Origin: Brevundimonas sp. MYb52 | GTDB taxonomy: Bacteria > Pseudomonadota > Alphaproteobacteria > Caulobacterales > Caulobacteraceae | Direction: 5' to 3' | DNA: 64,000 bases | Assembly (NCBI RefSeq): GCF_002979535.1 | Contig: NZ_PCPB01000004.1 | Span: 124,001-188,000 of the forward strand | Part shown: positions 1-64,000 of the stretch, in pieces | Position numbering within the stretch: the stretch's first letter is position 1 | Layout: the number at the start of each line of letters is the position of its first letter | Made by a program: the position numbers and the translations under genes | The notes under the pieces: model-generated | The model's database searches: none | What the model was told of the DNA's origin: nothing | The model's input: the letters and a program-made list of their open reading frames with translations, nothing else

Positions 1-1
1 C

Positions 2-586
2 CTGCTGCCCGAGGACCGCCGCACGCCCCTGCTGGACGGGGTCGGCGGCTTCGTCTTCGGCCTGGCCGCCCGACTGCGCGACCGAGACGAGGCGGGAGAG
101 ATCGCCCGCTGGACCGCCAGCGAGCCTGCGCCTCACCCTACCGACGCCGCCCTGACCGAAGTGGGCCGCCAGTGCGCCGAGTTGCTGCGCGACGGCGTGA
201 TCGACCCGATCCGCTATTCGGTGCTGGAGTTGCGGCTGACCGAGATGAGCCACGTCCTGGCCGGTTGCGAACGGATCAAGACCACGCCCCTGCCCTTCGC
301 CTACGCCCTGCTGCTGCACCGGACGGCCCACGCCTTTTGCCTGATGCTGCCCTTCGCCCTGGCCCCGTCTCTGGGGTGGTGGACGATGGCGGTGTCGCTG
401 CTGGTCGCCTACACCTTCTTCGGTCTGGACGCCTTGGGCGACGAACTGGAAGACCCCTTCGGCGACGATCCCAACGACCTGCCGCTGGACGCCATGAGCC
501 GGATGCTGGAGCGCGAGCTGCGCCACGCCCAGGGCCAGACCGACCTGCCCCCCGCCTGGCCCGCCCAGCGCGACCGCCTGACCTGA
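2..586 (+). CDS. Bestrophin-family (UPF0187-like) membrane protein, C-terminal part
   Basis: The gene starts before the window; the reading frame is open from base 2 to the TGA at 584-586, giving about 194 residues. The tail contains a hydrophobic stretch (LMLPFALAPSLGWWTM) followed by FGLDALGDELEDPFG, the acidic motif typical of bacterial bestrophin anion channels, in which the aspartates and glutamates face the cytoplasm. The family forms pentameric anion channels in the inner membrane. Downstream, rsmE starts after 49 bases with no clear terminator. The N-terminal half, including the first membrane helices, lies outside the window, so completeness cannot be judged. Confidence 0.85.
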   Translation: MLPEDRRTPLLDGVGGFVFGLAARLRDRDEAGEIARWTASEPAPHPTDAALTEVGRQCAELLRDGVIDPIRYSVLELRLTEMSHVLAGCERIKTTPLPFAYALLLHRTAHAFCLMLPFALAPSLGWWTMAVSLLVAYTFFGLDALGDELEDPFGDDPNDLPLDAMSRMLERELRHAQGQTDLPPAWPAQRDRLT

Positions 587-635
587 TCCCGGCTCAGCGC
601 GTGACGCGCGCCCGCGCGCCCGCTAAATCCCTGAC

Positions 636-1355
636 ATGATCCGTTTGCACGTTCAGGGCGATCTCGCCCCCGGCCTCGCCGTCGCTCCGACCCTCGACCA
701 GTCGCGCTACCTGACCCAGGTGATGCGGCTGAAGGCCGGCGACGACCTGCTGGCTTTCAATGGCCGTCACGGCGAGTGGCGCGTTTCGGTCGCAGAAGTC
801 CTGAAGAAGGGCGTCATCCTGCGCGCCGAGGAACAGGTGCGGGCGCAGACCCACGGCCCCGATCTGGAACTGATCGTCGCCGTGGTGAAGAAGGCGCGGA
901 TCGAAACCATCGTCGAGAAGGCGACCGAGCTGGGGGCCAGCCGCGTGCGGCTGGTCCTGACCCATCGCACCAACGCCGACCGGCTGCGTCTCGACCGGCT
1001 GGACGCCATCGCCGAGGAGGCCGCCGAGCAGACCGGCCGTCTGGACGTGCCCCTGGTCGATGACCCAATCAAGCTGGACACCCTGCTGGACGGCTGGGAC
1101 GCCTCACGCCGCCTGATGTTCTGCGACGAGACCGGCGGCGCACCCGCCATCGGCGCCCTGACCGCTGCGGGCGAAGGCAAGTGGGCCATCCTGATCGGCC
1201 CTGAAGGCGGTTTCTCGCCCGAGGAAGGCGAGCGGCTGCGCGCCCTGCCCTTCACCACCGCCGTCTCTCTGGGTCCGCGCATCCTGCGCGCCGACACCGC
1301 CGCCATCGCCGCCCTGACCCTGTGGCAGGCGGCCATCGGCGACTGGGACCGATAA
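636..1355 (+). CDS. rsmE: 16S rRNA (uracil-1498-N3)-methyltransferase RsmE
   Basis: This 239-residue protein has the normal RsmE length. RsmE is a SPOUT-fold enzyme that uses S-adenosylmethionine to methylate U1498 of 16S rRNA in the assembled 30S subunit. The C-terminal knot shows the family signatures GPEGGFSPEE (about residues 188-197) and LGPRILRADTA, which form the SAM-binding trefoil. The N-terminal PUA-like part (SRYLTQVMRLKAGDDL) is also recognisable. gshA follows 71 bases downstream on the same strand; rsmE next to gshA is a common alphaproteobacterial arrangement. The ATG start is the first in frame and gives the expected N-terminus. Confidence 0.95.
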   Translation: MIRLHVQGDLAPGLAVAPTLDQSRYLTQVMRLKAGDDLLAFNGRHGEWRVSVAEVLKKGVILRAEEQVRAQTHGPDLELIVAVVKKARIETIVEKATELGASRVRLVLTHRTNADRLRLDRLDAIAEEAAEQTGRLDVPLVDDPIKLDTLLDGWDASRRLMFCDETGGAPAIGALTAAGEGKWAILIGPEGGFSPEEGERLRALPFTTAVSLGPRILRADTAAIAALTLWQAAIGDWDR

Positions 1356-1426
1356 GAAGTTTATCGCCTTCCCTCTTGAGCGGGGCCGTATCCTCGCCCA
1401 TCTAGCCGCGACAGCAGGGGTTACAG

Positions 1427-2788
1427 ATGACCGACACGGCGCCGCTTTCGAAAGAGCAACTGATCCACGCCATGTCGAAGGGCGAGAAGCCCGCCGACCA
1501 GTGGCGCATCGGCGCCGAACACGAGAAGTTCGGCTTCGACAAGTCCACCCTGCGTCGCCCCGCCTATGAGGGCGACAACGGCATCCTGGCCATGCTGACC
1601 GGCTTGCAACGCTTTGGCTGGTCCCCGGTCGAGGAGGCCGGCCACGTCATCGCCCTGGAGCGCAAGAACGCCGAGGGCTTCACCGCCTCGATCAGCCTGG
1701 AGCCGGGCGGCCAGTTCGAGCTGTCGGGCGCGCCGTTGCAGACCATCCACGACATCTGTTCGGAAACCGGCCAGCACCTGATGGAGGTCAAGCAGGTCGC
1801 GGACCAGTTGAACCTCGGCTTCCTCGGCGCCGGTTTCGACCCCCTGTGGCGGCGCGAGGACATCCCCGTCATGCCCAAGGGCCGCTATGGCATCATGCGC
1901 GCCTACATGCCCAAGAAGGGCTCGCTGGGCCTCGACATGATGCTGCGGACCTGCACCATCCAGGCCAACCTCGACTTCGATTCAGAAGCCGACATGATCA
2001 TGAAGTTCCGCACCTCGCTGGCGCTTCAACCCATCGCCACGGCCCTGTTCGCCTGTTCGCCCTTTACCGAGGGCAAGCCCAACGGCTTCCTGTCGGCGCG
2101 CGCCAATGTCTGGACCGACACCGACCCCGATCGCACGGGCATGCTGGACTTCGTCTTCGCCGACGGCTTCGGCTACGAGCGCTACGCCGACTATGCGCTG
2201 GACACCCCCATGTATTTCGCCAAGCGCGGCGAGACATACGTGGACCTGTCGGGCCAGTCGTTCCGCAAGTTCATGACCGAGGGTCTGGACGCCCTGCCCG
2301 GCGAGCGCGCCACGGCCAAGGACTGGGCCGACCACCTGACCACCCTCTTCCCCGAAGTGCGGCTGAAACAGTATCTGGAGATGCGCGGCGCCGACGGCGG
2401 TCCGTGGAGCCGCATCTGCGCCCTGCCCGCCCTGTGGGCCGGCATCCTCTATGACGCACCGTCGCTGGCTGCGGCCTGGGACCTGTGCAAGGACTGGGAC
2501 ATCGCCGACCACGAGCGCCTGCGCCGCGACGTGACCCGTCTGGGCCTCAAGGCCGAGGTGGCGGGCCGCAGCGTCCGCGACATCGCCGTCGACCTGGTCG
2601 AGATCGCCAAGCACGGCCTGAAGAACCGCGCCCGTTTCAGCGGCGGCATGGTCGATGAGCGCGGCTATCTGTCGGAACTGGAGGACATCGCCGACAGCGG
2701 CGTGACCCCCGCCGACCGCTTGCTGGAGCTGTATCACGGCGACTGGCAGGGCGACGTCAGCCGCATCTATCGCGACTTCGCCTACTAG
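1427..2788 (+). CDS. gshA: Glutamate-cysteine ligase
   Basis: This 453-residue protein belongs to the plant/alphaproteobacterial type of glutamate-cysteine ligase, not the E. coli type. It makes gamma-glutamylcysteine from glutamate, cysteine and ATP, the first step of glutathione synthesis in the cytoplasm. Signatures include GAEHEKFGF near residue 28, the substrate-site segment SLEPGGQFELSGAP near residue 90 and a C-terminal ELYHGDW. The ATG is preceded by AGGGG at a suitable distance. Glutathione-linked functions elsewhere in the window include gloB at 12695-13423. No gshB is present here. Confidence 0.95.
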   Translation: MTDTAPLSKEQLIHAMSKGEKPADQWRIGAEHEKFGFDKSTLRRPAYEGDNGILAMLTGLQRFGWSPVEEAGHVIALERKNAEGFTASISLEPGGQFELSGAPLQTIHDICSETGQHLMEVKQVADQLNLGFLGAGFDPLWRREDIPVMPKGRYGIMRAYMPKKGSLGLDMMLRTCTIQANLDFDSEADMIMKFRTSLALQPIATALFACSPFTEGKPNGFLSARANVWTDTDPDRTGMLDFVFADGFGYERYADYALDTPMYFAKRGETYVDLSGQSFRKFMTEGLDALPGERATAKDWADHLTTLFPEVRLKQYLEMRGADGGPWSRICALPALWAGILYDAPSLAAAWDLCKDWDIADHERLRRDVTRLGLKAEVAGRSVRDIAVDLVEIAKHGLKNRARFSGGMVDERGYLSELEDIADSGVTPADRLLELYHGDWQGDVSRIYRDFAY

Positions 2789-2871
2789 GGCCGACAGAAA
2801 CCGCAATTACTGAAAGCCGAGCTTAACGGCTGACGCTCCAGTGTCGCGGAAGTGCCCAAGGATAGTCCAAC

Positions 2872-4443
2872 ATGACCTGCCCCCGCCAAACTGCCGCTTC
2901 GCGACAGACCGGGGCGACGGACCCGGATTCAAGCGGCGATCTGGCGACCTTCTTCGACGTGTCGCTGGACCTGCTGGTGATCCGCGATCTGGACGGCTTC
3001 ATCGTTCGAGTCAGCGCCTCCTGGGCCGCGATCCTGGGCTATGATCCCGACGACCTGGTCGGCCTGGCCATTCTGACCCTGGTGCATCCCGACGACTTGC
3101 CAGGCACGCGCGACAGCGTGGTCGAGGTCGAGACGCGGCGTCCCGACGCCCCGGTTCTGGGGCACACCAACCGCTACCGCCACCGAGACGGCCACTACGT
3201 CACCCTGGAATGGCGGGCGCAGAAGTTCGGTGAGCGCATCTATGCCGTGGCCCGCGACGTCACCGCCAAGATCGCCGCCGAACAGGCCCTGATCGAGGCC
3301 AAGGCCGCCGCCGAGGCCGCCAATCGCGCCAAGTCCGACTTCCTGGCCAATATGAGCCACGAGATCCGCACGCCGCTGAACGGGGTCATCGGCATCGTCG
3401 ATGCCCTGTCGCGCACGCCGCTGTCGCCTGACCAGACTGAAATGGTCGATCTGATCGCCGCCTCGGGCGTCACGCTGGAACGGCTGGTCTCGGACATGCT
3501 GGACGTGTCCCGTATCGAGGCCGGCAAGCTGGATCTGGAGTTGCGGCCCTTCGATCTGGACGAGGCCCTGGCCGCGACGCTGGAAACCCTGAGGATCAGG
3601 GCTGAGGACAAGGGGCTGGCCTTCCATGTCGAACGCCCCGCCCATGTGCGCGGCGCCTTTATCGGCGACAGCGTGCGCGTGGGTCAGATCCTGAACAATC
3701 TTCTGTCCAACGCCGTGAAGTTCACGGCTGAAGGCGCGGTCACCGTCCGCTTCGCCATCAGCGAAGGCGATGGCGCCCCGACCCTGCTGTCATTTGAGGT
3801 CGAGGACACGGGTGTCGGCTTCGACGCCGAGCACGCCGCCCAGTTGTTCCAGCGGTTCAGCCAGGCCGACAGCAGCATCACCCGCCGTTTCGGCGGCACC
3901 GGCCTGGGCCTGTCGATCTGCCGGTCGCTGACCGAGATGATGGGGGGACGGATCGAGGGAGCCTCCACGCCCGGCGTCGGCAGCCGTTTCCGCGTGGAAC
4001 TGCCCCTGCCCCGCACCAATGACCTGACGAGACGCGACCTGGCCGCGCCGCCCAACCCGACGCGCCTGCTGCGGGTCTTGCTGGCGGAAGACCACCCGAC
4101 CAACCAGCGCCTGATCCAGTTGATCCTGGCCGATCATGTGACCGAGTTGGTGATCGTCGATGACGGCGCCCAGGCGGTGGCCGCCTTTGAAGCCCAGCCG
4201 TTCGACGTCGTGCTGATGGACATGCAGATGCCCGGCATGGACGGCCTGACGGCCACCCGCGCCCTGCGCGCCGTCGAGGCGGCCCGACCCGCCGCTGCGC
4301 CGACGCCGATCCTGATGCTGAGCGCCAACGCCATGCCCGAGCATCGCGACAGCGCCCGCGCCGCCGGCGCCGATCTTCACCTGGCCAAGCCGATCACCGC
4401 CCGCGACCTGTTGACCGCCTTGGCCATGCTGACACCGGCCTGA
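2872..4443 (+). CDS. PAS-domain hybrid sensor histidine kinase/response regulator
   Basis: The 523 residues contain a PAS domain (about 20-130), a short coiled linker rich in alanine and glutamate, a HisKA domain with phospho-acceptor His163 in MSHEIRTPLNGV, an ATP-binding domain (N box LNNLLSNAVKFT, G boxes DTGVGF and GGTGLGLS), and a receiver domain with phospho-acceptor Asp450 in LMDMQMPGMDG. There is no membrane segment, so it is a cytoplasmic sensor. It probably autophosphorylates on the histidine and passes phosphate to its own receiver. No histidine phosphotransferase or DNA-binding regulator is adjacent, so the output is unknown. It is 83 bases downstream of gshA, possibly with its own promoter. 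Confidence 0.93.
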   Translation: MTCPRQTAASRQTGATDPDSSGDLATFFDVSLDLLVIRDLDGFIVRVSASWAAILGYDPDDLVGLAILTLVHPDDLPGTRDSVVEVETRRPDAPVLGHTNRYRHRDGHYVTLEWRAQKFGERIYAVARDVTAKIAAEQALIEAKAAAEAANRAKSDFLANMSHEIRTPLNGVIGIVDALSRTPLSPDQTEMVDLIAASGVTLERLVSDMLDVSRIEAGKLDLELRPFDLDEALAATLETLRIRAEDKGLAFHVERPAHVRGAFIGDSVRVGQILNNLLSNAVKFTAEGAVTVRFAISEGDGAPTLLSFEVEDTGVGFDAEHAAQLFQRFSQADSSITRRFGGTGLGLSICRSLTEMMGGRIEGASTPGVGSRFRVELPLPRTNDLTRRDLAAPPNPTRLLRVLLAEDHPTNQRLIQLILADHVTELVIVDDGAQAVAAFEAQPFDVVLMDMQMPGMDGLTATRALRAVEAARPAAAPTPILMLSANAMPEHRDSARAAGADLHLAKPITARDLLTALAMLTPA

Positions 4444-4459
4444 CCTCGACAGCCGCGGA

Positions 4460-5311
4460 CTAGACGTCAGCGGCTTCCATTTCACCGGGCGTCGTCGGAT
4501 CGGGCGCCGTCTCGGCCCGCCGCGTGTCCTGACGACGCGGCAGACGCCAGACCTGATGGTCCTCGAACTGCCGACCGGTCCAGACCACCGCCGTCACCAC
4601 GATCTCGCGCGCGTCCCATTCGATCCGGTTGAAGCTGGGCGGCGCGCCGCGTTCGCGATGCGACAGGGTCCCGCAGCCGATAGCGTAGGAACACCGGTCC
4701 GAAAGATCGATGCCCAGGGCGAAGGGCACATGGACATGGCCCGTCGTGATCAGGTCGACGCCCGCCTCGGCGAAGATCAGAGCCGCCTTGTCGCCGCGCT
4801 TGACGTCGCCGGTCATGGGCGCGCCGATCATCTCGATCAGCGGATGGTGACAGGCCAGAATCCGCAAGGCTCCGATCGGCGCGTGGCGCAGAGCCTCGGC
4901 CGCTCGGCGCGTCTGCTCCAGATCGATGACGCCCTTGGACCAGTTGGGCCTGGCCTGCCAGCCCCGCGCCGTGGTCACGCCGCGCACCATCAGGTTGTCG
5001 CGTTTGAACTCGTGATCATGGGCTGGATGTCCTGTCGCCCGCTCAAATGCCCGCCACGGCCAGAACAGCCGCGCCATCACATCCCAGTAAGGCACGTCGT
5101 GATTGCCCACGGTGACGAAAACCGGCTGAGGCATGGCGCGAACCCAGGCCCCCGCCGCCGCGAATTCCGCCGGCAAGCCCCGCTGCGTGATGTCGCCGGT
5201 GATCAACACCAGATCGTGCGGCGTAGCATGAGCATAATCGAGAGCAGCGGCGACGGCGTGCTGATGCTCACACCCGAAATGCACGTCCGAAAACTGGAGC
5301 ACCCGCCCCAT
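4460..5311 (-). CDS. Calcineurin-like metallophosphoesterase
   Basis: The 283 residues carry the complete dinuclear-metal phosphoesterase motif series in order: FSDVHFG near the N-terminus, LITGDITQ, VGNHDVPY, CHHPLIEM and TGHVHVPF. These bind two metal ions and cleave phosphomono- or diesters; the substrate (cyclic nucleotide, nucleotide-sugar or other) cannot be read from the sequence. There is no signal peptide or membrane segment. Its ATG overlaps the TGA of the upstream lipid-kinase-like gene by one base (TGATG), so the two are translationally coupled and may act together. Confidence 0.9.
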   Translation of the reverse strand: MGRVLQFSDVHFGCEHQHAVAAALDYAHATPHDLVLITGDITQRGLPAEFAAAGAWVRAMPQPVFVTVGNHDVPYWDVMARLFWPWRAFERATGHPAHDHEFKRDNLMVRGVTTARGWQARPNWSKGVIDLEQTRRAAEALRHAPIGALRILACHHPLIEMIGAPMTGDVKRGDKAALIFAEAGVDLITTGHVHVPFALGIDLSDRCSYAIGCGTLSHRERGAPPSFNRIEWDAREIVVTAVVWTGRQFEDHQVWRLPRRQDTRRAETAPDPTTPGEMEAADV

Positions 5312-6243
5312 CAGACACTGTCCTCGCCCGCCGGAGGACGCGGCGCCAAGGCCATGAAGGCGCGCGGCAGGAAGCTGATGCTGGCGTCGCGGCCCAGCAG
5401 CATGGGCTCGCCGTCGATCACCGCCGGGATCTTCGAGCGCGCCGATACCGTGATCGAACGCGCTCCCTGCGTGGTCACGGTCGGATCATGGCGCCAGTCG
5501 TCGAACAGGGCGTGGGCCGCCAGCCGAAAGGCCTGGGCCGCGTCAGAGGTCGTCATGGCCGCCGCCTCCAGCCCGTCGCACTTGACCATGGCCTTGGAGA
5601 TCAACGGACTGATCAGCACCAGAGCCTCGGCGCGACGTCGGCTGCCGCCGTCAAGACTGAAGCGGATATGCCCGCTGAAGGCCCGCTTCAGCGCCCTTCG
5701 CCCATACATCCAGGCCAGCTTCAGCTTGCCCGTGCGCATGGCTTCGCGCGCCGGCGCCCACAGGGCGGGCGAGCCCAGAATGGCGGCGCAATAGAAGGCT
5801 TCGCCCTCGACCACCCCGCCCGCCACGACCGTTGGCTCCCCCTCGTCCAGCGCCCGGCGCAGCGCCGCCTTCCAGTCGGCCGTGCCGTAAAGCGCCTTGG
5901 GCAGCATGTTCATGGTGCCGCCCGGCAGGGGGGCGATCAGAGGCCCCCTGGGGCCCGCCCGCGCCGCCACTGAGCGCGCCGTGCCGTCGCCGGCCAGGAC
6001 GAACAGGACGTCCGGCTTGGCGTCGAGAGCCGCCGCGATCTGGTCGGCGATCTTCGCCCCCTCCAGCGTCGTCACCTGCGCCTCACAGTCATAGAGGGAC
6101 AGGATGGCCCCGGCTTCAGCAGCGGCCTGGGGGCCGACCCCGCCGGACAGGGGATTGACCACGATCGCCACCTTGCGGATGGAGGCGTGGAGCGCGCGGA
6201 GGGGAAGGTCGGGAGAGGCGGCTGGCGCGGAAGCGTCGGTCAT
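5311..6243 (-). CDS. Diacylglycerol-kinase-family protein
   Basis: The 310-residue form fits the DAG-kinase catalytic (DAGK_cat/LCB5) family, which phosphorylates lipids such as diacylglycerol or sphingoid bases. Motifs are VVNPLSGGVG near residue 30, the nucleotide loop VLAGDGTARSVAA (usual form GGDGT) and PLPGGTMNMLPKAL (usual form GTxNDFA). Both key motifs deviate: AGDGT for GGDGT, and NML where ND is usual, so activity should not be assumed. A longer frame opens at 6300 (TTG) and another ATG lies at 6261; I chose 6243 because conserved sequence begins soon after it. The gene is coupled to the downstream phosphoesterase. Confidence 0.82.
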   Translation of the reverse strand: MTDASAPAASPDLPLRALHASIRKVAIVVNPLSGGVGPQAAAEAGAILSLYDCEAQVTTLEGAKIADQIAAALDAKPDVLFVLAGDGTARSVAARAGPRGPLIAPLPGGTMNMLPKALYGTADWKAALRRALDEGEPTVVAGGVVEGEAFYCAAILGSPALWAPAREAMRTGKLKLAWMYGRRALKRAFSGHIRFSLDGGSRRRAEALVLISPLISKAMVKCDGLEAAAMTTSDAAQAFRLAAHALFDDWRHDPTVTTQGARSITVSARSKIPAVIDGEPMLLGRDASISFLPRAFMALAPRPPAGEDSV

Positions 6244-6329
6244 GGGCGGCGAACGCCCCATTTCCCTGCCCGGTTCCGCTGAACGCGCCCCATCGAACAA
6301 AATAATGCAAAGCTTATCGCCTTCGCCTC

Positions 6330-6355
6330 GGAACCGCCGCGTTTTCTCGGCGTTC
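6330..6355 (+). promoter_or_regulatory. Candidate EcfG (general stress sigma factor) promoter
   Basis: GGAAC at 6330-6334 and CGTTC at 6351-6355 are separated by exactly 16 bases. This matches the published alphaproteobacterial EcfG consensus (GGAAC, 16-17 bases, CGTT). It sits about 43 bases before the start codon of the glycine-zipper lipoprotein, a sensible promoter distance. Confidence 0.6.
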
Positions 6356-6397
6356 TTTGGGCTTCAGGGGAGCCCCCTCGGGATGAAGGACAGATCC

Positions 6398-6745
6398 ATG
6401 AACAAGGCGATTATCGCCATCGCCGGCGCCGGCCTTCTGGTCACCGCCTGCGCCAGTGACCCGTATTACGGCGGCGGCAACAACGAAACCGTGCGGCAGG
6501 GCGCCATCGGCGCCGGCCTCGGCGCGGTCGCCGGCGCCATCATCGGCAACAATGTTGGAGGCGGCAACGCCGCCACCGGCGCAGCTATCGGCGCTCTCGC
6601 CGGCGGTGCCGCGGGCGCCATCCGCGGCTCCAACCAGGACCGCGGCAATCAGCAGCGCTATCGCGACAACCAAGGCCGCTATTACTACTGCTACGACAAC
6701 CGCCAGAGCGAATGCTACTGGGAGAACGGTCAGCGTCGCTACTAA
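6398..6745 (+). CDS. Glycine-zipper lipoprotein
   Basis: The 115-residue product starts with a lipoprotein signal (lipobox LVTAC, Cys about 14), so it is probably anchored in the envelope. Residues about 31-75 are a glycine-zipper segment (AIGAGLGAVAGAIIG repeated as AAIGALAGGAAGAI), a fold that inserts in or packs against membranes and is seen in the Rickettsia 17 kDa antigen and OsmB-like proteins. The tail is rich in Arg, Asn, Gln and Tyr (YYYCYDNRQSECYWENG) with two cysteines that could pair. I chose the ATG at 6398 because AAGGA at 6386-6390 is well placed; the frame is open upstream to 6104. A candidate EcfG promoter precedes it and a terminator follows. Confidence 0.88.
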   Translation: MNKAIIAIAGAGLLVTACASDPYYGGGNNETVRQGAIGAGLGAVAGAIIGNNVGGGNAATGAAIGALAGGAAGAIRGSNQDRGNQQRYRDNQGRYYYCYDNRQSECYWENGQRRY

Positions 6746-6784
6746 GACGACTGGCGCCCGATAGTTTTTCGGGTCAGGTTTCGA

Positions 6785-6814
6785 GGGCGGTCCGCGCAGG
6801 CGGGCCGCCCTTTT
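6785..6814 (+). terminator. Rho-independent terminator of the glycine-zipper lipoprotein gene
   Basis: An 11-bp stem (6785-6795 with 6800-6810, one G-T pair) closes a GCAG loop and is followed by TTTT. It lies 40 bases after the stop codon and separates this gene from the OmpA-like lipoprotein gene. Confidence 0.8.
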
Positions 6815-6868
6815 GCTTGCTGCGTCTGTTTTCCGCCCGGGGCTGGGCGTTTTCCAAGGGGCTGACTG

Positions 6869-7330
6869 ATGAAACCGATCCTCCCTGCCGTCATCGTCGG
6901 GGGCCTGACCCTGGCTCTGCTGGCCGGCTGCACCACGCCCGGCGTCTACAAGAAGCGCAGCGATCTGGTCAGCAATCCCGCCGCCTGCGCCGCCAAGCGG
7001 TTCGAGGTCTATTTCGACCAGGATCAGGCTCGTCTGACCACCGCCGCGCGTGAGGCCATCAGCCTGACCGCCACCCAGCTTCAGGGTTGCGACGTGACCA
7101 AGGTCCAGGTCTTGGGTCTGGCCGACGCCCGCAGCGGCACCGCCGCCGTCAACCAGTCCCTGTCAGAGCGCCGCGCCCGGTCGGTGGCTGAAGCCCTGGC
7201 GGCCGCCGGCCTGCCCGCCCCGGCCTTCGAGGTGGCCGCCGCCGGCGCAGAGGGCGCAGTGGTCAACGGCGTCAACGACCCTCTGCGCCGCCGCACAGAG
7301 GTCCTGATCGAGGCCAAGCCCAGACACTGA
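6869..7330 (+). CDS. OmpA-domain lipoprotein
   Basis: The 153-residue product has a signal peptide ending in lipobox LLAGC (Cys about 21) and an OmpA-like peptidoglycan-associating domain (about 45-150). Visible elements are the opening strand FEVYFDQDQARLT, the segment VQVLGLADARSGTAAVNQSLSERRARSVAEAL and the closing NDPLRRRTEVLIE. Such proteins tether the outer membrane to diaminopimelate in peptidoglycan. It resembles a minimal Pal-like protein, but the tol genes are absent, so it is not called Pal. It is monocistronic by position: a terminator lies upstream and a redox operon starts 115 bases downstream. Confidence 0.87.
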   Translation: MKPILPAVIVGGLTLALLAGCTTPGVYKKRSDLVSNPAACAAKRFEVYFDQDQARLTTAAREAISLTATQLQGCDVTKVQVLGLADARSGTAAVNQSLSERRARSVAEALAAAGLPAPAFEVAAAGAEGAVVNGVNDPLRRRTEVLIEAKPRH

Positions 7331-7445
7331 GCCGGCGCTGGGCAGGGGCTGAGCTTCCCACGGGGCTGCGTCAGACCGTCTCGGGATGGTGGCTGAGGAG
7401 GCGCGCGGCGTCTAAGGTCACGCCTTGCTCTCTTCGAACGGTGCC

Positions 7446-9632
7446 GTGCCCTTGCGTCTTTTCGCCGCCTTTCTCGTCTGGCTGACCTTCGCCGCCTCGG
7501 CGACCGCCGCGCCTTCTGCCCTGGATCAGGCGCTGAAGGCCGGCGCCGTCCCCTCCGCCGCAGGACCACAGCGCACCGAGCGAATCGAGGCCGAACTGGT
7601 CCCGATGAGCGCCTGGGCCGCGCCTGGCTCGACGGCGATCGTCGCCATTCGTCAGAAGATCAAGCCTGGCTGGCACACCTATTGGCGCAACCAGGGCGAT
7701 TCGGGCGGCCCCACCACCCTGACCTGGTCGCTGCCCGCCGGGGTCTCGCCCGGCGACATCCTGTGGCCCCTGCCGGAACGTCAGCGTCTGCAGAGCCTGA
7801 TGAACTACGGCTACTCGGACACGGTCTTCCTGCCCGTGCCGATCGAGGTCACGGCCTCGGCCCGCCCCGGCGAGACCCTGCCCCTGCGTGTCACCGCCCA
7901 CTTCTACGTTTGCAGCGACGAGATGTGCGTGCCCGAGGATCTGGACCTGGCGTTGAACTTGCCGGTGCGCGACGGCGCCGCGCCGCTGGACCCACGCTTC
8001 GGCCAGTTGGTGCAGGACGTGGTCGCCATCGCCCCCCGGCCTGCCGGAATCGAGGCGCGCGCCGTCTTTGCCGACGGCGCGCTGACCCTGACGGCGACCG
8101 GCGGCCCTCTGGCGAACGCAACGCCTAAGTGGGCCTATTTCTTCCCGTTCGAGGGCGGCGTCATCGACCATGCCGCCGTTCAAACCGGCGAGCGAGGGCC
8201 ACAGGGCCTGACCTTGAACCTCGCGCCCGGCCGCGGCCTGTCCGCCAACGGCCTGAAACCGCCGCTGACCGGGGTCCTGTCCACCGATCTCGGCGCCTGG
8301 GAGATTTCAGCCGATCAGGGCGCGCCCCTGCTTGGTGCAACGGGTCAGGGCGCGCTCGGCGACGGCGATGAGGCCAGGGCGTCATCCGCTGGATCGACTG
8401 CCCCCGCCGACTTCGCCAAGGCCGCCCTGTTCGCCCTGCTGGGCGGACTGATCCTCAACCTCATGCCCTGCGTCTTCCCCATCCTGGCGATGAAGGCGGC
8501 GGCGCTCAGCCGCTCGGCTCACCACCCCGCCGAGGCCCGCCGCGACGGCCTGGCCTTCCTGGCCGGGGTGCTGGCGACCTTCCTCCTGCTGGCCGGAGCC
8601 TTGCTGGCCCTGCGTGCCGGCGGTCAGGCCCTGGGCTGGGGCTTCCAACTGCAGTCGCCGGGCGTGGTCGCCGCCCTTTCCCTGCTGATGCTGGCCGTGG
8701 CGCTGAACCTGTCAGGCGTCTTCCATATCGGTTCGGGCCTGCAGGGCGCCGGGCATGGTCCGCTGTCGCGCCTGCCGGGCGCAGCGGGCGCCTTCTTCAC
8801 CGGGGTTCTGGCCGTGGTCGTGGCCGCGCCCTGCACCGCCCCCTTCATGGCCTTTGCGCTGGGGGCCGCCCTGCTGATGCCCTGGCCGATGGCGCTGGCG
8901 GTCTTTCTGATGCTGGGGCTGGGCCTAGCCCTGCCCTATGTCCTGATCAGCCTGTCGCCGCGCCTGTTGGCCCGCCTGCCTCGGCCCGGCGCGTGGATGG
9001 AGACGCTGAGAAACCTGCTGGCCTTCCCCATGTATGGCGCCGCCCTGTGGCTGGCCTGGGTCTATGGCCGTCAGACCGCCGACGCCCTGGCTCTGCTGTT
9101 TGGCGCCGGTCTGATGCTGGCCCTGGCCCTGTGGCTGTATGGACGATCTCAGGCCGCCAGCGGCACGCGCCGTCTCGCCGGAATCGCCGCCGCCCTGTCG
9201 ATGATCGCCGCGCTCGGCCTTGGCGTCCTGGCGGCCCGCGCCGGCCCGGCTTCAAGCGAGGCCGCAGCCTCCGCCTCCGCCCATCTGCCGTCCCAGCCCT
9301 GGTCCGAAGCCGCGGTTCAGGCGGCCCTGGCCGAGGGCCGTCCGGTTCTGGTCAACTTCACCGCCGACTGGTGCGTCACCTGCAAGATCAACGAGGGCGC
9401 GGCCCTGTCCTCGCCGCGCACGGCCGAGGCCATGCAGGCGGCCAACGCCGTCTACCTCATCGGCGACTGGACCCGTCGCGACGACGCCATCACCGCCGAA
9501 TTGCAACGCCACGGCCGCTCGGGCGTGCCGCTGTATCTGCTCTATCAACCCGGTCAGGCGGCGCCACGCATCCTGCCCCAGCTTTTGACCGAGGGCACCG
9601 TCGTCGGCGCTCTGAAGGACGCCGCCCGCTGA
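7446..9632 (+). CDS. ScsB/DsbD-type thiol:disulfide interchange protein
   Basis: The roughly 728-residue protein has a signal peptide, a periplasmic DsbC-corrector-like N-domain with a cysteine pair (YVCSDEMCVPE), a membrane core with the two DsbD cysteine motifs NLMPCVFPIL and VAAPCTAPFM, and a C-terminal thioredoxin domain with active site WCVTCK (Cys about 643 and 646). The family passes electrons from cytoplasmic thioredoxin across the inner membrane to periplasmic disulfides; the N-domain resembles ScsB more than E. coli DsbD. I prefer the GTG at 7446, which puts the signal peptide at the N-terminus; a TTG at 7425 is also in frame. The redoxin lipoprotein gene follows after 24 bases and is a likely partner. 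Confidence 0.92.
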   Translation: MPLRLFAAFLVWLTFAASATAAPSALDQALKAGAVPSAAGPQRTERIEAELVPMSAWAAPGSTAIVAIRQKIKPGWHTYWRNQGDSGGPTTLTWSLPAGVSPGDILWPLPERQRLQSLMNYGYSDTVFLPVPIEVTASARPGETLPLRVTAHFYVCSDEMCVPEDLDLALNLPVRDGAAPLDPRFGQLVQDVVAIAPRPAGIEARAVFADGALTLTATGGPLANATPKWAYFFPFEGGVIDHAAVQTGERGPQGLTLNLAPGRGLSANGLKPPLTGVLSTDLGAWEISADQGAPLLGATGQGALGDGDEARASSAGSTAPADFAKAALFALLGGLILNLMPCVFPILAMKAAALSRSAHHPAEARRDGLAFLAGVLATFLLLAGALLALRAGGQALGWGFQLQSPGVVAALSLLMLAVALNLSGVFHIGSGLQGAGHGPLSRLPGAAGAFFTGVLAVVVAAPCTAPFMAFALGAALLMPWPMALAVFLMLGLGLALPYVLISLSPRLLARLPRPGAWMETLRNLLAFPMYGAALWLAWVYGRQTADALALLFGAGLMLALALWLYGRSQAASGTRRLAGIAAALSMIAALGLGVLAARAGPASSEAAASASAHLPSQPWSEAAVQAALAEGRPVLVNFTADWCVTCKINEGAALSSPRTAEAMQAANAVYLIGDWTRRDDAITAELQRHGRSGVPLYLLYQPGQAAPRILPQLLTEGTVVGALKDAAR

Positions 9633-9656
9633 CTTTCACCTGAAGGAGACCATCCG

Positions 9657-10331
9657 ATGATCCGCATGCTGACCGTCGCTTCCGCCTCGCTTCTCCTGCT
9701 CGCCGCCTGCGAGCAGCAACCCGCCACCGCGCCGGACAAGGCCGCGCCCGCCGCGACCGAAACCGCGACGCCCGCCATCGCCGGGCCAGGCGACATGGCC
9801 CCGGCCTTCACCCTGGTCGATGCAGAGGGCGTCCAGCGCTCGCTGGCGGACTTCAAGGGCAAGACGGTGGTGTTGGAGTGGACCAACGAAGGCTGCCCCT
9901 TCGTGAAGAAGCACTACAGCGGCGCCATGCAGGCCTTGCAGCGCGAGGCGGTCGCCGACGGCGTGGTCTGGCTGACCATCATCTCCTCGGCGCCGGGAAC
10001 CCAGGGCTTCGTCGAGGGCGAGGAGGCGACGGCCTGGAAGGCCAAACACCAGGCCGCCTTCACCCACCTGCTGCTGGACCCGACGGGCGAGGTGGGCAAA
10101 CGCTATGACGCCAAGACCACGCCCGACATGCGCATCATTGACCCTGAAGGCCGCCTGATCTTCGTCGGCGGCATCGACGACAAGCCGACCAACAAGGTCG
10201 AGGACCTGCAAGGCGCTGAGAACTTCGTCCGCACCGCCCTGGCCGACGCCAAGGCCGGACGCCCCGTCCAGACCGCCTTCGCCCAGCCCTATGGCTGCGC
10301 GATCAAATACCCGGAGACGGTCGAGAGCTAA
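9657..10331 (+). CDS. Periplasmic redoxin (AhpC/TSA-like) lipoprotein
   Basis: The 224-residue protein has a lipoprotein signal (LLLAAC, Cys about 17), an alanine/proline/threonine-rich linker and a redoxin domain from about residue 40. The active region is WTNEGCPFVKKHY, with one peroxidase-type cysteine and no CxxC; a second cysteine (YGCAIKY) near the C-terminus could resolve it. This family is often annotated as thioredoxin-family or redoxin-domain protein. AAGGAG lies 7 bases before the ATG. It directly follows the ScsB/DsbD-like gene, which suggests that the membrane protein reduces this one in the periplasm; that pairing is inferred. Confidence 0.88.
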   Translation: MIRMLTVASASLLLLAACEQQPATAPDKAAPAATETATPAIAGPGDMAPAFTLVDAEGVQRSLADFKGKTVVLEWTNEGCPFVKKHYSGAMQALQREAVADGVVWLTIISSAPGTQGFVEGEEATAWKAKHQAAFTHLLLDPTGEVGKRYDAKTTPDMRIIDPEGRLIFVGGIDDKPTNKVEDLQGAENFVRTALADAKAGRPVQTAFAQPYGCAIKYPETVES

Positions 10332-10371
10332 GTCCAGCTCGACCGCTTCTCGCCCCAGGCCCAGCACTTCA

Positions 10372-10428
10372 AGGGGCGGTAGGCCCCTCACGAATGCGCC
10401 TCAAATAGCCCGAAGGGCGATAGGCCCC
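10372..10428. repeat. Short hairpin repeats in the convergent gap
   Basis: Two hairpins sit between convergent genes. AGGGGC (10372-10377) pairs with GCCCCT (10383-10388). A second unit at 10399-10428 reads CTCAAATA, then GCCC-GAA-GGGC, then GATAGG. The second unit recurs in altered form at 58438-58464 in front of rpmA. They could terminate transcription, though neither has a T run. Confidence 0.5.
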
Positions 10429-10454
10429 TACAAAGAAGCCTCGCCAGGTCGTCC

Positions 10455-10931
10455 TCAGACGGCCGGGTGAGGCGGCGAGGTGATGACCTCGACGTTGTCG
10501 TTCAGAAGATAGGCCAGTTCTTCCAGCGCGACCTTGCGTTCGGCGGCGTTGGGGGCGGCTTCGACGGCGGCGACCTTCTTGGGCATGTCCTCGGAAATGC
10601 CGCGCAGGATGCACTTCAGGTCATTGTCAGTGCCGCGCTCCTTCAGCACCAGATGGCCCTGCAGATCGCGAGCGGCCAGGTCGGCGGCCTGGGACTTGAA
10701 GCCGGTGAAGACGTCGCCGGCCATGAAGCCTTCAGCGTCTGCAGCGCCCGAGGCGATCCAGCCGTCGACGATGGATTTCAGCGCGCCGGAGCGTTCAACC
10801 AGGTCAGCGAACAGGGGCTCCTGGGCCACCGAGACCGGCGCGTCGGCGGCGACGGGCGGCAGGGCCGCAGCCTCGGCCACAGCCGGATCGCTGAGCATCA
10901 GAACGGCGGCGAGAATGATTCCGCAGGACAT
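10455..10931 (-). CDS. Secreted protein of unknown function
   Basis: The 158-residue product starts with a probable signal peptide (MSCGIILAAVLMLSDPAVAEA) and then a mostly helical, acidic sequence with a single later cysteine (DLKCILRG). I do not recognise the family. The start at 10931 was chosen because the signal peptide begins there and AGGGA lies just upstream; the frame runs on to 11072 without protein-like sequence. It is divergent from pgi and convergent with the redoxin gene, so probably transcribed alone. An envelope location is likely; nothing more can be said about function. Confidence 0.7.
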   Translation of the reverse strand: MSCGIILAAVLMLSDPAVAEAAALPPVAADAPVSVAQEPLFADLVERSGALKSIVDGWIASGAADAEGFMAGDVFTGFKSQAADLAARDLQGHLVLKERGTDNDLKCILRGISEDMPKKVAAVEAAPNAAERKVALEELAYLLNDNVEVITSPPHPAV

Positions 10932-10972
10932 GGGGGCATCCCTTTTCACTGGCGGTCGGGGGAAAAGACCAA

Positions 10973-11015
10973 TTGGAAATCCAAGTTGACCCGGCCGTTG
11001 ATTGAACTCTTCTAG
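10973..11015 (+). promoter_or_regulatory. Possible pgi promoter with adjacent palindrome
   Basis: TTGGA-AA-TCCAA (10973-10984) is a perfect 12-base palindrome. TTGACC at 10986-10991 and TTCTAG at 11010-11015 could form a -35/-10 pair with an 18-base spacer for pgi. The palindrome next to the -35 could bind a regulator. This rests on pattern only. Confidence 0.35.
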
Positions 11016-11086
11016 GCCTGAGCCATAAACGAAGGGTTGCAAGCGTCGTGCCGTTTCCTGGGCCGACGCCAACGGGGGAGACGAGG

Positions 11087-12691
11087 ATGCCGCACGCCGC
11101 CTGGACCGAACTGGAGGCCGTCGCCCGCCACGACGCCGACGCCCGCATCAGCGATCAGTTCGCCACCGACCCCGGTCGCCTGGCGCGTATGACCGTGGAC
11201 GCCGCCGGCCTGCATCTGGACCTGTCCAAGCAGAGCTGGACCCGCGCCGGCTTCGACGCCGCCCTGGCCTTGGCCCGCGTCGCCAACGTAGAGGGCCGCC
11301 GCGCCGCCCTGTTCGACGGCGAGGCCGTCAACGCCACCGAGGGCCGGGCTGTGCTGCACCCCGCCCTGCGCGCGCCTGAAGGCGCCGACTTCCACGCCCT
11401 GGGCGAGGCCGTCTCCGCCGAGGTGGACGCCGTTCGCGGTCAGATGCGCGACTACGCCCACGCCGTCCGGTCCAGCATCGAGACAGGCGCGACCGGCCGG
11501 CCGTTTGAAACCGTGGTCCATATCGGGATCGGCGGGTCGGATCTGGGGCCGCGCGTCATCTGGGACGCCCTGCGCCCGCTCGCCCCGGCCATCGAGGTGC
11601 GTTTCGTCGCCAATATCGACCCGCGCGACATGGCCGAGGCCCTGACCGGGCTGGACCCGGAAACCACCCTGATCATCGTCGTCTCCAAGACCTTCACCAC
11701 CCAGGAAACCCTGGCCAACGCCGAGGCCGCCAAGGCCTGGCTGGCGGCCTCCCTGCCTGCCGACGGCATGGACAGGCACTTCATCGGCGTCACCGCCGCG
11801 CCGGAGAAGGCCGCCGCCTTCGGTTGCGGTCGCACCTTCGCCTTCCGCGACTGGGTCGGTGGACGCTATTCATTGTGGTCGGCGGTCAGCCTCAGTTGCG
11901 CCATCGGACTGGGCTGGGACGTCTTCCAGGGCTTCCTCGACGGGGCCGCTGAACTGGACCGGCACTTCCTGGAGGCTCCGCTGGAGGTCAATGCCCCGGT
12001 CCTGCTGGCCCTCGCTCAGATCTACAACGTCGACGGCCTGCACCGCCCCGCGCGCACCGTGGCCCCCTACGCCCATGCCCTGCGTCGCCTGCCCGCCTTC
12101 CTGCAGCAGTTGGAAATGGAATCGAACGGCAAGCGGGTGCGCCGCGACGGCGCGCCGGTCGGTCGCCAGACCTGCCCCGTCGTCTTCGGCGAGCCCGGCA
12201 CCAACGGCCAGCACGCCTTTTTCCAGCAGATCCACCAAGGACCGCAGGTGGTTCCGGCCGAGTTCGTCATTGTCGCCTCCACCCACGACGACAGGTCGGA
12301 AAGCCCGCTGTGGGCCAACGCCCTGGCCCAGGGCCAGGCCCTGATGCAGGGCAAGACCGAAGCTCAGGCCCACGCCGAACTGATCGCCTCGGGCGCTTCC
12401 GAAGCCGAGGCTGACCGTCTGGCCCCGCACAAGACCTTCCCGGGCAACCGCCCCTCGACGGCCATCGTCATGGACCGGCTGACGCCGCAGACCCTCGGCG
12501 CCCTGATCGCGCTTTATGAGCACAAGACCTTCGTCGAGGGCGTGATCTGGGACATCAACAGCTTCGACCAGTGGGGCGTCGAACTGGGCAAGGTTCTGGC
12601 CAAGGCCGTGCTGAAGGATGTGGCGGCGGGCGCGCCCTCGCCTGACCTCGATCCCTCGACGGCGGCCCTGCTGAAGCGGCTGCTGCGCTAG
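11087..12691 (+). CDS. pgi: Glucose-6-phosphate isomerase
   Basis: The 534-residue protein has normal Pgi length. It interconverts glucose-6-phosphate and fructose-6-phosphate in the cytoplasm and so links the Entner-Doudoroff/pentose pathways and gluconeogenesis. Signatures include VHIGIGGSDLGPRV, VVSKTFTTQETLAN, a Pgi motif near FGEPGTNGQHAFFQQIHQG and the C-terminal SFDQWGVELGK with the catalytic lysine region. I chose the ATG at 11087, preceded by a purine-rich GGGGGAGACGAGG; an upstream GTG at 11048 is also in frame but lacks conserved sequence. The neighbour gloB is convergent, with a 3-base gap between stop codons. Confidence 0.96.
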   Translation: MPHAAWTELEAVARHDADARISDQFATDPGRLARMTVDAAGLHLDLSKQSWTRAGFDAALALARVANVEGRRAALFDGEAVNATEGRAVLHPALRAPEGADFHALGEAVSAEVDAVRGQMRDYAHAVRSSIETGATGRPFETVVHIGIGGSDLGPRVIWDALRPLAPAIEVRFVANIDPRDMAEALTGLDPETTLIIVVSKTFTTQETLANAEAAKAWLAASLPADGMDRHFIGVTAAPEKAAAFGCGRTFAFRDWVGGRYSLWSAVSLSCAIGLGWDVFQGFLDGAAELDRHFLEAPLEVNAPVLLALAQIYNVDGLHRPARTVAPYAHALRRLPAFLQQLEMESNGKRVRRDGAPVGRQTCPVVFGEPGTNGQHAFFQQIHQGPQVVPAEFVIVASTHDDRSESPLWANALAQGQALMQGKTEAQAHAELIASGASEAEADRLAPHKTFPGNRPSTAIVMDRLTPQTLGALIALYEHKTFVEGVIWDINSFDQWGVELGKVLAKAVLKDVAAGAPSPDLDPSTAALLKRLLR

Positions 12692-12694
12692 ACC

Positions 12695-13423
12695 CTAGCC
12701 CCGGAATCCGTCCTTGGCGGCGCGGCGAACGGCGAAGTCTGTGGCGTCGGCAGCGCGCAGGAAGGGGTTGAAGCGGCGCTCCACGCCGACGCTGGTCGGC
12801 ACAGTGGGTTCGCCCCGCTCGCGGGCGGCGAAGACGGCCTCGGCGTGGGCCAGCATTTCCGGACGCTCATCGAGGCTGAGGGCGAAGCGCGCGTTCGAGG
12901 CTGTGTATTCGTGGGCGCAATAGAGCGTCGTGGTCTCGGGCCAGACGGCGATGCGGCTCAGGCTGTCCCACATCTGTTCAGGCGTGCCCTCGAACAGGCG
13001 GCCGCAGCCCAGGGCGAAGATGACGTCGCCGACGAAGGCCAGATCATCCGTCACGGCGCGATAGACCACGTGACCCAGGGTGTGGCCGGGCGACAGCACC
13101 ACCTCAAACGCGGTTTCGCCCAGCCGCACCACCTCGCCGTCAGCCACGTCGCGATCCAGGGGCGCCGCGCGGCGGACCTCTTCCGGGCCGATGATTTCGC
13201 AGCCGGTCTCGGCCTTCAGCCGCTCGTTGCCGCCGGTGTGATCGGGGTGCCAGTGGGTGTTGAGGATCAGGTCCAGCCGGCCCCAGCCCGACGCCTCGAT
13301 CTCGGCCAGGATCGCGTCGGCGTCCGGCGTGTCCACAGCGGCGACCAGACCGGTCGCCTCGTCGCGGATCAGGAAGCCGTAGTTGTCGGACAGGCAGGCG
13401 AACTGGCGCACGGTCAGGGTCAT
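12695..13423 (-). CDS. gloB: Hydroxyacylglutathione hydrolase (glyoxalase II)
   Basis: The 242-residue metallo-beta-lactamase-fold protein hydrolyses S-lactoylglutathione to lactate and glutathione, the second step of methylglyoxal detoxification. The metal-binding motif NTHWHPDHTGG near residue 52, the following SPGHTLGHVVY and the later CAHEYTASNARFAL are those of glyoxalase II. Length fits the family (about 240-255). It is divergent from a methyltransferase gene and convergent with pgi. The lyase GloA is not in this window. Start ATG at 13423; the conserved N-terminus follows directly. Confidence 0.93.
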   Translation of the reverse strand: MTLTVRQFACLSDNYGFLIRDEATGLVAAVDTPDADAILAEIEASGWGRLDLILNTHWHPDHTGGNERLKAETGCEIIGPEEVRRAAPLDRDVADGEVVRLGETAFEVVLSPGHTLGHVVYRAVTDDLAFVGDVIFALGCGRLFEGTPEQMWDSLSRIAVWPETTTLYCAHEYTASNARFALSLDERPEMLAHAEAVFAARERGEPTVPTSVGVERRFNPFLRAADATDFAVRRAAKDGFRG

Positions 13424-13576
13424 GCGGGCATTCTAGCAGCCGAGGCCATCCGGGGACTATAGTGGCGCGAAACGAGCCAAGCTCGACCCCGCTGCCCAAA
13501 GCCCGACCGGGCGTCGGCGATCGTTCGCCGCCCCCACGGAGCGATGAACGCAGCGAATAGAGCGTGAGTGAGAGAA

Positions 13577-14347
13577 ATGCGGCGCAGCATCGACGATCTT
13601 CGCACCTTCTACGGCGAGCCGACCGGCGCGCTGGTGCGGCGCGTGCTGGCGCGACGGCTGGACGACGCCTGGGGCGAGGCCAATGGCTGCGATGTGCTGG
13701 GCATCGGCTACGCCACGCCCTGGCTGGACGGCTTTGTCGGGGCGCGGCGGATCATCGCCGCCATGCCGGGCGGACAGGGCGCCGAGCAGTGGGCGGCGGC
13801 GGGGCGCAACCGCACGCTTCTGGTCGATGAGAAACGCCTGCCCTTCGCCGCCGGCGCCTTTGACCGCATCCTGCTGGTTCACGCCCTGGAAGAGGCAGAC
13901 GATCCGCGCGCCCTGCTGACCGAGGCGGTTCGGGCCTTGGCGCCCGCCGGACGCATCATCCTGGCCACAGCAGCGCGCGGCGGGATGTGGGCGCGGGCCG
14001 AGACCACCCCCTTTGGCCACGGCCGTCCCTTCACCCGCGGCCAGCTGGAACGGCTGGTGCGCGAGGTGGGGCTGGAGCCCGCCGCCTGGTCCCAGGCCCT
14101 TTATGTGCCGCCGTGGCGCCCCCTGCTGCCGATGGCGGACGGGATCGAGCAGTTGGGTCGCTGGGTGTTTCCAGGCGCCGCCGGCCTGATCATGCTGGAG
14201 GCCACGCGGCAATCCTATGCCCGCATCCGCCCCCAGGGTTTGGCCCAGGCCGTGCTGGCGGGACGCCCCGCCCTGACCCCCTCGCCCGCGTCGCGCGACC
14301 ATGGGCCGCCCGCCCATGCTCTGGTCGGCGAGCGCAAACGGCCTTAA
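13577..14347 (+). CDS. Class I SAM-dependent methyltransferase (type 11)
   Basis: The 256-residue protein resembles the uncharacterised methyltransferases found divergently from gloB in many alphaproteobacteria. Visible elements are the start of the Rossmann fold (CDVLGIGYATPWLDGF, a modified glycine motif), FDRILLVHALEEADDPRALLTEAVRALAPAGRII (motifs II-III in type-11 enzymes) and a C-terminal variable region. The substrate is unknown. A GTG at 13568 could add three residues. It starts 153 bases from the divergent gloB start and may be co-transcribed with the sixA-like gene, which begins 9 bases after its stop. Confidence 0.82.
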   Translation: MRRSIDDLRTFYGEPTGALVRRVLARRLDDAWGEANGCDVLGIGYATPWLDGFVGARRIIAAMPGGQGAEQWAAAGRNRTLLVDEKRLPFAAGAFDRILLVHALEEADDPRALLTEAVRALAPAGRIILATAARGGMWARAETTPFGHGRPFTRGQLERLVREVGLEPAAWSQALYVPPWRPLLPMADGIEQLGRWVFPGAAGLIMLEATRQSYARIRPQGLAQAVLAGRPALTPSPASRDHGPPAHALVGERKRP

Positions 14348-14356
14348 GGCGAGCCC

Positions 14357-14854
14357 ATGCAGCGACTGATCATCATGCGTCACGCCCAGGCCGAAAAGAG
14401 CGCGCCCGGCGGCGACATCGACCGCCCCCTGTCCAAGCATGGCCTGGCCGACGCCCTGGCCATGGGCCGGGCTCTGTCCGAACGCGGCCTGCGCCCCGAC
14501 ACCGCCCTGGTGTCCGCAGCCCGGCGCACGCATCAGACCTGGGACGCGGTCAGCGAGGCCATGGGCGACGTCGAGGTGCATCTGTCGCCTGCCCTCTACA
14601 ACGCTTCGTCGGACGTGCTGCGCCGCGCGGTCGAGGCCGCCGAGGACACAGCGGGCTGCCTGATGCTGGTGGCGCACAATCCGGGGGTGCATCAGTTGGC
14701 GGTCGAATACCTGATCGAGAGCGCCGCCTCGCCCGGCGTGCTGGACAAGATGAGCGGCGGCTTCCCCACCGGGGCGGCGGCGATCTTCACCGTCGATGTC
14801 GCGGGACGCCCCTCCTATGAAGGCTGGCTGACGCCGCACGATCTCGAAAAATGA
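14357..14854 (+). CDS. SixA-type histidine phosphatase
   Basis: The 165-residue protein belongs to the histidine-phosphatase superfamily, SixA branch. The catalytic RHG-type motif appears as IMRHAQAEKS with the nucleophile His9, followed by RPLSKHGLADA and the second catalytic histidine in LMLVAHNPGVHQL. In E. coli SixA removes phosphate from histidine phosphotransfer proteins; the partner here is unknown, though two hybrid kinases lie in this window. Its TGA overlaps the ATG of the DUF952 gene (ATGA), which in turn overlaps pyrD, so the three form one coupled unit. Confidence 0.88.
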   Translation: MQRLIIMRHAQAEKSAPGGDIDRPLSKHGLADALAMGRALSERGLRPDTALVSAARRTHQTWDAVSEAMGDVEVHLSPALYNASSDVLRRAVEAAEDTAGCLMLVAHNPGVHQLAVEYLIESAASPGVLDKMSGGFPTGAAAIFTVDVAGRPSYEGWLTPHDLEK

Positions 14855-15207
14855 CCGACGCCCTGCCGACCACCGCCTTCAAGATCCTGAGCCGCGCCGA
14901 CTGGCGGGCAAGCCTGGCCGAGGGCGCCTATGACGGCTCCCCGGTCGACCACGCCGACGGCTATATCCACCTGTCCGCCGCCGACCAGTTGGCCGTGACC
15001 GCCGCCAAGCATTACGCGGGTCAGAGCGATCTGATGCTGGTCGAAGTCGATCTGGAGGCGCTGGGCGAGACTCTGGTCTGGGAGCCGTCGCGCGGCGGCG
15101 CCCTGTTCCCCCATATCTACGGCCCCCTGCCCGTCGCGGCGACGCGGGGCGTGCGCGCCCTGGCGGTGACAGACGGCGGCGACATGATCCTGAGCGAGCT
15201 TCCATGA
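14851..15207 (+). CDS. DUF952 protein
   Basis: This 118-residue small cytoplasmic protein matches the DUF952 family, which has an ADP-ribosyltransferase-like compact fold of unknown function. Characteristic segments are KILSRADW, the DGYIHLSAADQL motif, LVEVDLEALG and FPHIYGPLP. It sits between sixA and pyrD with four-base ATGA overlaps on both sides. DUF952 next to pyrD is frequent in alphaproteobacteria, but no role in pyrimidine synthesis has been shown to my knowledge. Confidence 0.88.
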   Translation: MTDALPTTAFKILSRADWRASLAEGAYDGSPVDHADGYIHLSAADQLAVTAAKHYAGQSDLMLVEVDLEALGETLVWEPSRGGALFPHIYGPLPVAATRGVRALAVTDGGDMILSELP

Positions 15208-16241
15208 GCCTGACCGACCTTGGCGCCGTCATCCTGCGCCAGATGGACCCCGAGACCGCGCACCGGCTGGCCATTCGCGCCCTGCAGGTCACGCCCCTGC
15301 CCGCGCCGCGCGCCGACGACCCCATCCTGATGACCCGCATCGCCGGGCTGGAGATGTCCAATCCCGTCGGTCTGGCCGCCGGTCTGGACAAGAACGGCGA
15401 GGCGCTGGACGGCCTGTCGCGGCTGGGTTTCGGCACCGTGGAATGCGGCTCGGTCACGCCCCGGCCGCAACCCGGCAATCCCAAGCCGCGCCTGTTCCGA
15501 CTGTCCGAAGACCGGGCCGTCATCAACCGCATGGGCTTCAACAACGAGGGGCTGGAACCCTTCGCTGGTCGCTTGGCCAACCGGCCCAAGCGCACGCCCA
15601 TCGGCGCCAATCTGGGGGCCAACAAGGACACCGAGGACAAGGCGGCCGACTATGTCGCCGGTCTGCACCGTCTGGCGGGCCTGGCCGACTATTTCACCAT
15701 CAACATCTCCTCGCCCAATACGCCGGGCCTGCGCGCCCTGCAGGGCCGCGAGGCGCTGGACGACCTGCTGGGTCGGATCAACGAGGCCCGTCCAGGCGAC
15801 GGCGCCCCGGTCTTCCTGAAGATCGCGCCTGACCTGATCGGCGAAGAGATCGGCATGATCGTCGAGGCCTCGCTGGCGCACGGCATCGACGCCCTGATCG
15901 TGTCCAACACCACCCTGGAACGCCCCGCCTCGCTGAAATCCGGTTTTGCGGGCGAGGCCGGGGGCCTGTCAGGCGCCCCGCTCAAGCCCTTCGCGCAGAA
16001 GGCGCTGGAAGCCGCCGCCGAGGCCGCAGCCGGGCGTCTGCCGCTGATCGCGGTCGGCGGCATCGAGAGCGGCGCGGACGCCTGGGCCCGTATCCGCGCG
16101 GGCGCCTCGGCGGTGCAGATCTATTCAGCCCTCATCTATGACGGCCCCGGCCTGGTCGGCGCCATCAAGCGGGATCTGGTCGCCCGCCTGCGCGCTGAAG
16201 GCTTCCGCCACATTTCTGACGCGGTTGGCGCCGGCCGTTGA
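15204..16241 (+). CDS. pyrD: Dihydroorotate dehydrogenase (quinone)
   Basis: The 345-residue class 2 enzyme oxidises dihydroorotate to orotate with FMN and passes electrons to membrane quinone, the fourth step of pyrimidine synthesis. Motifs include the FMN/substrate segment AAGLDKNGEALDGLSRLGFG, the class 2 segment VECGSVTPRPQPGNPKPRLF followed by NRMGFNN, the NISSPNTPGLR loop and VGGIESGADAWARIRAGA. The amphipathic N-terminus (residues about 1-30) that docks class 2 enzymes on the membrane is present. It is the last gene of the sixA-DUF952-pyrD unit. Confidence 0.96.
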   Translation: MSLTDLGAVILRQMDPETAHRLAIRALQVTPLPAPRADDPILMTRIAGLEMSNPVGLAAGLDKNGEALDGLSRLGFGTVECGSVTPRPQPGNPKPRLFRLSEDRAVINRMGFNNEGLEPFAGRLANRPKRTPIGANLGANKDTEDKAADYVAGLHRLAGLADYFTINISSPNTPGLRALQGREALDDLLGRINEARPGDGAPVFLKIAPDLIGEEIGMIVEASLAHGIDALIVSNTTLERPASLKSGFAGEAGGLSGAPLKPFAQKALEAAAEAAAGRLPLIAVGGIESGADAWARIRAGASAVQIYSALIYDGPGLVGAIKRDLVARLRAEGFRHISDAVGAGR

Positions 16242-16307
16242 CGGAGCATTAGGGCAAGCGACGGCATCATCGCTTCGATGGGCGAAATCGCCTGCTCGGA
16301 AAGTCGC

Positions 16308-18179
16308 ATGACGCAAACCGCCGCCGACGCCCCCACCATCTGGGCGCCCGCAATCCGCCAACGCCGCAAGGCGATGCTGCAACGCATCGTCATGGGGGCG
16401 GCGACCGCGCTGGTGTTCAGCCCCATGCTCGGCTGGCGCTTCAGCGCCATATGGCTGGTGATCTACACCCTGATCCAGTTTCTGGAGGCCGAGGTCTTCC
16501 GCCCGGTCGTCGCCGGCGCGGTGACGGAGCCGGCTGGCTGGCGCGGGGTCTATGGCGATCTGGTGCTGATCTTGAACGCCGGCTTCTTCGGCGTCATGGC
16601 GGTCCCCCTATGGGTCGTCGGCGGAGCGATGGGCGGCGTCGCGGCCTCGGTCCTGCTGTCGGCCGGCATGATCAACTCGGTCATCATGTCCGCCGGCTCG
16701 ATGCGGATCTTCGCCTGCACCGTCCTGCCCCAGTTGGCGATCTTCGCCCTGACTCCGCTGTTCATGGCCCGGATGGGCGCCGCGCCCCATATCGTGACCG
16801 CCGTGTCGGTGGCCATCCTGTCCTACACCGTCTTCTGTCTGAACACGCGCCGCCACCTGTTCCGCGCCAACCGCGCCGAGACCGAGGCTCGCATCGAGGC
16901 TGACCGCAAACGTGCCGAGGCCGAGGCCGTCATGGCCAGCCGCGGCGCCTTCCTGGCCGCCGTCGCCCACGACCTGCGCACCCCGATCAGCGCCATCCTG
17001 ACCGGCGCCGCCGAGTTGGACCGCGGCGACAAGACGGGATCCTCGTCGCGTCAGCAGGTCGCCCTGATCACGGACGCCGGTCTGATGATGAAGGACCTGC
17101 TCGACGATCTGCTGGATCACGCCCGCCTGGACGCTGGGCGGATGAATGTCGAAAGCCGGGATTTCGACCTGCGCCTGCTGCTGTCGCAGACGGCCCGGCT
17201 GTGGGCCGGCCCCGCCCGAGCCAAAGGTCTGCGCCTTCGGATGGAAGGCGCGCGAACCCTGCCCGGAATGGTTCGCGGCGACGCCATGCGGCTTCGCCAA
17301 GTCCTGAACAACCTGATCTCCAACGCCATGAAGTTCACGGACGCGGGGTCGATCACCCTGGGCCTGCAGTCCTGGCCTGACGAGCATGGCGCCCATGTTC
17401 TGCTGATCAATGTGGCCGATACCGGTCCGGGCATGAGCGTGGAGCAGTTGGCGCGCCTCTTCACCCCCTTCGACCAGACGGCCGATGGCGTCGCCGCCCT
17501 CTATGGCGGGTCCGGCCTGGGGCTGGCGATCAGCCGCGATCTGACCGAGCTCATGGGCGGCCGGCTGACGGTGCGCAGCGCGCCAGGTCAGGGCGCGGTC
17601 TTCACGATTTCCCTGGTCCTGCCGCGTGGCGCGAGCGCGGACATCGAGACCGCCCTGACGCCCGAAGCCCGCGGGCTGGTCGCCAAGGCCCTGTCGCGCC
17701 CGACGCCGCCCCTGCCGCCATCGGAGCCCGAGACTGTCGAACCGGCGCCGACGGTCGATGAGGCGTCATTCGACGAGCGCCCCTTGCGGGTTCTTGTGGT
17801 CGACGATCACGCCATCAACCGCCGCGCCATCCAGTTGATCCTGCAATCGGTCGATTGCGAGATCGCCATGGCCGAGGACGGTCTGGCCGCGCTGGACGCC
17901 TGCAACCGGACGGCGTTCGACGTCGTCTTCATGGATGTGCGGATGCCGGAACTGGATGGTCGCGAAACCACGCGCCGCCTGCGCGCAGGGGGCGGGCTGA
18001 ACGCCGCCGTTCCGGTCATCGCGGTCACCGCCGATACGGCGCCGGAAGACATCGCTGCCTGCACCGCCGCCGGAATGAACTATTTCGTGTCCAAGCCGCT
18101 GACCCCCGGATCGCTGCTGGGCGCTCTGTCGCAGGTGCTGGAAGAGGCCGCTGTCGTCGCCGAGAGCGCGGCGGCCTGA
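16308..18179 (+). CDS. Membrane-bound hybrid histidine kinase/response regulator
   Basis: The 623-residue protein starts with about five to six hydrophobic helices (residues about 22-175) that have no large periplasmic loop, then a short coiled coil, HisKA with His221 in VAHDLRTPISAI, an ATPase domain (LNNLISNAMKFT, DTGPGM, GGSGLGLA), an acidic/proline linker and a receiver with Asp543 in FMDVRMPELDG. The membrane part probably senses something within the bilayer, such as a small hydrophobic molecule or redox state. I chose ATG 16308 with GGAAAG upstream; ATG 16278 is possible. The 3' end overlaps the convergent vsr gene by 100 bases. No output regulator is adjacent. Confidence 0.92.
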   Translation: MTQTAADAPTIWAPAIRQRRKAMLQRIVMGAATALVFSPMLGWRFSAIWLVIYTLIQFLEAEVFRPVVAGAVTEPAGWRGVYGDLVLILNAGFFGVMAVPLWVVGGAMGGVAASVLLSAGMINSVIMSAGSMRIFACTVLPQLAIFALTPLFMARMGAAPHIVTAVSVAILSYTVFCLNTRRHLFRANRAETEARIEADRKRAEAEAVMASRGAFLAAVAHDLRTPISAILTGAAELDRGDKTGSSSRQQVALITDAGLMMKDLLDDLLDHARLDAGRMNVESRDFDLRLLLSQTARLWAGPARAKGLRLRMEGARTLPGMVRGDAMRLRQVLNNLISNAMKFTDAGSITLGLQSWPDEHGAHVLLINVADTGPGMSVEQLARLFTPFDQTADGVAALYGGSGLGLAISRDLTELMGGRLTVRSAPGQGAVFTISLVLPRGASADIETALTPEARGLVAKALSRPTPPLPPSEPETVEPAPTVDEASFDERPLRVLVVDDHAINRRAIQLILQSVDCEIAMAEDGLAALDACNRTAFDVVFMDVRMPELDGRETTRRLRAGGGLNAAVPVIAVTADTAPEDIAACTAAGMNYFVSKPLTPGSLLGALSQVLEEAAVVAESAAA

Positions 18180-18586
18180 CCCCCTTCGATCTCGGCTAGA
18201 AGATCTTCGGCCAGGCCGGGGTCCCGCAGGCGACATTCCCACACCGTCACCACGCGCCATCCGGTGGCGGACAACGCCGCCGCGACACGACGGTCGCGCG
18301 CCCGATTGCGCTCGATCTTGGTGATCCAATACTCAGCGTTGGTCTGGGGTTTTCGCGCCCCGCGCGGGCAATCATGGCCGTGCCAGAAGCAGCCGTGGAC
18401 GAAGAGCACGACCTTGCGCCCCTTCATCACCACGTCGGGCCGTCCGGGCAGGCCGCAGCCGCCCAGACGGTAGCCGATCCCGGCGGCGCGCAGCATCCGC
18501 CGGACCTTCATCTCGGGCGCGGTGTCGCGCCCCTTCACCCGGCGCATGACCGCGCTGCGTTTTTCCGGGGTGAAGACGTCTGTCAT
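18080..18586 (-). CDS. vsr: Very-short-patch-repair-type endonuclease (Vsr)
   Basis: The 168-residue protein carries the Vsr fold signatures: MRRVKGRDTAPEMKVRRML, GRPDVVMKGRKVVLFVHGCFWHGHDC with the catalytic Asp, metal and zinc ligands, and TKIERNRARDRRV. Vsr nicks DNA 5' of the T in T:G mismatches that arise by deamination of 5-methylcytosine. No cytosine methyltransferase is adjacent, so it is an orphan here. Family members are usually about 140-150 residues; the last 34 or so residues (Ala/Ser/Thr-rich) are encoded antisense to the kinase C-terminus and look like read-through of a lost stop. The catalytic core is intact. Confidence 0.9.
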   Translation of the reverse strand: MTDVFTPEKRSAVMRRVKGRDTAPEMKVRRMLRAAGIGYRLGGCGLPGRPDVVMKGRKVVLFVHGCFWHGHDCPRGARKPQTNAEYWITKIERNRARDRRVAAALSATGWRVVTVWECRLRDPGLAEDLLAEIEGGQAAALSATTAASSSTCDRAPSSDPGVSGLDTK

Positions 18587-18609
18587 GGCTCAGACCATGA
18601 CAGGCGGGA

Positions 18610-19098
18610 TCAGAGCTGGGCCAGCAAGTGCTCGGCCGAGGACACCTTGAACTCGCCGCCCTGTTCGATGTTCAGTTGATCGACCACGCCGTCCTTGACC
18701 AGCATGGAATAGCGCTGCGAACGCTCGCCCATGCCGAAACCCTTGGCGTCCAGGGCCAGGCCGACGCTTCGCGTGAAGTCGCCATTGCCGTCGGCCAGCA
18801 TGATGATGTCGTCCGTGCCGTTCAGGTCGTTGGCCTGGGCCCAGGCGCCCATGACGAAGGCGTCGTTGACCGACAGGCAGGCCACGGCGTCGACGCCCTT
18901 GGCGGCCAGGTCAGCGCGGTTGTCAACATAGCCCGGCAGGTGACGCGCCGAGCAGGTCGGGGTGAAGGCGCCGGGCACAGCGAACAGGGCGACCGTCTTG
19001 CCGCCGAACAGTTCAGCCGTGGTGACCGGCTTGGGGCCGTCGGCGGTCATGGTGGTCAGGGTCGCGTCGGGGATGCGGTCGCCGATCTGGATGGTCAT
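18610..19098 (-). CDS. Peroxiredoxin, Prx5-type
   Basis: The 162-residue thiol peroxidase reduces hydrogen peroxide and alkyl hydroperoxides, usually with glutathione/glutaredoxin as the reductant in this subgroup. The peroxidatic site is VPGAFTPTCSARHLPGY (Cys about 49), preceded by the conserved Pro and Thr. Other Prx5 segments are VNDAFVMGAWAQ, FTRSVGLALDAKGFGMGERSQRYSML and the C-terminal EGGEFKVSSAE. I chose ATG 19098, with GGAG about 7 bases upstream, over the ORF start at 19146, because the family begins with a segment like MTIQIGDRIPD. It follows vsr on the same strand with a 23-base gap. Confidence 0.94.
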   Translation of the reverse strand: MTIQIGDRIPDATLTTMTADGPKPVTTAELFGGKTVALFAVPGAFTPTCSARHLPGYVDNRADLAAKGVDAVACLSVNDAFVMGAWAQANDLNGTDDIIMLADGNGDFTRSVGLALDAKGFGMGERSQRYSMLVKDGVVDQLNIEQGGEFKVSSAEHLLAQL

Positions 19099-19235
19099 GG
19101 AGGTCTCCGGAGCTGGAATGGCCCGGGGAATCCGGGCGGCGTTCAAACGTCAGATAGAGACGCGAAGAAGGATCGCCAAGCGGACTTCGTTCCCTGCATC
19201 TTGCACATGGCCCTTCGCCACCCGATGATAGCCCT

Positions 19236-19805
19236 ATGACCGCCTTCTCCTCCCTGACCGGGCGTCTTCTGGTGGCCATGCCGGGCATAGACGACGACCG
19301 TTTCCGCCACGCCGTCATCCTGGTCTGCGCTCACGACGACGAGCACGCCATGGGCCTGCGGCTAGACCAGCCCGCGCCGGGCGTCACCCTTTCCGAGGTG
19401 CTGACGAAGCTGGATACGCCTGTCTCCGAAGCCATGGCGGCCCAGTCCGTTTTGATCGGCGGGCCGGTCGAACGCGAGCGCGGCTTCGTCCTGCACACCG
19501 ACGACTGGACCAATGACGACGTCAGCCTGACCTTCGGCGAGGGTCTGGCCGTGACCGGCACCCGCGACGCCCTGGCCGCCATGAGCGACCCCGACGAAGG
19601 CCCGCGCCAGTCGATCCTGCTGCTAGGCTACGCCGGCTGGGGCGAGGGCCAGTTGGATGAAGAGCTCAGCGAAAACGTCTGGCTGACCGCCGACGCCGAT
19701 CCCGAGCTGATCTTCGACGCCGACTACGCCACCAAGTGGAGCCGGGCGCTGGCGGGCCTCGGCGTCGATGCGGCCCGCCTGTCAGCGCAGAGCGGGCGGG
19801 CCTGA
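19236..19805 (+). CDS. YqgE/AlgH family protein
   Basis: The 189-residue protein matches the YqgE/AlgH (DUF179) family: SLTGRLLVAMPGIDDDRFRHAVILVCAHDDEHAMG at the N-terminus, the LIGGPVERERGFVLH segment and the C-terminal GYAGWGEGQLDEEL motif. It is cytoplasmic and soluble; the molecular function is unknown despite the old link with alginate regulation in Pseudomonas. It is divergent from the peroxiredoxin, a common alphaproteobacterial neighbourhood. Its 3' end faces the small membrane protein gene with a 4-base gap. Confidence 0.92.
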   Translation: MTAFSSLTGRLLVAMPGIDDDRFRHAVILVCAHDDEHAMGLRLDQPAPGVTLSEVLTKLDTPVSEAMAAQSVLIGGPVERERGFVLHTDDWTNDDVSLTFGEGLAVTGTRDALAAMSDPDEGPRQSILLLGYAGWGEGQLDEELSENVWLTADADPELIFDADYATKWSRALAGLGVDAARLSAQSGRA

Positions 19806-19809
19806 TGGC

Positions 19810-20181
19810 TCACTTCCGACAAGTCGCCATCAAGGACGCTTGAAGGCTGGTCGCGGCTGTCGCCCCCTCAACCGCACGTTCTACGGCCCGCCGCTCTTGG
19901 CCTTTGCTGCGTTTGAAGATCAGAACGGCGAAGTCGCGTTTCCCTGCCGTGCCGCAAACCAACCGCCATTGCCGCTTCAAGGACTCGGCGCCGGCCCACT
20001 GACCTTTCGAGGTGATCTCGATGGGCCTGTCGCTAGCTTCAACGAGAGGTGCAATGGCCAGACGTGCGAACCGGCGTTCCTCCCATCTTTCCCAAAGCAC
20101 CACCCCGACCATCAGAGGGGGGAACAGAAAGAGCCAGGCGACAACCGGCAAGGCTCCGGCGCGATGAAGCGCCTTGATCAA
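19810..20181 (-). CDS. Small membrane-anchored protein of unknown function
   Basis: The 123-residue product has one hydrophobic helix (about residues 9-29, VVAWLFLFPPLMVGVVLW) followed by a basic, mixed alpha/beta domain. I do not recognise a family. It begins at a TTG that overlaps the TGA of the upstream EAL-domain gene (TTGA), so it is translated as the last gene of that unit. The overlap and the N-terminal helix support this frame over the opposite-strand frame at 19768-20235. A role together with the c-di-GMP phosphodiesterase is possible but unproven. Confidence 0.6.
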   Translation of the reverse strand: MIKALHRAGALPVVAWLFLFPPLMVGVVLWERWEERRFARLAIAPLVEASDRPIEITSKGQWAGAESLKRQWRLVCGTAGKRDFAVLIFKRSKGQERRAVERAVEGATAATSLQASLMATCRK

Positions 20182-21845
20182 GCCGATCGCGCCTTGATCG
20201 GGGCGGAACCGTCGGCCAGGGACTCGTTCAGATAGACCTCGGCCTCCTGGGCCGGAAGCGCGGGCGCGTAGCCGAAGCCCTGGCCGTAGTGGCAGCTGGC
20301 GTCCAGCAGAAGGCCCGCCAGTTCGGCGTTCTCGACCCCTTCGGCCACGACCTCCAGCGACAGGTCGCGGCCCAGGTTGACGACCGACTTGACGATCTTG
20401 GCCGAGCCCTCGTCCTTGTTCATCGTCAGGACGAAGTAGCGGTCGATCTTCAACGTATCGAAGGGCAGGCGCGCCAGATAGGACAGGGACGAGAAGCCGG
20501 TGCCGAAGTCGTCCAGCGCCAGGCTAGCCCCAGCTTCGCGCAACTGGGTCAGGACCTCGGCGGCGTGCGCGGTGTCGCGCATGATGTCGCCTTCGGTGAC
20601 TTCAAGCTTCAGCGCGCCGCGCGGCAGGCCGGTTTCCTGGATGATGCGAGCCACGTCCTCGACCAGATGGTCGCGTTCGATCTCGCCGACCGAAAGGTTC
20701 ACGCTGCAGAACAGCTTGCCCGCGCCGGGGTGGCGGTGCAGCCACTCGGCCAACTGACGCGAGGCCTGGGTCATCATCAGCAGGCCCAGCTCGTTCATCA
20801 GGCCCATTTCGTCGGCCAGGGTCAGGAACTCGTCCGGCGGCACCAGGCCGCGCTGCGGATGGCGCCAGCGCACCAGGGCCTCGAAGCCGGCGACGGCCCC
20901 GGTCTTCAGGTTGACGATGGGCTGATAGAAGGGCTCGATCTCGCCACGCACGAAGGCGTTGCGCAGATCCGATTCCAGCGCCAGGCGCGACAGGCTGTCG
21001 GTCTCCAGCGCCCGGCCATAGGCGGCCGCCCCGCCGCGCCCGGCGGTCTTGGCCTGCTCCACCGCCAGTTCGACCCGGCGCAGCAGTTCTGCGGGATCAG
21101 GCGCATCCGGCCCGCCCTCGGCAGCGACAGCGCCGATAGAGACGGTCGGATAGATGTCGAAGCCGGCGACGCGCAGCGGCTGCTCCAGCGCCTCACGCAT
21201 GCGTTCGCTGGCGCTGGTGGCGCCGCGCGGGGCCAGGACGGCGAACTCATCCTCGCCGATGCGGGCCGGTGAGCAGTCCTGGGAAAAGGCGCCGGACAGA
21301 CGCGAGCCCAGGGCCGACAGCACCAGATCGGCGCGTTCATGTCCCAGGGCCTCGTTCAGGCGGCGCAGGCGATCCACGTCAGCCACAACCAGCTCATAAT
21401 CGCCTGGCTGGGCCAAGGTCTCGGCCACACGAACCAGGAAGGTGCGGCGGTCCAGCAGGCCCGTGAGGACGTCGCGGTCGGCGCCGGCGAACTTGGTCTC
21501 CAGCGCCACGACACCCGCCGCGCGCAGGCCGTCCTCGAGCCAGACGCCGCGCCACAGGCAGGTCTCGCAGCCGCGCATCCGCAACCGCACGGCGATCTCG
21601 GTGCCCTCGGCCTGAGGCTTCAGCAGGCGGTCGGCCAGGGCCCGGTCTTGCGGCATGGCCAGGGCGGCGAAAGCCGCGCCCGAGCATTCCGGCGCCAGTG
21701 GGCCAAGGCCCAATGATCGCGTGGCCCCGGTAAAGCGAATCTGGTCGTCTGCGGGGGTCCAGATCCACAGCGCGGCATCGGCGGCGGCCAGCGCCTCGAT
21801 CGCCGTCGTCGGGTCCCAGGCCAGCGCTCTGGATCGTGTATTCAA
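20178..21845 (-). CDS. PAS-GGDEF-EAL cyclic-di-GMP phosphodiesterase
   Basis: The 555-residue protein has an N-terminal PAS-like domain (about 15-120), a GGDEF domain whose signature reads GEDEF (about residue 197), and an EAL domain with EALVRWRHP (about 322), LEVTEGDIM, LDDFGTGFSS (about 443), LKIDRYFV and VVAEGVENAE, all needed for metal binding and hydrolysis. It should degrade c-di-GMP; the altered GGDEF motif is probably not a cyclase and may only bind GTP as a regulator. There is no membrane helix. The start is a TTG overlapping the upstream acetyltransferase stop (TTGA); a longer frame opens at 21932 but is not protein-like. It is at the tail of the oxidase operon. Confidence 0.9.
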   Translation of the reverse strand: MNTRSRALAWDPTTAIEALAAADAALWIWTPADDQIRFTGATRSLGLGPLAPECSGAAFAALAMPQDRALADRLLKPQAEGTEIAVRLRMRGCETCLWRGVWLEDGLRAAGVVALETKFAGADRDVLTGLLDRRTFLVRVAETLAQPGDYELVVADVDRLRRLNEALGHERADLVLSALGSRLSGAFSQDCSPARIGEDEFAVLAPRGATSASERMREALEQPLRVAGFDIYPTVSIGAVAAEGGPDAPDPAELLRRVELAVEQAKTAGRGGAAAYGRALETDSLSRLALESDLRNAFVRGEIEPFYQPIVNLKTGAVAGFEALVRWRHPQRGLVPPDEFLTLADEMGLMNELGLLMMTQASRQLAEWLHRHPGAGKLFCSVNLSVGEIERDHLVEDVARIIQETGLPRGALKLEVTEGDIMRDTAHAAEVLTQLREAGASLALDDFGTGFSSLSYLARLPFDTLKIDRYFVLTMNKDEGSAKIVKSVVNLGRDLSLEVVAEGVENAELAGLLLDASCHYGQGFGYAPALPAQEAEVYLNESLADGSAPIKARSA

Positions 21846-22465
21846 AGCGAATCCCGGGTGTAAGAACTGAACACGGCCGGGTCCGGGACGAACTCGTCCT
21901 CGATGACGCCGAACAGCAGATGATCTGCCCATGCGCCGTTAATTTTCAAATAAGCTTTCGCCAGTCCTTCATGCCGAAAGCCCGCCTTTTCCAGAACCCG
22001 GCGTGAGGCCTGGTTGGTCGGGACGCAGGCGGCCTCGACCCGGTGCAGCTTCAACGCTCCGAAGGCGAAGCCCAGCATGGCCAGCGCCGCCGCCGTGCCC
22101 GCCCCCTGCCCGGCATAGGGCTGACCGATCCAGTAGCCGAGCGTGCCGGTCTCAGCCACGCCGCGCCGGATGTTGGACAGGGTAATGGCTCCCATGAGCC
22201 GTTCTTCCTCGGGATCAAAGACGAACAGGGGCCAGGCCGTCCCCAACTCCATCTCGCGAGCATAGACCCCCAGGCGACGACGAAAGGCTGAGCGTGTCAG
22301 GTCGTCCTCGGCCCAGGCGGGCTCCCACGGCTGCAGGTAGTCGCGCGATCCGCCACGCAGTTCGGCCCATTCCGCATGGTCTGAGGGACGCGGCGGGCGC
22401 AGCAGGACCCCCTGTCCGCGCAGGACCGGTCCGGTCGCCTCGGCCATCCAGTCGAACAGGGCCAT
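21842..22465 (-). CDS. GNAT acetyltransferase, RimJ/RimL type
   Basis: The 207-residue protein resembles the ribosomal-protein-S5-alanine N-acetyltransferase group. It shows the opening GVLLRPPRPSDHAEWAELR, the core strand RLMGAITLSNIRRG, GTLGYWIGQPYAGQGAGTAAALA with the acetyl-CoA pyrophosphate loop, and HRVEAACVPTNQASRRVLEKAGFRHEG. The real substrate is unknown. The gene begins 43 bases after the M16 peptidase stop and its own stop overlaps the TTG start of the phosphodiesterase, so it belongs to the same transcript. Confidence 0.9.
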   Translation of the reverse strand: MALFDWMAEATGPVLRGQGVLLRPPRPSDHAEWAELRGGSRDYLQPWEPAWAEDDLTRSAFRRRLGVYAREMELGTAWPLFVFDPEEERLMGAITLSNIRRGVAETGTLGYWIGQPYAGQGAGTAAALAMLGFAFGALKLHRVEAACVPTNQASRRVLEKAGFRHEGLAKAYLKINGAWADHLLFGVIEDEFVPDPAVFSSYTRDSL

Positions 22466-22507
22466 GGGCGCAGATTACCTTGATGCGCCGCCGACGCCAG
22501 CCAGGAC

Positions 22508-23779
22508 TTAGCCGCCCTGCTTCAATCGCGCAGAGAAGGCCGCGCCCGCTGGTCCCGCCGCCTTGGGCCCCAGGACCGCCGTAGCTGTTCGGCCGGCCTC
22601 GATCAGGGACCGGCCGACGGCGCGCAAGTCGTCGCTGGTCTGGGCCAGGATGCGCGCGGCGCTGTCCTCGGACAGGACCGGGGCGCCAAAGATCAGGGTC
22701 TGGGCGGCGTTGCGGCCCGCACGGCTGGCGGGGCTCTCGTCGGCCATCCACAGGGTGGCGTTCAGCACGGCCTTGGCGCGGGACAGTTCGGCGTCGGTCG
22801 GGCCGTTTTCGGCCAGGTCCAGCAGCTCGGCGGCGCTGACCTCGGCCAGTTCGACCGCGCGGTCGGCGGCGGCCCCGGCGTAGATGCCCAGCAGGCCGGC
22901 GTCCTCATAGGCCTCCTGATAGGCGTCGATGGCGTAGGCCAGCCCCCGATCCTCGCGCGCGCTCTGGAACAGGCGAGAGGCCATGCCCCCGCCGAGGATT
23001 TCAGTGAACAGCCGCAAGGCTGGCAAGCGCAGGTCCATTGCTCCCATCGACGGCAACTGGAAGACCAGATTGGCCTGTTCGATCTTGCGCGTCAGCCTGG
23101 CGTCGCCGCCGACGAAGACGGCGGGCGCCAGACGTTCGACCGGGGTCGTCGCCTCCTGCCCGAACCAGCGCTCGGCCAAGGCCAGAAGCTCGTTCTCGTC
23201 CACCGCGCCCGACACCGCCACCACCATTCGGTCCGGCGAATAGAGCCGGGCGCGCCAATCGGCGACGGCGGCGCGGTCGGCCGCCTTCAGGCTTTCGACG
23301 GTGCCGAGGATCGGGCGGCCCAGCGACTGCCCCGCATAGGCCTGCGTCTGGGCCATTTCGAAGACGTGGTCGTCGGGGGTGTCGAAGGCTTCGGCGATCT
23401 CCTGAGCCACGACGTCCTTCTCGCGGACGATCTCGACGGGATCGAGCGTGGGACGGAAGACCAGATCCGACACCACCTGCATGGCCAGCGGCAGCGAGCC
23501 ATGCAGGGCGCGAATCTCGAAGCTGGTGCGCTCATAGCCAGTGGCGGCGTTGATCGAGCCGCCCTCGGCCTCGATCCGCTCGACGATGTCGCGCGCGCCC
23601 ATGTTCCCGGCGCCCTTGAAGACCAGATGCTCCAGCAGATGCGACCAGCCGGATCGGGCCTCATCCTCCATCCGCGCCCCGCCGCGCACGGCGACGGTCA
23701 GGGCGAAGGTCCTGAGACCGGGCATGGGGTCGCAGACGACGCGAACGCCGTTGGACAGGGTGTGTAGGCGAGCGGTCAG
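22508..23779 (-). CDS. M16-family zinc peptidase, probable CTG start
   Basis: The 423-residue protein is a single-chain M16 (processing-peptidase-like) protease of the short bacterial type. Sequence features are TARLHTLSNGVRVVCDPMPG at the N-terminus, the inverted zinc motif HLLEH (about 46-50) with downstream glutamates, and the R/Y-containing C-terminal half (SRLFQSAREDRGLAYAIDA). No ATG, GTG or TTG lies in frame near the conserved N-terminus. The only fitting start is CTG at 23779-23777, which overlaps the surf1 stop as CTGA and has AAGGA 9 bases upstream (23789-23793). The frame stays open to 23929 but reads antisense-like sequence inside surf1. The alternative is an internal ATG that would cut the domain. 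Confidence 0.85.
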   Translation of the reverse strand: MTARLHTLSNGVRVVCDPMPGLRTFALTVAVRGGARMEDEARSGWSHLLEHLVFKGAGNMGARDIVERIEAEGGSINAATGYERTSFEIRALHGSLPLAMQVVSDLVFRPTLDPVEIVREKDVVAQEIAEAFDTPDDHVFEMAQTQAYAGQSLGRPILGTVESLKAADRAAVADWRARLYSPDRMVVAVSGAVDENELLALAERWFGQEATTPVERLAPAVFVGGDARLTRKIEQANLVFQLPSMGAMDLRLPALRLFTEILGGGMASRLFQSAREDRGLAYAIDAYQEAYEDAGLLGIYAGAAADRAVELAEVSAAELLDLAENGPTDAELSRAKAVLNATLWMADESPASRAGRNAAQTLIFGAPVLSEDSAARILAQTSDDLRAVGRSLIEAGRTATAVLGPKAAGPAGAAFSARLKQGG

Positions 23780-24498
23780 GAGACTGAATCCTTGCGGGTC
23801 ATGCGGCGGCGCAGCAGCACCACGTAAAAGGCGATCAGGGCGGCGGCGAGACCGAACCAGGTCAGGGCATACCCCAGGTGGTTGTTCGTGAAGGCGGCGG
23901 GCGGCGCGGACGGCTTCAACGCCTGCCAATCGGGATTGGTCGAAGTGGTCGCAAACACGGTAAAGGGCGAGATCGGCCCCTCGACCTTGAGCGCGCGGGC
24001 CATAGCCTCGGCGTCGCGCCCGTAGAAATGATTGCCGGCGGGCGGCGGGGTCAGGGCGCTGGGCGCCGGCGAGCGACGCAAAACGCCGGTGATGACGACC
24101 GGCATGGTGTCGTCGGCCTTGACCGACGGGCGGGCCGAAATGTCCGCCGCGACGAAGCCGCGATCGACCAGCAGGGTCGGGCCGCCCTCAACGGCGCAGG
24201 CGGAGACCAGACGCACGCCCGCGTCGCTGTTCTCGATGGATTGCAGCTCGACATAGGGCGCCGCCGACAGACCGCGGCAGGTCAGGATGACACGACGGAA
24301 TTCGGGGTTCTCGACCTTGAGGACCTCGGCCAGCGGCAGGGGCGGCTTGTCGGCGGCGGCCTCGGCCCCAGTGATCAGGCCCTCCTTCCACTGCATCCGC
24401 TGCACCTGCCAGACGCCGAGCGCCAGCAGAGCGCCCAGCAGCAGGACGGCGAGGACGGTCAGGACGACCGGGAAACGCGGGCGGGCGGCGACTGTCAT
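23776..24498 (-). CDS. SURF1-family cytochrome oxidase assembly protein
   Basis: The 240-residue inner-membrane protein helps insert haem a into subunit I of aa3-type oxidase. It has the usual two helices, one near residues 13-31 and one near 215-232, around a periplasmic domain. Motifs are LGVWQVQRMQWKEGLI after the first helix and the closing NNHLGYALTWFGLAAALI. Its ATG overlaps the DUF983 stop (ATGA) and its TGA overlaps the peptidase start (CTGA). Its position after coxC/DUF983 is standard in alphaproteobacteria. Confidence 0.94.
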   Translation of the reverse strand: MTVAARPRFPVVLTVLAVLLLGALLALGVWQVQRMQWKEGLITGAEAAADKPPLPLAEVLKVENPEFRRVILTCRGLSAAPYVELQSIENSDAGVRLVSACAVEGGPTLLVDRGFVAADISARPSVKADDTMPVVITGVLRRSPAPSALTPPPAGNHFYGRDAEAMARALKVEGPISPFTVFATTSTNPDWQALKPSAPPAAFTNNHLGYALTWFGLAAALIAFYVVLLRRRMTRKDSVS

Positions 24499-24899
24499 TT
24501 CGGGTCTCGGGTTCTCAGCATCTGCAGGGCGGTCATCAGCCCCTTGCCGGGGCGCATCAGGCCCAGGGCCAGGGCGGCGACCAGAGGCAGCCAGATGATC
24601 AGGTGCAGCCAGATCGGGGGATGCCAGGCGATCTCGACCGCCAGAGCCGTGAAGCCGACCAGGAAGCCGGCGATCTGCATGATGAAGGTGGCGGCGCCGT
24701 CCCCGGTCTCGACCGAGGCCAGGTCATAGCCGCAGGTCTCGCAGGTCGGACGGATCTTCAGAAAGCCCTGAAACAGTCGGCCCTGCCCGCAGTTGGGACA
24801 GCGCCCCCGAACACCGGCCAGAACCGCCTGCCCCCCAAGCAAATCGGCGCGGGACTGTTCGTCCCGCGCCGTTTGAAGTGCAGAGCCTCGATCGCTCAA
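24495..24899 (-). CDS. DUF983 protein, zinc-ribbon membrane protein
   Basis: The 134-residue protein matches DUF983: a zinc ribbon (RCPNCGQGRLF and PTCETCGYDL, two CxxC pairs) followed by two membrane helices (about 70-92 and 96-116). It is nearly always next to coxC and surf1 in alphaproteobacteria and is assumed to help oxidase biogenesis. The start appears to be TTG at 24899, 2 bases after the coxC stop; no ATG is available before the zinc ribbon. It is coupled to surf1 by ATGA. Confidence 0.88.
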   Translation of the reverse strand: MSDRGSALQTARDEQSRADLLGGQAVLAGVRGRCPNCGQGRLFQGFLKIRPTCETCGYDLASVETGDGAATFIMQIAGFLVGFTALAVEIAWHPPIWLHLIIWLPLVAALALGLMRPGKGLMTALQMLRTRDPK

Positions 24900-24901
24900 C
24901 G

Positions 24902-25780
24902 TCAGCCGAAGGTGACGTAGACGAAGGCGAACAGGAACAGCCAGACCACGTCCACGAAGTGCCAGTACCAGGCGGCGGCCTCGAAGCCGAAGTGCTTCTG
25001 CGGCGTCATCTGACCGGCTTGCAGACGCAGCAGGCAGACGGCCAGGAAGATGGTGCCGATCAGGACGTGGAAGCCGTGGAAGCCCGTCGTCAGGAAGAAG
25101 ACCGAACCATAGAGCTTCGAGTGGGTCGCGGCTTCGTTGAAGAAGTAACCCTCGTGCAGGATGTGGTGATACTCATAGGCCTGAACGCCGGTGAACAGCA
25201 CGCCCAGAAGGACGGTGATCAGCAGACCCAGCTTGGCGGCCTTGCGGTCGCCGACCTGCAGCGCATGGTGCGCCCAGGTGACGGTCGTGCCCGACAGCAG
25301 CAGGATGACGGTGTTCAGCAGCGGCAGGCCCCAGGGGTCCAGCAGCTCGACGCCCTTGGGCGGCCAGGTCGTCCACGAGGCGGCGGTGTCGGCCCAGTTG
25401 CCGACTTCCGGGGTCAGGGCGCGCGACTCGGTGAAGAGCGCCATGTCGAAGAACATCCAGAAGAAGGCGACGAAGAACATCACTTCCGAAGCGATGAACA
25501 GGATCATGCCGTAGCGCAGGCCGATCGAGACAACCGGAGTGTGGTCGCCCTTCTTGGATTCCTTGATGACGTCCGACCACCAGCCGTACATGGCGTAAAG
25601 GACGCCGGCCAGACCAGCGAAGAAGACGTACTTGGTGCCGGCCTCAAGGCCGAACAGGCCCTTCATCCAGATGACCGCGCCAACGAACATGACCACACAG
25701 GCCAGGGACGAAATCAGCGGCCAGGGGCTCGGGTCCACCAGGTGGTAGTCGTGATGCGGTTTCGCGTGCGCGTCGGCCAT
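24902..25780 (-). CDS. coxC: Cytochrome c oxidase subunit III
   Basis: The 292-residue seven-helix subunit has the family landmarks HDYHLVDPSPWPLISS, the SEVMFFVAFFWMFFD segment with the conserved glutamate, TTVTWAHHAL and the last-helix FEAAAWYWHFVDVVWLFLF. It stabilises the catalytic subunits I and II of the aa3-type terminal oxidase in the inner membrane. RBS and ATG at 25780 give the standard N-terminus. It lies 55 bases after cox11 and 2 bases before the DUF983 gene. Also known as ctaE. Confidence 0.97.
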   Translation of the reverse strand: MADAHAKPHHDYHLVDPSPWPLISSLACVVMFVGAVIWMKGLFGLEAGTKYVFFAGLAGVLYAMYGWWSDVIKESKKGDHTPVVSIGLRYGMILFIASEVMFFVAFFWMFFDMALFTESRALTPEVGNWADTAASWTTWPPKGVELLDPWGLPLLNTVILLLSGTTVTWAHHALQVGDRKAAKLGLLITVLLGVLFTGVQAYEYHHILHEGYFFNEAATHSKLYGSVFFLTTGFHGFHVLIGTIFLAVCLLRLQAGQMTPQKHFGFEAAAWYWHFVDVVWLFLFAFVYVTFG

Positions 25781-25835
25781 TCCAGGGTCTCTGAATTAAG
25801 GCGAGAGATCGTTCTTACAGGGGCTATAGCCTCCG

Positions 25836-26402
25836 CTATCCGGCTTTGCCAGTAGCGGATTGGCCGGAAGCGGCCTGCTGGAACCCTTTGGTGGGGAAGA
25901 AGGTGTAGCTGAGGGTGATTTCCCGCACGCCTTTCGACTCGGCGTCGGTCGCGATTTCCGGGGCGACGAAATACTGGACCGGGAATTCCTTGGTCTCGCC
26001 AGGGCCAATTTCCTGCCCCTCGAAACAGAAGCACTGCAGCTTCTGGAAATAGGGACCGGCGCGTTCCGGCACGACGTTATAGGCCGCCGTGGCATGAATC
26101 GGCTGATCCGAGGTGTTGGTTACCTTGAAATAGGCCATGCCCGTTTCGCCGATCCGCACGCGCTGGCTGACCTGCTCGGCCTTGAAGTCCATCGGCAGAT
26201 TGCGGACGTTGGTGTCGAAGCGGATCAGAACGCTCTGGTCCAGGATCTGGGTCGGCGCGGATTCGGCCTTCTTCACCGTGCCGTCAAAGCCGGTCACCTG
26301 ACAAAAGAGACGATACAGCGGCACCGCGGCGAAGGCCGCACCGGTCATGCCCATGACCACGGCCGCACAGATCAGCGCGACGAGGTTCTTGCGGTCCTTC
26401 AC
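25836..26402 (-). CDS. Cytochrome c oxidase copper-assembly protein Cox11/CtaG
   Basis: The 188-residue protein delivers copper to the CuB site of subunit I. It has one N-terminal helix (about 8-28, VALICAAVVMGMTGAAFAAV) and a periplasmic immunoglobulin-like domain bearing the copper motif CFCFEGQEIGPGE (about 123-135). The start is GTG at 26402, overlapping the coxF stop as GTGA. coxF-cox11-coxC order is typical of alphaproteobacteria. Confidence 0.95.
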   Translation of the reverse strand: MKDRKNLVALICAAVVMGMTGAAFAAVPLYRLFCQVTGFDGTVKKAESAPTQILDQSVLIRFDTNVRNLPMDFKAEQVSQRVRIGETGMAYFKVTNTSDQPIHATAAYNVVPERAGPYFQKLQCFCFEGQEIGPGETKEFPVQYFVAPEIATDAESKGVREITLSYTFFPTKGFQQAASGQSATGKAG

Positions 26403-26641
26403 TGGGCCGGCTCCGCGACCGGGGCCTCCGGTGCAGGCAGGGCCGGGTCGGCGCGTTCCAGCGTTGCGGCGGCGGCGGCCTCGGCCGCCTTGCGCGCCTG
26501 GGTGTTGCGCTGAAGGTTGGTCACCGTGACGATGAAGACCAGAACGATGAAGCCGACCAGGCCCAGGGCAATGGCCACGTTGCGGCGCTTGCGCGCCAGA
26601 ACTTGCTCGTCGGTCAGTTTGACAAAATCAGGACGGGTCAC
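26399..26641 (-). CDS. CoxF-like small membrane protein
   Basis: The 80-residue protein has a basic N-terminal segment LTDEQVLARKRRNVAIALG, one membrane helix (about 22-41) and an alanine/proline-rich tail. This pattern and the position between ctaB and cox11 identify it as the small CoxF-type protein of oxidase operons; its exact role in assembly is not established. The start is GTG at 26641, four bases after the ctaB stop, and the stop overlaps the cox11 GTG. Confidence 0.85.
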   Translation of the reverse strand: MTRPDFVKLTDEQVLARKRRNVAIALGLVGFIVLVFIVTVTNLQRNTQARKAAEAAAAATLERADPALPAPEAPVAEPAQ

Positions 26642-26645
26642 GCGG

Positions 26646-27623
26646 TCAGGCTCCCAGGCCCGGCAGCTGCTCGACCAGGAGGGCCGAGAACAGCGCCATC
26701 AGATACAGGATGGAAAAGGCGAACAGATTACGGGCCGGTTTGGCCTCGGCCCGGACGTCATACAATGCGGCCTCTCGCCCCACCGCCTCGGCCTTGTCCG
26801 GCTGATCACCGGCGCGCGAGCGCCACAGGCGGACGGCCAGGGCCAGGAAGAACAGCCCTCCGGCCACAGACACCGCCAGATAGACGACCCCGCCGAGGCC
26901 GAGGAAGGCCGGGGCGATGGCCACCGGCACGAAGATCAGGGTGTAGATCAGGATCTGCAGGCGGGTCGACTTGGCGCCGCGCGCCACCGGCATCATCGGA
27001 ATGCCCGCCTTGGCGTAGTCGCCGGCCGAATAGAGGGCCAGGGCCCAGGAATGCGGCGGGGTCCACAGGAAGATGATGGCGAACAGCAGCCAGGCCTGCC
27101 ACGGCGCGTCGCCCGTCACCGCCGCCCAGCCGATGACCGGCGGGAAGGCGCCGGCGGCGCCGCCGATGACGATGTTCTGGGGCGTCCGGCGCTTGAGCAG
27201 CAGGGTGTAGAAGCCAGCGTAATAGACGATGGTCAGGGCCAGAAGGCCGCCGGCCAGCCAGTTGGTCGTCATGCCCAACAGCATGACCGCGAAGATCGAC
27301 AGGATGACGCCGAAAGCCATGGCGTCGTTTTTCCGGACGCGGCCCGCCGCGACGGGACGGCCGCGCGTGCGGCGCATCAGGGCGTCGGTCTCGCCTTCCA
27401 GAGCCATGTTCAGGGCGCCAGCAGCCCCCGCCCCCACGGCGATGCACAGGACGGCGATGGCAGCCAATAGCAGGTTGGGGCGCCCCGGCGCCACGACCAG
27501 CCCCGTCACGGCGGTGAAGACCACCAGCGACATGACGCGCGGCTTCAGCAGCTGGAAGAAGTCTTCCGGCTGGGCTGTGGTCACGAGGGGGGTCTCACGA
27601 GTGGGGCGGTCGGTCATGGTCAT
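26646..27623 (-). CDS. ctaB: Protoheme IX farnesyltransferase (haem O synthase)
   Basis: The 325-residue UbiA-family prenyltransferase adds a farnesyl chain to protohaem, giving haem O, the precursor of haem A. It has eight to nine membrane helices and the two UbiA aspartate motifs: the first near NMALEGETDALMRRTRGRPV, the second near YTLLLKRRTPQN. ATG at 27623 is preceded by a terminator-like hairpin (27634-27665), so expression beyond ctaD may depend on partial read-through or a separate promoter. A second ATG lies two codons downstream. Confidence 0.96.
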   Translation of the reverse strand: MTMTDRPTRETPLVTTAQPEDFFQLLKPRVMSLVVFTAVTGLVVAPGRPNLLLAAIAVLCIAVGAGAAGALNMALEGETDALMRRTRGRPVAAGRVRKNDAMAFGVILSIFAVMLLGMTTNWLAGGLLALTIVYYAGFYTLLLKRRTPQNIVIGGAAGAFPPVIGWAAVTGDAPWQAWLLFAIIFLWTPPHSWALALYSAGDYAKAGIPMMPVARGAKSTRLQILIYTLIFVPVAIAPAFLGLGGVVYLAVSVAGGLFFLALAVRLWRSRAGDQPDKAEAVGREAALYDVRAEAKPARNLFAFSILYLMALFSALLVEQLPGLGA

Positions 27624-27628
27624 AAAAA

Positions 27629-27665
27629 GCCAAAGGCCGCCCTTCCGGTGACGAAAGGGCGGCCT
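27629..27665 (-). terminator. Terminator-like hairpin between ctaD and ctaB
   Basis: An 11-bp perfect stem (27634-27644 with 27655-27665) encloses a 10-base loop; on the minus strand it is followed by TTTGGCTTTTTATG. It lies between the ctaD stop (27688) and the ctaB start (27623), so it would end or reduce transcription after ctaD. Confidence 0.75.
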
Positions 27666-27687
27666 CTCTAGGGTTATCCGGTTCGGA

Positions 27688-30365
<2,678 letters not shown>

Positions 30366-30386
30366 AAACCGTTTCGCAGCCGATAC

Positions 30387-30403
30387 TTGCGAGCAATTCG
30401 CAA
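30387..30403. promoter_or_regulatory. Palindrome upstream of coxB
   Basis: TTGCGA (30387-30392) and TCGCAA (30398-30403) form a perfect 6-bp inverted repeat with a 5-base spacer, 22 bases before the coxB start. It may be an operator for the oxidase operon. The binding protein is unknown. Confidence 0.4.
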
Positions 30404-30533
30404 ACACCCCCGGGCCCTTGCGGACCTCGGCGTTTCAGGCCGGTCCTTATCGGCTCGGGTAGCGCTTGCCAAGCGATCAAGACGCTCAAGTGACGGGATG
30501 AGGCAAAAGTTCGGCGGATTAATTCGCTGTCAT

Positions 30534-30575
30534 GTAGCGACAGCTACCTTGCAGCGCACGATACCTTGCGATACC
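30534..30575. promoter_or_regulatory. Repeated sites upstream of the PadR gene
   Basis: GTAGC (30534-30538) and GCTAC (30543-30547) form an inverted repeat. TACCTTGC occurs twice (30545-30552 and 30562-30569), and GATACC twice, ten bases apart (30560-30565 and 30570-30575). PadR regulators usually bind short repeats in front of their own gene, so this is a candidate autoregulatory operator. Confidence 0.45.
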
Positions 30576-30601
30576 CATTCGTCATCAACGAAGGGAACGC
30601 C

Positions 30602-31018
30602 ATGCCCGACTCCATCGACATCCAACTGAAGAAAGGCGTGCTGGGATTGTGCGTGCTGGCCCTGCTGGCCCGCGACGACAGCTACGCCTACGAGATCGCC
30701 AGCCGCCTGTCCGACGCCATCGGCATGGGCGAAGGCACCATCTATCCGCTGATGCGCCGCATGCAGACGGACGGCCTGGTCGAGACCTATCTGGTCGAAT
30801 CGCCCAGCGGCCCGTCGCGCAAGTACTACCGCCTGACGCCAGGCGGCCGCACGGCCCTGCAAGGTCAAACCGCCGAATGGCGCGCCTTCGCCCAGGCGGT
30901 CGACGCCCTGGTCGCCGGAACCGCGCCGCACAGCGACACAATAGCGGCGGGCGCGCCGGTCGAACCGGCCGTCCTGACCGACCAATCCGCAGACGCACAA
31001 AGGGGAGCTGAACAATGA
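30602..31018 (+). CDS. PadR-family transcriptional regulator
   Basis: The 138-residue protein has a winged-helix PadR domain: LKKGVLGLCVLALLARDDSYAYEIASRL, the recognition region GMGEGTIYPLMRRM and the wing PSGPSRKYYRLTPGG, followed by a short C-terminal helix used for dimerisation and a disordered tail. PadR proteins are usually repressors released by small molecules or stress. I chose ATG 30602 (AAGGGAA upstream). The gene overlaps the DUF1700 gene by ATGA; this PadR-DUF1700-DUF4097 arrangement is widespread. Its likely targets are its own operon and perhaps the divergent coxB. Confidence 0.9.
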   Translation: MPDSIDIQLKKGVLGLCVLALLARDDSYAYEIASRLSDAIGMGEGTIYPLMRRMQTDGLVETYLVESPSGPSRKYYRLTPGGRTALQGQTAEWRAFAQAVDALVAGTAPHSDTIAAGAPVEPAVLTDQSADAQRGAEQ

Positions 31019-31587
31019 ACCGCGCCGAATTCCTGGCCCGCCTGCAACGCGGCCTGGTCGGGTTGCCGACCACCACGGCGAACGAGATCGTCGCCGACTA
31101 TGAAAGCCACTTCGCCGACGGCGCCGCCGCCGGCCGCACCGAGGCGCAGGTCGCCGAGGCCCTGGGCGACCCTGATCGTCTGGCCCGCGAACTGAAGGCC
31201 GAGGCCAGCGCCAAGCGCTGGGGACAAGAACAGACCGCCTCCTCCGCCGCCGGGGCCATCTTTGGCATCCTGGGGCTGGGCGCGATCGACATCCTGATCC
31301 TGCTGCCCATCGCCCTGCCGGTGTTCGGCACGGTGCTGTCCATCCTGATCGGCGGGGTAGCGGTCTTCGTCGCCGGCGGGTTCGTCCTGGTGGCCGGACC
31401 CTTCCTCGGCGTGCCGGGCGGTGCCTTGGCGGCGGCTCTTCTGGGGGTCGGCCTGATGGGTCTGGGCCTCTTCATGGGCGGCCTGATGGCCCTGCTGACC
31501 AAGTGGCTGATCGACGCCACCGTCTGGTACGCCCGCCTGCACTATCGCGTGGTCAAACCCGCGCTCGAACCCCAATCGCAAGCCTGA
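31015..31587 (+). CDS. DUF1700 (HAAS-domain) membrane protein
   Basis: The 190-residue protein begins with a soluble helical domain (about 1-65; NRAEFLARLQRGLVGLPT, then a segment containing EIVADYESHFADG and EALGDPDRLARELKAEA) that matches DUF1700/HAAS domains, which bind PadR-type regulators in related systems. Residues about 77-165 form three to four glycine-rich membrane helices. It probably links an envelope signal to the PadR regulator encoded upstream; this is inferred from family and order. Confidence 0.87.
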   Translation: MNRAEFLARLQRGLVGLPTTTANEIVADYESHFADGAAAGRTEAQVAEALGDPDRLARELKAEASAKRWGQEQTASSAAGAIFGILGLGAIDILILLPIALPVFGTVLSILIGGVAVFVAGGFVLVAGPFLGVPGGALAAALLGVGLMGLGLFMGGLMALLTKWLIDATVWYARLHYRVVKPALEPQSQA

Positions 31588-31611
31588 TCCGGTTCTGAGG
31601 GAGGAACTGAC

Positions 31612-32391
31612 ATGATCCGCAATCTGCTCATCATCTCCGGCGCCGGTCTGATCCTGGCCATCGTCGGCATCGGCGGCTCCTTTGCCGTCGGGGGCCGCGA
31701 TCTGGCCCGCCACGACTGGACCTGGGTGGTCACCGACGACAACGCCGGCGACGACAGCTTCAAGATCGAGCGCGGCGCCGTCTCGCCGGACACGACGCGC
31801 ACCCTGGCCTGGACCGGCGACCAGAGGCTCGCCATCAACCTGCCCGCCGACATCACCTACGACCAGCAGGCGGACGAGCCGGGCGTCACCATCATCGGCC
31901 CCAAGACCGTCGTGGACCGCGTCCGCTTCGCCAACGGTCGGCTGACGATGGATGACGCCCCGCGCGGCGACCGCAGCTACATCCGCTGGACCCGCACCGG
32001 CATTCACGGCTGGAGCGAGACCGACGTGCTGAAGGTCATCATCAAGGCCCCCTCGGTGAAGGCCTTCGACCTGTCGGGCATGACCCAACTGAACATCCGC
32101 GGCTATGACCAGCCGACGCTGGACCTGACCCTCACCGGCGGCTCCGACGTGCAGGCCCAGGGCAAGACCGAGGCCGTGACGTTAGACATCTCCGGCTCGG
32201 GCAACGCCGAACTGGAAGAGCTGTTCGTCACTGACGCCAAGCTGCGCGTCAGCGGCAGCGGCGACGCCGAGGTCGGCCCGACCGGCAAGGCCGAGGTCGA
32301 CGTCTCGGGCAGCGGCACGGTGCGCCTGACCCGCCGCCCGGCCCAGCTGCGCCAGGACATCAGCGGCTCGGGCGACGTGACGCAGGACTAA
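31612..32391 (+). CDS. DUF4097/DUF2807-type beta-helix envelope protein
   Basis: The 259-residue protein has an N-terminal signal/anchor helix (about 2-24) and a repeat-rich beta domain with the motif DISGSGNAELEELFVTDAK and VSGSGDAEVGPTGKAEV, typical of the GIN/DUF2807 right-handed beta-helix fold. It is probably exported or membrane-anchored. It is third in the PadR-DUF1700-DUF4097 unit, 24 bases after the DUF1700 stop. The function of such proteins is unknown; they may be the envelope sensor or effector of the module. Confidence 0.85.
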   Translation: MIRNLLIISGAGLILAIVGIGGSFAVGGRDLARHDWTWVVTDDNAGDDSFKIERGAVSPDTTRTLAWTGDQRLAINLPADITYDQQADEPGVTIIGPKTVVDRVRFANGRLTMDDAPRGDRSYIRWTRTGIHGWSETDVLKVIIKAPSVKAFDLSGMTQLNIRGYDQPTLDLTLTGGSDVQAQGKTEAVTLDISGSGNAELEELFVTDAKLRVSGSGDAEVGPTGKAEVDVSGSGTVRLTRRPAQLRQDISGSGDVTQD

Positions 32392-32403
32392 GCCTTAAAG
32401 GCG

Positions 32404-32428
32404 CCCTTCCCCCTCGAGGGGGGAAGGG
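32404..32428. repeat. CTCGAG-centred palindrome, first copy
   Basis: A near-perfect hairpin centred on CTCGAG, with arms of C-run and T pairing to G-run and A (one bulged G). It sits 12 bases after the DUF4097 stop and could end that transcript. A related palindrome is at 32527-32550. Confidence 0.5.
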
Positions 32429-32526
32429 TCGGGGATGGGGGTGTGGTCGCCGCCCTGACCATCAAAACGCGAGAGGCGGCGCCGCCTGCCTTCTCCGATC
32501 ACACTGTCTGCCTTCTCCGCCACCCA

Positions 32527-32556
32527 GCCCTCCCCCTCGAGGGGGAGGGCTTTATT
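32527..32556 (+). terminator. CTCGAG-centred perfect palindrome with T-rich end
   Basis: A perfect 24-base palindrome (32527-32550, GCCCTCCCC at one arm) is followed by TTTATT. It is an energetic hairpin suited to terminate transcription. Together with the copy at 32404 it looks like a short intergenic repeat family. It lies 52 bases before tldD. Confidence 0.55.
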
Positions 32557-32601
32557 CGTCCAGACCGTGACGCCGCGCCCCGCAGCCCCTATCTAGCCAG
32601 C

Positions 32602-34026
32602 ATGAGCACCTCTCCCTCCCCTATCCTCGACGCCGCGGGCGTGGCCCCTGAAGAGGCCCTGTCCATCCTGCAGACGGCCCTGGCCGGGGCGGACGACGGC
32701 GAGCTGTTTCTGGAAAAGACCGAGAGCGAATCCCTGGTCTTCGACGACGGGCGGCTGAAAGGCGCGTCCTACGATGCGGTTGAAGGCTTCGGCCTGCGCG
32801 TCGTGGCGGGCGAGACCGCCGGCTACGCCCACGCCAACGAGATTTCCGCCGCCGCCATTCGCCGCGCCGCCGACAGCGCGTCGCTGGCCAAGCGCGGCTA
32901 TGCCGGTCACGCCGCCGAAGCCCCGCGCGCCACCAACCAGAAGCTCTATGACGAGGTCGACCCCCTCGCCTCGCCCGGCTTCTCGGACAAGATCGAACTG
33001 CTGTCGGAAATCGACGCCTGGACCCGCGCCCGCGACCCGCGCGTGGTTCAGGTCTCGGCCTCCATCATCGGCGAGCGCCGCGCGGTCGAGATCCTGCGTG
33101 CCGATGGTCGGCTGCTCAGCGACGTGCGCCCCCTGGTCCGGCTGAACGTCTCGGTCACGGTCGAGCGCGACGGCAAGCGCGAGAGCGCCTCGTCCGGCGC
33201 CGGCGGCCGCGCGGGCTTCGAGGCCTGGATCGCCCCTGACCGCTGGCAGGGCCAGATCGACGAGGCACTGCGTCAGGCCCTGGTCAACCTCGACGCCATC
33301 GACTGCCCGGCGGGCGAGATGGACGTGGTGCTGGGCGCCGGCTGGCCCGGCGTCCTGCTGCACGAAGCGGTCGGCCACGGCTTCGAGGGCGACTTCCACC
33401 GCAAGGGCTCCTCGGTCTTCAGCGGCAAGATGGGTCAGCGCGTCGCCGCCCCGGGCGTGACCGTCGTGGACGACGGCTCCATCGCCGGGCGTCGCGGCTC
33501 GCTGTCGTTCGATGACGAGGGCACCCCGACCTCGCGCACCGTCCTGATCGAGGACGGCATCATGGTCGGCCTGATGCACGACCGTCTCTCGGCGCGTCAG
33601 TTGGGCGCGAGCGCCACCGGAAACGGCCGCCGCCAGTCCTTCGCCCACATGCCCATGCCGCGCATGACCAACACCTTCATGGAAGGCGGCAAGGATTCGC
33701 AGGCCGACATGATCGCCTCGACCAAGCGCGGCCTCTACGCCGCCAACTTCGGCGGCGGTCAGGTGGACATCACCAACGGCAAGTTCGTCTTCCAGTGCAC
33801 CGAGGCCTATCTGATCGAGGACGGCAGGATCACCGCGCCTGTGCGCGGCGCCACCCTGATCGGCGACGGGGCCACGGCCCTGACCCACATCCAGATGATC
33901 GGCGACGACTTCGCCTTCGACCCCGGCGTCGGCACCTGCGGCAAGTCCGGTCAGGGCGTCCCCGTCGGCATCGGCCAGCCCAGCCTCAAGATCGGCGGGC
34001 TGACGGTCGGCGGCACGGCGGTTTAA
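32602..34026 (+). CDS. tldD: TldD metalloprotease
   Basis: The 474-residue protein is TldD, a subunit of the TldD/TldE zinc protease that degrades unfolded peptides and matures peptide antibiotics in other bacteria. It carries the metalloprotease motif HEAVGHGFEGDF near residue 255 and the C-terminal GVGTCGKSGQGVPVGIGQP. The partner tldE (pmbA) is not in the window. ATG 32602 gives the family N-terminus; the frame opens upstream at 32443 across the palindromes. The stop overlaps the stop of the convergent traB-like gene. Confidence 0.95.
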   Translation: MSTSPSPILDAAGVAPEEALSILQTALAGADDGELFLEKTESESLVFDDGRLKGASYDAVEGFGLRVVAGETAGYAHANEISAAAIRRAADSASLAKRGYAGHAAEAPRATNQKLYDEVDPLASPGFSDKIELLSEIDAWTRARDPRVVQVSASIIGERRAVEILRADGRLLSDVRPLVRLNVSVTVERDGKRESASSGAGGRAGFEAWIAPDRWQGQIDEALRQALVNLDAIDCPAGEMDVVLGAGWPGVLLHEAVGHGFEGDFHRKGSSVFSGKMGQRVAAPGVTVVDDGSIAGRRGSLSFDDEGTPTSRTVLIEDGIMVGLMHDRLSARQLGASATGNGRRQSFAHMPMPRMTNTFMEGGKDSQADMIASTKRGLYAANFGGGQVDITNGKFVFQCTEAYLIEDGRITAPVRGATLIGDGATALTHIQMIGDDFAFDPGVGTCGKSGQGVPVGIGQPSLKIGGLTVGGTAV

Positions 34027-35000
34027 GGGACGGTCGCCTCGACCGCTTCAGCCTTCCACTCAGGCCCTTCGATCTCGTAGCCCTGCGCCGCCAGGGCATC
34101 GAGCACGCCGTCCGGCTCGGCCAGAACCCGTAGCTGGGCCACGGCCATGGTCACGCCAGGTTCGCCCAGAGCCGTCTGCACGGCCTCGGCCCACTGGCGG
34201 CGCAGCAGGGGCGCGATCTCAGGATCGCCCCAGGGCCAGCACAGGCCCAGGGCCTGTTCCAGCGGCTGGGCCATGACCTCGGGCACGCGTCGGGCGCGCC
34301 AGTCGGCGATGCGGATGGCGGCGCCCTCCGGGCCTGCTTCTGCGGCGGCCAGGGCGCGCTCTACGCAGGGCGCATAGGTGGCGGGCGGAGCGGTGATCAG
34401 GCTGTCGACGATCTCATCGCCGCGCACGGTTCCGACCGGGCGCACCGGGATGCGGGCGTCACGCGCGACCTTCTTGATCACATCAGTCGCGTTTCGGGTG
34501 CGACCGCGTTCATAGCCAGCCTTGTCGCTCATCAGATCCATGCTGAGGATCATCAGACTGTTGGTGCGCCAGCTATCGTTTTTCTGATCCGCCATCACCA
34601 CGTCGAGCCGCGCCTGAACGTCGGGCGACAGGTAGTCCGCGGTCGTCGTGCCTCGAGGCAGACTCGCCACCGTCCGAATGCGCCAGATCAGGCGGAAGAC
34701 GTCAGCGACCGAGGCGCGGCCCTCCTGGGGGAACAGGATGCGTTGCGAACGGCGCGTCGCCGCCTCCAGGGCCTCGGGCCGCCATTCCACGTCGCGGGGC
34801 ACGCCGCTGATGGCCCCGACCAGGATCAGGGTGCTGTCGCCGCGCGTCACCTGCCAGATCGGCGCCTCGGTGCGACGGGCGGTGACGACGATCTCATCGA
34901 CCGTAGTCACGGGCGCAGGCGACGCGTCCTGAGCCCGCGCGGGCGCGCCCAGCGACAGGCCAACAACAAGAGCTGAGGTAACAAGGATACGAAGCTTCAT
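34023..35000 (-). CDS. TraB/GumN-family protein with TonB-box-like motif
   Basis: The 325-residue exported protein has a signal peptide (cleavage near APARAQ, residue 24) and a TraB/GumN domain (about 46-320) with WQVTRGDSTLILVGAISG at its start and characteristic helices. The family may be a metal-dependent protease-like fold; its function is uncertain. Right after the signal peptide it carries EIVVTARR (residues 36-43), a sequence typical of the TonB box of outer-membrane receptors. The divergent neighbour is a TonB-dependent receptor. Two of the several cysteines (Cys-Val-Glu and Leu-Cys-Trp contexts) could form a disulfide. Confidence 0.85.
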   Translation of the reverse strand: MKLRILVTSALVVGLSLGAPARAQDASPAPVTTVDEIVVTARRTEAPIWQVTRGDSTLILVGAISGVPRDVEWRPEALEAATRRSQRILFPQEGRASVADVFRLIWRIRTVASLPRGTTTADYLSPDVQARLDVVMADQKNDSWRTNSLMILSMDLMSDKAGYERGRTRNATDVIKKVARDARIPVRPVGTVRGDEIVDSLITAPPATYAPCVERALAAAEAGPEGAAIRIADWRARRVPEVMAQPLEQALGLCWPWGDPEIAPLLRRQWAEAVQTALGEPGVTMAVAQLRVLAEPDGVLDALAAQGYEIEGPEWKAEAVEATVP

Positions 35001-35029
35001 GTCTGCGGGCTTAACAGTATCTAACCAGG

Positions 35030-35089
35030 CTGTAATCTGACGGTTCTGTAATGCTGTCCCCGATTTAATCCACCTGTCAGGCTTGTAAC
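35030..35089. promoter_or_regulatory. CTGTAAT direct repeats between traB-like and receptor genes
   Basis: CTGTAAT occurs at 35030-35036 and 35046-35052, and CTGTCA/TTGTAAC at 35074-35089. These resemble half-sites of a tandem regulator such as PhoB, but the spacing does not match the 11-base Pho-box period. They lie in the 148-base divergent gap and could control either gene. Confidence 0.3.
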
Positions 35090-35148
35090 TGGAGACTTGG
35101 GTCGCCCCCCGCCAAACCTCTCATCACGACCGAGGGAGAGGACGACCC

Positions 35149-37194
35149 ATGACCAAGACCATTCTGCTGGCCACCACCGCCGCGCTGACGATCGCCGCCG
35201 CCGCCCCGGCCCTGGCCGCCGAAGCCGCCCCGACGACGCCGCGCCAGACGGCGCAGGCCGGCGATCAGGGGGTCCTGGTCTTCACGCCTGATTTCTTCGC
35301 CGACGCCCGCCCCAATACGGCGCTGGACATGGTCAATCGCGTGCCCGGCTTCTCGGTCAACGACGGCGACGGCGCACGCGGCTTCGAGGGCGCGGTCGGC
35401 AACATCCTGATCAACGGCTCGCGCCCCGCGTCGAAGAACGACACCGGCTCCAACGTCCTGGGCCGCACCGTCGCCACCCAGGTCGAGCGCATCGAACTGG
35501 TGCGCGGCGGCGCGCCCGGCATCGACATGCAGGGCTATTCAGTCGTCGCCAACGTCATCCTGAAGACGACCTCCAGCCGCGAGCACGTGCTGACCGCGAA
35601 CGCCAGCCTGTTCGAGGGCGGTCAGGACCTGTTCGGCGGCACCTACCAGTTCACCGCGCGTGAAGGCGACCGCACCTGGGGCGTGACCCTGGGCGACGGC
35701 ATTTCCTCCAGCGACTCCAACGGCGCCGGCTACGTCGTACGCACAGACGCCAACGGCAACATTCTGCGCAACGAGCAGTATTACAACGATGGCTACGGCG
35801 GCGGAAACTCGATCCGCGGCAACTTCTCTACCCCCTTCATGGGCGGCAAGGTCGATCTGACGGCGCGCTACGGCATCAACGACTGGCACAACATCAACCG
35901 CCAGACCGCGCCCGACATCCTGCGCGAGAGCCTCTATGACGAGGACGGCCACAGCGGCGAGTTCGGCGTCGTTTACACCCGCCCCCTGTCCGAGAAGCTG
36001 AAGCTGGAGACCCGCTTCATCCACGAGTTCGGCGACTTCGACTCCGTCTCCACGTCGCGCACTCGCCTGGGCGCGACCCACGAGCCCGAACAGTTGTTCA
36101 ACGCCGACGGCGAGTCGTCCGAGACCATTCTGCGCGGCCTGGTGCGCTATGAACGCTCGCCGGCCATGGATTTCGAGGCCGGCGGCGAGGTGGCCTACAA
36201 CATGCTGGAGGTCCAGCAGGCCTATACCGTCGGCGGCGTGGCGGTGCCCCTGCCGTCAGCCTCGGTCAAGGTCGAGGAGACGCGCGGCGAGTTGTTCGGC
36301 AAGGCCACCTGGCGGATCAATCCCAAGTGGACCTTGGAAAGCGGCCTGCGGCTGGAGTCCTCCACCATCAGCCAATCCGGCGACGCCTCGCAGGAAAAGA
36401 GCTTCTTCTTCGCCAAGCCGCGTATCCTGGCCACCTGGACGCCTATGCCCAACAACCAGTTGCGCCTGCGCCTGGAACGCACCGTCGGCCAACTGGACTT
36501 TGGCGACTTCGCCGCCTCAGCCGAGTTCGCGGACGAGAACGTCTTCGGCGGCAATGTGAACCTGGAGCCGGAATCGCGCTGGGTCGCCGAGGCCACCTAC
36601 GAGAAGCGCTTCTGGGGCGAGGGCATCATCAGCATCGGCCTGCGTCACGACGAGATCAGCAACGCCATCGACCTGATCCCCCTGGACGGCGGGCTGGCGG
36701 CGGTCGGCAACATCGGCGACGGCACCCTGGACCAGTTGGCCCTGAACGTGACCATCCCCACCGACAAGCTGGGTGTCTCGGGCGGCAAGTTCGGCTTCCG
36801 CAACACCTGGAACAAGACCGAGGTCACCGACCCCACCACCGGCGAGAAACGCCCCATCTCGGACGTGCGCGCCACCCAGGCGACCATCACCTTCCAACAG
36901 GACATCACCTCATGGAAGCTGCAATGGGGCGGCGCCTGGATCCCTCTGCTGGGTCAGAAGGGCTACCAGCCAGATCAGGTCTCGGGCTGGCGCGGCACCG
37001 ACTACTACGAGATGTGGGCCGAGTATAAGCCGACCCCGACCCTGTCGATCCGCGGCCAGGTCAATATCTGGAATGACTTCGACGTGACGCGTACCGTCTT
37101 CGCCGATCGCGACACGCGACCCGTTCAGTTCGTCGAGAGCCGCTTCGTCGATCCGCGCACCTTCTGGCAGATCCGCGTGCGCAAGACCTTCTGA
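35149..37194 (+). CDS. TonB-dependent outer-membrane receptor
   Basis: The 681-residue protein has a signal peptide (cut near ALAAEA), a plug domain (about 45-160; PNTALDMVNRVPGFSVNDGDGARGF split as NTALDMV and VPGF, then ILINGSRPASKND, VERIELVRGGAPGIDMQG) and a beta-barrel ending in the aromatic tail IRVRKTF. Such receptors import siderophores, sugars or other nutrients with energy from TonB-ExbB-ExbD. The substrate is unknown and no transport or catabolic genes are adjacent. The usual EIVVTA-type TonB box is missing; QGVLVFTPDFF near residue 40 may serve. AGGGAGAGG precedes the start. Confidence 0.93.
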   Translation: MTKTILLATTAALTIAAAAPALAAEAAPTTPRQTAQAGDQGVLVFTPDFFADARPNTALDMVNRVPGFSVNDGDGARGFEGAVGNILINGSRPASKNDTGSNVLGRTVATQVERIELVRGGAPGIDMQGYSVVANVILKTTSSREHVLTANASLFEGGQDLFGGTYQFTAREGDRTWGVTLGDGISSSDSNGAGYVVRTDANGNILRNEQYYNDGYGGGNSIRGNFSTPFMGGKVDLTARYGINDWHNINRQTAPDILRESLYDEDGHSGEFGVVYTRPLSEKLKLETRFIHEFGDFDSVSTSRTRLGATHEPEQLFNADGESSETILRGLVRYERSPAMDFEAGGEVAYNMLEVQQAYTVGGVAVPLPSASVKVEETRGELFGKATWRINPKWTLESGLRLESSTISQSGDASQEKSFFFAKPRILATWTPMPNNQLRLRLERTVGQLDFGDFAASAEFADENVFGGNVNLEPESRWVAEATYEKRFWGEGIISIGLRHDEISNAIDLIPLDGGLAAVGNIGDGTLDQLALNVTIPTDKLGVSGGKFGFRNTWNKTEVTDPTTGEKRPISDVRATQATITFQQDITSWKLQWGGAWIPLLGQKGYQPDQVSGWRGTDYYEMWAEYKPTPTLSIRGQVNIWNDFDVTRTVFADRDTRPVQFVESRFVDPRTFWQIRVRKTF

Positions 37195-37210
37195 GGATCA
37201 AGAGCAAGAA

Positions 37211-37256
37211 CCCGCGCCTCTCCGGTCGGCCCCAACCCCGGAGAGGACAGCGCGGG
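37211..37256 (+). terminator. Hairpin after the receptor gene
   Basis: CCCGCG plus CTCTCCGG on the left (from 37211) pairs with CCGGAGAG and CGCGGG on the right (to 37256), with a small internal loop. It lies 16 bases past the receptor stop. It has no T run and may protect the 3' end. Confidence 0.5.
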
Positions 37257-37275
37257 CCTCCCCCGGACCAACTGA

Positions 37276-37313
37276 AAAGGGCGGCGCCTCTCGCGAGACG
37301 CCGCCCTTTCCTT
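37276..37313. terminator. Bidirectional terminator between receptor and POT genes
   Basis: A perfect 11-bp stem (37276-37286 with 37299-37309) has A-rich and T-rich flanks, so it can work in both directions. It serves the convergent receptor and peptide transporter genes. Confidence 0.85.
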
Positions 37314-37335
37314 GTCAGACGAAGAGGTCAGGCGG

Positions 37336-39114
37336 TCAGTGAATGCCCGCCATGCCCTTCTTCAGCAGCGGCGACAGCACCAGCAGCACCACGCCGACGA
37401 CAACGCCGGTCCAGCCGATGGTGCCGAAGATCGAGCCATAGGTCTGCAGCGCCAACTCGGGGCTGGTCACCACGCCTGCAACCGTGTCGGTCGAGGTCGC
37501 CTGGGCGATGAAGCCGGCGGCGATGTGGGCCACCGAGCTGGACAGGAACCAGACGCCCATCATCAGACCCACGACGCGGTCAACCGACAGCTTGGTGATC
37601 ATCGACAGGCCCACCGGCGACAGGCAGAGCTCGCCCATCGTGTGCAGGAAGTAGGTCAGGAACAGGAAGAGCAGGGGCACGCGGAAGTCCACGTTGGCCT
37701 GCGTCGCCGCCGCCCAGGTCAGCAGCAGGAAGCCGGCGCCGACCAGGACCAGGGCGAAGGAGAACTTGACCGGGGTCGAGGGCTCCATGTTGCGCTTGCC
37801 CAGCCACACCCACAGGGCGGCGATGATCGGGCCGCCGATGACGATGATGCCCGGGTTGAACATCTGGGTCATGGGGGCATTGAACCACGACGGCATCGAC
37901 GTCGACTGGTCCGCGAACAGGGTCAGCGACGAGCCGGCCTGTTCAAACAGTGCCCAGAACAGGACCGAGAAGAAGATCAGCGTCAGGGCGACCAGCATAC
38001 GGCTGCGCTCTGCGCCCCGCAGCTTGAACACCACATAGCCGACGACCGAGGCGAAGATGACGCCAGCCAGCCACGGCAGGGCCGTTTCGATCAGGTGGTG
38101 ACGCTGCATCAGCAGCCAGACCGGGAAGACGGTGACCAGGCCGCCGATCCAGAAGACGGCTTCGAACGGCACGCCGAAGACCTTGCGGGTCTTGAGCATT
38201 TCCGGGTGCGGCGGACCGCCGCGACCTTCCAGCCAGCTCTGCCCCAGGATGAAGGTGAGCAGGCCCAGAAGCATGCCGATGCCGGCCAGACCAAAGCCAT
38301 AGGCCCAGCCATACTTGATGCCGAGGTAGGAACAGGCCGCCGTGGCCAGCACGGAACCCAGGTTGATGCCGACGTAGAAGATGGTGAAACCGCCGTCGCG
38401 ACGGGGATCGTTCTCTTCATACAGGGCGCCGACGACGGTCGAGATATTGGCCTTCAGGAAGCCGACGCCGACGATGATCAGCGACAGGGCGAAGAACAGG
38501 ACCGGCTCCCCAAAGCCAAGATCCCGAACCGTTTCCAGCTTGTAACCGTCGGTGGCGGTGAAGGCCGGGAAGCCCTCCGTCGCGCTGGCGGCAGGCGAGG
38601 CGGCGTCCGTCGCAGCGGCCGCAGCCGGCGCGGCGCCGACGCGGGTGATGCCTTCGGGCGAGATGGTGATCTGGGTCCGCTCATCGCCGTTGACGGCGAA
38701 GATGCTGCGGTTCTGATCGCGGCCTTCGACCTGGAGCTCATAGGTCGTGGCGCCGATGGTCAGGTTCTCACGACCGCCCGTCCCTTCGAACGCCATCATG
38801 AAGTGACCGGCGACCAGAAGAACGGCGCCGATGATGACGGCCTTGCGCGAGCCCAGGTATTTGTCCGCGATCATGCCGCCGACAACCGGCATCAGGTACA
38901 CTAGGGCCGCATAGGCGGCGTAGATGCCCTGGGCCTCTTTCGGTCCGAACAGGAAGTGCTGGGTCAGGTAAAGGACCAGCAGGGCCCGCATGCCGTAGTA
39001 GGAGAAGCGCTCCCACATCTCTGTAAGGAACAGGATCACCAGCCCCCGCGGGTGTCCTAGAAACGTCTTGCGAGGCGCAACCGACAGCGCGCCCCCCCCA
39101 TCCGTCGTGCTCAA
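37336..39114 (-). CDS. Proton-coupled oligopeptide transporter (POT family)
   Basis: The 592-residue major-facilitator protein imports di- and tripeptides with protons. The POT signature EMWERFSYYGMRALLVLYL is at residues 32-50 and the second family signature near FTIFYVGINLGSVL. Beyond the usual helices it has an insert of about 90 residues (111-203) between helices 3 and 4, on the predicted periplasmic side. The insert has a short beta-rich part and an Ala/Pro/Ser-rich linker. Length is greater than typical POT proteins (about 450-520) because of this insert. It is monocistronic, with a terminator at its 3' end. Confidence 0.93.
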   Translation of the reverse strand: MSTTDGGGALSVAPRKTFLGHPRGLVILFLTEMWERFSYYGMRALLVLYLTQHFLFGPKEAQGIYAAYAALVYLMPVVGGMIADKYLGSRKAVIIGAVLLVAGHFMMAFEGTGGRENLTIGATTYELQVEGRDQNRSIFAVNGDERTQITISPEGITRVGAAPAAAAATDAASPAASATEGFPAFTATDGYKLETVRDLGFGEPVLFFALSLIIVGVGFLKANISTVVGALYEENDPRRDGGFTIFYVGINLGSVLATAACSYLGIKYGWAYGFGLAGIGMLLGLLTFILGQSWLEGRGGPPHPEMLKTRKVFGVPFEAVFWIGGLVTVFPVWLLMQRHHLIETALPWLAGVIFASVVGYVVFKLRGAERSRMLVALTLIFFSVLFWALFEQAGSSLTLFADQSTSMPSWFNAPMTQMFNPGIIVIGGPIIAALWVWLGKRNMEPSTPVKFSFALVLVGAGFLLLTWAAATQANVDFRVPLLFLFLTYFLHTMGELCLSPVGLSMITKLSVDRVVGLMMGVWFLSSSVAHIAAGFIAQATSTDTVAGVVTSPELALQTYGSIFGTIGWTGVVVGVVLLVLSPLLKKGMAGIH

Positions 39115-39262
39115 CGGCGTTCTCCCAAATGCTGCGCCCTGACTGGCGCATTAAGGGCGGAGAAACAGCACGGCAGGGCCGTGCGAACAAGCGTTAACGC
39201 CGCGACCCGTCACCGCAATGACGCATTTGTCAGCCCCGATAACTCAACCTTAGATTGTTTAT

Positions 39263-39276
39263 GCAATCAAAATTGC
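39263..39276. promoter_or_regulatory. AT-rich palindrome upstream of the GNAT-like gene
   Basis: GCAAT-CAAA-ATTGC (39263-39276) is a perfect 5-bp inverted repeat in an AT-rich stretch of the 223-base divergent gap between the peptide transporter and the 389-residue protein gene. It is a possible regulator site; no clear -35/-10 pair was seen. Confidence 0.3.
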
Positions 39277-39337
39277 GGCCACACAACTAAGGGTTTGGCC
39301 TCCTCGGTGTTCCAGCTTCTGGAAAGGTCAGACGCTC

Positions 39338-40507
39338 ATGACTGTTCGTCGCTTCCGCTCCGCTGACGTGTCTGATGTGAACGCCTTGCATCGCAAGGTC
39401 TGGTGGCCCGAGCGTTCGGTCCAGGGTTGGCGCTGGCTTGAGGGCAATCCCGCCCGCCTTGCGCTGTCCGCGCCTGCGGGCTGGGTGGTGGAGGACGCCG
39501 AGGGGCGGCCCGCGGCCTTTCTGGGCAACTTCGTCCAGCGTTTCTGGATCGGCGATCGCCCGCTTTACGGGGCGACGGGCTTTTCGGTCATCGTCCCGCC
39601 GGAACAGAAGGGCCGCAGCCGCGACCTGATCAGCGCCTTCATGGCCCAGCCTGGCTGCTTTCTTCGCTACACCCTGAACGCCAACGCCCGGTCCAGCCCC
39701 CTGTATCGGAAGTTCGGCATGGTCGCCTGGCCGACCAAGACCCATGCACAGAAGCTGTCATGGATCATCAACCCTGCCGCCTGCCTCTACAGCCGGGGCT
39801 TGCGGGCCCTGGTAGCGCGAGAGCCGCGCGCTGCGCGCTGGCTCGGGGAACAGTTGATGCCTCGGCGCTCCATTCCCCGACCGATCAAAGGCCTGAGCTT
39901 CGCGGGCGGTGTCTCGAGCCTGGACGACTTGTCCGATTCCTCGCCCTATGGCGGCTTCTGGACGGCGTTGCGCGCTCAGGGGCGCGTGACGGCGGACCGC
40001 AGTCCCGCCATGATGCGCTGGCGACTGTCCGATCCCGACCTAAGCGTGCAGCCCCTGCATCTGGTGCGGCGACGGGACGGCGAGATCACCGGCCACGCCC
40101 TGGCCCTGCTAGGCAAGGGCAACTCGATCGAACCGCCCACGCTTGAGATCCTCGACCTGGAGGCGCTGGATCGGGACAGGGCCGCCATTCCAGCCCTGGT
40201 CGCCGCCCTGTTGCAGATCGCCCCCGCCCTCGGCGCCGCCAAGGTCAGGCTTCAGGTGGTCACGGAAAGCACCCTGCATGACCTGGGCGCCCTGGCGTTT
40301 CGGGCGCGGCGCGAAGGCGGCTGGGGACATTGCCATGTCGCCTTCGCTCCCGACATCGCGAACGCCGAAGACTGGCGGCCCACGCCCTTCGACGGCGACT
40401 ATTCGTTCTGCGTGCGGCCCCTGCCCGCGCGGCCGACTGCTGCCACGCGGCGATGGTTCGCCGACAAGGCCGCACCGACCGGCTCCAAGGCCGGAGCCCT
40501 GGGTTAG
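39338..40507 (+). CDS. GNAT-like protein of unknown function
   Basis: The 389-residue protein has an N-terminal GNAT-type fold: [37 protein letters not shown], a core with [24 protein letters not shown] (acetyl-CoA loop region) and a segment ending [16 protein letters not shown] second, weaker acyltransferase-like half follows (about 200-370; [19 protein letters not shown]). Such two-part proteins occur with exopolysaccharide and sporulation-type acyltransferases, but the substrate is unknown. GGAAAGG precedes the ATG. The 3' end overlaps mscL by 4 bases. Confidence 0.75.
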
Positions 40508-40908
40508 GGGCGAGCCTTCAGTTCGTCGCGGATCTCGGCCAGCAGGGCCTCGGTGGCGGTCGGGGCGGCGGCTTCGGCCGGCTGTTCGCGGCGCATCTTG
40601 TTGATGCCCTTGACCAGCAGGAAGACCACGAAGGCCACGATCAGGAACTGGATCAGAGTGTTGATGAAGGCGCCATACTGGATGGCCACCTTTTCCACGG
40701 CCTCGGTCGCCGGATTTTCGGGCACCAGGACCCATTCCAGCTTGGAGAAGTCCACCTTGCCTAGCAGCAGGCCGATGGGCGGCATGATGATCTGATCGAC
40801 CAGGCTGGTGACGATCTTGCCGAATGAGGCGCCGATGATGACGCCGACCGCCAGGTCGACGACGTTGCCGCGCGCGGCGAATTCACGAAACTCGGTCAGC
40901 AGGCTCAT
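40504..40908 (-). CDS. mscL: Large-conductance mechanosensitive channel
   Basis: The 134-residue protein is a normal-length MscL: N-terminal amphipathic helix ([32 protein letters not shown]), two membrane helices and a C-terminal helix with [15 protein letters not shown]. It forms a pentameric pore that opens on hypo-osmotic shock. The first membrane helix carries the conserved [15 protein letters not shown] gate. It is 16 bases downstream of ihfB and on the same strand, possibly co-transcribed. Confidence 0.97.
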
Positions 40909-40924
40909 TCTTCAGTCTTTCGTT

Positions 40925-41215
40925 TCAAGCGTCGCCAGAAGCGTTCAAACGCTCGCGAAGTTCCTTGCCGCTCTTGAAAAAGGGCACGGCCTTGGCGGGC
41001 ACTTCCACGGTTTCGCCTGTGCGAGGATTGCGTCCGACCCGCGCCGGCCGGCTGCGCACCGAAAAGGCGCCGAAGCCGCGCAGTTCGACCCGTCCGCCGT
41101 CGGACAGGGCCTCGGTCATCTGACCCAGGATGACGTTGACGACCCGCTCCACCTCGGCGTGGGTCAGGTGGATGTTCTCGGCCGCCAGCTTCTCGATCAG
41201 TTCAGACTTGATCAT
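40925..41215 (-). CDS. ihfB: Integration host factor subunit beta
   Basis: The 96-residue HU/IHF-family protein bends DNA as a heterodimer with IhfA. It begins [17 protein letters not shown], has the typical [19 protein letters not shown] and the arm [29 protein letters not shown]. The beta assignment follows the MIKSELIE start and the position near rpsA, which is standard for ihfB. The 212 bases upstream hold the rpsA terminator and probably its promoter. Confidence 0.95.
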
Positions 41216-41373
41216 TCAGGCCCCCGCCCGTGGCTGTTTCAGATGCAGTCGCTTCCGTTCAGGTCCGCACCCTAACCGTCTGACGCCACAGGAATAAAGA
41301 GGGCGCGTCGGATTAAGAGCGATTCTCATAGGGTAGCCTCGCCATTGGCGCGGGTTCTTGCCCTTGGCGCAAG

Positions 41374-41403
41374 AAAAAAGGCGGCTGGATCGCTCCAGCC
41401 GCC
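41374..41403 (-). terminator. Terminator of rpsA
   Basis: A perfect 10-bp stem (41380-41389 with 41394-41403) closes a 4-base loop and is followed on the minus strand by a run of six T (41379-41374). It lies just past the rpsA stop. Confidence 0.9.
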
Positions 41404-41427
41404 CCGTTTTCTGGTCGAAAAGGAAGA

Positions 41428-43131
41428 TTATTCCTTCGAACCGGCCTTCTCGCGCAGCGCGGCGCCCAGGATGTCGCCGAGCGAAGCGCCCGAGTCCGAC
41501 GAACCGAACTGTTCGATGGCCTCGGCCTCGTCCTTCATTTCCAGCGCCTTGACCGACACCGAGACGCGGCGCGTGGCCTTGTCGATGCCCGTGATCATGG
41601 CGTCGACGCGGTCGCCGACGGCGAAGCGTTCCGGACGTTGCTCGTTACGATCGCGCGACAGGTCCGACTTGCGGACGAAGGCCGTGACCGGCGCGTCGTC
41701 TTCACCGAACTTGACTTCGATGCCGCCGGTTTCAACCGCGGTCACCGTGACGGTGACTTGCTGGCCACGCTTGTAGACGTCGCCTTCCATCGGATCGCCG
41801 CCCAGTTGCTTGACGCCCAGCGAGACGCGTTCCTTCTCGATGTCAACGTCCAGCACCTTGGCCTTGATCGTTTCACCCTTGCGGTAACGCTGGATGGCTT
41901 CTTCGCCCGACACGTTCCAGTCCAGGTCCGACAGGTGGACCATGCCGTCGATGTCGTTGTCCAGGCCGACGAACAGGCCGAACTCGGTGGCGTTCTTGAC
42001 TTCGCCTTCGACGGTCGAACCGACCGGGTGAGCCTCGACGAAGGCTTCCCACGGGTTGTTCTGGGCTTGCTTCAGGCCCAGCGAGATGCGGCGCTTGGCG
42101 CTGTCGACGTCCAGGACGATGACTTCCACTTCCTGCGAGGTGGAGACGATCTTGCCCGGGTGGACGTTCTTCTTGGTCCAGGACATTTCCGAGACGTGGA
42201 CCAGGCCTTCGACGCCGGCTTCCAGCTCAACGAATGCACCGTAGTCGGTGATGTTCGTGATGCGGCCCGTGTACTTGGCGTTGACCGGGTACTTGGCTTC
42301 GACGCCGTCCCACGGGTCCGACTGCAGCTGCTTCATGCCGAGGCTGATGCGCTGGGTGTCCGGGTTGATCTTGACGATCTGAACCTTGACGGTGTCGCCG
42401 ACGGCCAGGACTTGCGACGGATGCGAGACGCGCTTCCACGACATGTCGGTGACGTGCAGCAGGCCGTCGATGCCGCCCAGGTCAACGAACGCACCGTAGT
42501 CGGTGATGTTCTTGACGACGCCTTCGCGGACTTCACCCTCTTGCAGCTGGCCGACCAGCTCCGTGCGCTGTTCGGCGCGGGCTTCTTCCAGGATGGCGCG
42601 ACGCGAGACGACGATGTTGCCGCGCGGACGGTCCATTTTCAGGATGGCGAAGGGTTGTTCCTTGCCCATCAGCGGGCCGACGTCGCGCACCGGGCGGATG
42701 TCGACTTGCGAGCCGGGCAGGAAGGCCGAGGCGCCGCCCAGGTCGACGGTGAAGCCGCCCTTGACGCGACCGACGATGGCGCCGTTGACCGGCTGACCTT
42801 CGGCGAAGACGACTTCCAGACGGGTCCAGGCTTCTTCGCGGCGAGCCTTGTCGCGGCTGATGACGGCTTCGCCCAGGGCGTTTTCAACGCGCTCGAGGTA
42901 GACTTCGACGTTGTCGCCGACCTTCGGGATGACGGCGCCTTCGCCGATGCCGAATTCGCGGGCCGGGATACGACCTTCGGTCTTCAGACCGACGTCGATG
43001 ATGATGATGTCTTTCTCGATGCCGACGACGCGGCCGTGAACGACCTGGCCTTCGCCAAGGTCGCGACCCTGCAGTTGTTCGTCGAGCAGCGCGGCGAAAT
43101 CGTCACGCGAGGGGTTATGGGTGTCGGTCAT
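41428..43131 (-). CDS. rpsA: 30S ribosomal protein S1
   Basis: The 567-residue protein has six S1 RNA-binding repeats, each with a motif such as GVVKNITDYGAFVDLGGIDG or GLVHVSEMSWTKK. It binds mRNA on the 30S subunit and is needed for translation of leaders with weak Shine-Dalgarno sequences. Length is normal for alphaproteobacteria (about 560-570). cmk lies 170 bases upstream on the same strand, an ancient conserved order. The first repeats are slightly divergent, as is usual. Confidence 0.98.
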   Translation of the reverse strand: MTDTHNPSRDDFAALLDEQLQGRDLGEGQVVHGRVVGIEKDIIIIDVGLKTEGRIPAREFGIGEGAVIPKVGDNVEVYLERVENALGEAVISRDKARREEAWTRLEVVFAEGQPVNGAIVGRVKGGFTVDLGGASAFLPGSQVDIRPVRDVGPLMGKEQPFAILKMDRPRGNIVVSRRAILEEARAEQRTELVGQLQEGEVREGVVKNITDYGAFVDLGGIDGLLHVTDMSWKRVSHPSQVLAVGDTVKVQIVKINPDTQRISLGMKQLQSDPWDGVEAKYPVNAKYTGRITNITDYGAFVELEAGVEGLVHVSEMSWTKKNVHPGKIVSTSQEVEVIVLDVDSAKRRISLGLKQAQNNPWEAFVEAHPVGSTVEGEVKNATEFGLFVGLDNDIDGMVHLSDLDWNVSGEEAIQRYRKGETIKAKVLDVDIEKERVSLGVKQLGGDPMEGDVYKRGQQVTVTVTAVETGGIEVKFGEDDAPVTAFVRKSDLSRDRNEQRPERFAVGDRVDAMITGIDKATRRVSVSVKALEMKDEAEAIEQFGSSDSGASLGDILGAALREKAGSKE

Positions 43132-43301
43132 GTAGCTCTGGGGTTGGGGCGCGCGACCGAATGGTCCCGCACGGGTGGATAAACAGGAAAAGGGAAAATC
43201 AGGTCGTCAGGACGCGAGGCCGGCGCAAGGGGCGCAAACAAATAAAGCCAGGACGCCCGCGGAAGCCGAGGTCAGGAGCGTTGGATTTGTCCAGCTAAGG
43301 C

Positions 43302-43952
43302 CTAAGCCCCGGCCCGGACGCGCGCCGCCTCGACGATACGGCGGGCCGCATCGAAGGCGGCTTCTATACCCAGATCGGTCGTATCCAGCAAGACCGCGTC
43401 CTCGGCCTGGACCATCGGGGCCGAATCCCGACCCGAGTCCCGCTCGTCGCGACGGCGGATGTCCTCCAGCATGTCGGCGAAGGCGATGTCCTGGCCCCGC
43501 GCCGTCAACTGTTTCCAGCGACGCTCGGCGCGAACCTCGGCGCTGGCGGTGACATAGAGCTTGGCTGTGGCGTTCGGGGCGATGACCGTGCCGATGTCGC
43601 GTCCATCCAGAACCGCGCCGCCGGGCTGGGCCGCGAAATCCTGTTGCAGGGTCAGCAGGGCGGCCCGCACGCCGGGATGGCTGGCGACCCGGCTGGCCGC
43701 CTCGCCGGCATGACGCTCAGTCAGACGCGCGTTGTCCGACAGGCCCGTCAGATCCAGCGACCGCGCGGCGGCCTCTGCGGCCGCGGCGTCGCCCAGGTCC
43801 TGCCCTGCGTCCAGCACCGCCAGACCGACAGCCCGATACAGCAAGCCCGTGTCCAGATGCGGTAGGCCGTAGCAGGCGGCCAGACGCGCCGCGATGGTGC
43901 CCTTGCCCGAGGCGGCGGGGCCATCGACGGCGATGACAAGATTCTTGTTCAA
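43302..43952 (-). CDS. cmk: Cytidylate kinase
   Basis: The 216-residue enzyme phosphorylates CMP and dCMP. It has the P-loop AVDGPAASGKGT (about residues 8-19), the CMP-binding VLDGRDIGTVI and the lid region RRDERDSGRDSAPM. It is between aroA and rpsA, the common order aroA-cmk-rpsA, here with two small membrane protein genes between aroA and cmk. Confidence 0.97.
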   Translation of the reverse strand: MNKNLVIAVDGPAASGKGTIAARLAACYGLPHLDTGLLYRAVGLAVLDAGQDLGDAAAAEAAARSLDLTGLSDNARLTERHAGEAASRVASHPGVRAALLTLQQDFAAQPGGAVLDGRDIGTVIAPNATAKLYVTASAEVRAERRWKQLTARGQDIAFADMLEDIRRRDERDSGRDSAPMVQAEDAVLLDTTDLGIEAAFDAARRIVEAARVRAGA

Positions 43953-43995
43953 ATCGATATTTCCTTCACGGCCCGCCGGGCGTGTCCGATGCTTC

Positions 43996-44292
43996 TCATG
44001 GCTTCGGCTTCAGGACGCAAGCGATCCAGAAGCATCCCAGCGCGAAAACCAGCAGAACCGCGCTTGATCCCAGCATGATCGCGACGCGACGCCAGAAGTG
44101 CTCGATGGCGATGGCCTCCGACAGGTCCAGGGCCGCGTGACCGTTCATACGGCCGTCCGACAGGTCCAGCAGCCCTTCGGCGAAAAAGCCGAGCGCAAAC
44201 AGCAGGAAGCTCAGACACAGAACCAGCAGACTGACGCCGATCGCCCTGAAGACGACATGCGGCGGCAGGGGCCTGGATGCAGGCGCACTCAC
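43996..44292 (-). CDS. Small two-helix membrane protein, unknown
   Basis: The 98-residue protein has two hydrophobic helices (about 13-38 and 70-92) separated by a polar loop containing LSDGRMNGHAALDLSEAIAIE. I recognise no family. The start is GTG at 44292. It follows the 44306-44593 gene by 13 bases and precedes cmk by 43 bases on the same strand. The competing frame at 43949-44218 is not protein-like. Confidence 0.65.
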   Translation of the reverse strand: MSAPASRPLPPHVVFRAIGVSLLVLCLSFLLFALGFFAEGLLDLSDGRMNGHAALDLSEAIAIEHFWRRVAIMLGSSAVLLVFALGCFWIACVLKPKP

Positions 44293-44305
44293 GCCGCGCG
44301 CCCTA

Positions 44306-44593
44306 TCAATGCGGCCGCTCCCGCCCGAAGAGCGCGCGAAAAGCCGACAATGCGCAGACCGTCGCCACGCCGGCGCAACACGCCAGCCCCGCGCCGATGA
44401 AGGCGATCATGGCCCAGAAGGCGATCGGATGGTCGCCGGCGCTCAGACCCGGCCCCTTTCGGCCCGGCAGCCAGCCGTTCTGAACGATCTCGATCAGTTC
44501 GCGCCCGCCGATCCACAACAGGGCGCCGAGAAGACCAGCCGCGACGGCATGGCCCAGCCAGGGCATGCGGACGGCCGATCCAGCCGCCCTCAT
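44306..44593 (-). CDS. Small two-helix membrane protein, unknown, coupled to aroA
   Basis: The 95-residue protein has two helices (about 10-28 and 57-85), a basic loop ([11 protein letters not shown]) and a basic C-terminus. Its ATG overlaps the aroA stop (ATGA), showing translational coupling. Its lay-out (two helices around a loop of about 30 residues) is similar to its downstream neighbour, but the sequences do not look alike. Function unknown. Confidence 0.65.
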
Positions 44594-45906
44594 CCGATGT
44601 CCGCGCCCAGGCTGTTCATCATCTCGACGAAGCCGGGAAAGCTGGTGGCGATCATTTCCGGGTCCAGCACCGAGACGGGCTGTTCGGCGGCCAGGCCGAG
44701 GATCAGGTGGCTCATGGCGATGCGATGATCGTGGGCGGTGGCGACGGTCGCGCCGCCCTTCACAGGCCCGCCGGTGACGATGAAGCCCTCAGCCTCTTCC
44801 TCGACCGCGACGCCGCAGGCCGTCAGCCCAGCGACCATCAGGGCGATCCGGTCGCTTTCCTTGACCCGCATCTCGCCGATGCCGCGCATGATGGTGCGGC
44901 CCTCGGCATAGGCGGCCGTCGCCGACAGGATCGGATATTCGTCAATCATCGAGGCCGCGCGGTCTTCCGGCACGACCACGCCCTTGAGCGCTGAATGGCG
45001 GGCGGTGACGTCGCCTACGTCCTCGCCGCCGCTGACACGGCGGTTCGAGATGGTCAGGTCGGCGCCCATCTCGACCCAGGTGTCGAACAGGCCCGTGCGC
45101 TGCGGGTTCAGCATGACGCCCTCGACCGTGACCTCGGACCCCGGCGTGACCAGGGCCGCCGCCAGGGGGAAGGCCGCCGAGGACGGATCGCCCGGCACGG
45201 CCACGGCGGTTCCGGTCAGTTCCTGTCCCCCCTTGAGGCGAATGCGCCAGCCCTCACCCTCCTCGGTCACGTCCACCACCGCGCCAAAAGCGCGCAGCAT
45301 CCGCTCGGTATGGTCGCGGCTCTTTTCCGGCTCGACCACGACGGTCTCGCCCGCCGCGTTCAGTCCGGCCAGCAGGATGGCCGACTTGATCTGGGCCGAG
45401 GCCACCGTCTGCACATATTCAATGCCCGTCAGACCACCGCCGTGCAGGGTCAGAGGTACGCGGTCCTCGGCGCCGTTCCAGTCGAAATGCGCGCCCATGT
45501 CCGCCAGGGGCCCGGTGACGCGCTTCATCGGCCGCTTCCTCAGCGAGGCGTCGCCGTCGAAGGTCGCGCTAATGTCATAGCCGGCGGCGGCGCCCATCAG
45601 CAGCCGCACCCCGGTGCCGGCGTTGCCGCAGTCGATGACCGAAGTCGGGGTCGTAAACCCACCCTGCCCGGTCACTCGCCAGCGCCCTTCGTCCAGCCGC
45701 TCGACAGTCGCGCCGAAGGCCTCGACCGCGCGGGCGGTGGCCAGGATGTCGTCGCCTTCCAGCAGACCCTCGATCTCGGTCACGCCCTCGGCCATGCCGC
45801 CAAAGATGAGCGAGCGGTGCGACATGGACTTGTCGCCGGGCGCACGCACAGCCCCCTTCAAGGGGCCGGAAACAGGGCGCGCAGTCAGGGTCGAAGGGGC
45901 GGTCAC
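44590..45906 (-). CDS. aroA: 3-phosphoshikimate 1-carboxyvinyltransferase (EPSP synthase)
   Basis: The 438-residue enzyme joins shikimate-3-phosphate and phosphoenolpyruvate in aromatic amino-acid synthesis. Visible signatures are [19 protein letters not shown] near residue 23, the [12 protein letters not shown] segment near residue 95 and the C-terminal [12 protein letters not shown] and [15 protein letters not shown]. The GNAGTGVR form, with Gly-Thr-Gly, is closer to class II glyphosate-insensitive enzymes; tolerance cannot be decided by eye. It is divergent from the TIGR02300 gene. Confidence 0.96.
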
Positions 45907-46034
45907 CTGGCCAAAAACTCCGATTGTTCAGGAACGGCCGCGCTAAGCGGATAAGAAGGCTTTTGACAGCGGCCCCCTTGGGTGGCAAGGGAGCCGGCCT
46001 AATTCCGAAATTCAACTCCTGCGAAGGTAATCCC

Positions 46035-46499
46035 GTGGCCAAACCCGAACTGGGCCAAAAGCAGGTCTGCCCGAACTGCCAGGCCAAATTCTACGACCTG
46101 AACCGTCGTCCGGCGCACTGCCCCAAGTGCGACACCGAGTTCGATCCGCTTGAAGAAGCCATGCGCAACCGTCGCGTTCGCGGCCGCACCGGCCCCGGCT
46201 TCGCCGCCGACGACGAGGCCGAGGATCAGGTCGCCGACAAGGCCGCCGAAAGCGACGACGAGGAAGAAGACACCGAAGCCTCGACGCCCGAAATCGACGA
46301 GGAAGGCCATGAGCCGATCCTGACGCCCGACGACGATGACGACGCCGAGCCCAGCGACGACGCCGGCATGGGCTCCTCGGACGGCGACGATGACGATGCC
46401 CTGGGCGACGACGACGATGACTCGGTGCCCTTCATCGAAGACGAGGACGACGACAACCTCGACGACGAGATCGTCAAGCCGTCGCGCGACGACGACTAG
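46035..46499 (+). CDS. TIGR02300-family zinc-ribbon protein with acidic tail
   Basis: The 154-residue protein has a conserved N-terminus (AKPELGQKQVCPNCQAKFYD) with a zinc ribbon formed by two CxxC pairs (CPNC and CPKC), then a long disordered tail very rich in Asp and Glu. The family is specific to alphaproteobacteria and of unknown function. The start is GTG at 46035 with GAAGGT upstream; the frame opens earlier at 45924 but lacks conserved sequence. The Asp runs come from GAC/GAT repeats. Confidence 0.9.
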   Translation: MAKPELGQKQVCPNCQAKFYDLNRRPAHCPKCDTEFDPLEEAMRNRRVRGRTGPGFAADDEAEDQVADKAAESDDEEEDTEASTPEIDEEGHEPILTPDDDDDAEPSDDAGMGSSDGDDDDALGDDDDDSVPFIEDEDDDNLDDEIVKPSRDDD

Positions 46500-46500
46500 A

Positions 46501-46547
46501 AGCGAAATCGGTTTGGACGCGCTCGCGTCCAAACCCAGATCTTCGCT
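46501..46547. terminator. Long palindrome after the TIGR02300 gene
   Basis: GGTTTGGACGCG (46510-46521) pairs with CGCGTCCAAACC (46524-46535). AGCGAA (46501-46506) also pairs with TTCGCT (46542-46547), so the cruciform is extended. It lies right after the stop, without a T run, and may act as a terminator or a repeat element. Confidence 0.55.
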
Positions 46548-46580
46548 CGGCATAATGCAGCGAGCCTGTTTCACGGCATC

Positions 46581-46605
46581 GGAGGAAGCGCGCGGCGCTT
46601 CCTCC
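46581..46605. repeat. Second hairpin in the tRNA-Ala upstream region
   Basis: GGAGGAAGCGC (46581-46591) pairs perfectly with GCGCTTCCTCC (46595-46605) around a 3-base loop. No T run follows. Function unknown. Confidence 0.45.
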
Positions 46606-46670
46606 TCAACCGATCAGGCTCGGTGACCAAGGGTCGGAAAAATAAGCGGAAAAAAAGTTGTCAGAGCGGC

Positions 46671-46698
46671 TTGATCTCTCAAAAGGCCTGACATAGTT
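46671..46698 (+). promoter_or_regulatory. Possible tRNA-Ala promoter
   Basis: TTGATC (46671-46676) and ATAGTT (46693-46698) are separated by 16 bases and lie about 50 bases before the first tRNA-Ala. The -10 element is weak, so this is a tentative call. Confidence 0.35.
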
Positions 46699-46749
46699 TC
46701 CGCCCCTCGCTGGGGACCACAATCTCCGGCGAGGCCGACCGAAAGGTTC

Positions 46750-46825
<76 letters not shown>

Positions 46826-46827
46826 TC

Positions 46828-46858
46828 GAAGGCCCTGCGGATCACCCGCGGGGCCTTC
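46828..46858 (+). terminator. Terminator after tRNA-Ala copy 1
   Basis: A 13-bp stem (46828-46840 with 46846-46858, one G-T pair) begins 3 bases after the tRNA. It is related to the hairpin after the second copy, suggesting both came with the duplication. Confidence 0.7.
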
Positions 46859-46905
46859 GTCCATTCTACCCCGGTTCGCCGGTTCATACCCAAGCCGCAA
46901 GGCGC

Positions 46906-46981
<76 letters not shown>

Positions 46982-46983
46982 TC

Positions 46984-47014
46984 AAAGGCCTCGCGGAACC
47001 CCCGCGGGGCCTTT
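46984..47014 (+). terminator. Terminator after tRNA-Ala copy 2
   Basis: A 13-bp stem (46984-46996 with 47002-47014, one G-T pair) follows the tRNA by 2 bases and ends in TTT. Confidence 0.75.
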
Positions 47015-47031
47015 GTCCTGTCTGGCCCGCT

Positions 47032-47241
47032 TCAATCCTCATCCATGGCCTCGAACATGGCCTCCGCCTCATCGAAGGTGTCGTAGCGCAGTTGCTCCGG
47101 CGAACGGACGATGACGAATGTGGTCAGGGATCGCCCCTCCAACGATCGCGTCTGCTGCCAGAAACTGCGATCGATCCGCTGCTGCAACAACGTCCACTCG
47201 CCCTCGCCCTCAGGGCGTCCGGCTTGAGATCGCGGGTCCAT
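47032..47241 (-). CDS. Small acidic protein of unknown function
   Basis: The 69-residue form starts at ATG 47241, which has GGAGG five bases upstream. It is hydrophilic, with WTLLQQRIDRSFWQQTRSLE and an acidic end (DTFDEAEAMFEAMDED). I do not recognise a family. The frame is open to 47385, but the added residues do not look protein-like. It is divergent from the oxygenase gene and faces the second tRNA terminator. Confidence 0.5.
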   Translation of the reverse strand: MDPRSQAGRPEGEGEWTLLQQRIDRSFWQQTRSLEGRSLTTFVIVRSPEQLRYDTFDEAEAMFEAMDED

Positions 47242-47394
47242 GTCGCCCTCCATCCTGACTGAACCCCCACCCCACAGCAGCCACGCTTGAGAGTCAAAAG
47301 GCAATAGCTCAGCCGAAAGGGCGCCGGACTGCCAATTTGTTCCGGCAAGGCGTATGGAAGCCGCCATATTTTCATTCAGAGGCATGAACCGCCC

Positions 47395-48390
47395 GTGAGC
47401 TCATCGCTGCCCCCTTCTGCCTTGGCCGCGTCCTCCGCCGAGGACCAGACCAGGACCCGCGCCATCGTCCCCGTGTCGATGCAGGCCTATGACGCCGACT
47501 TCCAGGCCTTCGCCGACGCCCTGGGCGCCTCCTTCTCGCGCTACGGCTTCGCCGTCATCGCCGACCACGGCCTGGACCAGCCGACCATCGACGCCGCCAT
47601 CGCCGACGCCAAGGCCTTCTTCGCCCTGCCCGAGGATGTGAAGCGCCAGTATCACCAGCCCGGCACCGGCGGCGCGCGCGGCCTGACCCCCTTCGGCGTC
47701 GAAGCCGCCAAGGGCGCCGCCGCCGTGGACCTGAAGGAGTTCTGGCACGTCGGTCGCGAACTGCCCGCAGACCATCCCTATCGCAAATACATGCGCGACA
47801 ACGTCTGGCCGACCGAGATCGAGGGCTTCCAGGCCCACCTCTACGGCATGTTCGACGCTCTGGATCAGCTGGGCCGCAAGATCCTCAAGGCCATCGCCCG
47901 CTACATGAAGCTGGGCGACGACTATTTCGAGGACAAGGTCGAGCTGGGCAACAGCGTCCTGCGCATGCTGCACTATCCGCCGGTTCCGGCCGACGCCCCC
48001 GGCGTGCGCGCCGGCGCCCATGAGGACATCAACGTCATCACCCTGCTGCTGGGCGCCGAAGAGGCCGGTCTGCAGCTCAAGGACGCAGACGGCGAGTGGC
48101 TGGACATCGCCCCGCCCCCCGGCGCCCTGGTGGTCAACATCGGCGACATGCTGCAACGCCTGACCAACCACGTCCTGCCGTCGACGACGCACCGCGTGGT
48201 CAATCCGGCCCCCGAGCGTCGCGGCTTCGCCCGCTATTCGACGCCCTTCTTCCTGCATTTCAACCCGGACTTCCCGATCGAGACCTTGCCGTCCACGATC
48301 ACCCCGGAAAACCCCGACCGCTATGAAGGCAAGACCATCCTGGCCGAGGACTTCCTGATGGAGCGCCTCAAGGAGATCCGCCTGATCTGA
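47395..48390 (+). CDS. Isopenicillin-N-synthase-like 2-oxoglutarate/Fe(II) oxygenase
   Basis: The 331-residue protein has the double-stranded beta-helix oxygenase fold: N-terminal DIOX_N domain (FGFAVIADH-like FSRYGFAVIADHGLD), iron ligands His209 and Asp211 (GAHEDINVITLLLG) and His266 (TTHRVVNP), and the 2-oxoglutarate-binding Arg280 with Ser (RYST). Substrate unknown; the family includes gibberellin and ethylene-type oxidases in bacteria. The start is GTG at 47395. A shared terminator separates it from the TadG-like gene. Confidence 0.92.
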   Translation: MSSSLPPSALAASSAEDQTRTRAIVPVSMQAYDADFQAFADALGASFSRYGFAVIADHGLDQPTIDAAIADAKAFFALPEDVKRQYHQPGTGGARGLTPFGVEAAKGAAAVDLKEFWHVGRELPADHPYRKYMRDNVWPTEIEGFQAHLYGMFDALDQLGRKILKAIARYMKLGDDYFEDKVELGNSVLRMLHYPPVPADAPGVRAGAHEDINVITLLLGAEEAGLQLKDADGEWLDIAPPPGALVVNIGDMLQRLTNHVLPSTTHRVVNPAPERRGFARYSTPFFLHFNPDFPIETLPSTITPENPDRYEGKTILAEDFLMERLKEIRLI

Positions 48391-48416
48391 CGGGTCGGCG
48401 TATCGCCACAATGAAG

Positions 48417-48448
48417 AAAGGGCCGGCGGAGCGATCCGCCGGCCCTTT
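48417..48448. terminator. Bidirectional terminator between oxygenase and TadG-like genes
   Basis: A perfect 14-bp stem (48417-48430 with 48435-48448) has AAA at one end and TTT at the other, with a GCGA tetraloop. It suits both convergent genes. Confidence 0.9.
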
Positions 48449-48472
48449 TGTTGGCTCCAACCGCCGTCCGCG

Positions 48473-50458
48473 TCAGCGGGCGATGCGCAGCCGGGTGATG
48501 TCGCGGCCGATAGCCTTGAAGGCCTCCTTCAGATCCGTGCCGCTGGTGGCCTTGAAGAAGTGCTTGTCTGGACTTGTGGCGCACTGCTCCAAAAGCTCAT
48601 AAGCGGTATCAACACCCGTCTTGCCGACGTCGCTGCTGATCTGGAAACCGACCGTATAGACAACGACGTTTTCTTTTTTCATTGCATCGCAGATCTGCAT
48701 GGACTGAGAGAAGGGGTTCCCGTTACCCGCGTTCGTGTTGATGTGGGCGTCTTCGCTGCCGCTACCGGTGCCGGCGTCCGCTGCGATCACGCCGGCCTGG
48801 AACGGCGTGTTGAACTCCCCGTCGGTCATGAGGATCACAACCTTCAGCGTCCTGCTGGGATCATACTCGGCCGGTCGGCTCGTTCCGGGCCAGAGCGTGC
48901 CGAAATTCGGAGAGATCATATACCACCCCCAGGCCAAACCAATTTGGCCTGCGGTCGAGCCGCCAGCACGCAGCTTGTCGATTTGGTTGCCGAGATCCGC
49001 CCGGCTGCGAGAAAGCGGCGTAATCTCCACCGTGGGACAGGCATTGCTGCTCTCAAGATAGCTGCGACCGACATAGGTGCCTGTTGCCGGCGCGGCGTCA
49101 GTGTATCGGCTCAACCCCGCCCGTTCGCTGACACAGGTGCTGGAGCCCAGAACCGCCACCATATTGCTCGCGGTCGGGAAGGCCCGCCACGTGTTGCCGT
49201 CCTTGCCGTTGAACAGCTTTCCACCGCTGGAATAGGCATTGCCGCCCTTGGAGGCGCTAACCAGAGCAAGGCTCCTGGAGGTATCCAGTATTACTTGGCT
49301 CGACGTCTGGCTGGCCACGCGATAACCCCCATCGGTCAGTTGCGCCAAGCCCCCCATGCTCGCCAGCCGAACATAGTCGTTGGCGACAAGACCATGACCC
49401 GACACCGTCAAGGCAAGACCGCAGTCGGTCCGGACGCATCTGGCGACGTAGGCCGTATTGGAAAACGAGTTGTTATATCCAGACGTATTGAGATAGCCCG
49501 AAGCCGCACCTGAACTGTTGAGCACCTTCAACCTGAACTGGCTGCTGGAGACTCGTTCGACTTCGTACGGCACCCCATTGATTTCGCGCATGGTTTCAAC
49601 GCTCCACAGCACCACGCGATCTCCATTCGAAAACCCGTGGCTCGAAGCGGTGACGGTGGCGGCGCTGCTCCTTGACACCCCGCTCACGGTGGCGATCGTG
49701 CCCGTGATCCAGCTCGCAGCCGTAATCGATTTCGACGTACTGTCCAAAGCCCCGCGCGCCGACGTCGCATAGCTTCCCACGTTCACGCTCGCTGCGTATG
49801 GCACTAGGGCGACGCTGGAGGTGAAGGGCGACTGTTGATCCTGAACGACGAGATCGACCAGTTCCTTGGCGGCGGCCCTCAGATCTTCAATTTTCGTGGT
49901 GGGGGGACAGTTCCTGGAGCAGTTGTCCATTGACCCCGTGATGTCCAGAGCCATGGCCACCTCGACGTCGCGAGACGCCCGCAGAACTTCCGAGCGGCTG
50001 CCCACCGGCAGGTAGTCATCAAGGATCTGGCCGTAGGGCGGCAGGACGATATTGGCGACCAGGACCTTCACGTCCACGCGCGCGTTGGCGACGATGGTGT
50101 TCTCCACCAGCTTGAAACTGGCCTCGTCACGGATCAGCTTGCCGTCCCCATCCTCTTGAAAATAGGCCGGCATGTTGGCCTTGAGCGCGGCTAGGCCGAC
50201 CCGGTTCAGATCATCATCCGCCGTAAAATTGGTGCGCGCCGCCGCCAGGGCCGCCGCGTCCAGCGCGTCCTGCAGGTCGGCCTTCACCTTGGACGCCTGG
50301 TGGATGTCGATGGCGCCGAGCGACACCATGAGCAGCACCGGCAGGGCCAGGGCGAACAGCATGGCCACATTGCCGCGCGTGCCCCTGGCGAAGCGCGCCG
50401 CAAAGCCCCGCGTCGCGCGCGCCAGCCGGCTCAATCCGCTCGTCGCACCATGCTTCAC
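48473..50458 (-). CDS. TadG-like pilus-assembly/vWA protein with two FCCH-like inserts
   Basis: The 661-residue protein starts with a basic segment and one membrane helix (about 30-52; GNVAMLFALALPVLLMVSLG), the TadE/TadG hallmark. A von Willebrand factor A domain begins near residue 165 with MIDAS motif DITGS (172-176) and resumes near residue 480, ending with LMTDGE (543-548). Between them are two repeats (about 252-332 and 341-418) with the pattern ATVTASSHGFSNGDRVVLW, then REINGVPYEVERVSSSQFRL, like the FCCH domains in phage structural proteins. The insert has lower GC. It is probably exported and anchored in the envelope, but no tad operon is adjacent. The start is ATG 50458. Confidence 0.88.
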   Translation of the reverse strand: MKHGATSGLSRLARATRGFAARFARGTRGNVAMLFALALPVLLMVSLGAIDIHQASKVKADLQDALDAAALAAARTNFTADDDLNRVGLAALKANMPAYFQEDGDGKLIRDEASFKLVENTIVANARVDVKVLVANIVLPPYGQILDDYLPVGSRSEVLRASRDVEVAMALDITGSMDNCSRNCPPTTKIEDLRAAAKELVDLVVQDQQSPFTSSVALVPYAASVNVGSYATSARGALDSTSKSITAASWITGTIATVSGVSRSSAATVTASSHGFSNGDRVVLWSVETMREINGVPYEVERVSSSQFRLKVLNSSGAASGYLNTSGYNNSFSNTAYVARCVRTDCGLALTVSGHGLVANDYVRLASMGGLAQLTDGGYRVASQTSSQVILDTSRSLALVSASKGGNAYSSGGKLFNGKDGNTWRAFPTASNMVAVLGSSTCVSERAGLSRYTDAAPATGTYVGRSYLESSNACPTVEITPLSRSRADLGNQIDKLRAGGSTAGQIGLAWGWYMISPNFGTLWPGTSRPAEYDPSRTLKVVILMTDGEFNTPFQAGVIAADAGTGSGSEDAHINTNAGNGNPFSQSMQICDAMKKENVVVYTVGFQISSDVGKTGVDTAYELLEQCATSPDKHFFKATSGTDLKEAFKAIGRDITRLRIAR

Positions 50459-50560
50459 CGTTTCGGCCCCTGAATTTCGCGGCGGACACGGGTCCGCAGT
50501 TCAAATCACAGTGACGCGGTTCGGTTAAGGCTTGGCTCTATGGTGACGGTTAACGCCGCC

Positions 50561-51265
50561 TTAGCGGTCGACGCAGGCGTCCAGCCCCGCCTGGCGCACC
50601 GTGCCCATGGCGGCCTGGATGCGGCTGGCGCGGCGACGGACATAGGGGCCCGGCGAGGCGGCCTTGTAACGGCGCGGGCTGGGCAGGATGGCGGCCAGAC
50701 GGGCGGCCTCGCGCGCCGTCAGGTTCTCGGCGCTCTTGTTGAACCAGTGCCGCGAGGCGGCCTCGGCGCCATAGACGCCCGGCGCCCATTCGGCGACGTT
50801 CAGATACATCTCCATGATCCGCCGCTTGCCCCAGGCCAGTTCGATCAGGCCGGTGTAGCCGGTCTCAAGCCCCTTTCTCACCCAGTCGCGGCCCGGCCAG
50901 AGGAAGACGTTCTTGGCGGTCTGCTGGCTGATGGTCGAGCCGCCCCGCACCTTGCCCGAACCGCGCTGCTCGGCCCGCTCATTAGCCTCCAGCGCCTTCT
51001 GGATGGCCTCGACGTCAAAGCCGTGATGCTGGCAGAAGCGGGCGTCCTCGGCGGCGATCACCGCCTCGACCAGACGCGGCGAGATATGATCCAGCGAGCG
51101 CCAGCGGTAGTCCATGCCGTGACCCGCGATCGCCTGCTTGACCATCAGGATGGTGAACAGCGGCGGCACGAAGCGGTGCAGCACCACCCCGCCGATCGGG
51201 ATCAGGGCCAGGATCAGCAGCAGGGTCAGCAGCGGGCGCCGCTTGCGGGTCTTCGCACGGGTCAT
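50561..51265 (-). CDS. mtgA: Monofunctional biosynthetic peptidoglycan transglycosylase
   Basis: The 234-residue GT51 enzyme polymerises lipid II into glycan strands at the inner membrane. It has an N-terminal helix (about 14-32), the catalytic EDARFCQHHGFD (Glu near 73), GGSTISQQTAKNVFLWPGR, KRRIMEMYLNVAEWAPGVYGAEAA and the C-terminal ARLAAILPSPRRY. There is no transpeptidase domain. It is followed by a 102-base gap to the TadG-like gene. It is monocistronic or loosely linked to the WD40 gene upstream. Confidence 0.96.
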   Translation of the reverse strand: MTRAKTRKRRPLLTLLLILALIPIGGVVLHRFVPPLFTILMVKQAIAGHGMDYRWRSLDHISPRLVEAVIAAEDARFCQHHGFDVEAIQKALEANERAEQRGSGKVRGGSTISQQTAKNVFLWPGRDWVRKGLETGYTGLIELAWGKRRIMEMYLNVAEWAPGVYGAEAASRHWFNKSAENLTAREAARLAAILPSPRRYKAASPGPYVRRRASRIQAAMGTVRQAGLDACVDR

Positions 51266-51307
51266 GACGCCATCCTGCCGGGCTCAAGCTTCAGCGCAAG
51301 CGCGATC

Positions 51308-52273
51308 TCAGAGCGAGACCACGCCCGCCTGACCATCCTCGTCGGCCCAGGCGATGCGGGCCGCGCCCGAACTCATGGCCAGGGCGACGATGGGCGCGCC
51401 CTTGTCCTTCCTGATGAAGTCCAGCCCCTGCCCCGCCGGATCGGCCCACCAGACGCGGCCGTCCTCCAGTCCCGCGGCCAGACGACCGTGGGCGGGCGCG
51501 GAGGCGACATGGGCGATCAGGGTGCTTTCATCGAAGCCGATCTCGGTCGCCTCGCGCCCCATCGGACCATTGGCGCCGATGAACGGCCACAGCACCACGC
51601 CCTGAGCGCCGGCGGTGGCCAGCAGTTGCCCCTTGGCCAGGAATGCGAAGCTCTTGATCTTGGACGGATAGCCGCCCATCCGCATGTTCTTCTGATCCTT
51701 CAGACGCCAGCCGTGCATCTGGTTGTCCTGCATGGCGGTGACGACGAAGGCGCCGTCGGGCGAGAAGGAAACCGCCAGGTGCGAGCCCGCCCAGGCCAGC
51801 TTGACCGGCTGCTGCTGCTCGATGCGCGCATACCACAGCCAGGCCCCGCCATAGGTCGAGGTCGCGATGCGGCGGCCCTTGGGATCAAAGGCCACGCCCG
51901 ACACGGTGCGCTCGTGCTGGAAGTCGCGGCGGAAGGCCACGTCCTTGCTGTCGATCACCGACAGGGTGCGCCCCGCCGAAAAGGCGATCAGGCCGGTTTC
52001 CGACGAAGCGTCGATGGAGTCGATCCATTGCCCTTTGGCCGTGGCCAGGACGACGCTCTCGCCCTCACGGCTCCACACCACCTTGCCGTCGTCGCCGCCG
52101 GTGACGACGCCTTCGCCCGAGGGGTGGACGCAGGCGCACAGGATGGCGCCGTCATGGACCTCGCTGCGGGCGCCGTTTTCGAAGCGTACCGAACCATCGC
52201 CCAGGGCGAAGATGGCGCCCGTCTTGTCGAACAGGGCGGCTGTGACCTGGGCGTCGAAGGAGAAGGTCGGCAT
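51308..52273 (-). CDS. WD40-repeat protein
   Basis: The 321-residue protein is built of about seven WD40-like blades: FEN-like ALFDKTGAIFALGDGSV, CVHPSGEGVVTGGDDGKVVW, SGVAFDPKGRRIATSTYGGAWLW and AVSFSPDGAFVVTAMQDNQMHGW. It should fold as a beta-propeller used for protein binding. No signal peptide is visible. It lies 42 bases upstream of mtgA on the same strand, so a link with cell-wall synthesis is possible but only positional. Confidence 0.87.
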   Translation of the reverse strand: MPTFSFDAQVTAALFDKTGAIFALGDGSVRFENGARSEVHDGAILCACVHPSGEGVVTGGDDGKVVWSREGESVVLATAKGQWIDSIDASSETGLIAFSAGRTLSVIDSKDVAFRRDFQHERTVSGVAFDPKGRRIATSTYGGAWLWYARIEQQQPVKLAWAGSHLAVSFSPDGAFVVTAMQDNQMHGWRLKDQKNMRMGGYPSKIKSFAFLAKGQLLATAGAQGVVLWPFIGANGPMGREATEIGFDESTLIAHVASAPAHGRLAAGLEDGRVWWADPAGQGLDFIRKDKGAPIVALAMSSGAARIAWADEDGQAGVVSL

Positions 52274-52358
52274 GTCGGCTCACGCAAGGCAGAAAAAGTC
52301 AGACGCGCCTCATAGCCTCCTGCGTCGCGTCTGTCGCCCGCCCGGCTTATAGAGAGTC

Positions 52359-53051
52359 ATGACCCTGCTGCTCATCCCCGGCTTCATGGCCGACGCCACC
52401 CTGTGGGACGCCATGACCGACGACCTGGCCCCGTTCGGACCGCTGGTCGCCACTGACCTCAGCCGGGGCGAGGACATCGAGAGCATGGCCGCCGCCATCC
52501 TGTCCGATGCGCCCGACCGCTTTGTCGCCGTCGGCTTTTCCATGGGCGGCTATGTGGCGCGCGAGCTAGCGCGCATGGCGCCCGAGCGGGTCGCAGGCCT
52601 GATCCTGATCGCCACCTCGGCGCGCGGCGACACCGAGGAACTGATCCGCCAGCGCCGCTCGGCCCTGAAGGCCGCGCCCAGGGCGTTCAAGGGCCTGAGC
52701 CGTCCGGCCATCGTCTCGTCCCTGCATCCTGACCGGGCCGGAGATGAGGCCATGATCGCCCGCGTGCGCGACATGGGCTTGCGGCTGGGGGGCGAGGTCT
52801 TCCACCGCCAATCGGCGCTGGCGCGGGCGGGCGACCTCGATCGGCTGGGCGAAATCCATCAACCGACCCTGATCGTGACGGCGGACGCCGACCGCCTGCG
52901 CGGCCCCGACGAGGCCGAGGAACTGCACCAAGGGATCACCGGCTCGGCCCTGGCCCACGTCGCCCACAGCGGCCACATGATCCCGCTGGAACAGCCGCAG
53001 TCCCTGGCGAAGGTGATGACGGACTGGCTCGCCGAACAGCCTACACTCTAG
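52359..53051 (+). CDS. Alpha/beta-hydrolase
   Basis: The 230-residue protein has the oxyanion strand LLIPGFMADATLWD, the nucleophile elbow VGFSMGGYVAREL (Ser near 68), the Asp-containing VTADADRLRGP and the catalytic His in HSGHMIPLEQP. It has the short alpha/beta-hydrolase layout with a small cap, similar to esterases or aminoacrylate-type hydrolases; the substrate is unknown. It is divergent from the WD40 gene by 85 bases and followed by the inverted-repeat element. Confidence 0.85.
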   Translation: MTLLLIPGFMADATLWDAMTDDLAPFGPLVATDLSRGEDIESMAAAILSDAPDRFVAVGFSMGGYVARELARMAPERVAGLILIATSARGDTEELIRQRRSALKAAPRAFKGLSRPAIVSSLHPDRAGDEAMIARVRDMGLRLGGEVFHRQSALARAGDLDRLGEIHQPTLIVTADADRLRGPDEAEELHQGITGSALAHVAHSGHMIPLEQPQSLAKVMTDWLAEQPTL

Positions 53052-53073
53052 CCGCCTCTCCTCGCCCCCTCAC

Positions 53074-53193
53074 GCCGTCATCCCCGCGAAAGCGGGGACC
53101 CAGACGTCAGATGCGCCCTCAGTAGTCTGCGTTCAGAGAGACGACGCAGCCCTTCCTTACCGCCTGGGTCCCCGCTTTCGCGGGGATGACGGC
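53074..53193. repeat. REP-like pair with 30-bp inverted arms
   Basis: The arms at 53074-53103 and 53164-53193 are perfect 30-bp inverted copies, with 60 bases between them. Each arm contains an internal hairpin CCCCGC-GAAA-GCGGGG. This is the typical palindromic doublet of bacterial REP/BIME elements. No transposase gene is in the window. Confidence 0.8.
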
Positions 53194-53231
53194 AGCTAAA
53201 AAGGTCGGGCGCGACGGTGAGACGGCTGGTC

Positions 53232-53444
53232 TCAGCCCTTATGCGTCTCGACCCAGCGCTGGGTCATCAGCGCGCCCGAGGCGTAGGCCTCCTGCAATTC
53301 CACGCTCCAGTAGTTGAGCATGTCCAGCGGGATCACCACACCCGAGACGGCGCAGACGACATGGTCCCCGCCCTTGATGATCTCGAACTCGGGCGTGCCG
53401 TAGATCAGCTTGGCCTCGACCCGGGCTCTGGGCGGCGGGTTCAT
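53232..53444 (-). CDS. DUF2093 protein
   Basis: The 70-residue protein matches DUF2093, a small alphaproteobacterial family: [25 protein letters not shown] split as [13 protein letters not shown] and [10 protein letters not shown], then [20 protein letters not shown] 53444 overlaps the CobW gene stop (ATGA), so it is coupled to that gene. Function unknown; the upstream metal-chaperone gene hints at metal homeostasis, but that is only by context. Confidence 0.88.
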
Positions 53445-54559
53445 GCCGCGCAGGCCTCGAACCCGGCCTTCAGTTCGGCCTCGTTCAGGTCGCGGCCGAT
53501 GAAGACGGCGCGGCTCCAACGGCGTTCCTTGTCGCCCCAGGGCTTCTGCAGGTCGCCTTCCAGGATCATGTGCACGGCCTGGAAGACCAGGCGGCGGTCC
53601 TCGCCGTCCACGTCGATGATGCCCTTGGCCCGCAGGATGTTCTGCCCCTGCTCGCCCAGGAGCTTGTCCAGCCAGGCGGTGAACTTGGCGCCGTTCAGCG
53701 GACGGTCCAGCGTCAGGGAGATGCCCTTGATGTCGTCGTTGTGGGCGTGGCCGCGCGCGCCATGCTCATGGCCGTGGTCATGCCCATGATCGTGGTGATC
53801 ATGGCCGCAGTGCTCGTCGTGCACGTGGTCATGGTCGTGCCCATGGTCGCCATGATCGTGGCCGCAGTCGGCGTCGTGGACATGGCCCTCGGCGCCGTGG
53901 GGCGGATTCACGAAGTCGGGACGCACCTCGACGATGCGCTCCAGATCAAAGCCGTGCAGACCCAGGATCTGATCCAGCGGCACATTGGCGCGCTCGGCGC
54001 GAATGATGGGGGCCAGAGGGTTCAGGGCGCGCAGACGGCTCTCGACCACGGCCAGTTCGTCCTCCGAGGCCAGATCGACCTTGTTCAGGATGATGCGGTC
54101 GGCAAACGCCACCTGCTCGCGGGCTTCCTTACTGTCATCCAGACGCGCCATGACATGCTTGGCGTCGACCAGGGCGGTGACGCTATCCAGCTGGGTCTTG
54201 GCCTTGACCTCGTCGTCGACGAAGAAGGTCTGGGCCACCGGGCCGGGGTCGGCCAGACCAGTCGTCTCGACGATGATGGCGTCGAAGGCGGGCTTGCCCG
54301 GACGCTGGCGCTTCATCAGGCCCGAAACAACGCGGATCAGGTCGCCGCGCACCGTGCAGCAGACGCAGCCGTTATTCATCTCGAACACATCCTCGTCGGC
54401 GCCGACCACCAGGTCGTTGTCGATGCCGATCTCGCCGAACTCATTGACGATGACGGCGTAACGCTTGCCGTGATCCTCGGTGAGGATGCGGTTCAACAGG
54501 GTGGTCTTGCCGGCGCCGAGGTAGCCGGTGAGGACGGTGACGGGAGTCTTCTGGGTCAT
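53441..54559 (-). CDS. CobW/COG0523-family zinc GTPase metallochaperone
   Basis: The 372-residue protein has the G3E GTPase Walker A GYLGAGKT (12-19), the metal-binding CXCC motif GCVCC (64-68), Walker B-like [13 protein letters not shown] and a CobW C-terminal domain. Residues about 224-280 are very rich in histidine and aspartate, interrupted by two Cys (DADCGHDH and DEHCGHDH), a metal-storage segment. Such proteins insert zinc or cobalt in target enzymes under metal shortage. It overlaps the DUF2093 gene downstream. The neighbouring exporter and NicO-like gene support a metal role. Confidence 0.93.
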
Positions 54560-54609
54560 GGTCGGCTAGATGGCGGCTAGAGGGCCGGAAGGGAAGAGGC
54601 GCTGACTGC

Positions 54610-55599
54610 TTAACAGGCCGGACAGTCCGGCAGGGCGCCGCTTTCCAGCTGGAAGGTGGTGTGGCTGACGCCAAAGCGGCCGCGGGCCACGGCCTGCGCC
54701 TCGATCAGAAGGGCGTCAGCGTCGGGCCGGTCGTGAACCAGATGCGCTGTCAGCGCCGTGTCCGTGGTCGACAGGCCCCAGATGTGCAGGTCATGCACGG
54801 CGCTGACGCCGGGCAGAGCCAGAAACGCCTCGCGGACCTCGGCCACCTCGACCCCGTTGGGGGCGGCGTCCAAGGCCAGATTGACCGAGTCCTTCAACAG
54901 GCTCCAGGTCCCGATCATGATGACGACGACGATGCCCAGACTGACCAGGGCGTCGATCACGGCCCAACCCGTCAGCAGGATGACGGCGCCCGCCACGACC
55001 ACGCCCAGAGACACCGCCGCATCGGCCATCATGTGCAGATAGGCCCCGCGCACGTTCAGGTCCTTGTGTTGGTCCTTCATGAACAGCAGGGCCGTGCCCA
55101 GGTTGATGAAGAAGCCGATGCCCGCGACGATCATGATGACGCCGGACGCCACCGGGGCCGGCTCGGCCAGGCGGCGAATGGCCTCGAAGGCAATGGCTCC
55201 GCAGGCGAAGATCAGCAGCAGGGCATTGCCCAGGGCGGCCAAAACGGTGGCCTTGCCATAGCCATAGGTGCGCTTAGGGCCCGCCGCGCGTCGGGCCAGC
55301 CAGGCCGCGCCCCCCGCCATGGCCAGACCCAGGACGTCAAACAGGTTGTGCCCGGCATCAGCCATCAGGGCGGTCGAATCGGCCCAAAGTCCGGCGCCGA
55401 ACTCGCAGGCCACGAAGGCCAGGTTGACGATCAGGCCAACGGCGTAGCGCCAGTCGCCGGTGTCCACCGGCCCATGATGATGTCCGCCGATGCCGTGAGA
55501 ATGGCCGTGGTCATGCCCGTGCCCGTGGCTGTGGCCATGCGAATGACCATGCCCCGCATGCGAGTGGTCGTCATGGTCGTGTGCGTGATCGTGCGCCAT
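54610..55599 (-). CDS. Cation diffusion facilitator (CDF) metal exporter
   Basis: The 329-residue protein has a His-rich N-terminus (residues 4-43), six helices and CDF signatures: DAGHNLFDVLGLAM after the second helix, LHMMADAAVSLGVVVAG (metal site) and a C-terminal domain with SAVHDLHIWGLSTTDTALTAHLV. It is probably a zinc or cobalt/proton antiporter of the CzcD group. It lies 50 bases upstream of the CobW gene on the same strand. An AT-rich element (55662-55674) lies in its 86-base leader. Confidence 0.93.
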   Translation of the reverse strand: MAHDHAHDHDDHSHAGHGHSHGHSHGHGHDHGHSHGIGGHHHGPVDTGDWRYAVGLIVNLAFVACEFGAGLWADSTALMADAGHNLFDVLGLAMAGGAAWLARRAAGPKRTYGYGKATVLAALGNALLLIFACGAIAFEAIRRLAEPAPVASGVIMIVAGIGFFINLGTALLFMKDQHKDLNVRGAYLHMMADAAVSLGVVVAGAVILLTGWAVIDALVSLGIVVVIMIGTWSLLKDSVNLALDAAPNGVEVAEVREAFLALPGVSAVHDLHIWGLSTTDTALTAHLVHDRPDADALLIEAQAVARGRFGVSHTTFQLESGALPDCPAC

Positions 55600-55661
55600 C
55601 CCGTCCCCTCTAGGCCCGCCCGCCGCGCCGCGTCAACGACAACGAACATAAGTCATTGAAT

Positions 55662-55674
55662 GTAAATATATAAC
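55662..55674. promoter_or_regulatory. AT-rich partial Zur-like site upstream of CDF gene
   Basis: The 13 bases read GTAAATATATAAC; read on the minus strand, 10 of 13 match the Zur-type pattern GTTATATTATAAC. It is in the gap between the CDF start and the NicO-like stop. Confidence 0.35.
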
Positions 55675-55685
55675 CTATCAGCGCA

Positions 55686-56345
55686 TCAATGCTGATGAGT
55701 CATCACCAGGAAGCCGATCACGATCAGGGCGACGCCCAGAATGGCCCCTTCATAACGCGCCCACCGCTCCAGCCGCAGGATGGAGTAGCCGGCGCTGGCG
55801 AGCGCCGCCAGCAGGGTCATGCCCAGCACCGTCCCCGCCGCAAAGGCGACGGTCAGCAGGGCCAGGGCCATCACGCCCTCGGTCGCCGACGACAGATAGA
55901 TGGGCAGCAGGACCTCGCCCGGCGTCACCGCCATCATTAGCACCAGGCCCCAGAAGGCGGCGCGATCCGACACGGCCGGCTCAGGCGTCTCGGCCTCCGG
56001 CCCTGTCGCCGTGATCGGCTTCTGCAGTGAAGCCCGCGCCAGATAGAAGGCGCCGAATATAAAGAGCAAGGCTGCTGACAGGTGCGGCAGCAGCCCCCCG
56101 ATCCAGGCGTTCAACGCCAGCCCCGCCGCCACGATCAGCGACCCGACCAGGGCCGTCGAGGCGATGTGAGCCAGACCGGCCGTCACCGCCACCGTCATAA
56201 CCCGCATCAGACTCCACCGCTGCGCCCGCCCGACCAGGACAAAGGGCAGCCAATGGGTCGGCAGGGCCGCATGCAGGAAAGCGGCGACGAAACCCCCGCC
56301 CAGAAGCGAAATCAGAACAGGCTGCTGGAGATCGGGCGGCGACAT
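55686..56345 (-). CDS. NicO/UreH-like membrane protein
   Basis: The 219-residue protein has six hydrophobic helices and the N-terminal segment HAALPTHWLPFVLVGRAQRWS, which matches the nickel/cobalt-efflux NicO or UreH/TauE-like group (HxxxxxHW). A second segment MMAVTPGEVLLPIYLSS resembles the paired motif. It probably moves a metal or metal complex across the inner membrane. The ATG is 17 bases after a perfect palindrome (56362-56376). It precedes the CDF gene by 86 bases on the same strand. Confidence 0.72.
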   Translation of the reverse strand: MSPPDLQQPVLISLLGGGFVAAFLHAALPTHWLPFVLVGRAQRWSLMRVMTVAVTAGLAHIASTALVGSLIVAAGLALNAWIGGLLPHLSAALLFIFGAFYLARASLQKPITATGPEAETPEPAVSDRAAFWGLVLMMAVTPGEVLLPIYLSSATEGVMALALLTVAFAAGTVLGMTLLAALASAGYSILRLERWARYEGAILGVALIVIGFLVMTHQH

Positions 56346-56361
56346 TCCGGTCGCTATATCG

Positions 56362-56376
56362 TGTTACTTTGTAACA
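56362..56376. promoter_or_regulatory. Perfect palindrome TGTTAC-TTT-GTAACA before the NicO-like gene
   Basis: A 15-base perfect palindrome, flanked on both sides by TATCG and CGATA with one base offset, gives a 27-base near-palindrome. It resembles metal-regulator operators such as Zur boxes. It lies between the cfa-like stop (56392) and the NicO-like start (56345). Confidence 0.55.
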
Positions 56377-56391
56377 GTCGATACCTTTTCG

Positions 56392-57708
56392 CTACTGATA
56401 AAGGCTGGCCCGGTCCAGCGGCAGACCCGACGCTCCGGCCCGCCGCTTCTGAGCCACGGTCTGATAGACCTGCACGGCGCCCCGCTCGAACCCCTTGGCG
56501 AACAGGGCGAAATAGATGAGCCACAGCCGCGTGCGCGCCTCACCGGCCGATCGATAGGCCTCGTCGCGGCGCTCATAGAGACGCCGCGTCCATTCGCGCA
56601 GCGTCAGCTCGAAGTGTTCGCGCATGTCTTCAACGTCCAGAGTCTCGAAGCCCAGCCGCCCCAGGTTGGTGACGGTCATGCCGATGGTGTCCAGTTCCCC
56701 GCCAGGGAAGATAAAGCGGGTGATGACCTTGGTGGTCGGCGTGGGTCGCAGTTCGCCCTTGCCGCCGCGTCGCACCGACGCCTGATGGAAATAGAGGCCG
56801 CCGGGCTTCAGCAGGCGACGCATCTGCAGGAAGTGCCGTTCGTGGTTGGCGAAACCGGCGTGCTCGAACATCTCGACCTGGGCGATGGCGTCATAGGCCT
56901 CGGCCCCCTCGACCTCGCGATAATCCTTCAACTCCAGGGTCACCCTGTCCGACAGGCCCAGCCGCTCGACTTTGGCGCGCGCGAAATCGAGCTGCGCCTG
57001 GCTGAGGGTCACGCCATGAACATGGACGCCGTAATTGCCGGCCGCCCAGCAGGCCAGTCCGCCCCAGCCGCAGCCGACGTCGAGCATGCGTTGGCCAGGC
57101 TTCAGCCGCAGCTTGCGGCAGATGCGATCCAGCTTCTCCTGCTGGGCCGCCTCCAGCGTCGCATCGTGAGCGGTGAAGTAGGCGCTGGAATAGACCATCT
57201 CCGGGTCGAGGAAGAGGCCGTAGAAGTCGTTACCGACATCATAGTGGAACTGGATGAAGTCCTGGTCGCGCCGCCCGCTGCGATCACGCCCCACCCCGTC
57301 GTCGCCCGTGGCGTCCCAGGCCGGCAGGGCGTCGCCTTCGGCCTCGCCTCGCCCCAGCAGGAAGGGTAAGGCCTCGCGCGCAACCAGCCAGCGGTCCAGC
57401 GACCGCTTCAGATGCACCGCCCGTCCATGGTCCCAGCGATCGGCCGCCTCCAGCGGGCTGCCGCCCTCGACCTTCAGATCCCCCGAGGCGAAAAGCTCGA
57501 ACAGGGTCATCAGACCGGGCTTGAGAATCAGCCGTCGCACGGCGCCCGGCCGCGCCACCACGATCTGGATGTCATCGCGCGCCCCCGGCCCCAGCGGCAG
57601 GACCTCCCCGGTCCACAGACGTAGAGATAGGTCGGCCTTGAGGTGCTCTGCGATATGGCTGACAATACGCCGCGCGGCGACGACGCGCCGGTCTGTGGTC
57701 TGGTTCAT
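56392..57708 (-). CDS. Cyclopropane-fatty-acyl-phospholipid-synthase-like methyltransferase
   Basis: The 438-residue protein has an N-terminal substrate domain and a C-terminal SAM methyltransferase domain. Motifs: QFHYDVGNDFYGLFLD, the SAM loop DVGCGWGGLACWAA, EMFEHAGFANHERHF and FIFPGGELDTIG. The family adds a methylene group from SAM to unsaturated acyl chains; several paralogues have other substrates. I chose ATG 57708 (GAGGGG upstream) over the longer frame from 57777. It is divergent from rplU by 200 bases. Confidence 0.9.
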   Translation of the reverse strand: MNQTTDRRVVAARRIVSHIAEHLKADLSLRLWTGEVLPLGPGARDDIQIVVARPGAVRRLILKPGLMTLFELFASGDLKVEGGSPLEAADRWDHGRAVHLKRSLDRWLVAREALPFLLGRGEAEGDALPAWDATGDDGVGRDRSGRRDQDFIQFHYDVGNDFYGLFLDPEMVYSSAYFTAHDATLEAAQQEKLDRICRKLRLKPGQRMLDVGCGWGGLACWAAGNYGVHVHGVTLSQAQLDFARAKVERLGLSDRVTLELKDYREVEGAEAYDAIAQVEMFEHAGFANHERHFLQMRRLLKPGGLYFHQASVRRGGKGELRPTPTTKVITRFIFPGGELDTIGMTVTNLGRLGFETLDVEDMREHFELTLREWTRRLYERRDEAYRSAGEARTRLWLIYFALFAKGFERGAVQVYQTVAQKRRAGASGLPLDRASLYQ

Positions 57709-57811
57709 ATCAAGCCCCTCCGAACAGGGTTCGCAAATTGCACAGGCGGCGACGCGGGGCCAGCCCGGCCGAACCATTCAGCCGCCGCGCGGGCTTTTGC
57801 GCCCTTTCGCG

Positions 57812-57839
57812 TTGACTCTGGCTCCCCCTTCCGTATATG
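57812..57839 (+). promoter_or_regulatory. Promoter of rplU-rpmA
   Basis: TTGACT (57812-57817) and TATATG (57834-57839) are separated by 16 bases, close to the vegetative consensus. It lies 70 bases before the rplU start and just before the candidate attenuator. Confidence 0.7.
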
Positions 57840-57850
57840 TCGCCGCTCTT

Positions 57851-57886
57851 CGCCCGCAGGGTTTCCTGACGGGCGCATTCTTTTTT
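57851..57886 (+). promoter_or_regulatory. Terminator-like leader hairpin (candidate attenuator) of rplU
   Basis: CGCCCGCAGG (57851-57860) pairs with CCTG (57865-57868) and CGGGCG (57870-57875), with one bulged A and a GTTT loop. It is followed by CATTC and six T (57881-57886). This is an intrinsic-terminator form located between the promoter and the gene, as expected for attenuation or r-protein feedback. Confidence 0.6.
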
Positions 57887-57908
57887 GCGTTCACGCTGAG
57901 GCTTCCAA

Positions 57909-58388
57909 ATGTACGCGGTGATCAAGACCGGCGGAAAGCAGTACCGGGTTCAACCGGGCGATGTGATTGTTGTCGAGAAACTCGACGGCGACGCTGGCGC
58001 TGCCGTCAATTTCGGTGAAGTCCTCATGCTGGGCGGCGACAAGGGTGTTACGGTCGGCGCTCCGCTGATCGACGGTGCGGCGGTTGCTGCAACCCTGGTC
58101 GAAACCCGCAAGGGCGAGAAGATCAAGATCTTCAAGAAGACCCGTCGTCAGGGCTATCGCCGCACGAACGGCCATCGCCAGATGGAAACCGTCCTGCGCA
58201 TCACCGGCATCGAAGGCGCCGGCGAGAAGGCCAAATGGGACGGCACGGTCGATCTGATGACCAAGGCTGAAATCAACGCTCGCGCCCGCGGCCTCGCCCC
58301 GCGCGTTGAAGCTGTTGAAGCCGAGGCCCCCAAGGCCAAGAAGGCTCCCGCCAAGAAAGCCGCCAAGGCTGAAGGCGCCGAAGCCTAA
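57909..58388 (+). CDS. rplU: 50S ribosomal protein L21
   Basis: The protein has 159 residues, longer than E. coli L21 (103) because of a C-terminal extension rich in Ala, Lys and Glu. The core has [37 protein letters not shown] and later helices. It binds 23S rRNA in the large subunit. The extension (about residues 105-159) is common in alphaproteobacteria. It is the first gene of rplU-rpmA. It has a leader hairpin. Confidence 0.98.
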
Positions 58389-58398
58389 GACATTCACC

Positions 58399-58464
58399 GG
58401 CGCCCGTTCGCGGCGCCAGCCAAGACGTAAGGTCGCGCTCAAGTAGCCCTCAGGGGCGATAGCG
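58399..58464 (+). repeat. Hairpins between rplU and rpmA
   Basis: GGCGCC (58399-58404) pairs with GGCGCC (58412-58417). A second unit at 58438-58464 reads CTCAAGTA, GCCC-TCAG-GGGC, GATAGCGC and matches the element at 10399-10428. They lie within the two-gene transcript and may affect mRNA stability or rpmA translation. Confidence 0.5.
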
Positions 58465-58488
58465 CACCTAAGGAAGAGGAGCAGCAAG

Positions 58489-58773
58489 ATGGCTCACAAG
58501 AAATCCGGTGGTTCGTCGCGTAACGGTCGCGACTCCCATTCCAAGCGCCTTGGCGTGAAGAAGTACGGCGGCGAGAAGGTTCTGGCCGGCAACATCCTCG
58601 TGCGTCAGCGCGGCACCACCTTCCACCCCGGTGAGAACGTCGGCCTCGGCCGCGACCACACCCTGTTCGCCACCGCGACCGGCGCTGTGAAATTCACCAC
58701 CAAACGTGGCGGCCGTTGTTACGTGTCGATTCTCGCGGCCAACGACGACGCTCAGGCTATGGCCGCCGAGTAA
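58489..58773 (+). CDS. rpmA: 50S ribosomal protein L27
   Basis: The 94-residue protein starts [20 protein letters not shown] (wording of the typical L27 N-terminus that reaches the peptidyl-transferase centre) and has [19 protein letters not shown] and [10 protein letters not shown]. Unlike some Firmicutes there is no N-terminal cleavable extension. It is 100 bases downstream of rplU, preceded by AAGGAAGAGGAG. A terminator follows. Confidence 0.98.
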
Positions 58774-58790
58774 CGCGAACTGGACAAAAT

Positions 58791-58872
58791 CCGGGATCGC
58801 GTTGCTCAAGAAGCCGCGATCCGGACCAGGGAAATTTTCCGCGGGGAGTCTGGATCACCAGGCTCCCCGTTT
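58791..58872 (+). terminator. Two hairpins and terminator after rpmA
   Basis: A first hairpin pairs 58791-58801 with 58815-58824. A second pairs 58842-58853 with 58858-58869 (one G-T pair) and ends in TTT at 58870-58872. They lie between rpmA and the acetyltransferase gene. Confidence 0.75.
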
Positions 58873-58945
58873 GCGTTTCCCCGCCTCGCTGACCGCCCGA
58901 GCCCTGATGAACAAGGACGGCGGTCGCACCAAAGGGGCGTGACCC

Positions 58946-59479
58946 ATGTGCGTGATTGAAACCTCTCCCGTCGTCGAAACCCGGCGTCTCATCCTGCGTG
59001 CGCCCGGCGCCCAGGACGTGACCCGCATCGCCGCTATGGCCAACGACCGCGACATCGCGCGCATGACCAAGCGCATGCCCCACCCCTTTCAGGTGGAGGA
59101 CGCCGAGGACTTCGTCCTGCACGTCGCGGCTCAGGACCCGAAGCGGGCCAATACCTTCGTCATCGAGCATGAGGACCTGGGACCGGTCGGCGTCATCGGC
59201 CTGTTCGAGGGCGAGGACGCCGTGCCCGAGGCCGGCTACTGGATCGGCCGCGACTTCTGGGGCCGGGGCTTCGCCACGGAAGCCCTGGAAGGCGCTCTGG
59301 TCTGGGCCTCCAAGCGGTGGAAGCGCCGCGCCCTTGTGGCCGGCCACTTCGCCGACAACCCCGCCTCGGGCCGCGTGCTGGAGAAGGCGGGCTTCCTCTA
59401 TACGGGCGAGACCCGCCCGGCCTTCAGCCAGGCGCGCGGAGCCATCGCCGACACCCGGATGATGGTCTGGCTGGCCTGA
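58946..59479 (+). CDS. GNAT acetyltransferase, RimJ/RimL type
   Basis: The 177-residue protein has the typical ETRRLILRAPGAQDVTRIA, the core GYWIGRDFWGRGFATEAL with the acetyl-CoA loop and AGHFADNPASGRVLEKAGF. It probably transfers acetyl groups to an amine or protein N-terminus; substrate not known. It is about 170 bases downstream of rpmA behind terminators, so probably transcribed from its own promoter. It is a different sequence from the acetyltransferase at 21842-22465, although of the same subfamily. Confidence 0.9.
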   Translation: MCVIETSPVVETRRLILRAPGAQDVTRIAAMANDRDIARMTKRMPHPFQVEDAEDFVLHVAAQDPKRANTFVIEHEDLGPVGVIGLFEGEDAVPEAGYWIGRDFWGRGFATEALEGALVWASKRWKRRALVAGHFADNPASGRVLEKAGFLYTGETRPAFSQARGAIADTRMMVWLA

Positions 59480-59546
59480 TAGAACGCTGATTTCGCGGGA
59501 AAATCGGTCAACAGTGCAGTTTTTTCGGAGATCGGGAAAAAGCCTG

Positions 59547-59575
59547 TTGACCGGCCGAAAGGTCCCCCCTATTAG
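59547..59575 (+). promoter_or_regulatory. Promoter of tRNA-Leu
   Basis: TTGACC (59547-59552) and TATTAG (59570-59575) are separated by 17 bases, a near-consensus vegetative promoter 28 bases before the tRNA. A separate hairpin-like run lies upstream near 59490. Confidence 0.75.
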
Positions 59576-59603
59576 ATCGCTCCTCGGCGGGGCGACCCAC
59601 CGG

Positions 59604-59690
<87 letters not shown>

Positions 59691-59697
59691 TATTCTC

Positions 59698-59733
59698 AAA
59701 CGGCGTCGCATCCCAACGGATGCGGCGCCGTTT
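59698..59733 (+). terminator. Terminator after tRNA-Leu
   Basis: A 16-bp stem (59698-59713 with 59718-59733, one G-T pair) closes a CAAC loop, ending in TTT. It starts 8 bases after the tRNA. Confidence 0.9.
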
Positions 59734-59849
59734 GTCATTTCAGCCCTCCCCTTTATCTCTCGGCGAAAGCAAAGGTTGGCCCTGCGTCCTAGCGATAGCG
59801 CGCGGTTCGTCTATGTTGTCGCCTTGAACGCCCACCCGAGTTTCCAAGC

Positions 59850-60464
59850 ATGACCGTTTACCTGCACGAAGGCGACCTGCCCGACGGCCTCGACCTCGGC
59901 CCCGAGGTCGCGATCGATTCCGAAACCATGGGCCTGCGCTTCCGTCGCGACCCGCTGTGCGTGGTGCAACTGTCCTCGGGCAACGGCGACGCCCATGTCG
60001 TGCGCATGAACCGGCCTGACTATGACTGCCCGAACCTGAAGGCTCTGCTGGCGGACCCCAAGGTGCTGAAGCTGTTTCACTTCGGCCGCTTCGACATCGG
60101 CATGTTCGACCTGCACCTCGGCGTCGAGACCCGCCCAGTCTATTGCACCAAGATCGCCTCCAAGCTGGCCCGCACCTATACCGACCGTCACGGCCTGAAG
60201 GACGTGGCGCGCGAACTGGCCGGCGTCGACATGTCCAAGGCCCAGCAGAGCTCGGACTGGGGCTCCCCGGTCCTGTCGCAGGCCCAGTTGGACTACGCCG
60301 CCTCGGACGTCCTCTATCTGCACGCCATCAAGGCCAAGCTGGACCTCATGCTGGAGCGCGAAGGCCGCGCCGAGCTGGCCCGCGCCTGCTTTGACTTCCT
60401 GCCCACCCGTTCGCGTCTTGACCTGGCTGGTTGGGACGAGATCGACATCTTCGCCCACGCCTGA
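59850..60464 (+). CDS. Ribonuclease D-like 3'-5' exonuclease
   Basis: The 204-residue protein has only the DEDDy exonuclease domain: AIDSETMGL (Exo I, Asp-x-Glu), FHFGRFDIGMF (Exo II) and YAASDVLYLHAI (Exo III with Tyr and Asp). It lacks the C-terminal HRDC domains of full RNase D. Such short RNase D proteins are frequent in alphaproteobacteria and may trim structured RNA or DNA. It lies 7 bases before lptC on the same strand; RNase D next to lptCAB is conserved in Caulobacterales. Confidence 0.92.
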   Translation: MTVYLHEGDLPDGLDLGPEVAIDSETMGLRFRRDPLCVVQLSSGNGDAHVVRMNRPDYDCPNLKALLADPKVLKLFHFGRFDIGMFDLHLGVETRPVYCTKIASKLARTYTDRHGLKDVARELAGVDMSKAQQSSDWGSPVLSQAQLDYAASDVLYLHAIKAKLDLMLEREGRAELARACFDFLPTRSRLDLAGWDEIDIFAHA

Positions 60465-60471
60465 GGATCAA

Positions 60472-61134
60472 ATGAGCGACCGCGACGCCCAGGAAGCGCG
60501 CAAGCGGGCCGACGAGGCCCGGGTCGCCCAGGCGGGCGAGCGCTGGCGCGCGCGCTCGCGCCGGGTCAAGCTTTACCGTCGCATCCTGCCGATCGTCATC
60601 CTGACGCTGGCCGGCGGGGCCCTGACCTGGACCGTGTTCCGCACTGTGATGTCCGGCGTCGAGCGCAAGGCCAGCGAAAGCCGCGAGATCCGCCTCGACA
60701 ACCCCATGTTCCACGGCCAGGACGCGCAGGGTCGCTCCTTCGTCGTCGGGGCCAAGGGCGCGATCCGCGACCCGGCCACAGGCCATTTCCGTCTGGTCGG
60801 TCCGCTGCTGAAGCTGAACCTCGGCGGGCGCAAGGTGACGGAACTGACCGCCGACGGCGGCACCTATATCGAAACCAGCCGCAAGGTGGTGATCGGGCCC
60901 AATGTGAAAATTTCGGACGGCGGCTCCGGCTTCGTCCTGACCACGCCGGAAGCCGTGGTCGACACCAACACCGGCGTGGTGACGGGCGACAAGGGCGTCC
61001 AGGGGCAAGGGCCTCTTGGAACCATCAATGCTTCGTCCTATGCCATCTATGACCAGGGCCAACGGGTCGTCTTCAGCGGCCAGGGCGACAACAAGATGAG
61101 CGGGACCATCAACCCCGCGGGATCCGGCAGATGA
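60472..61134 (+). CDS. lptC: LPS export protein LptC
   Basis: The 220-residue protein has a basic cytoplasmic start, one helix (about 43-65; LPIVILTLAGGALTWTVF) and a periplasmic beta-jellyroll. The LptC pattern IRLDNPMFHGQDAQGRSFVV, then ELTADGGTYIE and VVTGDKGVQGQGPLG is clear. It forms the LptB2FGC complex that moves lipopolysaccharide to LptA. ATG 60472 fits; the frame opens earlier at 60391 inside the RNase D gene. It is coupled to lptA by ATGA. Confidence 0.93.
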   Translation: MSDRDAQEARKRADEARVAQAGERWRARSRRVKLYRRILPIVILTLAGGALTWTVFRTVMSGVERKASESREIRLDNPMFHGQDAQGRSFVVGAKGAIRDPATGHFRLVGPLLKLNLGGRKVTELTADGGTYIETSRKVVIGPNVKISDGGSGFVLTTPEAVVDTNTGVVTGDKGVQGQGPLGTINASSYAIYDQGQRVVFSGQGDNKMSGTINPAGSGR

Positions 61135-61616
61135 CCATGTCCAAGTCGAACACCATGATCGCAGGCGCCGCCCTGCTGCTCGCCCTGACGGTCCCCGCGA
61201 CCTCGGGCGCCCAAAGCGCTCGCGCCGACGCCTCCAAGCAGCCGGTCCAGTATGGCGCCGACGGCGGCGAATACACGCCCAACGGCTTCTCCCTGCGCGG
61301 CCGGGCCGAGCTGACGCAAGGCGGCAACCGCCTGCGCGCCGACTCCATCACCGGGGTCACAGCCAATGGCGACCTGAGCCGGGTCGAGGCGACGGGCAAT
61401 GTCTACTTCGTCACCCCGGACCAGAGCATGCGCGGCGACCGGGCCGTCTATACCCTGAACAACGCCGAGGTGGTTGTGACCGGCGATGTCATCCTGACCC
61501 AGGGCAAGAACGTCCTGACCGGCAACCGCCTCGTCTATAACGTCCGCACCGAGAGCGCCCGCATGGAAGGCGGGAACGGCCGCGTCCAGGGCGTCTTCTA
61601 TCCGCAAGGGAACTGA
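61131..61616 (+). CDS. lptA: LPS transport periplasmic protein LptA
   Basis: The 161-residue protein has a signal peptide (cut near TSGAQS) and an OstA/LptA beta-jellyroll with YTPNGFSLRGRAELTQGGNRL and VEATGNVYFVTPDQSMRGDRAVY. It bridges LptC to LptD in the periplasm and carries LPS through the envelope. It overlaps lptC by four bases and precedes lptB by 6 bases. Its length is short, as is usual for alphaproteobacterial LptA. Confidence 0.93.
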   Translation: MTMSKSNTMIAGAALLLALTVPATSGAQSARADASKQPVQYGADGGEYTPNGFSLRGRAELTQGGNRLRADSITGVTANGDLSRVEATGNVYFVTPDQSMRGDRAVYTLNNAEVVVTGDVILTQGKNVLTGNRLVYNVRTESARMEGGNGRVQGVFYPQGN

Positions 61617-61622
61617 CCCCGC

Positions 61623-62420
61623 TTGGCGCGCAAGGAACTCTCAGCCCTGAACCTCGATCAGGCGGCCGCTGACGACGCGCCCGTCATGGAAGAAGCGCGC
61701 CAGACCGGCCTGCGCGTCGAGCATATCGCCCGCAGCTTCGGCCAGCGTCAGGTGGTGCGCGATGTCTCGCTAACGGTTCAGCGCGGCGAGGTTTGCGGCC
61801 TGCTGGGCCCTAACGGCGCGGGCAAGACCACCTGCTTCTACATGATCACCGGCCTGATTCCGGCTGACAGCGGTTCGATCTGGCTGGACGGCCAGGACAT
61901 CACCCAGCAGCCCATGTATCAGCGCGCCCGCATGGGCCTGGGCTATCTGGCGCAGGAAGCCTCCATCTTCCGCGGCATGACGGTCGAGCAAAACATCAAG
62001 GCCGTGGTCGAACTGCGCGAAAAAACCGCCGCCGGCGTGCGTGAGGAAACCAGCCGCTTGCTGGAAGAACTGCGCATCGACCACCTGCGCCACGCCCCGG
62101 CTACCGGACTGTCGGGCGGCGAGCGACGTCGCGTCGAGATCGCCCGCGCCCTGGCGGCCCGCCCCAGCTTCATGCTGCTGGACGAACCCTTCGCCGGCAT
62201 CGACCCGCTGGCCATCGCCGACATCCGTCACGTGATCCGCTACCTGTCTAGCCAGGGCATTGGCGTCCTGATTACCGACCACAATGTGCGCGAGACCCTG
62301 GACATCATCGACCGCGTCTCGATCATCTCGGCCGGGTCGGTCCTGTTCGAAGGCACCGCCGACGAGGCTGTCCATGACGCCGAGGTGCGCCGCGTCTATC
62401 TGGGCGAAATGTACGCCTGA
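61623..62420 (+). CDS. lptB: LPS export ATP-binding protein LptB
   Basis: The 265-residue ABC ATPase has Walker A GPNGAGKTT (about 61-69), the Q-loop, signature LSGGERRRVEIARAL, Walker B FMLLDEPFAGIDP and H-loop ITDHNVRETL. It powers LPS export with LptF and LptG. The start is TTG at 61623 with AAGGGAAC about 8 bases upstream; the first ATG (61686) has no ribosome-binding site. The N-terminal extension (about 25 residues) before the usual LptB start is unusual. rpoN follows 110 bases later. Confidence 0.96.
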   Translation: MARKELSALNLDQAAADDAPVMEEARQTGLRVEHIARSFGQRQVVRDVSLTVQRGEVCGLLGPNGAGKTTCFYMITGLIPADSGSIWLDGQDITQQPMYQRARMGLGYLAQEASIFRGMTVEQNIKAVVELREKTAAGVREETSRLLEELRIDHLRHAPATGLSGGERRRVEIARALAARPSFMLLDEPFAGIDPLAIADIRHVIRYLSSQGIGVLITDHNVRETLDIIDRVSIISAGSVLFEGTADEAVHDAEVRRVYLGEMYA

Positions 62421-62530
62421 CGCACATCCCCTCGCCCGCCGAACCATCCGTTCGCCAGACGTTAAGGTCTCTGCCGCACGATCCCAGCAAGAACCGGGCC
62501 AAGTGCGTCCGGGGGAGGGACTAGAGCGCC

Positions 62531-64000
62531 GTGATCGGTCAGAGGCTGGAGGTCAGACAGGGACAGGGGCTGGTCATCACGCCCCAACTGCAGCAGGCGA
62601 TCAAGCTGCTGCAACTGTCGAATCTCGAGCTGGAAGCCTTCATCGAGGGCGAGTTGGAACGGAACCCCCTGCTGCAACGCGACGAGGGTGAAACCGGCGG
62701 CGAGGCCAGCAACGAGCCCGTCGAGGCCGCCGCCTCCAGCGAAGCCAGCGAGTTGCAGTTCACCGAGCCCTCGGGCGAGGCCGAACAGGCCATGGATGCG
62801 CGCACCGAGGATCTCTACGACGACGCCCCCGGCGAACGTGACGCAGACCGCAAGCGCGACGCGGGCGAAGCGGGCGAACAGCCCGGCCTGTCCGACTGGT
62901 CCCGCGCCGGTAGCGGCGGCGGCATGGACAACGAGGGCATGGAGCGGCCTGACACGCGTGACCTGACTCTGTGGGAGCATCTGCAGGCCCAGGCCTCGGC
63001 CGCCGGCTTCACGCCCGCCGACCACGCCATCGCCTTGACCCTGATCGACGCGACCGACGAGGGCGGCTATCTGCGCGGCGAATTGCAGGAGATCGCTGAT
63101 CGCCTGGGCGTAGACCTGGAACGGATCGAGGCGGTCCTGACCGTCTGCCACGGCTTCGAGCCGACCGGCGTCATGGCCCGTTCGGCGCCCGAGTGCCTGA
63201 AACTACAGCTGATCGAGCGCAACCGCTTCGATCCGGCGATGGAAGCCTTGCTGGACAACCTGGAACTGCTGGCGCGGCGCGACCTGGCGGCCCTGCGCAA
63301 GGTCTGCGGCGTCGATGCCGAGGACCTGGCCGAGATGATCGCTGAGCTGAAGGGCCTGACGCCGCGCCCCGGCGCCGGCTTTGGCGGCGAGCCGGCCCAG
63401 ACGGTCGTGCCCGACGTCCACGTCCGCCCCGACCCCGCCGGCGGCTGGCGGGTTGAACTGAACAGCGACACCCTGCCCCGCCTGCTGATGGACAAGCGCT
63501 ACCACGGCGTGGTTTCAGCGGGCGCCCGCTCCGAAACCGAAAAGGCCTTCGTCGCCGATTGCGCGGCCCAGGCCAGTTGGCTGGTCAAATCCCTGGATCA
63601 GCGCGCCAAGACCATCCTCAAGGTCGGCTCCGAAATCGTGCGCCAGCAGGACGCCTTCCTGGCCTTCGGCGTCGAGTTCCTGCGCCCGCTGAACCTGAAG
63701 ACCGTGGCCGACGCCATCGGCATGCACGAATCAACGGTCAGCCGCGTCACCTCGAACAAGTATGTCTCGACCCCGCGCGGCGTTTTCGAGCTGAAATTCT
63801 TCTTCACCGCCGCCATCCAGTCGTCCGACGGCGGGGCGCTTCACTCGGCCGAAGCCGTCCGTCACAGGATCAAGACCATGATCGACGGGGAAGCTGCCGA
63901 CGGCGATGTCCTCAGCGATGACCGGATCGTCGAAATCCTCAATGAAACCGGCATCGACATCGCCCGGCGTACCGTGGCGAAATACCGAGAAGCCCTTAGA
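62531..64000 (+). CDS. rpoN: RNA polymerase sigma-54 factor, 3' end cut by window
   Basis: The reading frame is open from GTG 62531 to the window end (490 codons). It has the N-terminal activator-binding Gln-rich region (MIGQRLEVRQGQGLVITPQL, then QQAIKLLQLSNLELEAFIE), a long acidic linker (about 45-135), the core-binding region and the DNA-binding part with ESTVSRVTSNKYVSTPRGVF. The RpoN box, ARRTVAKYRE, lies at 63964-63993, so only the last few residues are missing. It directs activator-dependent transcription. Position next to lptB is typical. Confidence 0.96.
   Translation, partial: MIGQRLEVRQGQGLVITPQLQQAIKLLQLSNLELEAFIEGELERNPLLQRDEGETGGEASNEPVEAAASSEASELQFTEPSGEAEQAMDARTEDLYDDAPGERDADRKRDAGEAGEQPGLSDWSRAGSGGGMDNEGMERPDTRDLTLWEHLQAQASAAGFTPADHAIALTLIDATDEGGYLRGELQEIADRLGVDLERIEAVLTVCHGFEPTGVMARSAPECLKLQLIERNRFDPAMEALLDNLELLARRDLAALRKVCGVDAEDLAEMIAELKGLTPRPGAGFGGEPAQTVVPDVHVRPDPAGGWRVELNSDTLPRLLMDKRYHGVVSAGARSETEKAFVADCAAQASWLVKSLDQRAKTILKVGSEIVRQQDAFLAFGVEFLRPLNLKTVADAIGMHESTVSRVTSNKYVSTPRGVFELKFFFTAAIQSSDGGALHSAEAVRHRIKTMIDGEAADGDVLSDDRIVEILNETGIDIARRTVAKYREALR

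Follow-up and report, generated by a model that had tools for sequence, protein, structure and literature searches.

The window, a stretch of 64,000 nucleotides from Brevundimonas sp. MYb52, carries on its minus strand a 661-residue open reading frame that the first-pass annotation had described as a TadG-like protein, and this description is borne out (Table 1). Pfam places a Tad domain (PF13400) at residues 29-75 (37.9 bits, cut-off 22.3) and, above their curated cut-offs, E1_FCCH (PF16190) at residues 269-312 and VWA (PF00092) at residues 536-648. Residues 28-40 read RGNVAMLFALALP, in which Phe falls one residue later than in the G/A-X4-F/E prepilin peptidase site motif that precedes the hydrophobic stretch (PMC12607857). 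The residue numbers given previously for the MIDAS (172-176) and TDGE (545-548) motifs on either side of the insert are correct; in an alignment of 51 homologues, D172, T174, S176 and D546 are invariant and T502 is conserved in at least 90%. The region first singled out, 49214-49696, corresponds to residues 255-415, and the two tandem repeats inside the vWA domain extend over residues ~252-337 and 340-428. Together these data confirm that the gene product is a TadG-like protein whose vWA domain, with its MIDAS intact, is split by two FCCH-type repeats.

Table 1. Features of the tip-gene locus in window coordinates.
Feature	Position	Strand	Remarks
2-oxoglutarate/Fe(II) oxygenase-like gene (presumed)	47395..48390	+	flanks tip locus; conserved neighbour, Brevundimonas and Caulobacter
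cpaL-like (TadG family) gene	48473..50458	-	661 aa, GTG start
Second vWA segment, residues 436-661	48476..49153	-	PF00092 at 536-648, model, fold match
FCCH repeat 2 (diverged), residues ~340-428	49175..49441	-	unit/repeat HMM matches, model strands
Cys341/Cys346 pair between repeats, candidate disulfide	49421..49438	-	kept in 61/61 two-repeat proteins
FCCH repeat 1, residues ~252-337	49448..49705	-	PF16190, PHROG 584, UBA6 FCCH fold match
First vWA segment, residues 161-236	49751..49978	-	alignment, model, vWA fold match
MIDAS D172-x-T-x-S176	49931..49945	-	T502 at 48953-48955, D546 at 48821-48823
Tad/TadE-like hydrophobic N-terminus and pilin-like module, residues 29-160	49979..50374	-	PF13400 and model
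mtgA-like transglycosylase gene (presumed)	50561..51265	-	flanks tip locus; conserved neighbour in relatives

The gene, hereafter the tip gene, lies between what we take, from sequence and family knowledge, to be an mtgA-like transglycosylase gene and a 2-oxoglutarate/Fe(II) (2OG) oxygenase-like gene. In Brevundimonas the gene order is a WD40 gene, mtgA, at least one tip gene and the 2OG oxygenase, and the oxygenase side is also found in Caulobacter. The gene is flanked by chromosomal genes that are conserved across the genus, and no phage or prophage structural operon was found around it. Several Brevundimonas genomes, though not the window, carry between mtgA and the tip gene a lipoprotein gene that is presumably peptidase-like, its family being guessed from sequence (L065:3934-5883, L055:4038-5912). 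Two tandem tRNA-Ala (GGC) genes lie on the + strand at 46750-46825 and 46906-46981, and the ORF called across this pair (46765-47262) is spurious.

The insert had been proposed to be of FCCH type, with PF16190 or phage structural proteins as the expected profile matches, and both were obtained. Repeat 1 scores 32.0 bits against Pfam E1_FCCH within the whole protein and 36.6 bits when the insert is searched alone (cut-off 29.5), and PHROG 584, 'major tail protein', matches the insert at 1e-9. PF16190 also matches 26 of 27 related inserts at E <= 0.01. Repeats 1 and 2 are related, as their profiles cross-match. When a unit HMM derived exclusively from two-repeat proteins is run, each of 61 homologues proves to hold exactly two units, which puts the tandem repeat far beyond chance. 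Searching PDB sequences with phmmer returned weak vWA matches only (3tvy at E 0.09).

Structure prediction, which the first-pass annotation had recommended, gives an FCCH barrel fold. Modelled alone with AlphaFold (pLDDT 88.8, 27 sequences), the insert aligns with the first catalytic cysteine half-domains of UBA6, at a Z-score of 13.6 (1.3 Å over 79 residues, mainly covering repeat 1), and of UBA1, at a Z-score of 13.1 and 29% identity; FCCH matches to UBA6 and UBA1 span Z 11-13.6. Further matches are to the tail tube of phage T1 (Z 10.3) and to tail structures related to it. Foldseek agrees, and a viral structure library yields tail, baseplate and 'FCCH domain' phage proteins. The strands of repeat 2 are present in the AlphaFold models. 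The window repeats thus share their barrel fold with ubiquitin-activating enzymes (14-29% identity) but occur as a tandem pair inside a vWA domain, with no E1 enzyme context. They likewise share an FCCH-like barrel with T1-type tail tubes and podophage tail tubular protein B, which are 40-48% identical to the repeats of one orthologue; those phage proteins are virion structural components, and the protein that carries the module there is a different one.

The full-length model (mean pLDDT 88, pTM 0.78, 45 sequences) has a helix at residues 27-74 followed by strands at 112-159. Its vWA part best matches Mfa5 (Z 21.8), with SpaC (19.0), RrgA (18.9), PilB (18.8) and GBS104 (18.6) also found; integrin I domains match with like scores, as expected for a vWA fold. 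These pilus proteins, the PilB being that of S. sanguinis, share the vWA fold, and most of them come from other pilus types. In the model the vWA domain is unbroken by the insert, its halves being predicted to fold together and matching the vWA domains of pilus-tip adhesins.

This architecture has essentially been published already as CpaL of Caulobacter crescentus (CCNA_0199, WP_010918088.1), making the window protein a Brevundimonas member of the CpaL kind. In its published description (mBio 2025), CpaL consists of a minor pilin joined to a vWA domain that is divided by two tandem six-stranded barrels, and has SpaC, RrgA, Mfa5 and PilB as its top analogues (PMC12607857). Deletion of cpaL lowers piliation and raises holdfast production, and the protein, whose location at the tip is predicted, is a proposed Tad pilus tip mechanosensor, held to be a negative regulator of surface sensing rather than a simple adhesin (PMC12607857). 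Like CpaL, the window protein has a pilin-like module, a two-segment vWA domain with MIDAS, two tandem barrels between the segments, an orphan locus and about the same length. It differs in lacking the Cys pair after barrel 2, and in that the CpaL authors, whose Dali search gave their barrels no strong match, termed these 'beta-rich' (PMC12607857), whereas those of the window protein are identified as FCCH. What this work adds is the recognition of CpaL-type barrels as FCCH modules with kin among phage tail proteins, and the finding that their number differs between tip genes. The FCCH name gives barrels that had no assigned relative, in a proposed mechanosensor of bacterial surface contact, a structural template, and it ties pilus tips to phage tail parts.

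Orthology to CpaL was judged from a related Caulobacter sequence and the published residue numbers. The MIDAS of this orthologue (L030, on the same contig as L076, 'C. vibrioides T5M6') is D159/T470/D515, against D160/T470/D515 in published CpaL. Caulobacter barrels are more diverged, with a weak FCCH match of 22.7 bits that lies below the Pfam cut-off. In three Caulobacter orthologues (L024:658-3351, L032:1498-3891, L078:4872-7262) the open frame runs ~170-270 residues further upstream. TadG of Aggregatibacter and other Tad systems shares the TadG-type N-terminus and is a Tad pilus tip protein whose C-terminal part is modular (PMC12075869, PMC12607857); Tad pilus tips are known to have a modular build (PMC12075869). 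FCCH repeats are missing from most of the collected TadG-like proteins outside the CpaL clade.

The pilus-associated context claimed in the first-pass annotation is supported by the Tad/TadE N-terminus, the CpaL-like layout and the genus-wide presence of the Flp pilin, found in 61/61 sampled Brevundimonas genomes, 60 of which have a TadG-like relative. One complete genome (G083) has the Flp pilin and no match to the window tip protein. The main tad genes (Flp, TadE) are on contig C7 and the tip gene on C30 of the same genome, and a gene outside the tad cluster might encode a general vWA surface protein that is no pilus component. We consider this improbable: the Tad/TadE N-terminus scores above its Pfam cut-off and is followed by a pilin module, and the orphan placement is the same as that of cpaL, which lies apart from the main tad cluster (PMC12607857) and has a pilus phenotype.

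We then turn to the history of the repeats. Among the 61 genomes, 45 match the window protein end to end across the insert, ~11 match in the flanks only, one carries a single-repeat form, and in the other four the match is fragmentary or absent. Among 131 collected homologues (window included), 61 have two FCCH units, 12 have one and 58 have none. On a core tree of these 131 proteins, from which the insert was left out, a minimum of 11 changes in repeat number is required, against a shuffled mean of 51.5, and the two-repeat form occurs in most of the genus Brevundimonas and in Caulobacter, Hyphomonadaceae and Devosia. Given this wide spread and the few changes, the two-barrel architecture is old. 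In a tree of individual units, most first and second repeats fall into separate old lineages, and phage units are not firmly placed.

The first-pass annotation had instead read the insert as a capture from a phage or mobile element, marked by a lower-GC patch. The patch itself stands: the 60-mer at 49441-49500 has 29 G+C, a value as low as that occurring in only 0.7% of 60-mers in the window, and the insert has 59% GC against 63% for the remainder of the gene (third-position GC 72 against 79). It is not special to the insert, as the 3' end of the gene (48460-48819) also has 57-58% GC. Insert GC is below that of the rest of the gene in 51/57 two-repeat orthologues. Third-position GC, taken as insert minus rest, differs by a mean of +0.001 (+0.1 point) and is lower in the insert in only 29/57, while GC at codon positions 1+2 is on average 4 points lower in the insert and is lower in 53/57. 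The low GC of the insert is thus due to the residues of the fold, rather than to foreign origin, and this codon-position analysis rules it out as evidence of transfer.

Insertion of phage FCCH repeats in this lineage, leaving a low-GC footprint, would also draw on the 40-48% identity between an orthologue's FCCH units and phage tail tubular or nozzle-type proteins. It is contradicted by the insert being shared and syntenic, across Caulobacterales and beyond and at a conserved locus, by the separate old lineages of the two repeats, and by tblastn, in which no phage record matched the window insert. The patchy presence and atypical third-position composition of a recently transferred segment were not found. 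The first-pass annotation had itself named an insert present with normal GC in all orthologues across Caulobacterales as evidence against capture, and this is largely what the orthologue comparison and codon-position GC gave. The window repeats group with those of the nearest relative, which also argues against a recent re-acquisition. We regard recent capture as highly improbable.

Kinship of the FCCH insert with phage tail proteins is nevertheless real, and supports no direction of exchange. The more canonical insert of the B. fluminis orthologue (L055) has matches in 43 phages, with identities reaching 48%; examples are the tail tubular protein B of Pelagibacter phage and 'FCCH domain' proteins of Vibrio phage. 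The lack of a match for the window copy thus reflects divergence rather than absence of kin. In several phages examined, capsid, head-completion or tail tubular A genes are found close to the matching gene. With PHROG 584 and the T1 tail tube fold, these matches substantiate the phage-tail likeness first noted for the repeats. A literature search combining FCCH with phage tails turned up nothing beyond work on ubiquitin-system enzymes or on unrelated subjects. The fold common to T1-type tail tube proteins, the sequence similarity to tail tubular proteins and a unit tree that does not firmly part phage units from CpaL units make it possible, if doubtful, that phage tail proteins and Tad pilus tips exchanged the module, in either direction, long before these genera split. 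The 84 columns of that tree resolve little, however, and the FCCH unit is widespread, including in eukaryotic E1 enzymes, so that a common older source is equally possible.

These data allow us to propose a mechanism for the protein, which is probably a CpaL-type minor pilin with a vWA head and an FCCH barrel side arm at the tip of the Tad pilus. We picture the N-terminal helix together with the pilin module as located at the pilus tip, beside small TadE/F-like pilins, and the vWA domain with its intact MIDAS as a surface-contacting, force-bearing head. The two barrels, placed between a vWA core strand and the MIDAS threonine motif, would form the side arm. This arm most likely acts as a rigid outrigger that evolves faster and either touches the surface or determines the load path to the vWA domain, its length tuned by 2, 1 or 0 barrels. 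By analogy with CpaL, we infer that the window protein acts at the tip in surface sensing or binding, and we likewise infer the role of the barrel arm in contact or load.

Each barrel has a mean pairwise identity of 0.36, while the two vWA segments reach 0.60 and 0.50. When nine close pairs were compared, most showed a higher dN/dS in the barrels than in the second vWA segment; the ratio is below 1 throughout, and this simple pairwise method supports no positive selection on the barrels. Faster barrel evolution would also be explicable by neutral drift of a spacer. Such a passive spacer, neither binding nor sensing, would agree with these ratios and with the variation in repeat number; genomes with 1- or 0-repeat forms lack one or both barrels, showing that the family can dispense with the arm. 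We judge a passive spacer rather unlikely, since the barrels sit inside the vWA domain, and not between it and the pilin module where they would extend a stalk, and the invariant Cys341/346 pair speaks for the structure being maintained. Of the 61 two-repeat proteins, 59 retain the Cys pair after barrel 2; the window protein and its nearest relative (L004) have neither Cys, and such an all-or-none pattern is compatible with a disulfide.

Barrel number varies between 2, 1 and 0 among tip genes, and in Brevundimonas it does so at one syntenic locus: the window has the two-repeat form, L037, L082 and L083 a one-repeat form and L044, L100, L102, L112 and L124 a 0-repeat form. These natural variants are ready-made material for testing the role of the barrels. 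Some genomes (L036, L053, L034, L035) have tandem tip gene copies at the locus. On a speculative reading, to which we give little weight, Tad tips and phage tails would have an interchangeable FCCH module in common, and the mtgA-oxygenase locus would be a site of tip-gene duplication and barrel gain or loss that tunes what the pilus touches, be it a surface or a pilus-tropic phage.

Tip proteins without FCCH in L044, L100, L112 and L124 are 570-584 aa long and have another stretch between the vWA halves. Tandem duplicate TadG/CpaL genes are seen at the tip locus in L045:147-3774, L036:5302-7182 together with L009, L034:4420-9901 and L033, and in some Caulobacter genomes tandem tip genes with differing repeat numbers lie side by side.
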